Below are positions 1 to 39,871 of a DNA stretch of 39,871 nt, piece by piece. The notes beneath the pieces are model-generated. The model was not told where the DNA came from and searched no databases. It was given only the letters and a program-made list of their open reading frames with translations. Origin of the DNA: Ferrithrix thermotolerans DSM 19514 (GTDB lineage: Bacteria > Actinomycetota > Acidimicrobiia > Acidimicrobiales > CAIXPF01); contig CAMDQT010000029.1 of assembly GCA_945906305.1 (NCBI GenBank), positions 1 to 39,871 on the forward strand, in the 5' to 3' direction. The translations under genes were made by a program, and so were the position numbers. How positions within the stretch are numbered: the stretch's first letter is position 1; the number at the start of each line of letters is the position of its first letter.

Positions 1-604
1 GGCCCCGGGCCAAAGCGGGGATGGTGATCTCGCGGAGGTATCGCTCGGTGGTGAACCCGTGGCAGATGAACCCGTCACACACCTCACCGGCGACTTCAGT
101 CATCAACTCGCCCACCCCGGCCAGGAAGACTTTGGGGGCACCAAAGGGATTGGGCCCCGGGTCGAAAAACGGTGTCATCAACGTGTGGGAGTAGTAGTCA
201 CCCCGGAAATCCAGCTTGGTAGCGTTATCCCAGCTATCCCAGATCGCCCGAATGGCCAGAACCATCTCGCGCATCCGGGCCGCAGGGTGTGACCACGGCA
301 TCGAGAACCGCTTGGTGATGTGGGGCTTGATCTGGCTGCCCAGACCCAGGATGAAACGACCCTGGGAGTAGCGCTGCAAGTCATGACCGATATTGGCCAG
401 CAGCATGGGATTACGGGCGAAAGCGACCGCGATGGAAGTACCCAACTCGATGTGTTCGGTGTGCTCCGCCGCCAGCACCAACGGGAAGAACGGGTCATGG
501 TTGATCTCCGCCGTCCAAATACCGGAGTAGCCCGCCTCCTCCCGGCTCCGGGCATCACGCCCCGCATTGGCCAGATCCAAACCGATTCCGCTGTCGACCT
601 TCAT
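1..604 (-). CDS. LLM-class (F420-type) oxidoreductase, N-terminal part
   Basis: The minus-strand reading frame is open from an ATG at 604 to the left edge, giving about 201 residues of a longer protein. It begins MKVDSGIGLDL and carries the TIM-barrel pattern of the bacterial luciferase-like family: GYSGIWTAEINHDPF near residue 30, LGTSIAVAFARNPM near 60, then GRFILGLGSQIKPH near 90. This last segment is typical of the F420-dependent subgroup rather than flavin luciferases. Family members transfer hydride between F420H2 (or FMNH2) and small organic substrates; the substrate cannot be read from sequence. The gene lies just downstream of fumarase on the same strand, with about 106 bases between them, so co-transcription is possible. 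The C-terminus is missing only because the window ends. Confidence 0.85.
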   Translation of the reverse strand, partial: MKVDSGIGLDLANAGRDARSREEAGYSGIWTAEINHDPFFPLVLAAEHTEHIELGTSIAVAFARNPMLLANIGHDLQRYSQGRFILGLGSQIKPHITKRFSMPWSHPAARMREMVLAIRAIWDSWDNATKLDFRGDYYSHTLMTPFFDPGPNPFGAPKVFLAGVGELMTEVAGEVCDGFICHGFTTERYLREITIPALARG

Positions 605-710
605 GGGAGCGACCGTAGTCGTGTCGGCCGAACCTCGCCCGCTCGAGGGCGCGCCGACCCAAAGACTGCATCGCCCGACGTAACGATTGGGGCGGCGCTG
701 GGCCGCAGGG

Positions 711-2348
711 TCAGCGGAGCCTGACCGGCGCTCCCTGGGTGAAGGCGTCGAAGAAATCGTTGCCCTTGTCATCGACCACGATGAAGGCGGGGAAATCTTC
801 GACCTCGATCCGCCAGATGGCTTCCATGCCCAGCTCGGGGTACTCCAGCACTTCAACCTTACGGATGCAGTCCTGGGCTAGCTTGGCGGCCGGGCCACCG
901 ATGGAGCCGAGGTAGAAGCCGCCGTGGGCCTTGCAGGCGTCGGTGACCGCCTTGGAACGATTGCCCTTGGCCAGCATGACGAAGCTGCCCCCTGCAGCCT
1001 GGAACTCCTCCACGTAGGAGTCCATCCGGCCCGCGGTGGTCGGACCGAACGAGCCCGATGTGTACCCGACCGGGGTCTTGGCCGGACCGGCGTAGTAGAC
1101 GCACATGTCTCGCAAGTACTCGGGCAGACCCTCGCCACGATCGAGGCGCTCCTTAAGCTTGGCGTGGGCGATGTCACGGGCGACGACCATGGGCCCGGTG
1201 AGGGACACCCGGGTGCGGACCGGATACTTGGATAGCTCCTGGCGGATCTCGCTCATCGGCCGGGTCAGGTCGATCTGGACCACTTCACCACTGAAATCGT
1301 TGTCAGTGGCCTCCGGCAGGTACTTCGCCGGATCAGTTTCGAGTTGCTCCAGAAACACACCCTCCGCGGTGATCTTTCCCAGCGCCTGGCGGTCGGCCGA
1401 ACAGCTCACCGCAATGGCCACCGGACAGGAAGCGCCATGGCGGGGAAGGCGGACGATCCTCACGTCATGGCAGAAATATTTGCCGCCGAACTGGGCTCCG
1501 ATGCCGGTCTGCTGGGACACCTTGAGCACCTCGGCTTCGAGTTGCACGTCGCGGAAGCCGCGCCCGAGATCGTTGCCGGAGGTCGGTAGCGAATCGAGAT
1601 AGCGAGCCGACGCCAACTTCGCTGTCTTCAACGCATACTCCGCAGACGTGCCACCGATGACGATGGCCAGGTGGTAGGGCGGGCAGGCGGCAGTTCCCAA
1701 CGTACGGATCTTCTCGTCGATCCAGCTCACCAGACGGCCCGGCGATAGCAGGGCCTTGGTCTCCTGGTAGAGGTAGCTCTTGTTGGCCGAGCCGCCGCCC
1801 TTGGCCATGAACAGAAACTTGTAGGCGCTGCCATCCACCGCCGAGATATCGATCTCGGCCGGCAAGTTGGTTCCGGTGTTCTTCTCCTCGTACATGTCGA
1901 GTGCAGCCATTTGGCTGTAGCGGAGGTTGGCGGAGAGGTACGTGTCGAACACGCCACGGGCGATAGCGGCCTCGTCCCCACCGCCAGTGAAGACAAACTG
2001 GCCCTTCTTGGCTTTGACGATGGCCGTGCCGGTGTCCTGGCAAGATGGCAGGACCCCACCGGCGGCAATGGACGCGTTCTTCAGCAATTCAAGGGCGACG
2101 AAACGATCGTTGGCGGAGGCTTCGGGATCGTCGAGGATGTTCGACAACGACATCAGGTGCCCAGGTCGCAACAAGTGGGCGATGTCTTTCATCGCCTCGC
2201 TCGTCAGCGCGGTGATCGCCTCGTGCTGCACTCTGAGAAAGGTGTGGCCAGCCGCCTCGAAGGTCGATACCCCTTCGGTGGTAAGCAATCGGTAGGGGGT
2301 GTCATCGGCCCCCAACGGCAGAATGTCTTGGTACTCGAACGCGGCCAT
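711..2348 (-). CDS. fumA: Class I (iron-sulfur) fumarate hydratase
   Basis: The product is 545 residues, close to E. coli FumA (548). It interconverts fumarate and L-malate in the TCA cycle in the cytoplasm, using an oxygen-sensitive [4Fe-4S] cluster. The three expected cluster ligands are present: C103 in SCQDTGT, C222 in GTAACPPYH and C316 in AVSCSADR. All are offset by two from the E. coli positions. The N-terminal half is the alpha domain; the C-terminal half is the beta domain with [15 protein letters not shown] and [12 protein letters not shown]. The ATG at 2348 is a natural start and the alignment with the family begins at once. A six-base-pair hairpin (GGTCAG/CTGACC, 709-726) spans the stop codon and may help termination. 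No class II fumarase is in the window. Confidence 0.95.
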
Positions 2349-2592
2349 ACCAAGACGCTACCGCCGTGGTGAACAGTCGTCAGACCCAGACCGGGGACGT
2401 TGTGAGGACCCGCCCGCGGGACTGGATCGCTCAGCTGATGCGGCCGGTAGCACCAAGCGGGCGGCCACCGCATGAAGGATGCGAGGACCCGTTGACCAAC
2501 GCCCGCTCGATGCGGCCGTACACGTCGATCAGCGGCCACAGGCACGGCCATTGCTCAACGTAGGGGAAGGACCACTCGTCGTAACTAGGCCC

Positions 2593-3069
2593 ATGAGTCC
2601 TGATCGAGCCAGCCTTAGCTCTTCGCCGCCAATCGCAACCGTTTCGGTAGCCTCTCCAAACGTGAACGAACTCGAGGAGGGCCTGGCCCTCACCCTAGAT
2701 TTCGACAAGTTGGCCAAGGTTGCCGCGACCGGGTCATCCGTCGTGCCGGTCGTGCTGCAGAATGCCGACTCGGGCGACGTGCTGTTCATCGGCTACGCCA
2801 ACGAACTCGCGGTGCGCGAGACCTTCGCCCGCAGGAGCGCCGTGTTGTGGTCGACGTCTCGCAACGAGCTCTGGCACAAGGGCGCCACCTCCGGTGACAC
2901 CCTCGATCTCGTGGATGTCCGGGTCAACTGCGAGCAAAACTCGCTGCTGTACCGGGTTCGTCCCCGCACCGGCGGGGCCTGCCACACCTTGGACTCCGCC
3001 CGCGGCGAAGCCCGCAGCACCTGCTATTACCGGCTCGTCGAGGACCCATCAACGCTGCGCTGGGCCTGA
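2593..3069 (+). CDS. hisI: Phosphoribosyl-AMP cyclohydrolase-like protein (variant HisI)
   Basis: The 158-residue product matches the HisI fold, which opens the ring of phosphoribosyl-AMP in step 3 of histidine synthesis. Recognisable segments are VVLQNADSGDVLFIGYAN (55-70), LWSTSRNELWHKGATSGDT (85-103), GGACHTLDS (128-136) and STCYYR (142-147). The three zinc-type cysteines are kept (C113, C130, C144). The magnesium-binding D-C-D-x-D motif, however, is N112-C113-E114-Q115-N116, so all three aspartates are changed. No other his gene is nearby. The ATG at 2593 is preferred because residues upstream do not look like HisI; a GGGGAAGGA tract lies about 25 bases upstream, too far to be a good ribosome site, so the start is uncertain. 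It may be a true HisI of a variant group or a paralogue with altered chemistry. Confidence 0.8.
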   Translation: MSPDRASLSSSPPIATVSVASPNVNELEEGLALTLDFDKLAKVAATGSSVVPVVLQNADSGDVLFIGYANELAVRETFARRSAVLWSTSRNELWHKGATSGDTLDLVDVRVNCEQNSLLYRVRPRTGGACHTLDSARGEARSTCYYRLVEDPSTLRWA

Positions 3070-3109
3070 AGCGCACGCCGCAACCACACCCTGGCACCGA
3101 GATCGGGCC

Positions 3110-3862
3110 TCAGCGGGCCGTCCAGCCTCCGTCCACCACCAGTGTTTGCGCGGTGACGTAGCTCGAGGCGTCCGAGGCCAAAAACAGCAGCGCCCCATCG
3201 AGTTCCCGCAGCTCACCGGGGCGACGCATGGGGGTGTTGCGGGTAATCCACGCCATGCCCGAGCTGTCCTGCACGAACATTTCCGAGGTCAGCTCGGTCT
3301 CGAAATACCCAGGGCAGATGGCATTGACCCGCACGCCCCGCTTGGCCCATTGCAGGCCCAGCTCACGAGTGAGTCCAACCACCGCGTGCTTGGAGATCAC
3401 ATAGGCGGCCTGGTTGTTGGGCGCCGAACCGGTGAAGGAGTGAGCCGAGCCGATGTTGATGATGGAGCCATTCCCCGCCGCCAGCATGGCCGGTGCCACC
3501 AGCGCGGCGAGCACGAAGCAGGCATTGAGGTTGACCTCGATGACTTCGCGGTAGGCGTTGAAGGGCTCCTCCTCCGCCTTCCACGGCGAGTCGGACAGAC
3601 CAGCGTTGTTGACCAATACGTCGATGCGACCGAAGCGGTCTACGGCGGCCTGCACCAGAGACCGGCACGCTTCGTCATCGCTGACATCGCAAACCATCGG
3701 CAGCACACCCGGCACCTCAGCCGCGAGTGCTTCCAGCCGGTCGAGGCGCCGTGCTGCCGCCACCACCTGCACCCCAGCGGCGGCCAACACCCGCACGAAC
3801 CGGTCGCCGATGCCACTGCTGGCACCGGTCACGATGGCCACACGGCCTTTGATGTCCCACAT
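3110..3862 (-). CDS. Short-chain dehydrogenase/reductase (SDR)
   Basis: A classical SDR of 250 residues from the ATG at 3862. It has the nucleotide-binding TGASSGIG (12-19), the structural NNAG (85-88) and the catalytic set N111, S139, Y154 and K158 in the YVISK context. Such enzymes oxidise alcohols or reduce ketones with NAD(P); the substrate is unknown. The C-terminus ends in the family-typical VTAQTLVVDGGW. An in-frame GTG at 3886 would add eight residues (VSDIDVTS); neither start has a clear ribosome site. The gene is convergent with hisI and divergent from an LLM oxidoreductase 52-76 bases away. SDR and LLM genes often act in one catabolic route, but here that is only a guess from position. 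Confidence 0.9.
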   Translation of the reverse strand: MWDIKGRVAIVTGASSGIGDRFVRVLAAAGVQVVAAARRLDRLEALAAEVPGVLPMVCDVSDDEACRSLVQAAVDRFGRIDVLVNNAGLSDSPWKAEEEPFNAYREVIEVNLNACFVLAALVAPAMLAAGNGSIINIGSAHSFTGSAPNNQAAYVISKHAVVGLTRELGLQWAKRGVRVNAICPGYFETELTSEMFVQDSSGMAWITRNTPMRRPGELRELDGALLFLASDASSYVTAQTLVVDGGWTAR

Positions 3863-3937
3863 TGAGGTCACGTCGATGTCGCTCACAGGGCGATGGTAGG
3901 TTGCGCAGACTGCTGTAGTCGACGAGGGTGGTCGCTG

Positions 3938-4837
3938 ATGAAGATCCGTATCGGCTACGGCCTCGGGGTGAACAGCCTCACCAACGACGAGGAGCGATTC
4001 GGACACTTCGTCGATGAGCTCGAGCGGCTCCACTTCGATTCGCTGTGGGTCTCCGAGCGGATCACCGGACATTCCTGCGATCCGGTGGTCGCGATGGCGT
4101 TTTGTGCGGGCCGAACCCGCAAACTGAAGTTCGGCATGTCGGTCATGGTGTTGCCGGGCCGTAACCCGGTGCTCATCGCCAAACAACTGGCATCGCTCGA
4201 TCGAGTGTCCAGCGGCAGGATGCTGCCGGCCTTCGGGCTCGGTGCGCCGAACCTGGCCGAGTGGGGGGCGTTCGCGGTCCAGCGCAAGGAACGCGCACCG
4301 ATCTTCGACGAGGCGCTGCCCCTGCTTCGTCGGCTGTGGACCGAGGAGTCGGTGACCCACCATGGTCGGTTCTACGACTTCGAAGACATCACGGTCCTAC
4401 CCCGGCCCGTCCAGAGCCCGCCCGACGTCTGGCTCGGCGGCGCGGCGCCGTCTGAGTTGCGGCGCGTCGGAAGACTGGCCGACGGGTGGCTGCCGTCATT
4501 CACCACTCCCTCGGACATGGCCGAGGGTATGGCCACAGTCACCCGGGTCGCGACCGAGCACGACCGGGAAATCGACCCTGAGCACTTTGGCGTGCTCATC
4601 CCCTATGCCACCGGCAGTCTTCCCGATGCCTACGCCGCGGCCATGAAGGCCCGCCGACCGGACCTCGAGCCAAGCGACATCGTACCGAGCGGGTTAACCG
4701 CCATCCGGCAGAAGCTTCTCGACTTCATCGATGTCGGCGCCTCGAAATTCGTGCTCATCCCCGTCACCGAACCCGACGACTGGACGAGGGAGCTCGAGGG
4801 GTTGGCGGCGGAACTGCTGCCGATGCAAACGCGCTGA
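3938..4837 (+). CDS. LLM-class F420-dependent oxidoreductase
   Basis: A complete luciferase-like TIM-barrel protein of 299 residues. Family marks are FDSLWVSERI (near 40), LKFGMSVMVLPGRNPVLIAKQ (near 70-90), DRVSSGRMLPAFGLGAP (near 90-105) and the late WLGGAAPSELRRVGRLADGWLPS segment (near 170). The family uses reduced or oxidised F420 (sometimes FMN) as a hydride carrier; the substrate is not predictable. The ATG at 3938 is chosen because GAGGGTGG sits 8 bases upstream at 3923-3930. Longer in-frame starts begin with cysteine- and arginine-rich residues unlike the family. It is transcribed away from the SDR gene and ends at a hairpin. Confidence 0.9.
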   Translation: MKIRIGYGLGVNSLTNDEERFGHFVDELERLHFDSLWVSERITGHSCDPVVAMAFCAGRTRKLKFGMSVMVLPGRNPVLIAKQLASLDRVSSGRMLPAFGLGAPNLAEWGAFAVQRKERAPIFDEALPLLRRLWTEESVTHHGRFYDFEDITVLPRPVQSPPDVWLGGAAPSELRRVGRLADGWLPSFTTPSDMAEGMATVTRVATEHDREIDPEHFGVLIPYATGSLPDAYAAAMKARRPDLEPSDIVPSGLTAIRQKLLDFIDVGASKFVLIPVTEPDDWTRELEGLAAELLPMQTR

Positions 4838-4842
4838 CGCCG

Positions 4843-4861
4843 CCCCCGAGAGCCCCTCGGG
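4843..4861. terminator. Hairpin between convergent genes
   Basis: CCCCGAG (4843-4849) and CTCGGGG (4855-4861) form a perfect seven-pair stem with a five-base loop. It lies between the stop codons of the convergent LLM gene and the small membrane protein gene. There is no T-run, as is common in high-GC actinobacteria, so it is a candidate bidirectional terminator by position and shape only. Confidence 0.4.
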
Positions 4862-5206
4862 CTAGGTCACTCGATGCGCGGCGACGACCAGACGAACATG
4901 TTCGTTCGACGAACCTGACCGCAGGGCCACCTCGTCGAAGGTGGCGCGCTCATCAGCCGGCCAGCCCAGCAACAGGGCATCGTTGTACAGCGACACGATC
5001 GTCTGATCGTCGACGCCGCCGGTACGGACCCGTGCTGTGCTCCGAACCGCAGCGCGGCGCGCGCAAACCCGGCTCACGGCACGGCGTAGTTGGAAAAGGA
5101 CCACTACGACCATGGCCAGGCGAGCGATGAGCAGTACCGGCTCTCCCATCTCACCCCACGCGCTCATGTCCCATTTCTCGGCCCATCGACGCCAATCGTG
5201 AAGCAC
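4862..5206 (-). CDS. Small hypothetical membrane protein
   Basis: I do not recognise this 114-residue product. It has one clear hydrophobic segment around residues 22-41 (PVLLIARLAMVVVVLFQL), followed by an arginine-rich stretch that suggests the C-terminal part is cytoplasmic. The C-terminal 50 residues (DDQTIVSLYNDALLLGWPAD and on) look like a small soluble domain. The GTG at 5206 has GAGG about 10 bases upstream. An ATG at 5167 would give a 101-residue version that still keeps the membrane segment. It is alone between two other units. It could be spurious, but the amphipathic composition and the absence of any alternative gene on this stretch favour a real gene. Confidence 0.5.
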   Translation of the reverse strand: MLHDWRRWAEKWDMSAWGEMGEPVLLIARLAMVVVVLFQLRRAVSRVCARRAAVRSTARVRTGGVDDQTIVSLYNDALLLGWPADERATFDEVALRSGSSNEHVRLVVAAHRVT

Positions 5207-5255
5207 TTCCCCCGACCTCGGTCAACGTTGCCCAGGTATGGGGAGCGTTGACCGC

Positions 5256-5900
5256 CTAGAACGTCGGCCGCGAGCCGACCGCGGGCCCCGCTTCCACCAG
5301 GCCTACCAGCGCCGCAACCGCGGTGTAGAGCGACTCGTTCGAACCAGCGGAAGCACCGTGCTCACCGAGCAACTCGATGCCGAGGAACAACGCGCTCACC
5401 GCGGCAGCCAGTTCCCCCAAGGGCAGCAGCGCACCGACCGGCGAAGGGCCCAAGACCCGCTGCAGCGCGCCATGCAGGACATCAATCCAGTCCTGAACCG
5501 TTTCACCGAGCTCCTTGGCGAACAACTCGTCACCTGAAGCCACCGCCAAGACCTGCGATAAGACGGAAATCGAGCCGTTTGCCACATCCTCGCGGTGCAA
5601 CTGCGCGCCGACGTGTACCAGCTCCGACAACGTGCTGACCCCAGCCAGGCTTGCCTCGTACCGAACAACTCGCTCGCCGCTCAACTGTTTGAGCCCTGCG
5701 AGTACGGCCTCGTTGATCGAACCGAAGTGGTAGTAAATCGACGCCTGGTTGAAGTTCCCCGCTCGGGCGATGGCCCGCGCCGTTGCGCCGCTCATTCCGT
5801 CGCGACAGATGGTCGCCAGCGTGGCCTCGATGATGCGAGCCCGGGTCGCTTCGCTCCCCGCATTGGCCCGTCCCGTCGCTTTTATCCTCCCCCGTACCAT
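5256..5900 (-). CDS. TetR/AcrR-family transcriptional regulator
   Basis: A 214-residue TetR-type repressor. The N-terminal DNA-binding part contains TRARIIEATLATICRDG (about 19-35) and the recognition helix region ARAIARAGNFNQASIYYHFGS (41-61), whose YYHF is the hallmark of the family. The rest is a helical ligand-binding domain with no recognisable specificity. The ATG at 5900 is supported by GGGAGA about ten bases upstream, and upstream in-frame codons do not resemble the family. It is divergent from the class III aminotransferase at 5961 with only 60 bases between them. By the usual layout it probably represses itself and that gene; this is inference from position. Confidence 0.9.
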   Translation of the reverse strand: MVRGRIKATGRANAGSEATRARIIEATLATICRDGMSGATARAIARAGNFNQASIYYHFGSINEAVLAGLKQLSGERVVRYEASLAGVSTLSELVHVGAQLHREDVANGSISVLSQVLAVASGDELFAKELGETVQDWIDVLHGALQRVLGPSPVGALLPLGELAAAVSALFLGIELLGEHGASAGSNESLYTAVAALVGLVEAGPAVGSRPTF

Positions 5901-5923
5901 CGCTGCAGTCTCCCACCGGCGCC

Positions 5924-5938
5924 GTTCGAGTGGTGAAC
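5924..5938. promoter_or_regulatory. Possible TetR operator in the divergent spacer
   Basis: GTTC (5924-5927) and GAAC (5935-5938) form a short interrupted palindrome in the 60-base spacer between the tetR-like gene and the aminotransferase gene. The arms are only four bases, so this is a weak candidate based mainly on position. Confidence 0.22.
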
Positions 5939-5960
5939 TGGAGCGACTAACGTTGCCCGC

Positions 5961-7238
5961 ATGGCAGGCAGCGCCGACTACAACTTTGTGCCCGGAGTGG
6001 CAACGCCGCACGTCGTCGCGACCGAGGGCTCCGAACTCGTTCTGGCGAACGGTCGGCGAATCCTCGATGGCGGCGGCGGGGCCATTGTCACCAACATCGG
6101 CCATGGCCGCCCCGAAATTGCCGAGGTGGCGGCCCGAAGCACCTCCAGCGTGGACTACGTGATCCCGCCGTGGAACACGCCGCCTCGACAGGCCCTCGTT
6201 GATCGGCTGGTGGGCTCATGGCTACCCACGGGTCTGGACCGGGTGGCTTTGGTGTCCGGCGGATCAGAATCGGTGGAGGCAGCAATCCGACTCGCCCACG
6301 CCTATCAGGTGTGTAGTGGCGAACCCGATCGCTACAAGGTGATCGGCCGGTGGCCGTCTTACCATGGGGTGGGCATCGGCGGACTGTCCGCGGGCGGGCA
6401 CCGTGGCCGTCGGGCCGGTTTCGAGCGCCTGTTGCTCGATTTCCCCCATGTCGCCTGGGATGATCCCGACGCCTTGGAAGCCATGATCGAGGCCCAAGGT
6501 CCAGAAAATGTCGCGGCGTTCATCGCCGAGCCGATCATCGGAGCTGCGGCTGGGTGCCTGGTCCCGCCCGCGGATTACTTCCCGCGGGTCGAGGCGATCT
6601 GCCGCCGTTACGGGGTTCTGCTCATCATCGACGAGGTGATGACCGGGTTCGGGCGCACCGGACGCAACTTCGCCATCGAGCACTGGGGGGTGACTCCAGA
6701 CATCCTGGTGGGCGGCAAGGGCCTCAGCGGGGGGTATGCCCCCATGGGTGGGATCTACACCAAAACCACCGTCACCCAGGCCCTGGCGGACAAGGGCCAA
6801 GCCTTCATGTTCTTCACCTACGGCGCGCACTCCTCGGCCTGCGCCATCTCCGACCGAGTCCTGGAGATCCTCCAAGACGAAGACCTCGTAGCCCGCTGCG
6901 CCCGCATGGGCGGCGTGCTCCAAAGCCGGCTGCACGAGCGGTTCGCCAACCACCCCCACGTTTCGGAAGTGCGCGGGATGGGCCTGATGCTGGGCCTTGA
7001 GTTGGTGGCGGAACGAGATCCGCACCGCCAGTTTCCGGTCGAAGCGCACCTCGCCCAGACGGTGGTGCGCGAGGCATTGGAACGCGATGTCTGGGTGTAC
7101 CCGGCTGGCTCGGGAGACCCGGTGCACGATGCGGTCATGCTCGGGCCGCCCTTCACCATCACCGAAGCCGAGATCGACCGCCTTGTAGATGTCCTCGCGG
7201 CATCAATCGATGCCGCGGTGGCCAGTATCGGCCTCTGA
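5961..7238 (+). CDS. Class III PLP-dependent aminotransferase
   Basis: A 425-residue fold-type I enzyme of the class III family, which moves the amino group of omega-amino acids, diamines or amino ketones to an oxo acid. The PLP-binding aspartate is D224 in IIDEVMTGFGRTG and the Schiff-base lysine is K253 in VGGKGLSGGYAPMGG. The phosphate-binding GGSESVEAAIRLA lies at 100-112. Length and order fit the family. The start at 5961 is the first ATG after the divergent TetR gene. The tight divergence suggests induction by the TetR ligand, perhaps the substrate. It is convergent with the ferrochelatase gene. The exact substrate cannot be named. Confidence 0.92.
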   Translation: MAGSADYNFVPGVATPHVVATEGSELVLANGRRILDGGGGAIVTNIGHGRPEIAEVAARSTSSVDYVIPPWNTPPRQALVDRLVGSWLPTGLDRVALVSGGSESVEAAIRLAHAYQVCSGEPDRYKVIGRWPSYHGVGIGGLSAGGHRGRRAGFERLLLDFPHVAWDDPDALEAMIEAQGPENVAAFIAEPIIGAAAGCLVPPADYFPRVEAICRRYGVLLIIDEVMTGFGRTGRNFAIEHWGVTPDILVGGKGLSGGYAPMGGIYTKTTVTQALADKGQAFMFFTYGAHSSACAISDRVLEILQDEDLVARCARMGGVLQSRLHERFANHPHVSEVRGMGLMLGLELVAERDPHRQFPVEAHLAQTVVREALERDVWVYPAGSGDPVHDAVMLGPPFTITEAEIDRLVDVLAASIDAAVASIGL

Positions 7239-7259
7239 ACGGGCCGGGCGCGACCGCGC

Positions 7260-8327
7260 TCAAGCGTGGGGTACCGCTCCCGCAGGGCCTGCCGCGGGAC
7301 CGCCAAGCGGGCGCGGACAACACTCGGCGCGGCACGCATCGGGCCACACCCCCAGTGACGACAGGTTCAAGCGAAGCGGGCTGGCGTTGTGCCGCGCCGA
7401 GCGGCGTTCTTCCATCAACTCCACGATCATGGCGACGAATCGAGGATCGGTTCCCACCGTTGCCGCCCGTACCGTGCGGATACCCAACGAGGTGGCGAGC
7501 GGCAGCGCCACCATGTCGAGGTCGTACACCACCTCGACATGATCCGAGACAAATCCAATGGGCACGAGCACCACCTCGGTCACTCCCTGCGCGGCGAGCT
7601 CCGCCAAGCGGTCCCCGACATCAGGCGCGAGCCACGGCACCCGCGGCGGGCCACTACGACTCTGCCAAACGAGGTCCCATCCCAGCCGCGAGTCGACCCG
7701 TTCCACCACCAACTCGGCCGCGGCGCGCAGCTGCCGCTCATAATCACACGTTGCCGCCATGGAGGTGGGCAGTGAGTGGGCGCAGAACACCAAACGCGGT
7801 CCGACCGTGCCGCGAACTGCGTCCACCGCAGCCCTCACCCGGTCGGCCAACGGCTCGATGAAACCGGGATGGTCGAAGAACACCCGCAGTTTGTGCACCG
7901 ACGGCGCCGTCGGACCAACAGCGGTTCGGGCTCCTTCGATGTCCTCAAGGTATTGGCGACACCCCGAATAGGAGCTGAACGCCGAGGTCACGAAGGCGTA
8001 GGCGTCGGTGACGCCATCCGCCGCCATTTGCGCCATGGCGTCCTCAAGGTAGGGATGCCAATTGCGGTTCCCCCAATAGATGGGCAGGCTTGGTCGACCC
8101 ATCCGCCCGAGCTCGACGCGGATGGCCTCGATCAGGGCCCGCACCTGGTCGTTGATCGGGCTGCGACCGCCCAAGGACCGATAGTGCGACTCGACCTCGT
8201 CGAGTCGCCCCGGCGCCACGCCGCGGCCGCGGGTCACCTTCTCGAGGAACGGTCGTACCTCCGCTGGCTGCTCAGGACCACCGAAAGACACCACCAGCAA
8301 GGCTGAGGTCTCGCGTTTGGCTTGCAT
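7260..8327 (-). CDS. hemH: Ferrochelatase with [2Fe-2S]-type cysteines
   Basis: A 355-residue ferrochelatase, which inserts Fe2+ into a porphyrin at the end of haem synthesis. In actinobacteria the substrate is usually coproporphyrin III (the enzyme is then called CpfC). The catalytic histidine is H184 in FCAHSLP and the conserved acidic residue is E265 in VSDHVEVVYDLD. Four cysteines fit the cluster known in actinobacterial enzymes: C123 in SGCRQY, plus C332, C336 and C337 near the C-terminus. The C-terminal spacing (C-x3-C-C) differs from the C-x6-C-x-C I recall for the Mycobacterium enzyme. A purine tract (AGGAAAGGG) before the ATG at 8327 supports the start. About 18 residues rich in Gly, Pro and Ala follow the last cysteine. 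Confidence 0.95.
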   Translation of the reverse strand: MQAKRETSALLVVSFGGPEQPAEVRPFLEKVTRGRGVAPGRLDEVESHYRSLGGRSPINDQVRALIEAIRVELGRMGRPSLPIYWGNRNWHPYLEDAMAQMAADGVTDAYAFVTSAFSSYSGCRQYLEDIEGARTAVGPTAPSVHKLRVFFDHPGFIEPLADRVRAAVDAVRGTVGPRLVFCAHSLPTSMAATCDYERQLRAAAELVVERVDSRLGWDLVWQSRSGPPRVPWLAPDVGDRLAELAAQGVTEVVLVPIGFVSDHVEVVYDLDMVALPLATSLGIRTVRAATVGTDPRFVAMIVELMEERRSARHNASPLRLNLSSLGVWPDACRAECCPRPLGGPAAGPAGAVPHA

Positions 8328-8627
8328 GAACGCCCTTTCCTAAACGGCTCCAGCCCCTGACCCGGCCCCGCGATGCCCGCCAGGTCACCGCGGCGAGCAC
8401 CGACTGGCGTTCAATCCATCGGCCCGCGCTGACGATAACGCTCCAGACGGACACGTCTGGACCCGACCGACCCGTCGACGCCTATCCCGCGGTGCCAAAC
8501 GTCTCCCGGAGGCCACCCGTGAGCGAAGCCACTACCGGTAGGTGCATCATTCGGCGTAGACAACGTTGCCTCGGCCGGCACTGCGAACCGAGGGAACATT
8601 CCAGCGTGACGCAAGAAGGAGGAGCCC
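8328..8627. other. Gene-free 300-base spacer between divergent genes
   Basis: This stretch lies between the ferrochelatase start and the membrane-protein start, so it should hold both promoters. I see no convincing coding frame in it. The one structured element is the inverted repeat at 8443-8460. The strong ribosome site AAGGAGGAG for the next gene lies at its right end. Confidence 0.6.
8443..8460. promoter_or_regulatory. Perfect 7-bp inverted repeat, possible operator
   Basis: CCAGACGgacaCGTCTGG is a perfect inverted repeat with seven-base arms and a four-base centre, in the middle of the 300-base spacer upstream of both hemH and the membrane protein gene. It could be a regulator site or an RNA hairpin. 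No T-run follows and it is not at a gene end, so an operator is slightly favoured. Confidence 0.35.
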
Positions 8628-9803
8628 ATGATCGCCAGTCGCCTGCTCAGCCGCTTCCTCATCACGATCGCCATGTTCACTGGCACCCTCGCATGGTCGG
8701 CCTTCACCTTGCAGCGGACGCTGTTCGACACCGGTCGCACCGATGCGGTTGTGGAGCACATTCTCGACAACGGGCTGGTGCACCGGGCGATGTTGCAGGC
8801 GCTGGTCAAGGCCACTGAAGCCGCGCTCCCCGAGCAGATCCGAGCCGAGGTCTCCTTGCCCGAACTCACCTCGATGGCCAGTGGTGCGATCGAGAACGAG
8901 GACGTGCGCTCCGCCATCGAGAATGCGGTGGTCGACAGCCATCGCTACATCATCGGCGAGTCGTCCGAACCGCCGGTGCTCGACACGACGGTACTCAGCG
9001 AGGTGGTGCGCCAGCAGTTCGCCACCATCCGCCCCGACCTCGCCACCGTGGTGCCCGAGATCGGTCCGATCACCATCGAGCTTCCCTCCACTGGGCTGCG
9101 GCCGGTTAAGGCCGCCAATGACTTCACTGCCTCGCTCGGCCCCATGCTTGGAATCATCGCCCTGCTCGGCGCGGCAGGCGGATTGGCCATCAGCCAAAAC
9201 CGGCCCGCCACCCTGATCAGGATCGGATTCTGGGCCGTCTCGCTTGGGGCCATGTGGATCATGCTGCGCTACGCGCTGCCAGCGGCCAGCGCGGCCGTGC
9301 TGGGCGAGCGAGGGGTGATGGTCACCGGGCTCACGACCGCGGCTACCTCGTCAATGGCGACACCGGGCACGCTCATGTTCGGCGCCGGCATCGCGTTGAT
9401 TACTGCCGGCTATTTCCTCCGCGTCGTTTCCCAGCCTGGCCGAGAGCCCGCGACCCCGCCCCGCGGCCAGGCCATCAACCCGCAATATGGCACCACCCGT
9501 CCCCGGGGTGAAAGCCCCCGACGCAGCGGTGCCAACCCGGCGCCCGCTGCTGCGCCGCGGCGCCCTGAGACGCGCAGCACGATCCCCGACGACCCCGGTA
9601 CCTACGCACCGCGCCAACCCCAACGCGCGCCGAGCGGCCCAACATTCGCCTCGCCGGGGACCCACCGCGACCCGCTCGGGCCGCAGACCCCGCCGCTGAC
9701 CCGGCCCCCTACGATCCCGGGCGCCAATCAGAGGAGCTCGACCGGGCGGCGCTGGATCGAAGGGGTGGGCTACGTCGAGGACGAGACCGACCACCCCGCC
9801 TGA
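8628..9803 (+). CDS. Unknown membrane protein with Pro/Arg-rich tail
   Basis: A 391-residue protein that I do not recognise. It begins with a membrane segment or signal anchor (about 8-28), then has a roughly 140-residue extracytoplasmic-looking region with conserved-looking acidic helices (LPEQIRAEVSLPELTSMASG). Three more hydrophobic segments follow at about 170-188, 196-214 and 245-264. The last 120 residues are a low-complexity, proline-, arginine- and threonine-rich tail, probably cytoplasmic and disordered, ending in GRRWIEGVGYVEDETD. AAGGAGGAG sits 6 bases before the ATG, a near-ideal ribosome site. The spacing to the formate dehydrogenase gene is 100 bases on the same strand, so some read-through is possible, but nothing links the functions. 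Confidence 0.75.
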   Translation: MIASRLLSRFLITIAMFTGTLAWSAFTLQRTLFDTGRTDAVVEHILDNGLVHRAMLQALVKATEAALPEQIRAEVSLPELTSMASGAIENEDVRSAIENAVVDSHRYIIGESSEPPVLDTTVLSEVVRQQFATIRPDLATVVPEIGPITIELPSTGLRPVKAANDFTASLGPMLGIIALLGAAGGLAISQNRPATLIRIGFWAVSLGAMWIMLRYALPAASAAVLGERGVMVTGLTTAATSSMATPGTLMFGAGIALITAGYFLRVVSQPGREPATPPRGQAINPQYGTTRPRGESPRRSGANPAPAAAPRRPETRSTIPDDPGTYAPRQPQRAPSGPTFASPGTHRDPLGPQTPPLTRPPTIPGANQRSSTGRRWIEGVGYVEDETDHPA

Positions 9804-9903
9804 GGACCGGCGCTATTCTGTTTGGCTCACCCCCATCGATTACCTCCGCTATGGTCCCGGCAACGTCGGTGTGCGGCGTAGCCGCCCATTCTGGAGAGCC
9901 GCA

Positions 9904-11892
9904 ATGACCACGTTTACCAACGCCTCCACCAGCCCGCGCCGTGCCCGCAGTCAGACCCGGGCCACCACGGCCTATGAGCGGCTCAGCACCCCACTCGTGC
10001 GTGAGCGCGGGGCCCTGCGCCCCGCCAGCTGGGACGAGGCCCTCGATCGGGCCGCCCAGGGTTTCCAGACCGTCATCGACCGGCTCGGCCCCGATGCGGT
10101 CGGCCTGTTCTCGTGCTCCAAAGCCACCAACGAGATGAACTACATCGCGCAGAAATTCATGCGCGTGGCGGTGGGGACGAACAACATCGATTCTTGCAAC
10201 CGCACTTGACACGCCCCATCCGTCGCCGGTCTGGCGACAGTGTTCGGCGCCGGTGGAGGCACCTCCTCCTATCAGGAGGTCGTGGAATCCGACCTGATCG
10301 TCATGTGGGGCTCCAACGCCCGCAACGCGCACCCGATCTTCTTCCAGCACGTGCTGCGCGCCGTGCGACGCAACGCCAAGCTCTACGTGGTGGACCCACG
10401 GCGCACCGAGACCGCTCAGTGGGCCGACCTGTGGCTGGGCCCGGAGGTCGGCACCGACATCGCACTGGCGAACACCATGGCCCGCGTCATCATCGAGCAG
10501 GACCTCGTCCACCACGAGTTCATCGAACGGGCCACGGTCGGCTTCGACACCTTTGCCGCCTCGGTGGCGGCCTGGACCCTCGAACGCGGCGAAGCAGTCA
10601 CCGGCGTACCGGCCTGGGCCATCGAGGAAATGGCCGTGGCCTATGCCCGGGCCGACCGAGCACAGATGTGTTGGACCCTGGGCATCACCGAACATCACAA
10701 CGGCACCGACAACGTGCTGGCCTTGATCAACCTGGCGTTGTTGTGTGGCCACGTCGGACGGTACGGCGCGGGGCTCAACCCGCTTCGGGGCCAAAACAAC
10801 GTGCAGGGCGGTGGTGACATGGGAGCCATTCCCAACCGGCTGCCCGGCTTCCAGGACATGGCCGATGCCGAGGTCCAGCAGCGTTTCACCGCCGCCTGGA
10901 ACCACCCGATACGCGCTCAGCACGGCCTGCATCTAGCCCAGATGTTCGAGGCGATGGACGAAGGCGGCCTCAAGGCGCTCTACGTGATCGGCGAAAACCC
11001 AGCCCAGTCCGAAGCCAACACCGCGCAGGCCGTGCAGCGCCTGGGCCGACTCGACCACCTGGTGGTTCAAGACATCGTTCTCACCCGCACTGCGGCCTTG
11101 GCCGATGTGGTGCTGCCCGCTACCGCCGCCTGGTGCGAAACCGAGGGGACTGTCACCAACAGCGAGCGCCGGGTACAGCGGGTGCGCCAGGCGGTCCAGC
11201 CGCCCGCGGGAGCCCGCGATGACATCGCCATCATCGCGGCCGTGTCGGAGCGACTTGGTCGATCACTCGGCGCCACCGACAGCGAAGCGGTTTGGAACGA
11301 GGTGCGGGCCTTGTCGCCCATGCACCGCGGCATGTCCTATGAACGACTCGAAGCACTCGGCGGCATCCAATGGCCCTGCTACCACGAAGATCGCCTGGAG
11401 CCATCCTTCCTGCACGGTCGGCTGTGGGCCACCGATCCGACCGAACGCGGCGCCAGAGCACCGTTCAGTATCGTGCAGGACGAATCGCCGGTAGATCAGC
11501 TCACTGCCGACTTCCCGCTGCGCCTCACTACTGGGCGCCGTCTGGACTCTTACAACAGCGGGGTGCAGAGCGGCGCGTTTTTGTCGCCGTTGCGACAGGG
11601 AGAAACGATCGACCTGTCTCCTCACGATGCAGAAACACTTGGGGTCACCGAAGGTGATCTCGTCCGGGTGGTGTCGCGGCGCGGGGCCCTCGTGGCGCCG
11701 GTACGTCTTGACCGGGGTCTGCGTAGCGGGCTGGCCTTCATGACCATGCACTTCCCAGACGAAGTTGCCACCAACGACTTGACCATCGACGCGCTCGACC
11801 CCAAGTCCGGAACGGCCGAGTTCAAGGCCACCGCCATCCGTATCGAGCGCCACGACACCGACCCTCCCGCCGCGCCTGCGGTGGATAACTGA
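9904..11892 (+). CDS. fdhA: Formate dehydrogenase catalytic subunit, selenoprotein, lacking the N-terminal Fe-S domain
   Basis: Read through the in-frame TGA at 10207-10209 as selenocysteine, the gene encodes 662 residues of the molybdopterin (bis-MGD) catalytic part of formate dehydrogenase, which oxidises formate to CO2. Sec102 is followed by H103 in the context SCNRT-U-HAPSVAGL. This aligns with E. coli FdhF around Sec140-His141. The conserved arginine is R295 in NPLRGQNNVQGGGDMG. Homology starts at PLVRERGALRPASWDEAL (30-47). Unusually, the [4Fe-4S] subdomain that normally begins the protein is absent; it is encoded at 13692-14639. The ATG at 9904 has GGAGAG upstream. The frame on both sides of the TGA is intact and conserved, and a SECIS hairpin follows, so this is not a broken gene. 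Confidence 0.93.
10210..10240 (+). promoter_or_regulatory. Bacterial SECIS element
   Basis: Directly after the TGA at 10207-10209, GTCGCC (10222-10227) pairs perfectly with GGCGAC (10233-10238) around the loop GGTCT (10228-10232). The E. coli fdhF SECIS, as I remember it, has the same GGUCU loop starting after 18 bases from the UGA, and here too there are exactly 18 bases. This is the SelB-binding type of hairpin that directs selenocysteine insertion. Confidence 0.88.
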
Positions 11893-11913
11893 ACGCGACG
11901 CATCGGACATCTC

Positions 11914-13695
11914 GTGGACCTGCACTTCACCGCGAAAGACCCGACGACGGCCGAGCGCGACGCGGTGGACGACGTGCTCGGGGCACCTCTCGACCGAACC
12001 GCCGTCGATCGCGCCGCCACCGGGCAGTATCTGCGGGCCGAACGCGGCGGAGCGGCCGTCCGCCGCCAACGCCACCTGCTGTTGCCTGCGCTGTTGGCCC
12101 TTGTCGATCGGGTCGGGTGGATCAGCCCCGAAGGGCTCGACTACATCGGCCTTCGTCTCGGCGTGGCGCCGGCCGAGGTCTACGGGGTGGCCAGCTTCTA
12201 CGCCCTGTTGGCACTCGAGCCCCGCCTCACCCGTTCAGTCGTCCATGTCTGTGTCGATTTGGCCTGCCGTATGGCCGGTGGCGTCGATGAGCAGCGACAC
12301 CGCTACGAGGACTCCGACACCCTCGTGGTCGACAGCGCTTGCCTCGGCCAATGCGATCGGGCCCCAGCCGCGATGGTCACCGAACCGGGTGCCCCCGCCC
12401 GCCACCGTGTCGACGCCCGCGAGGCCACCGTCATCGCCCAATGCGGCGAGGCCAGCCTCACGCTGCTGCGTCGAGTCGACGTCATCGCCCCTACCGACCT
12501 CGATGCGTACCGCGCCCATGGCGGCTACGTGGCGTTACGCCGAGCGTTGGACATCGGCCCGGCGGCGGTGCGGGCGGAGGTCGACGCCGCAGGGTTGGTG
12601 GGCCGCGGTGGGGCCGCGTTCCCGACCGGTCGCAAATGGGCCGCGGTCGCCGCCGCGCCGGGGCAGCCCCATCATCTGGTCTGCAACGCCGATGAGTCCG
12701 AACCAGGCACCTTCAAAGACCGGGTGATCCTCGAGGGTGACCCGTTCGCCGTCATCGAGGCCATGACCATCGCTGCGTATGCCACCGGCTGCGAGCACGG
12801 CTGGATCTACCTGCGGGGCGAGTATCCCCTGGCCCGAGCGCGTCTTGAGGAGGCCATGGCGCGAGCCCGCCGCGGCGGGCTGCTCGGTCCCAACGTGATG
12901 GGCCGTGGCTTCGCGTTCGATGTCGAAGTGTTCCGCGGCGCCGGGGCTTACATTTGTGGCGAGGAAACGGCGATCTTCAACTCGATCGAGGGCTATCGCG
13001 GCGAGCCCCGAACGAAGCCGCCGTTCCCCGTGGAGGTGGGCTTATTCGGCCGCCCCACGCTGGTTAACAACGTCGAGACACTCATCAACGTGCTCCCGAT
13101 CGTCGCCGACGGAGCAGCCGAATACCGACGGCTGGGCACGGTGGGCTCCCCGGGACCAAAATTGTTCTGTCTTTCGGGATCGGTGCGCAGCCCCGGCGTG
13201 TACGAGGTCCCCTTTGGCACCACGCTGGGCGGGCTGATCGAACGAGCGGGGGGTCTAACGGAGGGCCGGACGCTCCAAGCGGTGCTGATCGGTGGCGCAG
13301 CCGGGTCCTTCGTCGGCCCCGAGCAGCTTGATTTGCCCTTGACCTTCGAAGCCACCAGAGCCGCGGGCACCACAGTCGGGTCGGGCGTCGTGATGGTCAT
13401 CGACGATCAGGCCGACCTCGTCGACCTCGTGACGCGTATCGCCGCGTTCTTCCGCGACGAGTCATGCGGACAATGTGTGCCGTGCCGGGTCGGCACGGTG
13501 CGCCAGGAAGAAGCCATCCTCCGCCTCAGCGTCGGCAAGCGCCAGCGCCACGAACGCGCTCACGACCTTGAAATACTCCACGACGTTGGCCAAACCATGC
13601 GTGATGCCTCAATCTGCGGCTTGGGCCAAACCGCGTGGAACGCCATCGAGTCGGCCCTGACGCGCTTCAAACTTTTCCCGGAGGATGCGCCGTGA
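11914..13695 (+). CDS. fdhB: NuoE-NuoF fusion, NADH/diaphorase subunit of formate dehydrogenase
   Basis: A 593-residue fusion. Residues about 20-185 are a thioredoxin-fold NuoE-like [2Fe-2S] domain with C113, C118, C143 and C147. Residues about 190-590 are NuoF-like: GRGGAAFPTGRKW (230-242) and NADESEPGTFKDR (258-270) bind NADH and FMN, and C518, C521, C524 and C568 form the [4Fe-4S] site in SCGQCVPCRVGT and ICGLGQ. It would pass electrons from formate through FMN to NAD+, or in reverse. It lies between the two halves of the formate dehydrogenase large subunit, 21 bases after the catalytic gene and overlapping the next gene by four. The GTG at 11914 has only a weak ribosome site. The fused form is known in some NAD-dependent formate dehydrogenases and hydrogenases. 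Confidence 0.93.
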   Translation: MDLHFTAKDPTTAERDAVDDVLGAPLDRTAVDRAATGQYLRAERGGAAVRRQRHLLLPALLALVDRVGWISPEGLDYIGLRLGVAPAEVYGVASFYALLALEPRLTRSVVHVCVDLACRMAGGVDEQRHRYEDSDTLVVDSACLGQCDRAPAAMVTEPGAPARHRVDAREATVIAQCGEASLTLLRRVDVIAPTDLDAYRAHGGYVALRRALDIGPAAVRAEVDAAGLVGRGGAAFPTGRKWAAVAAAPGQPHHLVCNADESEPGTFKDRVILEGDPFAVIEAMTIAAYATGCEHGWIYLRGEYPLARARLEEAMARARRGGLLGPNVMGRGFAFDVEVFRGAGAYICGEETAIFNSIEGYRGEPRTKPPFPVEVGLFGRPTLVNNVETLINVLPIVADGAAEYRRLGTVGSPGPKLFCLSGSVRSPGVYEVPFGTTLGGLIERAGGLTEGRTLQAVLIGGAAGSFVGPEQLDLPLTFEATRAAGTTVGSGVVMVIDDQADLVDLVTRIAAFFRDESCGQCVPCRVGTVRQEEAILRLSVGKRQRHERAHDLEILHDVGQTMRDASICGLGQTAWNAIESALTRFKLFPEDAP

Positions 13696-14639
13696 CCAGC
13701 CAAGGCGACGAAGCGACACCTCGAAGCGTGCAACTCAGCGTCGATGGAACCGTCGTTACCGCCACCGAGGGCGACAGCCTCCTTGCGGTGTGCCGCGGGC
13801 TTGGCGTTGAGGTTCCGACGCTGTGCTATGGCGACACCCTCACCGCCCGCAATGCCTGCCGAATTTGCGTGGTCGAACTCGACGGCAACCGCACCCTGGT
13901 TCCGGCCTGTTCCCGCCCGGCGGAGGAGGGCCAAGTCGTGCACACCGACAGCGCCCGGGTCCGAACCAGCCGCAAGGTGGTCCTGGAGCTACTCGGCTCC
14001 TCGGTAGATCTGTCCCTCACCAAGGGTGTGGAAGCCTGGAACGAACGCTACGAGGCAGACCCCAGTCGCTTTGGCCCCTCGGCTGCGCCCGCCGGGATTG
14101 GCGAACGCGACCGCCGGGTCACCGGCGAGCATCACCACGCCGACCCGCTCACCGCGGCCACCGTCGCCCAGCCAGCCAAAATCGACAACCCCTTGTACGT
14201 ACGCGACTACAGCAAGTGCATTCTGTGCTTCAAGTGCGTCGATGCCTGCGGCGAGCAGTGGCAAAACACCTTCGCCATCAGCGCCGCCGGGCGGGGTTTC
14301 GACGCCCGCATCGCAACCGAGTTCGATGTCGCTTTGACCGATTCTGCCTGTGTCTACTGCGGGAACTGCATCGCGGTGTGCCCAACCGGGGCGCTGATGT
14401 CCACCGCCGAGTTCGACCTGCGAGGCGCAGGCAACTGGGCGCCCGAGCGCCAACACGAGACCACCACTGTGTGTTCGTACTGCGGGGTGGGGTGCAATCT
14501 CACCGTGCACGTACAGGACAACGAGATCGTCAACATCTCCAGCCCCTCCGACCACGACGTCACCCACGGCAATCTCTGCATCAAGGGCCGTTTCGGCTAT
14601 GTCAACGTGCAACCACCACGCCGGCGGGTGAAGGACTGA
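13692..14639 (+). CDS. Formate dehydrogenase Fe-S subunit carrying the detached MGD [4Fe-4S] subdomain
   Basis: A 315-residue protein equal to the missing N-terminal part of the large subunit. Residues 12-100 are a NuoG-like [2Fe-2S] ferredoxin domain (C45, C56, C59, C73). Residues 170-235 hold two [4Fe-4S] motifs (C176/179/182/186 and C220/223/226/230). Residues 255-305 are the Fe4S4 subdomain that normally starts the bis-MGD domain (C261, C264, C268 and C296 in LCIKGRFGY). The His-Cys [4Fe-4S] motif usually found after the ferredoxin domain is not present; the matching stretch (VDLSLTKGVEAW) has no cysteine. The GTG at 13692 overlaps the upstream stop as GTGA and has GGAGG at 13679-13683, so the start is firm. 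It must associate with the 9904-11892 product to complete the enzyme. Confidence 0.9.
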   Translation: MTSQGDEATPRSVQLSVDGTVVTATEGDSLLAVCRGLGVEVPTLCYGDTLTARNACRICVVELDGNRTLVPACSRPAEEGQVVHTDSARVRTSRKVVLELLGSSVDLSLTKGVEAWNERYEADPSRFGPSAAPAGIGERDRRVTGEHHHADPLTAATVAQPAKIDNPLYVRDYSKCILCFKCVDACGEQWQNTFAISAAGRGFDARIATEFDVALTDSACVYCGNCIAVCPTGALMSTAEFDLRGAGNWAPERQHETTTVCSYCGVGCNLTVHVQDNEIVNISSPSDHDVTHGNLCIKGRFGYVNVQPPRRRVKD

Positions 14640-14688
14640 ACACGGTGTTGCTGCGACGCTCTCCAACGGCGTAGGGCCGGGAGCTACC

Positions 14689-15906
14689 TCAACGCAGGCG
14701 CGCCGTGATCAAACTCCGGTCGAGTTCTTTGACCGAGGTCACGCCGCTGAGGGCCATTGTCCGGCCCATACCTTCGGCCAGCAGCTTCAGCACGTGGTCG
14801 ACCCCCCGCTCGCCGCCGGCCCCTAGGGCGTAGAGGTAGGACCGGCCGATCATGCAGGCATCGGCACCGAGCGCTACAGCCTTCACGATGTCGCTACCCC
14901 GACGCACCCCGCCATCGCACAGGATCGCCACCCTGCCACCAACCGCGTCCGCTACCGGGGCGATGAGATCGACCGGGGCAGGCGCGCCATCGAGTTGGCG
15001 ACCGCCGTGGTTGGACAGGGCGATGGCGTCGACCCCACGGTCGGCGGCGATGCGGGCGTCAGCCACCGACTGGATGCCCTTGATCACGACCTTGCCCGGC
15101 CATTGCTCGCGGAACCAGTCGATATCGGCCCAGGACAACGACGGATCGAACTGGCTGTTGATGTACTCCGAGAGGTTGACGGCCGTATTCGCACCGTCCT
15201 CGGCCCCGCTGCCGCTCATGTTGGCAAAGCGGATCGGCTCTGAGCGCACAAACGCCGCGGTCCACGCCGGCCTGCGGATGCCGTCGATAATGGTGTCGAG
15301 ACCGACCTTGGGCGGAAGCGAGAACCCGCGACGCACGTCACGCTCACGCCGGCCCAGCACCGCGGTGTCCACCGTGATGGCGATGGTCGAATAGCCCGCG
15401 GCGCGGGCACGGGCGAGCATGTCGCTCACCAAGGCACGGTCGCGCCACACGTACACCTGGAACCACAAGTCTCCGTCGGAAACCGCCCGCACCTCTTCGA
15501 TGGACCGGGTAGCCATGGTGGACAGGGTGTACGGCAGCCCGGCACGACGGGCAGCACGGGCCACCGCCAGCTCGCCCTGTGGATCCGCGATGCGGCTGAA
15601 CCCCGTCGGTGAGAGCACCAACGGCACGGGCAACACGTTGCCGAACAGCGACGTCGACGTGTCCACGGCGCTGACATCGCGCAGCACTCGCGGCACGAAG
15701 GACCACCGAGAAAAGGCCTCGGTATTGTCGGCCAGGGTTCGCTCATCCTCAGCGGCACCGTCGATGTAGTCGAACACCCCAGCGGGAAGCCGGCGCTTCG
15801 CCAAATGCCGTAGGTCCTCGACGTTGGCGGCGTGGCTGAGCCGGCGAACCGTTCCGTCAAGTTCAATAGGTCGGAACCGAATGACGGAACGCAGGGTCTC
15901 GATCAT
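14689..15906 (-). CDS. FMN-dependent 2-hydroxy-acid oxidase/dehydrogenase
   Basis: A 405-residue member of the glycolate oxidase / L-lactate dehydrogenase (LldD) family. It oxidises a 2-hydroxy acid to the oxo acid with FMN. Family marks are RRLPAGVFDYIDGAAEDE (38-55), LSPTGFSRIADPQGE (98-112), K276 in VVIKGIQS and the catalytic H300 and R303 in LSNHGGRQLDGAPAP. The terminal phosphate-binding region is CDGGVRRGSDIVKAVALGAD. The N-terminus is about 25 residues longer than minimal members. Mycofactocin-linked MftD proteins belong to the same superfamily, but this sequence keeps the classical LldD motifs and no mft genes are near. The ATG at 15906 is followed by family sequence after about 30 residues. 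It is convergent with the formate dehydrogenase operon. Confidence 0.9.
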   Translation of the reverse strand: MIETLRSVIRFRPIELDGTVRRLSHAANVEDLRHLAKRRLPAGVFDYIDGAAEDERTLADNTEAFSRWSFVPRVLRDVSAVDTSTSLFGNVLPVPLVLSPTGFSRIADPQGELAVARAARRAGLPYTLSTMATRSIEEVRAVSDGDLWFQVYVWRDRALVSDMLARARAAGYSTIAITVDTAVLGRRERDVRRGFSLPPKVGLDTIIDGIRRPAWTAAFVRSEPIRFANMSGSGAEDGANTAVNLSEYINSQFDPSLSWADIDWFREQWPGKVVIKGIQSVADARIAADRGVDAIALSNHGGRQLDGAPAPVDLIAPVADAVGGRVAILCDGGVRRGSDIVKAVALGADACMIGRSYLYALGAGGERGVDHVLKLLAEGMGRTMALSGVTSVKELDRSLITARLR

Positions 15907-16074
15907 GGTTCCATTCTGGCATCAGGCCCCGCGGTGCACGGCGCCCCGACGACGACGGGGTGGGGCGATGGGCTCCTAGCCCCCCAGTACAAGCTTCCTA
16001 TATTCGCCATACCGGCTCGGATCGCCGTCGCGCATCATCGCGGGCCAACGAGACGCGGACCCAAGGAGCGTGAT

Positions 16075-16296
16075 TTGCCCATCCTCACCATCGTTTCGGT
16101 CAAGCATGCTCCCGGGGCCACCACCGGCGCCATGGTCCTGGCCAGCGCGGCCGATCCCGTGGCACTACCGATCGTGCTGGAATGCGACCCGCAGGGCGGC
16201 GACCTCGCCGCACGTCTCGGCACCTTGTTCGACCCCGCGGCGCCAGCCGGGTCAGTCTCGTGGCCTTCCGGCCTGAGTCGAAGCTCGCGCCCAGGG
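16075..16296 (+). pseudogene. Truncated ParA/CpaE(TadZ)-like ATPase remnant
   Basis: From a TTG at 16075, preceded by AAGGAG at 16063-16068, about 70 residues look like the N-terminus of an actinobacterial MinD/CpaE-type P-loop protein. There is a beta strand LTIVSVKHAPGATTGAMVLA (deviant Walker A of the type seen in CpaE relatives), then PIVLECDPQGGDLAARLG, which is the characteristic strand with the D-x-x-G-G-D-L-A turn. After about residue 60 the resemblance fades and the frame runs antisense into the complete LLM gene at 16297. The frame stays open far beyond, but that part is the shadow of the LLM gene. The ATPase therefore seems cut off by a past rearrangement. CpaE/TadZ is the piece missing from the Tad cluster at 28009-33050, though nothing proves this fragment came from there. 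Confidence 0.55.
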
Positions 16297-17340
16297 TCAG
16301 CCCAGAGCGGCGCGAACGCGTGGGAGCACCTCCCGGCCGAGCAACTCGAGACAGGCCAGCGTGTCGGCCTGTTCGCTGCCGGGCCAGGCGACGCGCATGG
16401 CGAGGTGGGTGATGCCGACTTCGCGGTATTGGCCGATGAGTCCGGCGGCCACCTCATCGGGATCGCCAATCACGAAACGACCCGATGCCAGCGCCGCGAA
16501 CGCGTCTTCACCCGCGGCACCGACCGCGCTGGCGGCCGCCTCACCGGCACTGCCGGTCAAACCCCACGACGCATATGCCGCGTACTTGGTCAGCAAATGC
16601 GGTCGGGCCAAACGGCGAGCGGTCGAACTGTCGGCATGGCAAAAAACCTCGAGCATCCGACCGGTGTGCGCCGCCGGCGCCAAGCCCGCCGCGGCACGAG
16701 CCGTAGCGAACAGTTCCAGTTGGCGCCGCACGCCGGTGTTGTCATCGTTGGGGGTCGCCATGAACGCGTCCCCAATGCGCCCGGCGCGCTTGATGGCACG
16801 ATCGCTGGTGGCACCGATCCAGATCGGCGGGCCACCGACACGAAAGGGACCGGGCCGCACGGTGGCGCCACGCAGACGGAACCACCCACCGTCATGATCG
16901 ACGTTGGATTCCCGCCAGAGCCGCCTGATGACCTCGATACCGTCCACCATGCGGGCCAGGCGATCCTCGAACGGCACCCCGAAAGCGTCGAACTCCTCGG
17001 GCCGATAGCCCTGACCCACGGTGAGGATGAACCGCCCACCGCAGGCAAGGTCGATCATTGCCACCTGTTCCGCGATGTCCACGGGCCGGTGCAGAGGCAA
17101 GAGCACCAGGTTGGTGCCAATGGCCATTTCACCGCTGAACGCCGCGAGATGGGAGAGCAACGCCAACTGCGGGAAGAAATGGAACCCGGGGGTCAGATGG
17201 TGCTCGCCGGCCCAAATGCTGTCGAATCCCAGAGAGTTGGCCAGCTTGACCTGCGTGACGAGATCAGTGAGGCACTGCCTGGCGTCTTGCTGCTCGGGAT
17301 GCTGCGAGTTCAGGTAGATACCGAGCTGCAAGGGCGACAT
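16297..17340 (-). CDS. LLM-class flavin/F420-dependent oxidoreductase
   Basis: A complete luciferase-like protein of 347 residues. Marks include FDSIWAGEHHLTPGFHFFPQL (near 40-60), AIGTNLVLLPLHRPVDIAEQVAMIDL (near 75-100), GRFILTVGQGYRPEEF (near 105-120) and WIGATSDRAIKRAGRIGDAF (near 175-195). The EHH-x(5)-HF-P pattern is closer to the alkanal monooxygenase-like branch than to the two other LLM proteins of the window. The ATG at 17340 is chosen over the one at 17361 because AAGGAGG lies 8 bases before it. It may use FMNH2 or F420. It is divergent from an esterase gene 145 bases away. Its 3' end abuts the ParA-like remnant. Confidence 0.9.
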   Translation of the reverse strand: MSPLQLGIYLNSQHPEQQDARQCLTDLVTQVKLANSLGFDSIWAGEHHLTPGFHFFPQLALLSHLAAFSGEMAIGTNLVLLPLHRPVDIAEQVAMIDLACGGRFILTVGQGYRPEEFDAFGVPFEDRLARMVDGIEVIRRLWRESNVDHDGGWFRLRGATVRPGPFRVGGPPIWIGATSDRAIKRAGRIGDAFMATPNDDNTGVRRQLELFATARAAAGLAPAAHTGRMLEVFCHADSSTARRLARPHLLTKYAAYASWGLTGSAGEAAASAVGAAGEDAFAALASGRFVIGDPDEVAAGLIGQYREVGITHLAMRVAWPGSEQADTLACLELLGREVLPRVRAALG

Positions 17341-17485
17341 GCTCCTGTCCTCCTTCATCAAAGCGCCTAGCGACTACAGCGCAGGGCGCGCCGCAGTGTA
17401 GGCACGCTCCAAGCCGGGGGCGCGGCCCGGGTCTAACCTCTGGCCAGGATCGGCGGGGGTGCCGCCACCCACCGGAGGCACGGTC

Positions 17486-18295
17486 ATGAGCGCAGGATCA
17501 GACGCCGCAGAGCCCATGTGGCACGAGGTCGCCTGGCGAGACGAGCTGCTGGCCCGTATCTACGTGCCGCCCGTCGCCACCCGCCGCGCCGCGGCGGTGA
17601 TCGATGTGCATGGCGGAGCGTGGTCCTCCCAGGACCGAACCCTGGGCGAAAACTACAACCTGGCCCTCGCCGCCTCGGGCTGTCACGTGGTCGCCATCGA
17701 CTTCCGTGACGGCCGCGTGGCCCGCCATCCAGCCGCCTCCGACGACGTGATCGCGGCGGTGGACTGGGTGCGCTCCAACGGGCCGACCCTCGGTATCGAC
17801 CCCGGGCGGGTGGGCCTCATCGGCAGCTCCAGCGGCGGGCACCTCGCCCTGTACGCGGCGCTGACTGGCGTCGAGGTGCCCTTCGTCGGGGCATTCTGGC
17901 CGCCGGTCGACCCCTTCGCTCGAGCCCGGTACGCCACCACGATGCTGGGCAAGCCGGTGCCCCAGGGACAACGCTTCGATGCGGTGAACCTGGTTCGATC
18001 CACGGAGGCCTACTTCGGGACCGAGGCAGCAATGGCCGAAGCCTCCATCGCCGAGGTGGTGCGCAACGGACGGGCCCGTCACCTTCCCTTCCTATGGCTG
18101 GTGCGGGCGGGAGATGATCTCAATGTGCCATCAGCGCTCCTCGATGAGCTTGCTGCCACCTATCGCGCTGTTGGTGGCACGGTCGAACTGACCGACTATC
18201 GGGACCAGAAACACGGGTTCGGCCACGGTAAGGGACCCATCGCGCAGCAATTCCAGGCCGATCTCGTGGCCAGGGTGCACGCCGCGTTGGCCTGA
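17486..18295 (+). CDS. Alpha/beta hydrolase (HSL/BD-FAE-type esterase)
   Basis: A 269-residue alpha/beta hydrolase. The oxyanion-hole motif HGGAW is near residue 46, the nucleophile serine is in GSSSGGHLALY (near 114-124), an acidic residue lies in VRAGDDLNVP (near 211-220) and the histidine is in KHGFGHGKG (near 247-255), giving a full triad in the right order. Such enzymes hydrolyse carboxylic esters or act as formamidases; the substrate is not evident. The ATG at 17486 has GGAGG 8 bases upstream and is preferred over a GTG at 17459. It sits upstream of, and convergent with, the tRNA-Leu gene. Confidence 0.88.
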   Translation: MSAGSDAAEPMWHEVAWRDELLARIYVPPVATRRAAAVIDVHGGAWSSQDRTLGENYNLALAASGCHVVAIDFRDGRVARHPAASDDVIAAVDWVRSNGPTLGIDPGRVGLIGSSSGGHLALYAALTGVEVPFVGAFWPPVDPFARARYATTMLGKPVPQGQRFDAVNLVRSTEAYFGTEAAMAEASIAEVVRNGRARHLPFLWLVRAGDDLNVPSALLDELAATYRAVGGTVELTDYRDQKHGFGHGKGPIAQQFQADLVARVHAALA

Positions 18296-18364
18296 ACCAA
18301 GTGGCCTGCATCGAGGCGCCGTCCACACCCGTGGCGTCGTGCGCTCCGCCGCGGGTCGGTGGCG

Positions 18365-18450
18365 TGCCCGGAGCGGGGTTCGAACCCGCACGGCCCTTAC
18401 GGGCCGGAGGGGTTTAAGCCCTCCACGTCTGCCGATTCCGTCATCCAGGC
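18365..18450 (-). tRNA. tRNA-Leu, anticodon UAA
   Basis: On the minus strand, GCCTGGA (5' end at 18450) pairs with TCCGGGC to form the acceptor stem, with A as discriminator at 18365. The D-stem is ACG/CGT and the anticodon stem is GAGGG/CCCTC around the loop CTTAAAC, giving anticodon TAA. A long variable arm (CGGCCC-GTAA-GGGCCG) marks it as a class II tRNA. The T arm is GCGGG-TTCGAAC-CCCGC. The length is 86 bases and the 3' CCA is not encoded. The anticodon identifies leucine. Confidence 0.96.
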
Positions 18451-18493
18451 TTGCGGACACCGTAGCCGCGGACCGACCCTGCCTCGACGACGA

Positions 18494-18811
18494 TCAGGCT
18501 GCGACCGTGGTTGGCTGGTCATCGGCCACGGCAGCACCGAGCCATGCCCGACACTGCTCACCCTGTGGACCCGTCAGTCCGTTGGCGACCGCGACACCGT
18601 CGATCATGTCCGCTAGCACCGCCGGCCACGGCCGGTTGCGCAGCGCGACCGCCACCACGAAGGACCCATCGGGCCGCCGTCGCAGTGTGCGCTGCGCACC
18701 GGCAACACCGGGCGGACTTCGGAAGCTCGGCATGACCCAACCCATCCGCCGCGACGCGGCGGCGAGATGGCGGACGGTCTCGGCAAAGTGGAGGGACACA
18801 GCTTGTTGCAC
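18494..18811 (-). CDS. Small hypothetical protein
   Basis: A 105-residue product from a GTG at 18811 that I do not recognise. It contains a helical N-terminus (VSLHFAETVRHLAAASRRMG), a middle strand region with SFRSPPGVAGAQRTLRRRPDG, and RPWPAVLADMIDGVAVANGL near 60-80. The composition and alternating pattern look like a real folded protein. Upstream of the GTG the same frame continues for about 14 residues (GQAVLWRADDEW) before a stop, with no usable start codon. The true N-terminus may be longer or depend on a frame change. It is divergent from the RecB-like nuclease gene and lies next to the tRNA. Confidence 0.55.
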   Translation of the reverse strand: MQQAVSLHFAETVRHLAAASRRMGWVMPSFRSPPGVAGAQRTLRRRPDGSFVVAVALRNRPWPAVLADMIDGVAVANGLTGPQGEQCRAWLGAAVADDQPTTVAA

Positions 18812-18940
18812 CCACTCATCATCGGCGCGCCATAAGACAGCTTGGCCTCACACCAACGTAAACCGTCCCCGACCACGGTGGAGAACGTTGCTGGGCAGCG
18901 TCCGCCGCGGCGGTGCTCCAGCTTGCCTAGGGTTTCAGGC

Positions 18941-19909
18941 GTGACGGCGGACTTCACCGACGATGGCTCTGCGGCTCGACTCAACCCGGCTCGACTCAAC
19001 CCGGCTCAGCTCGACGCGGTGCAGCTGCTCCGCGAGCCGCGCCACGAGCGTCCCCTACACCGTCGAGAGCTGCGGGACGAACTGCGTCGTCTGCTACACG
19101 ATGACCTCGTCGAGCTCGCCGCTTGGATCGAGCGGCCGATCCAGCTGTCCAAACACCACCTAGCCTCCGTCCACGGGTGTGAAGAGCGCTTCATGCACGA
19201 ACGCCAGACACCGTTTCGCGCCAGCGCGGCGATCGTGCGCGGCACCGTCGCCCACAAGGCCATCGAGCTGTCCGTACACGCCCCCAACGCCTCCCCCGGC
19301 AAGCTCGTCGACCGGGCGCTAGCGCATCTGACCAACAGCGACAGCTGGGCCGCCCAATGGCTTGGGGACGCCGACGAACTCGACCGCGCCGAGGTGCGTG
19401 GCCTCGCCTGCGACCGCGTGGCCAAGTTCGTCGAATGCTTCCCGCCACTGAGCAACGGGTGGCGGCCCATCACCGAAACCCGCCTGTCCTATGACGTGCA
19501 CGACGGTCAGATCCGTCTAACCGGCAGGCCCGATCTCATCATCGGCGCGCCCGACGGAATGCGGGCCGGCAAGATCATCATCGATCTCAAAACCGGCAAC
19601 CGGTCCTCAACGCACATCGAAGACCTTCGTTTTTACGCCCTCATCGAAACGCTGCGGCTCGGCGTTCCGCCGTGGAAGGTAGCCAGCTACTACCTCGACA
19701 GCGGCACCTTCGTGGTCGAAACCGTCAGCGAAGGCCTGCTCGAAGCGGCGGCACGCCGCACCGTTGGGGGCGCGATAAAGCTGGCCGAGCTAATCCAAGG
19801 CGAGCGTCCGCCGCGCCGTCAGGCCGGTCCAACCTGTTCGTGGTGCCCGCTGCTCGAGCAGTGCGAGGACGGGCAGCGCGCCCGCTCCGCCTGGGAGGCA
19901 TACGGCTAA
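18941..19909 (+). CDS. RecB-like PD-(D/E)XK nuclease with Fe-S cysteine set
   Basis: A 322-residue protein of the PD-(D/E)XK superfamily, RecB/Cas4/AddB branch, which cuts DNA. Motifs are H105 in GTVAHKAIE, D198 in TGRPDLIIG, and D215/K217 in IIIDLKTGN, followed by a QxxxY-like helix (DLRFYALIETLRLG). Cysteines C80 (SVHGCEERF) and C299, C302, C308 (TCSWCPLLEQC) match the one-plus-three pattern that binds a [4Fe-4S] cluster in AddB and Cas4 relatives. The GTG at 18941 is the most plausible start; a longer frame from 18842 adds unlikely residues. There is no helicase or cas gene nearby, so the role (repair, or a stand-alone nuclease) is open. The stop overlaps that of nadC. Confidence 0.85.
   Translation: MTADFTDDGSAARLNPARLNPAQLDAVQLLREPRHERPLHRRELRDELRRLLHDDLVELAAWIERPIQLSKHHLASVHGCEERFMHERQTPFRASAAIVRGTVAHKAIELSVHAPNASPGKLVDRALAHLTNSDSWAAQWLGDADELDRAEVRGLACDRVAKFVECFPPLSNGWRPITETRLSYDVHDGQIRLTGRPDLIIGAPDGMRAGKIIIDLKTGNRSSTHIEDLRFYALIETLRLGVPPWKVASYYLDSGTFVVETVSEGLLEAAARRTVGGAIKLAELIQGERPPRRQAGPTCSWCPLLEQCEDGQRARSAWEAYG
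18972..19015 (+). repeat. 15-bp tandem repeat inside the nuclease gene
   Basis: CGGCTCGACTCAACC occurs twice in direct tandem (18972-18986 and 18987-19001), followed by a degenerate third copy. It encodes ARLNP-ARLNP-AQLDA in the N-terminal, probably disordered, part of the RecB-like nuclease. The unit is in frame, so copy-number change would not break the gene. Confidence 0.7.
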
Positions 19910-20766
19910 ACGGCCGGTTGGAGATCGAGACCAACGTCGAGATTGGGGGCCGAGTGAGTCAACCATCCCATCGAGATCAGGTCCACGCCGGTCTCGGCCA
20001 CCGCGGTGACCTGGGCACCGGTGACACCACCTGACGCTTCGGTGATGAGCCGCCCGCCGACGCGTTGCACCGCGGTGCGCAGGTCCTCCAGGGAGAAGTT
20101 GTCCAGCAGCACGGCGTCGACGCGGGCGAGGCCCAGCACCACGTCGAGTTGGTCCAAGGAGTCGACCTCGACCTCTACCTTGACCAGGTGGCCGACGCGC
20201 TCCGCCACCCGGCCGACTGCTTCGGCGACGCCCCCGGCGACAGCCACATGGTTGTCCTTGATGAGCACCGCGTCGTACAGGCCGTAGCGGTGGTTGGACC
20301 CGCCACCCATCCGCACCGCGTACTTCTCGAGGGCACGCAAACCCGGAGTCGTCTTTCGGGTGCACACAATCTTGGCCCTGGTCGCGGCCACGGCGTTGAC
20401 CATATGAGCCGTTGCGGTGGCAATGCCCGACAACCGCCCAACCAGGTTCAACGCCGTGCGCTCCGCGGTGAGCAAACTACGCGCTGGACCGTGCACATTG
20501 GCCAGCGACGTACCGGCGCGGACGTGGTCCCCGTCGGCCACCAGCGCAGTGAACACGACCCGCGGGTCATATAGGCGGAACGCCGACTCGGCTACCGCCA
20601 AGCCAGCGACGACGCCGTCGCTGCGGACCCCAACCGACCCGCGGGCCATGGCCCCGTTGGGTACCGTGGCCTGGGTAGTCAAGTCCCCGGCGGAACCGAG
20701 GTCCTCCGCGAACGCGACCCGCAAGAGCGGCTCGATCGCCAAAGGGTGCAGCGCAGCGTCGATCAT
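19906..20766 (-). CDS. nadC: Quinolinate phosphoribosyltransferase (nicotinate-nucleotide pyrophosphorylase)
   Basis: A 286-residue enzyme that converts quinolinate and PRPP to nicotinate mononucleotide, CO2 and PPi, the third step of de novo NAD synthesis. Family marks are FAEDLGSAGDLTT (near 19-31), ERTALNLVGRLSGIATAT (near 103-120), CTRKTTPGLRALEKYAVRMGGG (near 134-155) with the substrate-binding arginine and lysines, VEVEVDSLDQ (near 189-198) and LLDNFSLEDL (near 213-222). The ATG at 20766 overlaps the nadB stop as ATGA, so translation is coupled. It is the last gene of nadA-nadB-nadC and ends in a stop that overlaps the convergent nuclease stop. Confidence 0.97.
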   Translation of the reverse strand: MIDAALHPLAIEPLLRVAFAEDLGSAGDLTTQATVPNGAMARGSVGVRSDGVVAGLAVAESAFRLYDPRVVFTALVADGDHVRAGTSLANVHGPARSLLTAERTALNLVGRLSGIATATAHMVNAVAATRAKIVCTRKTTPGLRALEKYAVRMGGGSNHRYGLYDAVLIKDNHVAVAGGVAEAVGRVAERVGHLVKVEVEVDSLDQLDVVLGLARVDAVLLDNFSLEDLRTAVQRVGGRLITEASGGVTGAQVTAVAETGVDLISMGWLTHSAPNLDVGLDLQPAV

Positions 20767-22454
20767 GCCGCCATGACCGCCGCCCTCGTTGCCACGACGC
20801 AAACACCGTTGCCATCCACCACGAGTTCTGCGGTCGCTTCTGGTTCGGGCCGCACGATGCGCCGGGCCGCCTGAGCAGGATCGGCCTGAGGATAGTCAGA
20901 TCGGAAATGGGCCCCGCGGCTCTCCGTACGGTCCAGCGCGGCACGCAGTACAACTCTGGCCACCACCAACGCGTTGCGAGCGGTGTTACCGGCCGAACCG
21001 GTGGCCAGCCCCCCGGACCGCTCGAGGTCGGCCAAGCCCTGACGCAGCCCGGCCTCGTCGCGTACCACGCCGGCTCGTTCCCACAACAAGGTACGAATGG
21101 CACCGAGTTCGGCCGCATCACCGTCGGGGTTCGTCGACAGCGCGCTGCGAGCCACTACCAAGCGCACGGTGCCGGCCGAGGTGAAACCGGACGGCCCGCC
21201 GTTGGCGTGGTCCACCGCAGAACGGGCCTCGCACTCGGCACGGATGGCCCTCGCGGCTACGCGGGCCATGAATACCCCTTCGAGCAAAGAATTCGAAGCG
21301 AGGCGATTAGCGCCGTGCACCCCAGTCGAGGCCGCTTCGCCCACGACCCACAGCCCGGCCTTGCCGCTGCGGCCTTCGCCGTCGGTGGCTACCCCACCCA
21401 TGCAGTAATGCGCCGCCGGTGACACCGCCAGCAGCGTGTTGCGGGGATCGATACCCGCGGCCATGGCGAGGGCGAACACCGTGGGAAAGCGCTCGGGAAA
21501 GGAGTCGCCCACCGCTTGGCGAGCATCGAGGCAGGGGTGGCGCCCAGCCAACAGTTCGGCGTAGAGGCCTCGCGCCACGATGTCGCGTGGCGCCAGCTCT
21601 GCGTCGCGGTGCAACGCGCTCATGAAACGCTCACCCCGGTCGTTCACCAGCACCGCGCCTTCGCCCCGTAGCGCCTCGGTCAACAGCGGCAGCGGGTCGG
21701 CCCCGGCCACCGCGAGCGCGGTGGGGTGGAACTGTACCAACTCGGCGTCCGCCAACGCGATGGCGGCCCGGGCCGCCATCGCCATCGCCGCGCCGACCAC
21801 CTGGGGTGGGTTGGTGGTCGCCGCGAACAAGTGGCCATACCCACCGGTACCGAGCACAACGGCATCGGCGAGATGCACGGTCAGCGCACCATCGGCCTGC
21901 TGCGCCAACACCCCGACCACCCGCGTATCGTGCTCGTCACGGACGAGATCAAGCACGGTGACGCCCTCCTGCACCCCCACGTGAGGGGCTCGGCGCACCG
22001 CCTCGACCAGGCTTCGCATGATCTCCGCCCCAGTGGCGTCGCCCCGAGCATGCACAATGCGCCGTACCCGATGGCCTGCCTCACGACCCAGCACGAGTAC
22101 CCCGCCGAGGTCGGTGTCGAACCTCGTCCCGATCGCCCGTAGCCACGCAATCACCTCGGGAGCCGCACTGGCGATGGCATCGGCCATCGCCACGTCACCG
22201 ATGCCACCCGCCACCGCAAGAGTGTCCTCGGCATGAGCCCGTGGGCAGTCATCCTGGCCCAATGCCGCAGCCATTCCGCCCTGGGCCCACGGACTGGACC
22301 CACCGCCGAGGCTGGCGTCGACCAAGATCGTGGCTTCGCCGAGCTCGAGGGCGGCCGACAGCGCCGCCACCCCAGCCCCGACGATGAGCACCCGATGGCG
22401 CTGCAGCGTGAGCGTCGAACCAGACGGTTCGAGCGCATCAGGCGTGGTGCTCAC
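20763..22454 (-). CDS. nadB: L-aspartate oxidase
   Basis: A 563-residue FAD enzyme that oxidises L-aspartate to iminoaspartate, the first step of de novo NAD synthesis. It has an N-terminal dinucleotide-binding fold [17 protein letters not shown] (22-38), [11 protein letters not shown] (near 56-66), the succinate dehydrogenase/fumarate reductase-like core with LVQFHPTAL and [11 protein letters not shown], and [20 protein letters not shown] (near 377-396), the FAD-binding end typical of NadB. The C-terminal helical domain is present. The GTG at 22454 overlaps the nadA stop as GTGA. The product iminoaspartate is unstable and is passed to NadA, which fits the coupled layout. Confidence 0.96.
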
Positions 22455-23482
22455 CGGGTACCGCCCGCGGTGGGGCCGCCACCGATGGCCAGCATCCGGT
22501 CGACCGAACGACGAGCCCGTTCGGCCGTGGCGCCGTCGACGAGAACCTCAGTGGTCATGGTCTGCAAGGAGTAGAGGATCTTGTCGATGGTGATCAGCTT
22601 CATGTGCGGGCACAGGTTGCAGGGCCGGACGAACTCGACGTCGGGGGCCTCCATGGCCACGTTGTCCGCCATTGAGCACTCGGTGACCATGACCACCCGA
22701 CCGCCAGCAGGCACCCGTTGTACGTAACTGACCATACCGGCGGTGGAACCCACGTAATCGGCCTCGGCGAGCACGTCGGGCGGGCACTCCGGATGGGCCA
22801 AGATCTGCACCCCAGGTGTCTGGGCCCGGTAAGACCGCAACTCCTCACCGGTGAAGCGCTCATGCACCATGCAGGCTCCCTCCCACAGGATGACCCGCAC
22901 TTCGGGCAGCTGCGAAGCCACCCAGCGAGCGAGATACTGGTCGGGCAAGAAGATGACCTCGTCGGCGCCTAGGGACCGCACGACCTCCACCGCGTTGCCG
23001 CTAGTGCAGCAGATGTCGACCTCGGCCTTGACCTCGGCCGAGGTGTTGACGTAGGCCACGATGGGCACCCCCGGATGGCGCTCACGTAGCAGGCGGACGT
23101 CTGCGCCGGTGATTGATTCGGCCAGCGAACAGCCCGCCGCGGGGTCGGGGATCAACACCGTCTTATCCGGGCAGGTGATCTTCGCCGTCTCGGCCATGAA
23201 GTGGACCCCGGCGAACACGATGACCTCAGCGTCGGTGCGCGCCGCCTCTCGGGCCAGGCCGAGCGAGTCACCCACGATGTCTGCCACGCCGTGGTAGATG
23301 TCTGGCGTCATGTAGTTGTGAGCCAGCACGATGGCGTTGCGCTGCTTCTTCAGCAGGTTGATGGCGTCGACCGTCTCGGCGATAGACGCCCACTCGATAT
23401 CGACGAGCGTGCGGCGCGCCCGCTCCAGCGGCGTGCTGCCGTCTGAGGCCCTCACCAGAAGGTTCGTTCTCACCTGGGTCAT
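22451..23482 (-). CDS. nadA: Quinolinate synthase, [4Fe-4S]
   Basis: A 343-residue enzyme that condenses iminoaspartate with dihydroxyacetone phosphate to quinolinate. The three cluster cysteines are visible in [20 protein letters not shown] and CNLCPHMKL. Other marks are [20 protein letters not shown] near the start and ECSMADNVA late in the chain. The ATG at 23482 is chosen over a GTG at 23569 because the longer start would lie inside the palindromic operator and adds residues unlike NadA. No strong ribosome site is seen. It is the first gene of the nadABC operon, with the operator pair about 85-130 bases upstream. Confidence 0.95.
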
Positions 23483-23565
23483 AACCGCTGCCGATCTGGG
23501 ATCGGGCGTCACGACCGCCCTCAGCCCGCTATGCCACGGCACCGTGAGTGCCGGTTTCCTCACCC

Positions 23566-23611
23566 ACAACTAATACTCAGATAGAGTATTAGTTGTACTC
23601 AGCGTGAGTAT
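23566..23611 (-). promoter_or_regulatory. Tandem palindromic operator upstream of nadA (probable NrtR sites)
   Basis: Site 1 is a perfect inverted repeat with 13-base arms (23566-23578 and 23584-23596) around AGATA; its core is ATACTCAGATAGAGTAT (23573-23589). Site 2, GTACTCAGCGTGAGTAT (23595-23611), has the same ACTC-N5-GAGT layout. The two cores are 22 bases apart, about two helical turns, which suits side-by-side binding of dimers. On the minus strand a TATACT box that could be a -10 element overlaps site 2. The A/T-rich sequence stands out in this high-GC region. NrtR as the binder is inferred from the nearby nrtR gene. Confidence 0.75.
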
Positions 23612-23695
23612 ATGCAGCGGACGTCACCCGGAAGCAAGAAAACCAGCCACAAAGCTGGATCGACCACAAACCCGGGCCACAACCTGTTGGGCGTC

Positions 23696-26071
23696 CTAGT
23701 CAAGGGCTCCCTCGGCCGCCACCTCGGCCACTTCCTCATCGGTCATGCCCAACAAGGTGGTGAGGACCTCATAGGTGTGCTCGCCCAGACAGGGCGCGGC
23801 CCAACGCGGCCCGTGGTCATAGCCCGCGATGCGATACTGGTGGCCGGCATAAGGGATGACGCCCACCTCGCGGTGTTCGCGATAGGCGTAGAAGCGACGA
23901 TGGACGAGCTGCGGATCGGCCAACAGGTCGCGGCTGCGTAGCAGCGCACCTGCAGGTACGTCGAGCGCACAAAGCACTCGCTCCAGTTCGGAGGCCTCGA
24001 ACCCAACGCTCCATCGGGCGAGTTCCTCGTCGATCAGATCATGGAAACGCTGGCGGCCCTCGAGGGTGGCCAGCTCATCGGTGGCCCACGCCGGGTGACC
24101 AAGCAGTGCCACCAACCGTTGCCACGCCCCATCATCGGGCACGGTCAGCGCACACCACTCGTTGTCACCTCGACAGGGGTAGACGCCCTGGGGAGCCACC
24201 TCGGGTCGGCGATTACCCGCCCGGGTCGGTACTTCGCCCTGCACCTGGTAGGCCACCAATTCCGGCAACTGAAACTGCAATGCCAGCTCGAGTTGGGCCG
24301 CCTCTAGGTGCATGCCACGGCCGGTAAGGCGACGCTGTTCGAGCGCGGCGAGCAACATGGGCGTGATGAGACGAGGCCCGATCGTGTCGGTGTACGCCAG
24401 CCACGGGCCGTCCGGGGCCAGATCAGGCCACCCCACCACGCCGTAAAACCCGGCCAGAGCCGCCGCGTGGTAGCCGTAGCCGGCCATCGCCGAGAAGGGC
24501 CCCCCCGGGCCCAGCAAGGACGTGTTGAGCGTTATCGCCGCAGGGTTAATCGCCTGCACCTCTTCGGGGCCGAGGCCAAGGCGTTGCATCACGCCGGGGG
24601 TGAAACTGTCGATCACCACATCCGCCCAGGCCGCGAGCCGCTGGGCGACGGACCGACCCGACGCCGTCTTGAGGTCGAGAGCGAGGCCGAGCTTGGAGGT
24701 ATTGAACGAGCCGTAGAAATTGGACCGGTTGAGCCCGAACACCCCGTCCTTCATTGGTGGCTGCACCCGCAGACCATCGAGCCGCTGCGCCGACTCCACC
24801 CGCACGACGGTGGCACCGTGGTCCGCCAGGCACTTCGAGGTGATGGGGCCCACGCCGATCCAGCTGAAATCAGCGACCTTGATCCCGCTGAAGGGCAACT
24901 CGTCGTCGCGTTCGGAGCTCGTTGGTAGGCGCCGAACGGCCGCCCGAGGGTGCTCAGGCCGCGGGCTGGACCTCGCAAGGTCCTCGCCATCGCCCAGGAC
25001 CCGAGAGGCCGCTGGTCGCTCGCCCCCAATCCGATACCCCACCCCCGGAACCTGCACCGAGATCGCTCCCAGCGTCGCTGACGTCCAGAATCCACGATGA
25101 TGCAGATGCTCGAAACCCAACAGGTCATCCACCGCGTTGACCGGAGCAAGCGTGACGCCAAGCTCAAGACCTCGACGTAGCAGCACCTCACGGGGATGAC
25201 GCGCGCACAGCGCCGCAATGGCCTCGGTGAGCTCAGCCATGCTCACCAACGTCGGTTCATTGCTGACACAACGGTCATCGAAGCTCGACCAGTCCTCTTC
25301 CAGCCACGCCGGGCCAACGATGGCATCCTCTACCAGCCACGGCAATAGCCGTTCCGCGGTCTGCGCCCGGGGGACGACCACGACGTAGCCGTCGGCGGCG
25401 GCGTGGCACAGCGCAAGTTCGGTGGCCAGCTTCAGCACCGACCCGGTGCGTTCGAAGTCGACCCCGGAGATAGCTGCCGCCTCCATTGCATTGAGCATGG
25501 TCCAGGTCATCGCGGTCTGCGCCGACACGTCCACGAACTGCGAACGCCCACTACGACGGGCCCGCGCCTGGGCCACCATCGCCGCCACCGCGGCCTCGGC
25601 GCCGGCATGGCGCCAAACCTGTGCCACGCCAATCTGGACCGGCGGCCGATCAGGCGTTCCCTGCAAACGCAACGGCCCACCCAGCGCCGCCAGCGTCAGC
25701 TCGCTGCAGGGCTGTGCGGCCCGCGGTCCATCCATGCCGAAAGCGGTGACGACCACGGTCACCAGGGTGGGGTTCAACCCATCGAGCGCATCGCGATCGA
25801 AACCGGACGAGGCGAGCACGCCGGGAGGACCACTATCGAAGACGATGTCGGCCTCAGCGATCAGCAACGCCAGCGCCTTGCGACCCTGCACCGTCAGCGG
25901 GTCGAGCGCGATCCGCTTCTTGTTGGCGTCGTAGGCCCCGAAGCGAGCACGGGTTGCGGCCCCACCCGGCGACTCGATGCGGGTGACCTCCGCGCCCAAA
26001 TCAGCGAGCACGAAACCCGCCACCTCACCGCGATGGTCGGTCAGGTCGAGCACCTTCCAGTGGCTGAGCAC
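23696..26071 (-). CDS. Tandem-domain CaiB/BaiF (class III) CoA-transferase
   Basis: A 791-residue protein made of two family III CoA-transferase units, about 1-375 and 393-790, joined by an arginine/proline-rich linker. The family moves CoA between carboxylic acids through an aspartyl-CoA intermediate. In the first unit the catalytic aspartate is D181 in GRSQFVDVSAQ. In the second unit the matching place is E590 in GRGMHLEAAQLE, so the nucleophile is a glutamate or is lost. The second unit is the better conserved at its start (IKVADFSWIGVGPITSKCLADHGATVVRVES). Fused pairs of this family occur in actinobacteria with steroid or aromatic acid catabolism, but the substrate is unknown here. The start is a GTG at 26071 with AAGGA close upstream. 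It lies between nadABC and nrtR on the same strand. Confidence 0.88.
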   Translation of the reverse strand: MLSHWKVLDLTDHRGEVAGFVLADLGAEVTRIESPGGAATRARFGAYDANKKRIALDPLTVQGRKALALLIAEADIVFDSGPPGVLASSGFDRDALDGLNPTLVTVVVTAFGMDGPRAAQPCSELTLAALGGPLRLQGTPDRPPVQIGVAQVWRHAGAEAAVAAMVAQARARRSGRSQFVDVSAQTAMTWTMLNAMEAAAISGVDFERTGSVLKLATELALCHAAADGYVVVVPRAQTAERLLPWLVEDAIVGPAWLEEDWSSFDDRCVSNEPTLVSMAELTEAIAALCARHPREVLLRRGLELGVTLAPVNAVDDLLGFEHLHHRGFWTSATLGAISVQVPGVGYRIGGERPAASRVLGDGEDLARSSPRPEHPRAAVRRLPTSSERDDELPFSGIKVADFSWIGVGPITSKCLADHGATVVRVESAQRLDGLRVQPPMKDGVFGLNRSNFYGSFNTSKLGLALDLKTASGRSVAQRLAAWADVVIDSFTPGVMQRLGLGPEEVQAINPAAITLNTSLLGPGGPFSAMAGYGYHAAALAGFYGVVGWPDLAPDGPWLAYTDTIGPRLITPMLLAALEQRRLTGRGMHLEAAQLELALQFQLPELVAYQVQGEVPTRAGNRRPEVAPQGVYPCRGDNEWCALTVPDDGAWQRLVALLGHPAWATDELATLEGRQRFHDLIDEELARWSVGFEASELERVLCALDVPAGALLRSRDLLADPQLVHRRFYAYREHREVGVIPYAGHQYRIAGYDHGPRWAAPCLGEHTYEVLTTLLGMTDEEVAEVAAEGALD

Positions 26072-26114
26072 CGTCCTTGGTTAGCACGCCGAGCGGCGCT
26101 TCGCCCGCGACGCG

Positions 26115-27056
26115 TCAGGAACTGCGGGTCCAGGGCATCCCGACCCCGGGCCTTGGTCGTTCCCGCAGCACATCACGACGGAACCGGAACAGCTCGGCCG
26201 GCCGGCCACCGCTGGGAGCGAGCAGCCCGGTCCCCTCCACTAGGCCGGCGCCTTCGACCAGACGGCGGAAGTTCTGCTTGTGGAGCCGCACCCCGGAGAG
26301 GGCCTCCACCAGACGCTGCAATGCCAGCAGCGTGAACGCGGCCGGCAAAAGCTCGAACACCACTGGCCGATAGGTGAGCTTGCCCCGCAAGCGGCCCAAT
26401 GCGGTGGCCACGATCCGGCGGTGGTCTCCCTCTAGCGCCACCGATGCCGGTCGCGGCCCTGGTCCGTTCGGCGATTCCGCCAGCATGCCGATCTCATAGA
26501 GCAGTTCGTAGCGCTCCAGCACCCGAACCCCATCCCAGGGAACCCCGCCGAGGCCGAACACCACTTGGGCCCGCTCCTCTCGCAACTCGGCCTCCGCTGG
26601 GTTCGGCGAGGCGGCAACCCAGCGGTCCAGCGCCGGTTCGATCTCCTCGTCGATCACCGATGGGCGACCTTCGCGATGGTCCTCCCAGGGATACAGGTCA
26701 TACCAGTCCACCCAGGCGGCAGAGGCCTGCGGCGGCGGCAACTCCCGCACCAGGGCCAGATAGGCAATGGACAGCACCTGCGCATCGCCAGCATCGAAAC
26801 CGGAGGGCACCGCCCGTCCGGCGTCGCCGAAGGTGTACAACTGCTCGGCGTAGCCAACCTCAAGACCGGTCTCCTGACGCACGAAACGACGCAGCGACAG
26901 TTCGAGGGTCCGATCGTCGAGCTCAAGCAGGCCCGACGGAAGCGTCGAACGCTCATCGGGCTGGCCGACGGTCAGTACCTTCGGTCGCTCGTCGGTGACC
27001 GTCACGATCACGGCTTCGAGACCGACCCGAAACTCGGGTCCACGGCGATCAGACAC
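26115..27056 (-). CDS. nrtR: NrtR-type NAD-biosynthesis regulator (Nudix plus winged helix)
   Basis: A 313-residue protein. Residues about 8-150 resemble a Nudix domain, but the catalytic box is degenerate: the REUxEExGU part reads RRFVRQETGL, as expected for an ADP-ribose sensor rather than a hydrolase. Residues about 225-300 form a winged helix of the NrtR kind: TYRPVVFELLPAAFTLLALQ, then LHKQNFRRLVEGAGLVEGTG and GRPAELFRFRRD. NrtR proteins repress NAD synthesis or salvage genes and are released by ADP-ribose-type ligands. The palindromic pair before nadA, 2.5 kb away on the same strand, is the obvious target. The insert between the two domains is longer than in short NrtR proteins. The start is a GTG at 27056 with a weak ribosome site. 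Confidence 0.85.
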   Translation of the reverse strand: MSDRRGPEFRVGLEAVIVTVTDERPKVLTVGQPDERSTLPSGLLELDDRTLELSLRRFVRQETGLEVGYAEQLYTFGDAGRAVPSGFDAGDAQVLSIAYLALVRELPPPQASAAWVDWYDLYPWEDHREGRPSVIDEEIEPALDRWVAASPNPAEAELREERAQVVFGLGGVPWDGVRVLERYELLYEIGMLAESPNGPGPRPASVALEGDHRRIVATALGRLRGKLTYRPVVFELLPAAFTLLALQRLVEALSGVRLHKQNFRRLVEGAGLVEGTGLLAPSGGRPAELFRFRRDVLRERPRPGVGMPWTRSS

Positions 27057-27157
27057 AGACCCAGGTTAGGGCCTGACCGGGCCGGTGAGTGCTTCCTTCG
27101 CCGCGCCAGCACGCCTCGGGCTGTGCCGACACCGGACTGGTGACTACGCTGCGGCAC

Positions 27158-27910
27158 GTGTCGAGACTGCTGCTAGACATCACCGATCGGGTGGCTACGG
27201 TCACCATCAACGACCCCAAACGACGCAACGCGTTCGACCTCGCCATGTGTGATGAGGTCAAAGAGGCCTTCGACAGGCTCGACGCGGACCCCGACGTGGG
27301 TGCCATCGTCATTACCGGTGCGGCGCCGGCGTTCTGTGCCGGGGCCGAACTGACCCATCTCGGGACCTCGTCGCGTGCGGGGCTCTTGGCCATCTACGAG
27401 GGCTTTCTGCGAGTGGGGCGCAGCCCGAAACCGACCATTGCCGCGGTCAACGGTGCCGCCGTCGGCGCCGGTATGAACCTCGCCCTCATCACCGACCTGC
27501 GTATAGCCGGCACGAGTGCCTCCTTCGACTCGCGATTCCTGCAACTCGGCATCCACTCCGGGGGCGGTCACACGTGGATGCTGCGCCGCCTTGCGGGCCC
27601 CGAGACCGCTTTCGCCATGGATCTGTTCGGAGAGGTCCTCGATGGCCGTGGGGCCGAGCGCGCCGGGCTGGTGTGGCGCTGCGTCGAGGACGACCAACTA
27701 CTTCCGACCTGTCAGGAACTTGCCGCCAGAGCGGCGGCTGGACCTCCTGAGCTGGTGCGCCGGTTCAAGCAATCCCTGCACATGGTCGCCTCCATCGACA
27801 ATCAGATCGACGCCATGCACTACGAACTCGAACACCAGGCCTGGTCCACCGACCAGCCCGAATTCCAGGCCAATCTGGCCAAACTGCGGGCCCGGATATC
27901 CTCCCGCTGA
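27158..27910 (+). CDS. Enoyl-CoA hydratase/isomerase (crotonase) family protein, atypical active site
   Basis: A 250-residue crotonase-fold protein. Fold marks are VATVTINDPKRRNAFDLAM near the start, the first oxyanion region APAFCAGAELTHLG (near 60-73) and GAAVGAGMNLALITDLRIAG (near 98-117). The two catalytic glutamates of true hydratases are not there: the place of E144 (rat numbering) is N in GMNLAL, and that of E164 is F in SRFLQLGIHSGGG. It probably has another crotonase-type activity or only a subset of it. The GTG at 27158 is used; a GTG at 27140 is an alternative, and neither has a strong ribosome site. It is divergent from nrtR with about 100 bases between. Confidence 0.85.
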   Translation: MSRLLLDITDRVATVTINDPKRRNAFDLAMCDEVKEAFDRLDADPDVGAIVITGAAPAFCAGAELTHLGTSSRAGLLAIYEGFLRVGRSPKPTIAAVNGAAVGAGMNLALITDLRIAGTSASFDSRFLQLGIHSGGGHTWMLRRLAGPETAFAMDLFGEVLDGRGAERAGLVWRCVEDDQLLPTCQELAARAAAGPPELVRRFKQSLHMVASIDNQIDAMHYELEHQAWSTDQPEFQANLAKLRARISSR

Positions 27911-27915
27911 CCGCT

Positions 27916-27951
27916 TCGGGGGAGGTCCACACAACTCGGAGTTCCCCCCGA
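27916..27951 (+). terminator. Hairpin after the crotonase gene
   Basis: TCGGGGG (27916-27922) pairs with CCCCCGA (27945-27951), with a further small inner stem TCC/GGA. It starts 6 bases after the stop codon and precedes the Tad operon. No T-run follows. By position it is a likely terminator separating the two units. Confidence 0.45.
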
Positions 27952-27981
27952 TGCGGTAGAAATCGCGAAGCACTGCGGTAG
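27952..27981 (+). repeat. Direct repeat upstream of the Tad operon
   Basis: TGCGGTAG occurs at 27952-27959 and again at 27974-27981, 22 bases apart (about two helical turns), 28 bases before the cpaB start. It could be a pair of regulator half-sites in the Tad promoter. It could also be chance, since the unit is only eight bases. Confidence 0.3.
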
Positions 27982-28008
27982 CGATCAGGTCGCGCCGATA
28001 GTGCGTCC

Positions 28009-28824
28009 ATGGGAGTCAGAAGGAATCTCATCGGGGTGGCCATCGCGGCGGTTTTCGCCGTTGGTGGCACCTATCTAATGCTCGGGGAGAAATCCGACGA
28101 GAAAACGGCCGCGGACCGCCTGCAGGTTCCGACCTTGGTCGTCACCAACGCCGTCGCAGCGGGTACGTCGGTCGCCGTGCTGAGCGAGACCCCAGGTCTC
28201 GCCGTAGTACGCCTAGTCGATGTCGAGAGCAAAAATGTCGACTCGCTCGTATCCATCGCCGACCTGGCGAGCTACAAGGGCCTCGTACTCAAGGCCGACC
28301 TCGCCGCCAACCGGCCCCTGCTCAGCTCGTCCTTCGTACCACGGGGCAGTTTGTCCCTGGCCCCAGGCGGTGTCGAGATTCCACCGGACCTGCTGCAAGT
28401 GAGCTTCTCCCTCGAGCCCCAACGCGCGCTCGGAGGGGCGCTACGCGCCGGTGACCGGGTCGCCGTGATTGCGTCACTGGCGGCAGGGACAACGAGCGCA
28501 CCAGCGGCGGCGCAGACGAGGTCCGGACCACAAACGCACATCGTGGTGCAAAAGGCCCTGGTGGCCAATGTGCAACTGTCCAACCTCGCGCCTGTGAATG
28601 ATCGGACCGCGTCCCCCGATGACGGGCCGACCGTTCTGGGGAACTACACGGTCACCCTCGCGTTGTCCGCCGCTGACTCCGAACGGCTCGCGTTCGCCTT
28701 GGAGAATGGCACCCTGTGGCTGGCCAAACAATCAGCCACGGCTAGTGGCAACGATTCACGCATCTGGGAAGCCCAACACGTCCTGACCGACCCGGTGACC
28801 GATTACGCACCCCCGGTCTCGTGA
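28009..28824 (+). CDS. cpaB: Flp pilus assembly protein CpaB/RcpC
   Basis: A 271-residue protein. An N-terminal membrane anchor lies at about 7-25 (LIGVAIAAVFAVGGTYLML). A SAF-type domain follows, with VTNAVAAGTSV and YKGLVLKADLAANRPLLSSSFV (near 88-110), then the RcpC domain with LGGALRAGDRVAVIA (near 143-157) and NYTVTLALSAADSERLAFALENGTLWLA (near 213-240), both typical of CpaB. The protein acts at the outside of the membrane in assembly of Tad (type IVc) pili. The ATG at 28009 has no clear Shine-Dalgarno. It is the first gene of cpaB-cpaF-tadB-tadC-tadV, and its stop overlaps the cpaF start by one base. Confidence 0.88.
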   Translation: MGVRRNLIGVAIAAVFAVGGTYLMLGEKSDEKTAADRLQVPTLVVTNAVAAGTSVAVLSETPGLAVVRLVDVESKNVDSLVSIADLASYKGLVLKADLAANRPLLSSSFVPRGSLSLAPGGVEIPPDLLQVSFSLEPQRALGGALRAGDRVAVIASLAAGTTSAPAAAQTRSGPQTHIVVQKALVANVQLSNLAPVNDRTASPDDGPTVLGNYTVTLALSAADSERLAFALENGTLWLAKQSATASGNDSRIWEAQHVLTDPVTDYAPPVS

Positions 28825-30560
28825 TGGGTGGCTCAGCGCAGCCAAGTGACGGAGCCCCACCGCAGGGTGGTCTGGCCGAGCCGTGGACAGATTTGTTTCG
28901 TGCTCCCGACGACGCATCCGAACCCTCAGATAGGCGACGAGCGACGTTGTCTCGCCTGTGGTCGACCGGCTCCGCCGCGGGGGCCCCACCAGCGGATCGT
29001 GGCCCGGTGCTCGCACCGCTGACACCCCTCGCGAACAACGTGGCCCGCGGCCCCACAACAGAAGCCGGCCCAGGGCTACCCCCGCCCCCCGGCCGCTACA
29101 CCCCACCGCCGTACCGCCCCGGTCCTACACCCTTCCCCACCGCCGCGGCCGCTCCGAAGTTGTTTCCAGGGCCCGTTCGGGCCCATAGCGCAGGCCCCAA
29201 CGGTGTGGACACACACGATTCGACCGGGCAATTCGGATTGCGGGCCGGAGACCACGCCGAAGAGGTCAAAGATCAGGCCCGCACTTCGCTGCTCGACGGC
29301 CTCGGTTCACGGCTGTACGACCCGTCGCTGACCGAAGCAGCGATGACCGAACTCGTGTCAGAGCACCTCAATGACTTCTTCGTCACGAATTCGACCACAC
29401 TCCGCGCCGACGAACGGCTTCGGATCACCCAGTCAATCACCGATGACCTGCTCCGACACGGTCCAATCGAACCGTTCCTGGCCGATCCCAGCATCGGCGA
29501 GATCATGGTCAATGGCGCCAAACACATCTACATCGAACGGGGCGGGAGACTGGAACTGACCAGAGCGCAGTTCCGCGACAATGCCCAGTTGCGAGGCGTC
29601 ATCGAACGAATCGTGGGGCGGGTCGGTCGGCGCATCGATGAGTCTTCCCCCATGGTCGATGCCCGCCTGCCCGACGGGTCACGGGTCAATGCCATCATCC
29701 CACCCCTCGCCGTGGATGGACCGACGCTGACCATCCGAAAGTTCACTGCCGACGGGTTCACCATCGATGATCTCATCCGCACCCGCAGCATCACGCCCGA
29801 CGTTGCCGCGATGATCGACATCTGCGTGCGCGGCCGACTCAACCTGCTCGTATCCGGTGGAACCGGCTCGGGCAAGACGACGCTGCTGAACATCTTGTCC
29901 TCGTTCATTCCTTCCGATGAGCGCATCGTCACCATCGAAGATGCCGTCGAACTCCGGCTGCGCCAGCCCCATGTGATCCGGTTGGAGAGCCGACCGGCCA
30001 ACATCGAGGGCAAGGGAGAGGTTCACATCCGCGACCTGGTGCGCAACTCGCTGCGCATGCGACCCGACCGGATCGTCGTCGGTGAGTGTCGGGGTGGGGA
30101 AACCCTCGACATGCTCCAGGCGATGAACACCGGCCACGACGGCTCATTGTCTACGCTGCACGCCAACAGTCCCCGCGATGCCCTCTCCCGTATTGAAACC
30201 ATGGTGTTGATGGCCGGTGTGGACCTGCCGATCCGAGCCATCCGCGAGCAGGTCGCCTCGGCGCTCGATCTGATCGTGCACACGTCGCGACTGCGAGATG
30301 GCTCCCGTCGGGTCACCCATGTCTCGGAGGTTGTCGGCATGGAGGGCGACACCATCACCATGAACGACATTTTCCTGTTGCCGGACTATGGCGAGATCGA
30401 CGAACACGGCATGTTCACCGGCACTCTCAGCCCGACCGGTATCCGCCCGGTATTCGCCGAACGCCTCGCCGAGCAAGGTATCCACGTACCGGCCGAGGTT
30501 TTTGGCGCCACCCACGACCGGCATCTTCGAGGTCGAAATCACGGCGACGGCTGGTCGTGA
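28824..30560 (+). CDS. cpaF: Tad pilus assembly ATPase CpaF/TadA
   Basis: A 578-residue secretion ATPase that powers Flp pilus assembly at the inner face of the membrane. The first ~140 residues are a proline-rich, low-complexity extension. The N-terminal helical domain follows (LLRHGPIEPFLADPSIGEIMVNG near 210-230). Walker A is SGGTGSGKTTLLN (near 344-356), the Asp box is IVTIEDAVELR, Walker B lies in DRIVVGECRGGET and the His box is TGHDGSLSTLHANS. The ATG at 28824 overlaps the cpaB stop (TGATG); a GTG at 28821 is possible. In many Tad clusters a tadZ/cpaE gene precedes cpaF, but not here. Confidence 0.96.
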   Translation: MGGSAQPSDGAPPQGGLAEPWTDLFRAPDDASEPSDRRRATLSRLWSTGSAAGAPPADRGPVLAPLTPLANNVARGPTTEAGPGLPPPPGRYTPPPYRPGPTPFPTAAAAPKLFPGPVRAHSAGPNGVDTHDSTGQFGLRAGDHAEEVKDQARTSLLDGLGSRLYDPSLTEAAMTELVSEHLNDFFVTNSTTLRADERLRITQSITDDLLRHGPIEPFLADPSIGEIMVNGAKHIYIERGGRLELTRAQFRDNAQLRGVIERIVGRVGRRIDESSPMVDARLPDGSRVNAIIPPLAVDGPTLTIRKFTADGFTIDDLIRTRSITPDVAAMIDICVRGRLNLLVSGGTGSGKTTLLNILSSFIPSDERIVTIEDAVELRLRQPHVIRLESRPANIEGKGEVHIRDLVRNSLRMRPDRIVVGECRGGETLDMLQAMNTGHDGSLSTLHANSPRDALSRIETMVLMAGVDLPIRAIREQVASALDLIVHTSRLRDGSRRVTHVSEVVGMEGDTITMNDIFLLPDYGEIDEHGMFTGTLSPTGIRPVFAERLAEQGIHVPAEVFGATHDRHLRGRNHGDGWS

Positions 30561-31510
30561 TCATGCTCGTCGGCGCAAGCCTCCTGTTCCTCGCCGTCCT
30601 CGCACTGGTCGTCACCTTCCGCGGCGGAACCAACGGGGGGACCACTGCCCTAGGACTGGCCCAAAACCGTGTCAGCCACCGCCAACGGCCGAACTACCTG
30701 TCGGTGGCCTCGGCCCGCGACGTGCACCGCCTGCTCGCCGACGCGTTGGAAAATCGCATCGACACCAAGCGACGTCAGGGGGTGGCGCTCAAACTGGAGC
30801 GGGCCGGTAGCAACATGAAACCAGGTGAGTGGCTCATCCTCGTGCTGGTGTCGGGCGTCGGCGCCGTCGTGGTGGTGACGCTTTTGGTCGGGATATCTCT
30901 CGGTGTCATCGCCGGCTGTTGCACCGTATTGGCCAATCACCTTCGCTTGTCTCGGCGAGTAGGGCAACGCGAAGCGGCCTTCAGTGCGCAATTGAGCGAG
31001 TCGCTGCAACTGATGGCCAGCAGCCTGCGAGCTGGGTTGAGCCTGGCCCAGACCCTGCAAAATCTCGTCACCGACTCGCCTTCGCCATCGTCGGAAGAAT
31101 TCCTCCGGGTCATGACCGAAATCCGCCTTGGGCGCGATATAACCGAGGCTCTCTACGCCCTTGCCGAACGCATGAACAGCGAGGACTTCAGCTGGGTTGT
31201 CGGTGCGGTCGACATCAACCGCACCACTGGAGGCGACTTGGCCGTGATTCTGGACCGGGTGGCGGACACCATTCGCCAGCGCGAACGCATCCACGGCCAG
31301 GTCCGAGCACTCTCGGCCGAAGGCCGCCTGTCCGGCTGGGTGGTGGGCTTGTTACCCCCGGCGGTGTTCCTGTTCGTGTATTTCACCAACCGGGCCTACC
31401 TCACACCGTTTTTCGAAACCGGCCGCGGACGCCTCCTGTTAGGCCTGGCGGGCATGCTGCTGGTTAGCGGAGGGCTGTGGCTACGCAAGCTTGCCCGGCC
31501 AAGATTCTGA
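30557..31510 (+). CDS. tadB: Tad pilus inner-membrane protein TadB
   Basis: A 317-residue type II secretion F-domain protein. Membrane segments are at about 3-21, 94-128 (two close segments), 263-282 and 290-307. The cytoplasmic T2SSF core contains FSAQLSESLQLMASSLRAGLSLAQTLQ (near 150-175) and DITEALYALAERMNSEDFSWVVGAVDINRTTGGDLA (near 196-230). It forms the membrane platform with TadC under the CpaF ATPase. The GTG at 30557 overlaps the cpaF stop by four bases (GTGA), indicating coupled translation. Confidence 0.94.
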   Translation: MIMLVGASLLFLAVLALVVTFRGGTNGGTTALGLAQNRVSHRQRPNYLSVASARDVHRLLADALENRIDTKRRQGVALKLERAGSNMKPGEWLILVLVSGVGAVVVVTLLVGISLGVIAGCCTVLANHLRLSRRVGQREAAFSAQLSESLQLMASSLRAGLSLAQTLQNLVTDSPSPSSEEFLRVMTEIRLGRDITEALYALAERMNSEDFSWVVGAVDINRTTGGDLAVILDRVADTIRQRERIHGQVRALSAEGRLSGWVVGLLPPAVFLFVYFTNRAYLTPFFETGRGRLLLGLAGMLLVSGGLWLRKLARPRF

Positions 31511-31523
31511 CGGCAGAGGCGTT

Positions 31524-32450
31524 ATGAACCAACTAGTCGGCCTGTTCGTTGTCGCCAGCTCGCTCCCGCTTCTGTGGTTGGCGCTGCGCAACGACACCCA
31601 CGATGACGAAGAGGTCAACTTCGCCGAATTCGGCGAACGAACCAGTGCCACCGCCGGTGCTGACCTTCGAGAGGTCATGCTGCGGGCCCGAACGGTGCCG
31701 CGCCTGTTGCCACCATTGGTGGAATCGATCGGACAAGCCCTGTACCGGGTGGCCCCCAGTGGCATCGCAGCCGCACTTGAGCGATCGATCTACCTGTGCG
31801 GCATGCAGGGCCGAATCTCGCTGACCACGTTGTTGGTCATGAAATGCGCGACAACCATCGGCGGCGGCGGCGTGGCCCTGATCTGTGTAGTCAACCTCGA
31901 CGGGATTCTGCGGTGGCTCCTCGGGGCGGGTTCGCTGGTGATTGGCTTCAGCCTCGTCAACATCGTGCTCAATGGCCGTAGCACCCGACGCCAGGCCGAG
32001 ATCCGCCGCTGCCTGCCCGATGTGTTGGATCAGATGTCGGTCTGTGTCGAAGCCGGTCTCGCGGTCGACGCGGCCATGCTCCGCGCCGCCAAGACCACCG
32101 GAGGGCCCCTAGCGGAGGAGCTCGGCCGAACCATTCAGGACATCCGTCTTGGCGCCACTCGGTCAACTGCCCTCAGCGCCATGATCGAACGATCCGACGT
32201 AGCCGACATCAGATATTTCGCCCGAGCATTGATCCAAGGCGAAAAGACCGGCGTGCCCATAGCCAGGGTGCTGCGGATGCAATCAGAAGACGCCCGTGAA
32301 CGGCGGCGGCAAGCAGCCGAGGAACAAGCCATGAAGTTGCCGGTGAAAATGTTGGGGCCACTGATGCTGTGCATCCTGCCTGCGCTGTTCATCGTCGTGC
32401 TCGGACCGGCCATCATGAGCCTGATCGATAGCGGCCTCTCCGGCGGTTGA
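31524..32450 (+). CDS. tadC: Tad pilus inner-membrane protein TadC
   Basis: A 308-residue partner of TadB. It has membrane segments at about 4-21, 90-112, 119-138 and 277-298. The T2SSF core reads LPDVLDQMSVCVEAGLAVDAAMLRAAKTTGG (near 165-195) and FARALIQGEKTGVPIARVLRMQS (near 232-254). The ATG at 31524 has GAGG at 31516-31519; a longer in-frame start would overlap tadB without reason. It follows tadB by 13 bases. TadB and TadC are related by an old duplication, seen in the shared DxxxxxxxAG pattern. Confidence 0.94.
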   Translation: MNQLVGLFVVASSLPLLWLALRNDTHDDEEVNFAEFGERTSATAGADLREVMLRARTVPRLLPPLVESIGQALYRVAPSGIAAALERSIYLCGMQGRISLTTLLVMKCATTIGGGGVALICVVNLDGILRWLLGAGSLVIGFSLVNIVLNGRSTRRQAEIRRCLPDVLDQMSVCVEAGLAVDAAMLRAAKTTGGPLAEELGRTIQDIRLGATRSTALSAMIERSDVADIRYFARALIQGEKTGVPIARVLRMQSEDARERRRQAAEEQAMKLPVKMLGPLMLCILPALFIVVLGPAIMSLIDSGLSGG

Positions 32451-32453
32451 GCC

Positions 32454-33050
32454 ATGTCTGCTATCGGTGTCGCCGCGAAGCAGAACTGGCTCGAATGCCT
32501 GTTCCCCCGTCGGGACGGGCGTTACCTGACCGTCACCGCAGTCGCCGCGCTCAGCGCCGTGGCGGGGTTGTTCTACGCCGCGCCTTCGCCGTGGTTGTGG
32601 CCCGCCCTCGGCGGCTTTTCGATCTGGTCGTCGCTCATCAGCGCCGGCGATGCCGTCACCCAGCGCATACCCAACCTGCTCAACCTCGCCGCGCTTTGCA
32701 GCGCCTGGCCGTTGTTGGCGCTCGCCACGGCCGCTGGGCCCGGTTCGCTCTCGGGGGCAGGGATGGGCGCCGCCGCGGCCTTCTTCCTCTATCTAGCGCT
32801 GTGGCTGGTGGCCCCGACGAGCATCGGCATGGGCGACGTGAAGCTCGCGCCCTACCTCGGAGCGCATCTCGGGTACTTCGGCCTGTCGTGCTGGTGGCAC
32901 GGGCTCTTCTACGGCCTGATTGTGCAAGGCGGCGTGGCGGGGATCGGGCTGGCGGCGGGCAAATTGCGACGCGGCGACCGGGTTGCCCATGGGCCGGCCA
33001 TGTGCCTCGGCGCGGCGGCGGCGTTGCTCGAGGCCCTCCTCGGTCGCTGA
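32454..33050 (+). CDS. Prepilin peptidase (A24, TadV/CpaA type)
   Basis: A 198-residue polytopic membrane aspartyl protease with about five or six hydrophobic segments. The two catalytic aspartates are D66 in ISAGDAVTQRIPN and D128 in the G-x-G-D motif IGMGDVKLAPYLG. It lacks the N-terminal methylase domain of PilD, as usual for Tad-type enzymes. It would cleave the Flp prepilin encoded at 34295-34510 after its glycine. It starts three bases after the tadC stop and is the last gene of the operon. It is convergent with the GT87-type gene, with only three bases between. Confidence 0.92.
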   Translation: MSAIGVAAKQNWLECLFPRRDGRYLTVTAVAALSAVAGLFYAAPSPWLWPALGGFSIWSSLISAGDAVTQRIPNLLNLAALCSAWPLLALATAAGPGSLSGAGMGAAAAFFLYLALWLVAPTSIGMGDVKLAPYLGAHLGYFGLSCWWHGLFYGLIVQGGVAGIGLAAGKLRRGDRVAHGPAMCLGAAAALLEALLGR

Positions 33051-33053
33051 AGC

Positions 33054-34298
33054 TCAACGACGAGGACACCACTCAAACGGCATGGGCGAGGTCCGCGACC
33101 GAACACCGGCGTCGACATCAACGACTTCGAGCACCAACCACAACCCGGCCAGTGGCCCGAACATGGTGCACGCGGCCGGCCAGGGGAAGAACAGGGCCGT
33201 GACGACGCCGATTCCGAACAAGCAGAGGCCCTCGACGCGGCGTACCCATTGCAGCGTGTAGCCATCGCGCCGCAGATACCACGTTGCTCCAGGCACCGCC
33301 ACGATCAGGCCGTCATAGAAATACAGCCGCGGACTCAGCGCCACCATGGCCAGCGCGGCCATCCCGACCAGACGCAAGGCTGGTGTGCCGCTATCCGCCC
33401 GGCGCCAGGCCCATAGCGTCAGCACACCGATGCTTGCGCTGAGGACGAACCACAGCACCGAGGTTGTGGTGCGACCCTCCCCGCGTCCGTCGAGTACCCG
33501 CAGAAAGGCCAACACGGTGATCTGTTTCTCCATCGGCGCCGCGCCGTTCTCCTGCCGCGCAACCACCTCTCCCGCGGCTTCAAAGAACCGCCACCAGGCG
33601 GCCATCGACAACAACAGGGTGAGGACCACCGCTCCCAGCACAACCTCGCCCGCCTTACGAACAATGGCCCCACCACGGCGCACCACGATGAGTGCCAGCA
33701 GCACCACCGCCAGGTTCGGCTTGACCGCCAGCAATGCCAGGCACCAGCCGGCGCGTCGCTCGTCGCCCTGTTCCCAAAACGCCGCGGTTCCCACCAGCGC
33801 CATCAGGTAGAGCCAGCTGTACTGGCCGGTAATGAGCACCTGCGCCGTGGTGGGCGCGCACAGCAGCATCGAAACAAACACCAGGAACCGTCCGTCCCCC
33901 TCATCCGCCACTGCCGCGAGCCGACGGCAAGACCAGGCCAGGCCGCCTACCGCCATGCCAACCGTGAGAAGGTAGGACGGCCAGTACGGCAACAAGCCCA
34001 GCGGCAAACACAACAGCAGGGCGTAGGGCGGATAGAGATAGGGCCAATTCTCCGCCGCCGAGGCGGTGTACACCGAGGACCACCCGCCACCGAGTGCACG
34101 CCAGCCGGCGTTGTCGAATGCCACCCAGTCGCGGTCAAGTACGTCGGGGTGGCTGAAAGAGGAAACCACCCACAAGACCACAATGGTGAGGAACAGTCCC
34201 AGCCCCGCAAGGTGACCTATCCGGCGCCTCCGGGCTATCGCCACGCTGGTGAAGGTTCCCCCACCACCTTGCCGGCACCGGGCCGATCCGATGCTCAC
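33054..34298 (-). CDS. GT87-family membrane glycosyltransferase (DUF2029)
   Basis: A 414-residue protein with about ten membrane helices. It shows the GT87 pattern of polyprenol-phosphate-sugar-dependent mannosyltransferases: an aspartate in the first outside loop after helix 1 (DVLDRDWVAFDNAG), then YLYPPYALLLCLPLGLLPY (near 87-105), and the AVKPNLAVVLLAL segment (near 191-203), equivalent to the family KPQ motif. It would act on the outer face of the cytoplasmic membrane. The GTG at 34298 overlaps the stop of the Flp pilin gene as GTGA, so it is translated together with the pilin. That makes glycosylation of the pilus or pilus-linked glycan a reasonable but unproven idea. Confidence 0.8.
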   Translation of the reverse strand: MSIGSARCRQGGGGTFTSVAIARRRRIGHLAGLGLFLTIVVLWVVSSFSHPDVLDRDWVAFDNAGWRALGGGWSSVYTASAAENWPYLYPPYALLLCLPLGLLPYWPSYLLTVGMAVGGLAWSCRRLAAVADEGDGRFLVFVSMLLCAPTTAQVLITGQYSWLYLMALVGTAAFWEQGDERRAGWCLALLAVKPNLAVVLLALIVVRRGGAIVRKAGEVVLGAVVLTLLLSMAAWWRFFEAAGEVVARQENGAAPMEKQITVLAFLRVLDGRGEGRTTTSVLWFVLSASIGVLTLWAWRRADSGTPALRLVGMAALAMVALSPRLYFYDGLIVAVPGATWYLRRDGYTLQWVRRVEGLCLFGIGVVTALFFPWPAACTMFGPLAGLWLVLEVVDVDAGVRSRTSPMPFEWCPRR

Positions 34299-34510
34299 CC
34301 GCCCGCAGTGACCGAGCTGAGAGCCGTGCTCGTCTGGTTGAAAAGGTCGGCAATGGTGCTTCCCAGTGTGCGGACCGCCACGATGATGGCGACGGAGATC
34401 AGCGCCACCAGAAGCGCGTACTCGGCGGCGGTCGCGCCCTCAGTACCTTCACGTAGCCGCTCTACCCACACCTGAAAAGCAACCCCGGTCCGGATGCTCA
34501 TTTCCTTCAT
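34295..34510 (-). CDS. flp: Flp/Fap-type pilin precursor
   Basis: A 71-residue Flp prepilin. The leader MKEMSIRTGVAFQVWVERLR precedes the processing region REGTEG-ATAAEYALLVAL: cleavage after glycine leaves a mature protein with glutamate at position 5 followed by tyrosine, the Flp signature. The hydrophobic stretch ALLVALISVAIIVAV makes the filament core. A short polar tail follows (TIADLFNQTSTALSSVTAGG). The ATG at 34510 is chosen because GGAGGG lies about 7 bases upstream; an ATG three codons on is possible. It is on the strand opposite to the assembly genes, so pilin level can be set separately. The 248 bases upstream hold its promoter and that of the regulator gene. Confidence 0.93.
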   Translation of the reverse strand: MKEMSIRTGVAFQVWVERLREGTEGATAAEYALLVALISVAIIVAVRTLGSTIADLFNQTSTALSSVTAGG

Positions 34511-34758
34511 GGTTCGTCCCTCCACTGACATGGGCACCTCGATATTGGGGCACCCGACCTGTCCCAAACTGAGGCGTCGAGTGGACCGAAACAACTCCAT
34601 GCCCGACGATTCAATACAGATCATGCCGCTGGTACTGCCCACAAAAGGCCAGTTCAGAGACCTGTGGTGACCGATTTTCGGTACGATTGGGGGTCCCGGA
34701 TCGAAAGTCCCACTCAATGAGAGTGAAGGTCGGGCCCACAACGGCCGATACCTAGTAC

Positions 34759-35502
34759 GTGCCATTCACCAACTTTGCACCGCTCCCCATTCGAGACTTT
34801 CAGCCGGCCAACATTGCTGGGGCCGCAATCGGTGGCCGGGTCGTGATCGTCGACCAGCACGCACTGGTGGCGGAGAGTCTCGCCCTCGTACTGCACACCG
34901 CTGAGGTGACGACCTCCATTACCCGTGACCCCTCTATCGAGGCCGTCTTGCGTCATGTGCGTGCCTTCGACCCCGACCTGGTTCTCGTCGGGGCCTCCAG
35001 CAACGACGCCATTGACACCGTTCGCACCCTCACTCGGGCCGGCGTCAAGGTGGTAGTCGTCACCAACGGGACGGACCGCATCAAGGTCGCCGGCTGTGTC
35101 GAAGCTGGGGCCACCGGAGCGGTGTCCACCACCGACCCCGTCGATGCGCTGCTCAACGCGGTGCGCGAGACCGTGGCTGGTCGGCGGCTGCTGTCCCCGA
35201 CCACCGAGCGGGACCTGTTAGGCGAACTGCAGCTACACCGTCGCGATCACGCCATGCGGCTCGCCAAGTTCCAGAATCTGTCCAACCGCGAGGCCGAGGT
35301 TCTGTGGGCGCTGATGATGGGCAAGTCGGCTGGAGAAATCGCCGACGAGTCCTACGTGTCCATCGCCACCATTCGCAGCCAGATCAAGGCGATTCTGCGC
35401 AAGCTTGAGGTCAACTCGCAGCTCGCGGCCGTTGCCCTGGCATACCAGGCTGGCTGGACCCGCGAATCGTTCCGGGGCCCACGTCACAGCCGGAGCTTCT
35501 GA
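34759..35502 (+). CDS. LuxR/NarL-type regulator with degenerate receiver domain
   Basis: A 247-residue protein. Residues about 26-140 have a CheY-like fold (VVIVDQHALVAESLALVL then DPDLVLVGASSND). The phospho-accepting aspartate is G78, the usual acidic pair is only D32, and the conserved lysine region reads GATGAVSTT without lysine. It is thus a pseudo-receiver that is probably not phosphorylated. Residues about 172-232 form a LuxR helix-turn-helix (LSNREAEVLWALMMGKSAGEIA, then VSIATIRSQIKAILRKLEVNSQLAAVALA). It is divergent from the Flp pilin and likely controls Tad pilus genes; this follows from position only. The GTG at 34759 lacks a clear ribosome site. A hairpin CACTC/GAGTG sits at 34711-34725 in the leader. 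Confidence 0.85.
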   Translation: MPFTNFAPLPIRDFQPANIAGAAIGGRVVIVDQHALVAESLALVLHTAEVTTSITRDPSIEAVLRHVRAFDPDLVLVGASSNDAIDTVRTLTRAGVKVVVVTNGTDRIKVAGCVEAGATGAVSTTDPVDALLNAVRETVAGRRLLSPTTERDLLGELQLHRRDHAMRLAKFQNLSNREAEVLWALMMGKSAGEIADESYVSIATIRSQIKAILRKLEVNSQLAAVALAYQAGWTRESFRGPRHSRSF

Positions 35503-35524
35503 GCACCAACCGTCTCGGCGTCGC

Positions 35525-36115
35525 TCAGATCACCCAGGCCCGCGTGAGCTGCGCGGCACGCACCGCCCAGTCCTCGGCGAGGACGGCAAACTGCATGTGG
35601 TCCTCCCACTCACCGTTGATCTGCAGCAGGCCCACGGCCACGCCCTCGCAGCGGATGCCCAGCTTCTCCATAACCCGTCGGCTCGGTTGGTTACGAGGCA
35701 CGATGGAAATCAGCAGCCGGTGCAGCACAAGGTCCTCGAACGCGAAACGGGTGAGCACCACCACTGCTTCGGGGCAGTAACCATTGCCGGCGCGTTCGAC
35801 GTCGACCCAGTAGCCAACGTTTCCAGCCTGCATCGGTCCGCGTTGGACCGCAGACAGATTGATTTCGCCGCAAAACTGGCCCTCGACGAAGATGCCGAAG
35901 CCGTAACCGGTGCCGAGCTGTAGTTCCCGCTGTCGAGCCGAGCACCGAGCGGTGAACGCATCGAAGCTCTCCGCCGGGTCGGCTTGGCCGGGCATCCGGC
36001 GAGGCTCCCAGCGGGTCAGCCACTCCACGTTACGACGCCGCACCGCCTGGAAGGCGGCGAAGTCCGAAACCGTCAATGGGCGCAGGACGACCCGTCGGCC
36101 GGTCAGCGGCGACAT
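35525..36115 (-). CDS. GNAT acetyltransferase, RimJ/RimL type
   Basis: A 196-residue N-acetyltransferase of the GNAT superfamily, which transfers acetyl from acetyl-CoA to an amine. The N-terminus LTGRRVVLRPLTVSDFAAFQAV is typical of the RimJ/RimL branch. The central strand and acetyl-CoA loop are GNVGYWVDVERAGNGYCPEAVVVL (near 98-121) and the C-terminal part is RNQPSRRVMEKLGIRCEGVA (near 142-161). RimJ/RimL proteins acetylate ribosomal protein N-termini, but many relatives act on small amines or antibiotics. It starts 7 bases after the class V aminotransferase gene and is the last gene of the minus-strand run. Confidence 0.9.
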   Translation of the reverse strand: MSPLTGRRVVLRPLTVSDFAAFQAVRRRNVEWLTRWEPRRMPGQADPAESFDAFTARCSARQRELQLGTGYGFGIFVEGQFCGEINLSAVQRGPMQAGNVGYWVDVERAGNGYCPEAVVVLTRFAFEDLVLHRLLISIVPRNQPSRRVMEKLGIRCEGVAVGLLQINGEWEDHMQFAVLAEDWAVRAAQLTRAWVI

Positions 36116-36122
36116 GGATCAC

Positions 36123-37211
36123 TCAGCGATCGAGCAACTCAGCGAGCGCACCGAGCAGCAGCGTCACGTTGCGACTGCGTGCTGTGTGGCCCATGAGCCC
36201 GATTCGCCAGAGCTTGCCGGCGTACGCGCCGAGACCCCCACCGATCTCGATGCCGTGGCCGACCAGCAGTTGCTTGCGCAACGCGGCCTCCTCGGAACGA
36301 AGGGCTTCGGGCACCCACACCGTGGTCAGCTCGGGCAGCCGGTGCTTTTCTTCGGCGAACAACTCCAAGCCGAGGTCGGCCAGGCCCTGATGCAACTGCG
36401 CGCCTACTGCGGCGTGTCGAGCCCAGGACTGCTCCAGGCCCTCTTCCAACACCACACCGAGTGCCGCATGGATTGCGAACACCATGGAGATCGGCGCGGT
36501 GTGGTGGTAGGCCCGAGCCCCTTCACCGGTGACATATTTGGCGATCATGTTGAGATCGAGGTACCACGAGGACGGACGCTCGTTCATCCGCTCCCGGGCC
36601 CGATCTGACACCGTGAGCGGCGAGAGTCCCGGCGGACAGCCCAAGCATTTCTGGGTGCCCGAATAGGCGATGTCAATGCCCCACCCGTCGGTTTCAAGGG
36701 CGATTCCACCGAGCGAGGTCACGCAGTCGACCAACAGAAGGGCGTCGCCCTTCAGCTCACCCAACGGCACGATGTCGTTGCGGACACCGGTCGAGGTTTC
36801 GGCATGAACCACCGCAATGATGGCCGGAGACGGATGGGCCTCGGCCAGACGTTGGGGGTCGATGCTTTGACCCCACGGCGCCTCGACGCGTACCACTTCG
36901 GCGCCGCAGCGCGACGCCACGTCACACATGCGCTCCCCGAACACCCCGTTCACCCCGATGACGACCACGTCGCCCGCCCGAACGAAGTTGACGAAGGACG
37001 CCTCCATCCCCGCCGAGCCGGTGGCGCTGATGGGAAAGGTCAAAGCATTAGCGGTTCGGAATACCTGACGCAGCCGCTCGGAGGTCTCATCGAGCACACC
37101 GATGAACTCCGGGTCGAGGTGCCCGAGCATCGGCCGGCCGAGCGCCAGGGTCACTTCCGGGTAGGGATTGCACGGGCCGGGACCCATGAGAACGCGATCG
37201 GTCAACAACAC
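36123..37211 (-). CDS. Class V aminotransferase (alanine-glyoxylate / serine-pyruvate type)
   Basis: A 362-residue PLP enzyme of fold type I, class V. It opens with MGPGPCNPYPEV (9-20), has the PLP-ring region ISATGSAGMEASFVN (61-75), the PLP aspartate in LLVDCVTSLGGI (160-170) and the Schiff-base lysine K188 in YSGTQKCLGCPPG. The substrate-binding WRIGLMGHTA is near the C-terminus. Members use glyoxylate, pyruvate or similar acceptors with alanine or serine as donor. The GTG at 37211 gives two residues before the common LTDRVLMGPGP start; an ATG at 37187 is a shorter alternative. It follows the ppx-like gene by 44 bases on the same strand. Confidence 0.92.
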   Translation of the reverse strand: MLLTDRVLMGPGPCNPYPEVTLALGRPMLGHLDPEFIGVLDETSERLRQVFRTANALTFPISATGSAGMEASFVNFVRAGDVVVIGVNGVFGERMCDVASRCGAEVVRVEAPWGQSIDPQRLAEAHPSPAIIAVVHAETSTGVRNDIVPLGELKGDALLLVDCVTSLGGIALETDGWGIDIAYSGTQKCLGCPPGLSPLTVSDRARERMNERPSSWYLDLNMIAKYVTGEGARAYHHTAPISMVFAIHAALGVVLEEGLEQSWARHAAVGAQLHQGLADLGLELFAEEKHRLPELTTVWVPEALRSEEAALRKQLLVGHGIEIGGGLGAYAGKLWRIGLMGHTARSRNVTLLLGALAELLDR

Positions 37212-37255
37212 GAGGACGCATCGTAGTGACCAGCGAGGTTGCTCGCCGCTGGTCT

Positions 37256-38188
37256 TCAGTTTCTGGGATCGTGCAACAGGTCGCTCACGATGGCGTCGAG
37301 AAGATCAGCCTCGGACACCCGTACTGCATCCAGGCCGAAATAGCGCATGATGGCCACCACCGCACAACTACCCCCGACGATGGTGCGGGCTCGAGCAGGG
37401 TCGAGACCGGGGTTGTGCAGTCGGTCTGCATAGCTCTCGGTGACGAGCGTCCGAAACACATCCTCCGCCGCGGAGCGTGTCAGCAAGAAACCGTTGACCG
37501 CATCGCGGTCATGATCCGCGAGACCGATTTCGACTGCGGCCATCGTGCTAAAGGTTCCACCGAGTCCAATGAATGAGCCGGCATCGCGCAGCTCGGGAAT
37601 GACCCGAGCCACTTCGTCGATGTGGGCTTGCACGATGGACAGGGCGGCGAGCAACTCCTCAGGACGTGGCGGATCGTGTTCGATGTACGCCTCGGTGAGA
37701 ACCGACGCTCCGAATGTGGCGGAGAACACCTGCTCGCAGTGATCAGTTCCCAGGGCGAACTCGCAGGAGCCTCCACCGAGATCAATGGTCACGAAGGGAG
37801 CATCGGCCTGGTCCAACCCGGCGGTCGCTCCGTCGAAGGCCAAGCAACCTTCCTGGGTGCCGCTGATCAACTCCAAGTCGAAACGAAGTACCTCGCTCGC
37901 AGGGCGGAGAAAGAGCGACGGATCGGCGGCCAGGCGAACCGCCTCGGTCGAAATTCCCCGGGCATGGGTGACACCGAGGTCGTCCATATCTCGGCGGAAG
38001 GCCCGCAACGTGTCCAGCGTGGCGACCAACTGCTGCGGATCAAAGCTCCGGCGTTCGCTCACCCCACGCCCCAGATGGGTGATCACCGAGCGCCGCAGTA
38101 GCTCGCCGTGAGCGTTGCTGACCAGCAGCCGGGTGGACTGGGTACCAACATCAATGGCGGCCACAACCGGGGCCGGTGCGTCGCTCAT
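37256..38188 (-). CDS. ppx: Ppx/GppA-family exopolyphosphatase
   Basis: A 310-residue protein of the ASKHA phosphatase fold (Ppx/GppA). It has phosphate-1 VVAAIDVGTQSTRLLV (near 8-23), the catalytic-glutamate region LISGTQEGCLAF (near 107-118), phosphate-2 VTIDLGGGSCEFAL (near 132-145) and the late GLGGTFSTMAA (near 212-222). It splits polyphosphate or pppGpp. It is the short (about 310-residue) actinobacterial form without the C-terminal HD-like domain of E. coli Ppx. The ATG at 38188 shares its A with the DUF501 stop (TGATG), so the genes are translationally coupled. The DUF501-ppx pair is a common actinobacterial arrangement. Confidence 0.92.
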   Translation of the reverse strand: MSDAPAPVVAAIDVGTQSTRLLVSNAHGELLRRSVITHLGRGVSERRSFDPQQLVATLDTLRAFRRDMDDLGVTHARGISTEAVRLAADPSLFLRPASEVLRFDLELISGTQEGCLAFDGATAGLDQADAPFVTIDLGGGSCEFALGTDHCEQVFSATFGASVLTEAYIEHDPPRPEELLAALSIVQAHIDEVARVIPELRDAGSFIGLGGTFSTMAAVEIGLADHDRDAVNGFLLTRSAAEDVFRTLVTESYADRLHNPGLDPARARTIVGGSCAVVAIMRYFGLDAVRVSEADLLDAIVSDLLHDPRN

Positions 38189-38694
38189 CAACGCGCCCCT
38201 GCGCCGCCCGTTCGGGCCGTCGGCAACGGTCGGTCAAGCTCGGCTAGGCGGTCGGCCACCCAACGGCCGACCGGGTCGGCCACCCCCGCGAGATAGGCCG
38301 CGTAGTGGGCATGCAGGCATTTCACCCCCCGGCGAGTGCCGCCGACCCCGCCGCTCGGCCGAGGCCCGGCATGGTTCAGAGGCAACAACGCGTCGCGCTC
38401 GGCCTGATGGCGGGCGTGCAAGACGTCAAGGGCGGCGAGACCTACCTCGGCCTCGGCTCGGTCCACGCCACCTTCAGACTCGAGTCGACCGACGAGCATT
38501 TTGGCCCGGGGACCGACCAGCCAGAAGCGGGTCGGCATCGGCGTACCGTCGTCGAGCAGCGGGGCGTTTTCGATGACTAAGGGACTTCCATCGACGTCGT
38601 GGGCCGCAACCCGAAAGGCGGCGCGCGGTGGCCGACCCAGCAGCAGCGCGACCGCTGCCCGCTCCGCGGCCGACGCGACCAACTCAGCCGCCAC
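38188..38694 (-). CDS. DUF501 family protein
   Basis: A 168-residue protein of the actinobacterial DUF501 family, of unknown function. Recognisable parts are VAAHDVDGSPLVIENAPLLDDGTPMPTRFWLVGPR (near 28-63), which usually follows a C-x-C type start not present here, GRLESEGGVD (near 68-78) and GTRRGVKCLHAHYAAYLAG (near 118-137). The GTG at 38694 overlaps the end of the coxG-like gene by 11 bases; a TTG at 38682 is also possible. In many actinobacteria DUF501 lies between divIC (septum initiator) and ppx; here coxG is upstream instead. Confidence 0.8.
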   Translation of the reverse strand: MAAELVASAAERAAVALLLGRPPRAAFRVAAHDVDGSPLVIENAPLLDDGTPMPTRFWLVGPRAKMLVGRLESEGGVDRAEAEVGLAALDVLHARHQAERDALLPLNHAGPRPSGGVGGTRRGVKCLHAHYAAYLAGVADPVGRWVADRLAELDRPLPTARTGGAGAR

Positions 38695-39361
38695 GACGAC
38701 GCAACCACCGCATGACAACAAACAGCGCCAACACCCCGACCAGCACGGGGGCGAGCCGCTTGAGTAGCGGGGCCCCGGTGGCGCCCAACAAGTCGACCGG
38801 CTCTACCGGCGCGGTCGGAGCGATACGACGAACAGTCGGCTCGGAATGGTCCGCCGCCTCTTGGGTGGGGACCGGGCTCGTCGGCGCAGCGGCAACGGGG
38901 CTCGCCGAGGGGGCGGACCCCTCCGCCAGCACCTTGGCCTCAAGGTTCACAACGAACTGCTTCAACAGCTTCTCGCTCACCTCCGCCATCACGCCACGGC
39001 CGAACTGAGCCACTTTGCCCGTCACCGCAAGATCGGTGCTCACGCTGACCTTCGTGCCCGATCCAACGGAAACCAAGGTGGCGGTGATCGTTGCGTTGGC
39101 GTTGCCCTGACGAGCGTCTCGCCCCTCAGCCCGCAGAACGACCTTGTGATTGACGTCGTCCTTCTCGATGAACGTTGCCTTGCCCTTGTAGTTCGCGGTG
39201 ATCGGCCCAACCTTCACCTTGACCGAGCCGCGAAACTCCTCGCCCTCGATCTCCTCGAGTTGGGCGCCGGGCAGACAAGGGGCAATGCGTTCAACGTCGG
39301 TGAGCAGCGCCCAGGCGTCGCTGATGGGGCGATCAACCTCGAACTCGTTGTTCAGTTCCAT
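38684..39361 (-). CDS. coxG: CoxG-like SRPBCC protein with C-terminal membrane anchor
   Basis: A 225-residue protein. Residues 1-145 are a CoxG-type START/SRPBCC domain: FEVDRPISDAWALLTDVERIAPCLPGAQ (7-34), then GSVKVKVGPITANYKGKATF (45-64) and the late VAQFGRGVMAEVSEKLLKQF. A proline/alanine-rich linker follows and then a single membrane segment (about 203-218, LVGVLALFVVMRWL) with a positively charged end. In Oligotropha-type CO dehydrogenase clusters CoxG recruits the enzyme to the membrane. The MocA-like gene upstream supports a link to a molybdenum hydroxylase. The ATG at 39361 starts exactly where the family does. No CO dehydrogenase structural genes are in view. Confidence 0.9.
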   Translation of the reverse strand: MELNNEFEVDRPISDAWALLTDVERIAPCLPGAQLEEIEGEEFRGSVKVKVGPITANYKGKATFIEKDDVNHKVVLRAEGRDARQGNANATITATLVSVGSGTKVSVSTDLAVTGKVAQFGRGVMAEVSEKLLKQFVVNLEAKVLAEGSAPSASPVAAAPTSPVPTQEAADHSEPTVRRIAPTAPVEPVDLLGATGAPLLKRLAPVLVGVLALFVVMRWLRRRGG

Positions 39362-39473
39362 GGTGCCTCGGTGCCTCTGTCAGATACACCGGGGTGCCCG
39401 ATGCCAACCTTTGCGATCCACCAGCGTAGACAACATCGCCCGCCAACAGACCGGTGGGCCACACAGGGGCCGC

Positions 39474-39871
39474 TCACTGCTTGAGTCGATGCAGGTCCTC
39501 AACGGTGTCGACATCGAATGGGTCACCTTCGCACGCCACATCGGCCACCAGATCGGGGTAGCTGGCGATGACGCTGCGGGCGCCGTGGTCGCCCTCGGTT
39601 GGTAGCAGGGGCCAGACCTCTCGGCTCAAGCGGACAGGGTTGCGACGCTGCGTGCCGTAGAGGGCGACGGCGATTGGGCTCACCGTGTCCGCCACCCGGC
39701 GCCAGGCCTCGGTCCTCACCCGGGGTTGGTCACCGAGACCGACCACCACGGCCTCGTGACCGCCAGCAGCCGCTATCTGCACCGCGACCCGCAACGAACT
39801 GGACTGACCCTGAGCCCAATCGTCGTTGTGCACCAACGTGGCCTCGACGGGCCCTAGGGCATGCAGGTCGA
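39474..39871 (-). CDS. mocA: MocA-like molybdenum cofactor nucleotidyltransferase, C-terminal part
   Basis: The frame is open from the right edge to a stop at 39474, giving about 132 C-terminal residues. It shows the MobA/MocA-like NTP-transferase pattern: VHNDDWAQGQSSSLRVAVQ, then VVVGLGDQPRV with the metal-binding GDQP, NPVRLSREVWPLL, GDHGARSVI and the end CEGDPFDVDTVEDLHRL. MocA adds CMP to molybdopterin for xanthine oxidase-type enzymes, including aerobic CO dehydrogenase. Its place next to coxG fits that. It could also be a closely related nucleotidyltransferase such as a MobA-like protein. The N-terminus lies outside the window. Confidence 0.85.
   Translation of the reverse strand, partial: DLHALGPVEATLVHNDDWAQGQSSSLRVAVQIAAAGGHEAVVVGLGDQPRVRTEAWRRVADTVSPIAVALYGTQRRNPVRLSREVWPLLPTEGDHGARSVIASYPDLVADVACEGDPFDVDTVEDLHRLKQ

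Follow-up and report, generated by a model that had tools for sequence, protein, structure and literature searches.

A selenocysteine-containing formate dehydrogenase predicted from an acidimicrobial genome, with its alpha subunit divided between two genes

Formate dehydrogenases that contain selenocysteine (Sec) are the most widespread bacterial selenoproteins, and Sec-utilising Actinobacteria are known (PMC5029168), Streptomyces incarnatus being one described case (PMC4498112). Among the closest described systems is FDH3 of Actinomycetospora chiangmaiensis, which was found by proteomics and is composed of a Sec-containing FdhA3 of 640 aa, an FdhB3 of 614 aa and an FdhC3 of 316 aa; formate accumulates in this organism without selenite but hardly does so with selenite (PMC7176365). 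In the structure of Rhodobacter capsulatus FdsABGD, the route that connects bis-MGD with FMN comprises clusters A1, A2, A3, A5 and B6, while cluster A4, bound by His117, Cys121, Cys124 and Cys130 of FdsA, lies off this route at the dimer interface (PMC7171172).

The DNA analysed here, referred to as the window, is a stretch of 39,871 nucleotides (contig CAMDQT010000029.1). With a probability of about 96%, as judged from sequence comparison, the genes at 9904-14639 encode a cytoplasmic, NAD(+)-linked, Sec-containing formate dehydrogenase, in which UGA102 would be decoded by way of SelB and a downstream hairpin, and the proximal iron-sulfur cluster would be carried by FdhC rather than by the catalytic chain. 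The relevant features of the window are as follows.

9904..11892, + strand: fdhA, 662 residues with Sec102, predicted Mo/W-bis-MGD formate dehydrogenase catalytic subunit without an N-terminal Molybdop_Fe4S4 domain
10207..10209, + strand: UGA predicted to encode selenocysteine, the expected active-site metal ligand (codon comparison, 111 copies)
10222..10238, + strand: putative bSECIS-type hairpin, stem GUCGCC/GGCGAC, apical loop GGUCU, loop 18 nt past the UGA
11914..13695, + strand: fdhB, predicted diaphorase subunit, a NuoE-NuoF fusion (TIGR01959, E=1.6e-132)
13692..14639, + strand: fdhC, predicted to be the separately encoded N-terminal portion of an FdsA-type alpha chain (profile and structure-chain alignment)

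The product of fdhA matches the TIGR01591 Fdh-alpha profile (E=2.8e-191) from profile position 49 on only, and falls short of the curated cut-off of that family (637.1 versus 666.25 bits), probably because it lacks the N-terminal domain. A Pfam profile search of the fdhA ORF recovered the Molybdopterin and Molydop_binding domains and no Molybdop_Fe4S4, a domain found at the C-terminus of FdhC, where it follows a 2Fe-2S domain (Fer2_4) and two 4Fe-4S domains. A preliminary description of this DNA had proposed a Sec-containing formate dehydrogenase, an interpretation supported here, but had overlooked that the N-terminal Fe4S4 domain is missing from fdhA and supplied by a separate downstream gene. 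That gene begins at a GTG overlapping the stop of fdhB, whose product carries thioredoxin-like 2Fe-2S, FMN/NAD-binding Nuo51, SLBB and 4Fe-4S domains. Thus, the NuoF-like FMN/NAD-binding part and the NuoE-like diaphorase part of FdsABG-type enzymes are both present, fused as FdhB. The single alpha chain of that type, uniting NuoG-like clusters with Fe4S4 and molybdopterin domains, is absent, as is the dimer-interface cluster A4, whose ligand motif HxxxCxxCxxxxxC (one His and three Cys) was found in none of 61 FdhC proteins. The enzyme would therefore appear to work like FdsABG and yet to be a split variant, because its alpha chain is divided into FdhC and FdhA.

The assignment of FdhC as a partner of FdhA could be questioned, as FdhC might belong to another enzyme while FdhA works without a proximal Fe4S4 cluster. 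Some freshwater relatives have fdhA and fdhB separated by two genes of opposite orientation (locus L055), so that fdhA, fdhB and fdhC need not form one transcript. Such a separation of function is highly improbable, however, because FdhC and FdhA correspond to residues 24-301 and 303-932 of R. capsulatus FdsA (6tg9_A) and tile that chain with almost no gap. Furthermore, a motif search found no Fe4S4 motif in the FdhA open frame itself in any of the 111 copies, FdhC extends between a few and some tens of residues beyond C(I/V)KGRFG in all 61 proteins recovered, and most loci with sufficient flanking sequence have the fdhC motif on the same strand, about 4-6 kb further downstream.

With FdhA and FdhC taken as partners, the first electron hop would cross a subunit boundary, because the alpha chain is cut between the proximal Fe4S4 and the bis-MGD domains. 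It seems rather likely that NAD-linked formate dehydrogenases with this arrangement, with reversed gene order and loss of A4, make up a large family in actinobacteria; because A4 is lost, the members of this family may each function as one FdhABC unit instead of an FdsABGD-like dimer. Fused alpha subunits probably exist alongside split ones in the same class, because open frames of about 900-1100 aa are seen in more distant relatives there (41-45% identity). The split form represents a natural two-chain formate dehydrogenase alpha subunit.

A freshwater group of Acidimicrobiia-like metagenome-assembled genomes (MAGs) has fdhA set apart from fdhB-fdhC, with a spacing of about +6.3 kb. At L055, inspection by eye suggests that one of the two genes intervening between fdhA and fdhB (7964-9902, - strand) resembles a quinone reductase and the other a hydroxylase. 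Upstream, on the other strand, is an ORF resembling formate-tetrahydrofolate ligase. The product of fdhC at this locus (11774-12712) likewise lacks the His/Cys3 A4 ligand motif.

The TGA at 10207-10209 is codon 102 of the fdhA frame, which runs from the ATG at 9904 to the stop at 11890-11892, and is the sole interruption of that frame. It falls in the peptide IDSCNRT-U-HAPSVAGL, to either side of which the frame is conserved, as the preliminary description had it, and translation table 11 does break the gene at this codon, in agreement with the expectation that automatic annotation would split it. FdhA copies with the motif were collected from named bacterial and archaeal genomes and from genomes of the class (n=111, the window itself, locus L103, being counted once); the codon at the Sec position is TGA in 57 of these, TGC in 43 and TGT in 11, numbers that count loci and not independent events. 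The UGA is thus aligned with cysteine in homologues whose frame is conserved on both sides, as in Sec-containing formate dehydrogenases, and the TGA/TGC exchange that had been suggested as a check is seen, with TGC and TGT at exactly this codon. Copies with TGA come from Acidimicrobiia and some other Actinomycetota and those with a cysteine codon from Streptomyces, Nonomuraea and Nocardiopsis, and a single change of state accounts for the difference on a quick protein tree. The nearest named relatives are Acidimicrobiia MAGs, so the earlier guess of an actinobacterial host was right.

Across the genomes of the class, a TGA copy is present in 137 of 395 and selA in 256 of 395; the earlier description of selenoproteins in actinobacteria as patchy understates their frequency here. 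Where the TGA gene is present, selA accompanies it in 124 of 137 genomes, as compared to 132 of 258 others (Fisher p 2.6e-16, relatedness ignored). The 13 TGA-gene genomes with no selA match include several incomplete MAGs, yet for two of them (G362 and G292) completeness is put at 96%. A selA search of five genomes reached through the loci was also mixed, and the presence of selA is no strict predictor of the codon, because selA is found in Amycolatopsis xylanica, which has a Cys copy (L031), and was not found in a MAG whose copy has TGA (L093). Selenoprotein formate dehydrogenases are common in this actinobacterial class, in which routine gene prediction cuts their gene in two at the UGA.

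In genus g89 of family f34, many genomes of small size (about 0.7-1.1 Mb, G005 among them) carry selA and are absent from the FdhA matches listed at E <= 1e-60, so that Sec probably serves other proteins there. Some class relatives (G239, G317, G160, G246 and others) have two to four TGA, or a TAG, inside the matched FdhA stretch, which may reflect run-off of the alignment beyond the true stop or genuine additional stops.

The bacterial SECIS (bSECIS) consensus calls for a G at loop position 1 or 2, and the stem of the E. coli fdhF element contains a bulged U. Directly 3' of the UGA in the window is the perfect six-pair hairpin previously noted, in which GTCGCC (10222-10227) pairs with GGCGAC (10233-10238) around the loop GGTCT (10228-10232), with G in the first two positions. 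The fdhF-like distance of 18 bases that had been claimed for the hairpin is correct for the loop, GGTCT likewise lying 18 nt past the UGA in E. coli fdhF (a 48-nt sequence that matched 5368 of 5426 E. coli genomes), but not for the stem, which begins at 12 nt. Taken alone, the hairpin is weak evidence. Its fold z-score is -0.59 (42 nt), no significant z-score was obtained with or without flanks, and longer stretches favour a different fold, while random synonymous recoding of the same peptide yields the stem in 23% of draws and the stem with the loop in 3%. No RNA family was found in the window at the Rfam gathering threshold, leaving the hairpin without the backing of a curated model, and conservation in relatives was therefore used as the test.

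By this measure the hairpin exceeds chance, because it is kept in relatives with TGA; it is degenerate in most relatives with Cys. The loop GGTCT is present in 57 of 57 TGA copies and 4 of 54 Cys copies, and offsets 17/29, the third stem pair, are paired in 57 of 57 (35 C-G, 22 G-C) and 17 of 54, respectively. The two bases of this pair switch in step between C-G and G-C among TGA copies, silently, because both are third codon positions (GTC/GTG for Val, GCG/GCC for Ala). Across 25 distinct TGA sequences every one of the 150 pair cells holds a standard pair, with a covariation score of 0.330, as compared to 0.205 +/- 0.019 for shuffled alignments and at most 0.180 for slid partners; when the set is widened to 47 distinct sequences, two copies (L124 and L127) lack one or two of the outer pairs. 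Once relatedness is counted the silent switch is suggestive and not significant, because the tree implies about 3 independent changes, of which 2 are on well-supported branches. Covariation thus adds good but not overwhelming support beyond the conservation of the loop.

Both states of the codon occur in tandem in Actinoallomurus iriomotensis (L033), where a TGA copy with the SECIS hairpin (Sec codon at 4218) is followed by a TGC copy without it (Cys codon at 6241), the two being 80.9% identical and preceding one fdhB and one fdhC. This genome has selA. Among seven other Actinoallomurus genomes, one has a single fdhA copy with no internal stop and six have none at E <= 1e-180. The tandem arrangement possibly provides a selenium-dependent choice between two catalytic subunits, and the pair is a natural comparison of both amino acids at the same site in one locus.

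The assembly that contains the window (3.10 Mb, 52 contigs, 97.9% complete) holds the genes required for a Sec-containing enzyme, selA, selB, selC and selD, all four of which the preliminary description had predicted for this host (C6 and C41 are contigs of the assembly).

C6:25066-25157: tRNA-Sec gene, anticodon UCA (66.9 bits, cut-off 47)
C6:36145-37416: selA (388.9 bits, above cut-off)
C6:38716-39771: selB (279.4 bits, above cut-off)
C41:9604-10557: selD (343.3 bits, above cut-off)

The selD gene has an in-frame TGA of its own, in HGAG-U-ACKLGP (L022 10527, equivalent to G000 C41, - strand), and would itself be a selenoprotein gene, SelD being a known selenoprotein family (PMC5029168). An FdhD-type sulfurtransferase, a maturation protein, is encoded in the same assembly, and only one FdhA relative is found in this genome at E <= 1e-60. 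Because the genome has the complete Sec machinery and the RNA signal is kept in relatives, the UGA of fdhA is almost certainly read as selenocysteine.

An ordinary stop, making fdhA a pseudogene, or a sequencing error at a cysteine codon would account for the break in the frame under table 11, and TGA is indeed one base from TGC or TGT. Either is very improbable, however, given that fdhA has an in-frame TGA in 137 genomes of the class, that the frame is kept on both sides of the same codon in all 57 TGA copies read, that sel genes reside in the same assembly, and that every TGA copy has GGTCT as its loop while few Cys copies do. Both were rejected because many independent assemblies share the codon and an intact downstream frame, the opposite of the decayed downstream sequence that had been named as evidence against Sec. 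That UGA specifies another amino acid in this lineage (Trp or Gly, or else Cys through a variant tRNA) would fit with a codon that is clearly read through and with Cys as the residue in other relatives, but has next to no chance of being right and was rejected, as a canonical tRNA-Sec(UCA) exists together with SelA, SelB and SelD, fdhA, fdhB and fdhC themselves all end in TGA, and in-frame TGA was seen in the present analysis only in the known Sec families FdhA and SelD.

With Sec at position 102, a ribosome reaching the UGA would meet SelB with Sec-tRNA(Sec) bound to the GGUCU hairpin just downstream, and Sec would be inserted without termination. The Sec residue is predicted to coordinate the Mo (or W) of bis-MGD. 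Formate would be oxidized to CO2, with electrons passing to the proximal [4Fe-4S] cluster on FdhC and then, by way of the ferredoxin and 2Fe-2S clusters of FdhC, to the 4Fe-4S cluster of FdhB, FMN and finally NAD(+).

A literature search combining Acidimicrobiia with formate dehydrogenase and selenocysteine or with formate oxidation found nothing, and in a search on split formate dehydrogenase alpha subunits no description of this split was recognised; the division of the alpha chain may be undescribed so far, although absence from the literature searched is weak evidence. The enzyme type itself is already known, because FDH3 of A. chiangmaiensis matches it in subunits, Sec-containing formate dehydrogenases are widespread and Sec-utilising Actinobacteria are known; the present gene is a further member, with an unusual alpha split.

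Likened by description and sizes, FDH3 has three subunits nearly equal in size to those of the window (662, 593 and 315 residues for FdhA, FdhB and FdhC), Sec in a short FdhA, a cytoplasmic location, linkage to NAD, and sel genes in its genome; it comes from a different organism, and the available text does not discuss a detached Fe4S4 domain for it (PMC7176365). The Cys-type enzymes of Streptomyces, Nonomuraea and Nocardiopsis belong to the same split FdhA/FdhB/FdhC family (about 63-67% identity), but have TGC or TGT in place of TGA and a degraded hairpin. E. coli FdhF has Sec at the same position and a GGUCU loop 18 nt past the UGA; unlike the enzyme predicted here, it has its own N-terminal Fe4S4 domain and is partnered with a hydrogenase rather than a NuoEF-like subunit. 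All cofactor domains on the bis-MGD to FMN path of R. capsulatus FdsABGD (6tg9) have counterparts here, those of A1, A2, A3 and A5 on FdhC and that of B6 on FdhB. FdsA is one chain with Cys386, however, whereas here there are two chains, a reversed gene order and Sec; the counterparts of FdsB and FdsG are fused as FdhB, and the A4 ligand motif is missing from FdhC.

Follow-up and report, generated by a model that had tools for sequence, protein, structure and literature searches.

The three adjoining genes at positions 9,904 to 14,639 of the 39,871-nucleotide stretch of Ferrithrix thermotolerans DSM 19514 DNA analysed here (the window) very likely encode one cytoplasmic, NAD-linked and selenium-dependent formate dehydrogenase of hybrid origin, in which the catalytic module is built in trans. 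The catalytic chain (CAT) lacks the Fe4S4 domain (FES) of the module, which is carried instead at the C-terminal end of an electron-transfer chain (N), and the third chain is a NuoE-NuoF fusion (EF). The docking of the chains, the electron path, the acceptor, the substrate and the sequence of evolutionary events are those parts of this reading that we infer. Every known formate dehydrogenase in our comparison has the first Fe-S cluster past the metal site on the same chain as that site. With FES on a separate and differently descended chain the Mo-to-cluster step becomes separable, so that the catalytic chain could be produced free of Fe-S clusters, the cluster chain could be swapped and the bridging lysine could be tested in trans.

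Table 1. Features of the split formate dehydrogenase locus (positions in the window).
Feature	Position	Strand	Remarks
CAT (Mo/W-bis-MGD catalytic chain)	9904..11892	+	662 aa; formate dehydrogenase alpha without Fe4S4 domain; TIGR01591 positions 49-672
In-frame TGA, read as selenocysteine U102, followed by His103	10207..10209	+	within CAT
SECIS hairpin	10222..10238	+	loop GGTCT at +22..+26, same register as E. coli fdhF; local fold and Sec/Cys comparison
Arg295 of RGQNN motif in CAT	10786..10788	+	invariant in alignment
EF (NuoE-NuoF fusion, diaphorase chain)	11914..13695	+	2Fe-2S thioredoxin-like, FMN/NAD domain, SLBB, 4Fe-4S
N (electron-transfer chain)	13692..14639	+	315 aa; Fe4S4 domain of catalytic module at C-terminal end
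[2Fe-2S] ferredoxin domain of N	13722..13952	+	PF13510, residues 11-87; Cys45, 56, 59, 73 kept in 80/81
His-Cys (A5 / NuoG N5-type) cluster region of N, ligands absent	14001..14141	+	
Two [4Fe-4S] ferredoxin motifs of N	14214..14393	+	PF12838; Cys176-186, Cys220-230; kept in 80/81
FES, Molybdop_Fe4S4 domain of N	14454..14600	+	PF04879, E 1.2e-18; Cys261, 264, 268, 296 kept in 80/81
Lys298 of CxKG in N, equivalent of FdhF Lys44	14583..14585	+	kept in 80/81

The division of the module follows the profile of the formate dehydrogenase alpha subunit, TIGR01591, of which positions 49-672 are matched by residues 22-647 of CAT and positions 1-49 by residues 259-307 of N. Since the profile divides at position 49, the catalytic frame does start where the Fe4S4 subdomain should end, as the initial annotation had proposed. 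In the Pfam search PF04879 (Molybdop_Fe4S4) was found in N only, at residues 255-303 of 315, in line with the earlier placing of this subdomain at the end of the third product; it is absent from CAT, which contains PF00384 (Molybdopterin) and PF01568 (Molydop_binding) only. The gene order that had been read from the window (catalytic part, NuoEF fusion, N-terminal part) is likewise seen in the TIGRFAM and Pfam matches, and the genes overlap or nearly touch as described, forming a tight operon with all three genes on the plus strand, 21 bases between CAT and EF and a 4-base overlap of EF and N (GTGA at 13692-13695). No hidden Fe4S4 domain was found 5' of CAT, and in relatives the open frame upstream often stops a few codons before the start. 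Scored apart, both chains stay below the curated equivalog cut-off of TIGR01591 of 666.25 bits (CAT 637.1, N 48.2), whereas the FES piece joined in silico to CAT reaches 699 bits, covers model positions 1-672 and exceeds the cut-off. The complete TIGR01591 domain set is thus present across the assembled complex, not on one polypeptide. Because each half falls below the family cut-off, and a CAT with selenocysteine is broken at its UGA, our data suggest that automatic annotation may overlook such enzymes.

The fold comparison gives a similar picture. N matches residues 66-344 of the alpha subunit of MeFDH1 (Methylorubrum extorquens AM1, PDB 7vw6, 8j83) by sequence, and the best fold match of the CAT model is to residues 341-981 of the same subunit (Z 44.3, rmsd 2.5, 609 aligned), so that CAT and N together cover nearly the whole length of one known subunit. 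The models are of single chains, with mean pLDDT of 75.0 for N and 79.7 for CAT, the N model being of low confidence in parts and in the ferredoxin region most of all. In the fused relatives compared, the Fe4S4 and catalytic domains are in cis, in one N-FES-CAT frame that usually follows NuoE and NuoF genes.

The in-frame UGA of CAT almost certainly encodes selenocysteine. CAT is one continuous frame only if this TGA is read through, and among 61 CAT genes extracted from relatives the same position holds TGA in 41 and a Cys codon in 20. The SECIS loop GGTCT (+22 to +26) is present in 40 of the 41 TGA copies, window included, and in none of the 20 Cys copies, even though Gly-Leu is encoded at the loop site in either group. 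tRNA-Sec, SelA and SelB are all encoded in the genome; no sel genes were found among those tested around tRNA-Sec, selA and selB lying 11-14 kb further on. A search of the window against Rfam yielded no SECIS and no other RNA, and a 54-base fold was not significant (z -1.6), so the local hairpin and the comparison of Sec and Cys copies were used instead. In its account of the split, the initial annotation mentioned neither the in-frame UGA nor the missing His-Cys (A5) cluster. Position 102 (Sec or Cys), H103 and R295 of CAT are invariant in the alignment, and Arg295 presumably corresponds to Arg333 of FdhF, as judged from a pairwise alignment to 1aa6 and from what is known of FdhF.

The same three-gene order was looked for in other genomes and was found. 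A search of genome contigs with the N chain gave 80 loci, to which seven were added from Chloroflexota genomes, and the order CAT-EF-N on one strand is present in all 73 loci that contain the three genes. The actinomycetotal loci are from Acidimicrobiia, Thermoleophilia, Nocardiopsis, Streptomonospora, Saccharopolyspora, Lentzea, Amycolatopsis, Herbidospora, Nonomuraea and others; split loci also occur in Acidobacteriota and Chloroflexota, and in single MAGs labelled Planctomycetota, Spirochaetota and Eremiobacterota. Cultured isolates and one complete chromosome (Streptomonospora nanhaiensis, L037) are among them, and since all complete loci share one order, the layout is not the product of chance or of assembly error. 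Among 296 Actinomycetota genomes, CAT was found at 58% identity or more in 33, N at 50% or more in 34 and both in 31, the five genomes with CAT or N alone having contigs too short for both; N at 55% identity or more was found in 25 of 251 Chloroflexota genomes. The matches listed from plasmid records were all below 60% identity, and the annotated ones were whole alpha subunits.

Conservation extends to the residues on which the proposed function would depend. Of 81 N copies, 80 retain the four cysteines of FES together with Lys298, and 80 likewise retain the remaining twelve cluster cysteines of N. Against their nearest relatives, dN and dS are 0.126-0.129 and 0.72-0.74 for CAT, 0.114-0.115 and 0.76-0.77 for N, and 0.08-0.09 and 0.68-0.81 for FES; by this measure all three are under strong purifying selection. 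The ligands of the His-Cys cluster, which by our own reading of the family we take to be A5, are retained in 0-1% of the 81 split N copies versus 90% of 21 fused alpha subunits.

In the proposed mechanism CAT would bind Mo (or W) bis-MGD, and formate would be oxidised with Sec102, His103 and Arg295. FES would dock on CAT at the site held by the N-terminal domain in FdhF and in fused alpha subunits, thereby bringing the A1 cluster, together with Lys298, next to the cofactor. From A1, electrons would pass through two [4Fe-4S] clusters and the [2Fe-2S] cluster, all in N, to the [4Fe-4S] cluster and FMN of EF, and from there to NAD+, which homology of EF points to as the probable acceptor. The electron step from Mo to A1, which is ordinarily intra-chain, would become an inter-chain step, and Lys298, the equivalent of Lys44 in FdhF, would act across the subunit interface. 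In FdhF itself Lys44 is located between cluster and Mo cofactor, and both cluster binding and activity require it (PMC12176258).

Parts of this scheme are shared with related enzymes. The beta subunit of MeFDH1 contains FMN, B1 and B2 and matches the NuoE-NuoF fusion, while the alpha subunit contains the [4Fe-4S] clusters A1-A3 and the [2Fe-2S] cluster A4 and has no A5 (PMC10869683), as in split N. The electron path of MeFDH1 runs from W through A1, A2, A3, A4 and B1 to FMN, which, transferred to the split set, would put the Mo site on CAT and A1-A4 on N, with EF carrying the last cluster and FMN. Unlike the split set, MeFDH1 is a W enzyme whose alpha subunit is one chain with the Fe4S4 and catalytic domains in cis, and catalytic parts of its type (represented by M. 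radiotolerans, L164) belong to a different branch from CAT. In the NAD-linked FdsABG of Rhodobacter capsulatus (PDB 6tg9), residues 24-301 of FdsA are matched by N and residues 303-932 by CAT; however, FdsA is one chain and has an A5 cluster, and the NuoE-like and NuoF-like subunits are separate, in contrast to the fused EF. Enzymes of the FdhF type (E. coli FDH-H and the actinomycetotal family f25) have the catalytic domain and the Sec-UGA in common with CAT, but FdhF has an N-terminal Fe4S4 domain of its own, which CAT does not. A further group, the A5-less alpha subunits of Chloroflexota (L199-L203, L205), resembles split N in that a VDLS-type stretch replaces the A5 ligands, but these are single chains with a catalytic domain from another branch than CAT.

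The two halves have different nearest relatives. The split forms make up one clade in the joint trees. In the CAT trees to which f25 (L232-L246) was added, split CAT is sister, with a support of 100, to this family, in which FES and CAT are one chain with no N or EF beside it and in one case with FdhD beside it. Split N groups instead with the A5-less fused alpha subunits of Chloroflexota (support 100/99), the catalytic parts of which sit with the MeFDH1 type. A constraint that unites split CAT with these A5-less subunits costs 196 log-likelihood units (p-AU 4.6e-10), and in the N tree forcing the A5-less subunits together with the MeFDH1 type gives a p-AU of 9e-4; the constrained groups were picked after the trees had been viewed, which makes these p-AU values optimistic, though the difference in likelihood is large. 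FES follows N, with a mean identity of 53% to the A5-less alpha subunits versus 44% to f25. A first joint tree of N and CAT, built before f25 was sampled, masked the discordance and is superseded by the trees that include f25. Since the halves differ in their nearest relatives, a hybrid is indicated and not a single gene that was cut and shuffled. The enzyme is thus probably a chimera of two formate dehydrogenase lineages that arose by reciprocal domain loss, in which an FdhF-type chain gave up its proximal cluster domain and an NAD-type alpha subunit its catalytic domain, the cluster now being lent across the subunit interface. An FdhF-type catalytic gene would have been placed upstream of an EF-alpha operon, after which FES would have been lost from the FdhF-type gene and the catalytic domain from the alpha subunit. 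This history retains the usual order of EF and then alpha and accounts for the upstream position of CAT. The hybrid is the simplest history, although the trees fit either side and the reverse direction may apply, the Chloroflexota fused enzymes having swapped their catalytic part.

That a single ancestral FdhA was cut at the linker between the Fe4S4 and catalytic domains and its pieces permuted, for instance by operon duplication and loss of the outer copies, is unlikely, even though the canonical order EF, N-FES-CAT is a cyclic permutation of CAT, EF, N-FES and the split copies form a single clade. The two halves differ in their sister groups, and the placing of CAT with the alpha subunits nearest to N is rejected; nor was any leftover of N or EF found 5' of CAT, or of CAT 3' of N. 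Of the initial description of a split and reordered subunit, the distribution of the domains over two chains therefore stands, but the cutting and permuting of one polypeptide is disfavoured by the trees, and reordering is not what is seen, the usual order of NuoEF and then the alpha N-terminus being kept with the catalytic gene as an upstream newcomer.

The closest described system is FDH3 of Actinomycetospora chiangmaiensis DSM 45062, for which the source gives FdhA3, FdhB3 and FdhC3 of 640, 614 and 316 aa, with Sec in the alpha chain, and calls the enzyme cytoplasmic and NAD+-dependent (PMC7176365). The FDH3 proteins have the accessions WP_084681743, WP_018332443 and WP_018332444. The three proteins were detected in the proteome at similar abundance (0.012, 0.022 and 0.017%) and were induced together (3.1, 2.8 and 2.2 fold), and formate removal was Se-dependent, with tungsten having no effect (PMC7176365). 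The same strain also has two membrane-bound Sec enzymes (PMC7176365), so the Se effect does not by itself prove a role of FDH3. Matched by subunit sizes and assigned roles, not by sequence, FDH3 very probably belongs to the enzyme type of the split set. The main text makes no mention of an Fe4S4 domain in the 316 aa chain (PMC7176365), and in the open-licence literature we found no description of such a domain on a separate chain or of a hybrid origin, this paper being the only close record.

It could be argued that the three genes are what is left of a decayed enzyme, or that N serves another partner, e.g. as a diaphorase with EF, while CAT works without Fe4S4, given that the Fe4S4 domain is not in cis and that a few draft genomes have one part only. 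We regard this as highly improbable in view of the retention of the four cysteines and Lys298, the strong purifying selection, FES included, the constant co-occurrence and order, and the detection of a same-sized protein set in culture in Actinomycetospora. A full-length FdhA elsewhere in the genome, with the split genes as remnants, had been raised as the case against a working enzyme; none was found in the 97.9% complete genome, which likewise speaks against decay. By sequence, the other PF04879 genes of the genome are NuoG and a NasC-type enzyme adjoining a sumT-type gene. A third candidate for an alternative alpha subunit reads as an oxidoreductase without Fe4S4 domain. The earlier view of a working trans-complementing enzyme, as opposed to decay, is consequently strengthened by the conserved order, the cluster ligands kept, the purifying selection, the absence of a full-length FdhA and the tiling of one alpha subunit in sequence and fold.

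A three-chain enzyme with a substrate other than formate, catalysing some other CO2- or carboxylate-linked reaction within the DMSO reductase superfamily, is improbable, although sequence cannot give the substrate with certainty. The joined halves exceed the formate dehydrogenase equivalog cut-off, the Sec-His and Arg motif is kept, and FdhD and formate-tetrahydrofolate ligase occur as neighbours, FdhD directly beside N in four loci (L019, L052, L055, L092) and the ligase gene adjoining another (L043); in the genome of the window FdhD is encoded at C7:19288. The Se-dependent formate removal reported where a same-sized set is expressed (PMC7176365) also argues for formate as the substrate.

For work on the enzyme, the Cys versions in cultured Nocardiopsis, Saccharopolyspora and Lentzea would be expressible without Sec machinery. 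In some Acidimicrobiaceae, two unrelated genes on the opposite strand lie between CAT and EF, and since these separate the two, CAT must be transcribed separately in those genomes. In Actinoallomurus iriomotensis (L052), a Sec CAT and a Cys CAT are found in tandem before a single EF and a single N, and the two take different positions in the tree, which suggests that the catalytic chain is an exchangeable cartridge.

The electron-transfer chain of the window (N), which ends in the Fe4S4 domain, and those of all split relatives are missing the ligands of the His-Cys [4Fe-4S] cluster of the NuoG N5 type (A5), and a stretch of the SSVDLS type stands in their place. A similar stretch is present in the fused alpha subunits of Chloroflexota (L199-L205), where the N, Fe4S4 and catalytic parts form one chain. 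In L199-L203, the flanks of this fused A5-less FdhA contain neither NuoE nor NuoF over about 3-5 kb in each direction; in one locus, L201, an aldehyde ferredoxin oxidoreductase gene adjoins it. Split N occurs in two lengths (observed with L121-L125, L129-L133 and L187-L193, among others), and the short form is without some 25-30 residues located after the missing-A5 region.

The predicted model of N aligns as a whole with a 352-residue chain of Euglena complex I (PDB 8iuf_1A, Z 16.2), so that the NuoG-type N-terminal part is a separate short chain in that complex too.

In Actinoallomurus iriomotensis (L052), a selenocysteine (TGA) and a cysteine catalytic gene lie in tandem, with one NuoE-NuoF fusion gene (EF) and one N gene common to both. 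The two catalytic chains are placed apart from each other in the tree of these chains, and the pair suggests a natural swap of the catalytic chain.

In L028, L031, L032, L036, L038 and L040 the catalytic gene and EF are spaced by about 2 kb. The three gaps that were read among these six loci (L028, L038 and L040) are filled by two opposite-strand genes, one of which reads by eye as a zinc-type alcohol dehydrogenase, the other as a phytanoyl-CoA-dioxygenase-like protein.

Coordinates of the A5-less region, the tandem operon and neighbouring genes
Feature	Position	Strand	Remark
Region of missing A5 ligands	window:14001-14141		
Tandem catalytic genes with EF and N	L052:2117-8882		
Nickel pincer cofactor-dependent isomerase (group 22) gene	L064:2775-4034		Spirochaetaceae MAG; ends just upstream of split FDH operon
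tRNA-Leu (taa)	window:18364-18450	minus	downstream of the window's split FDH operon
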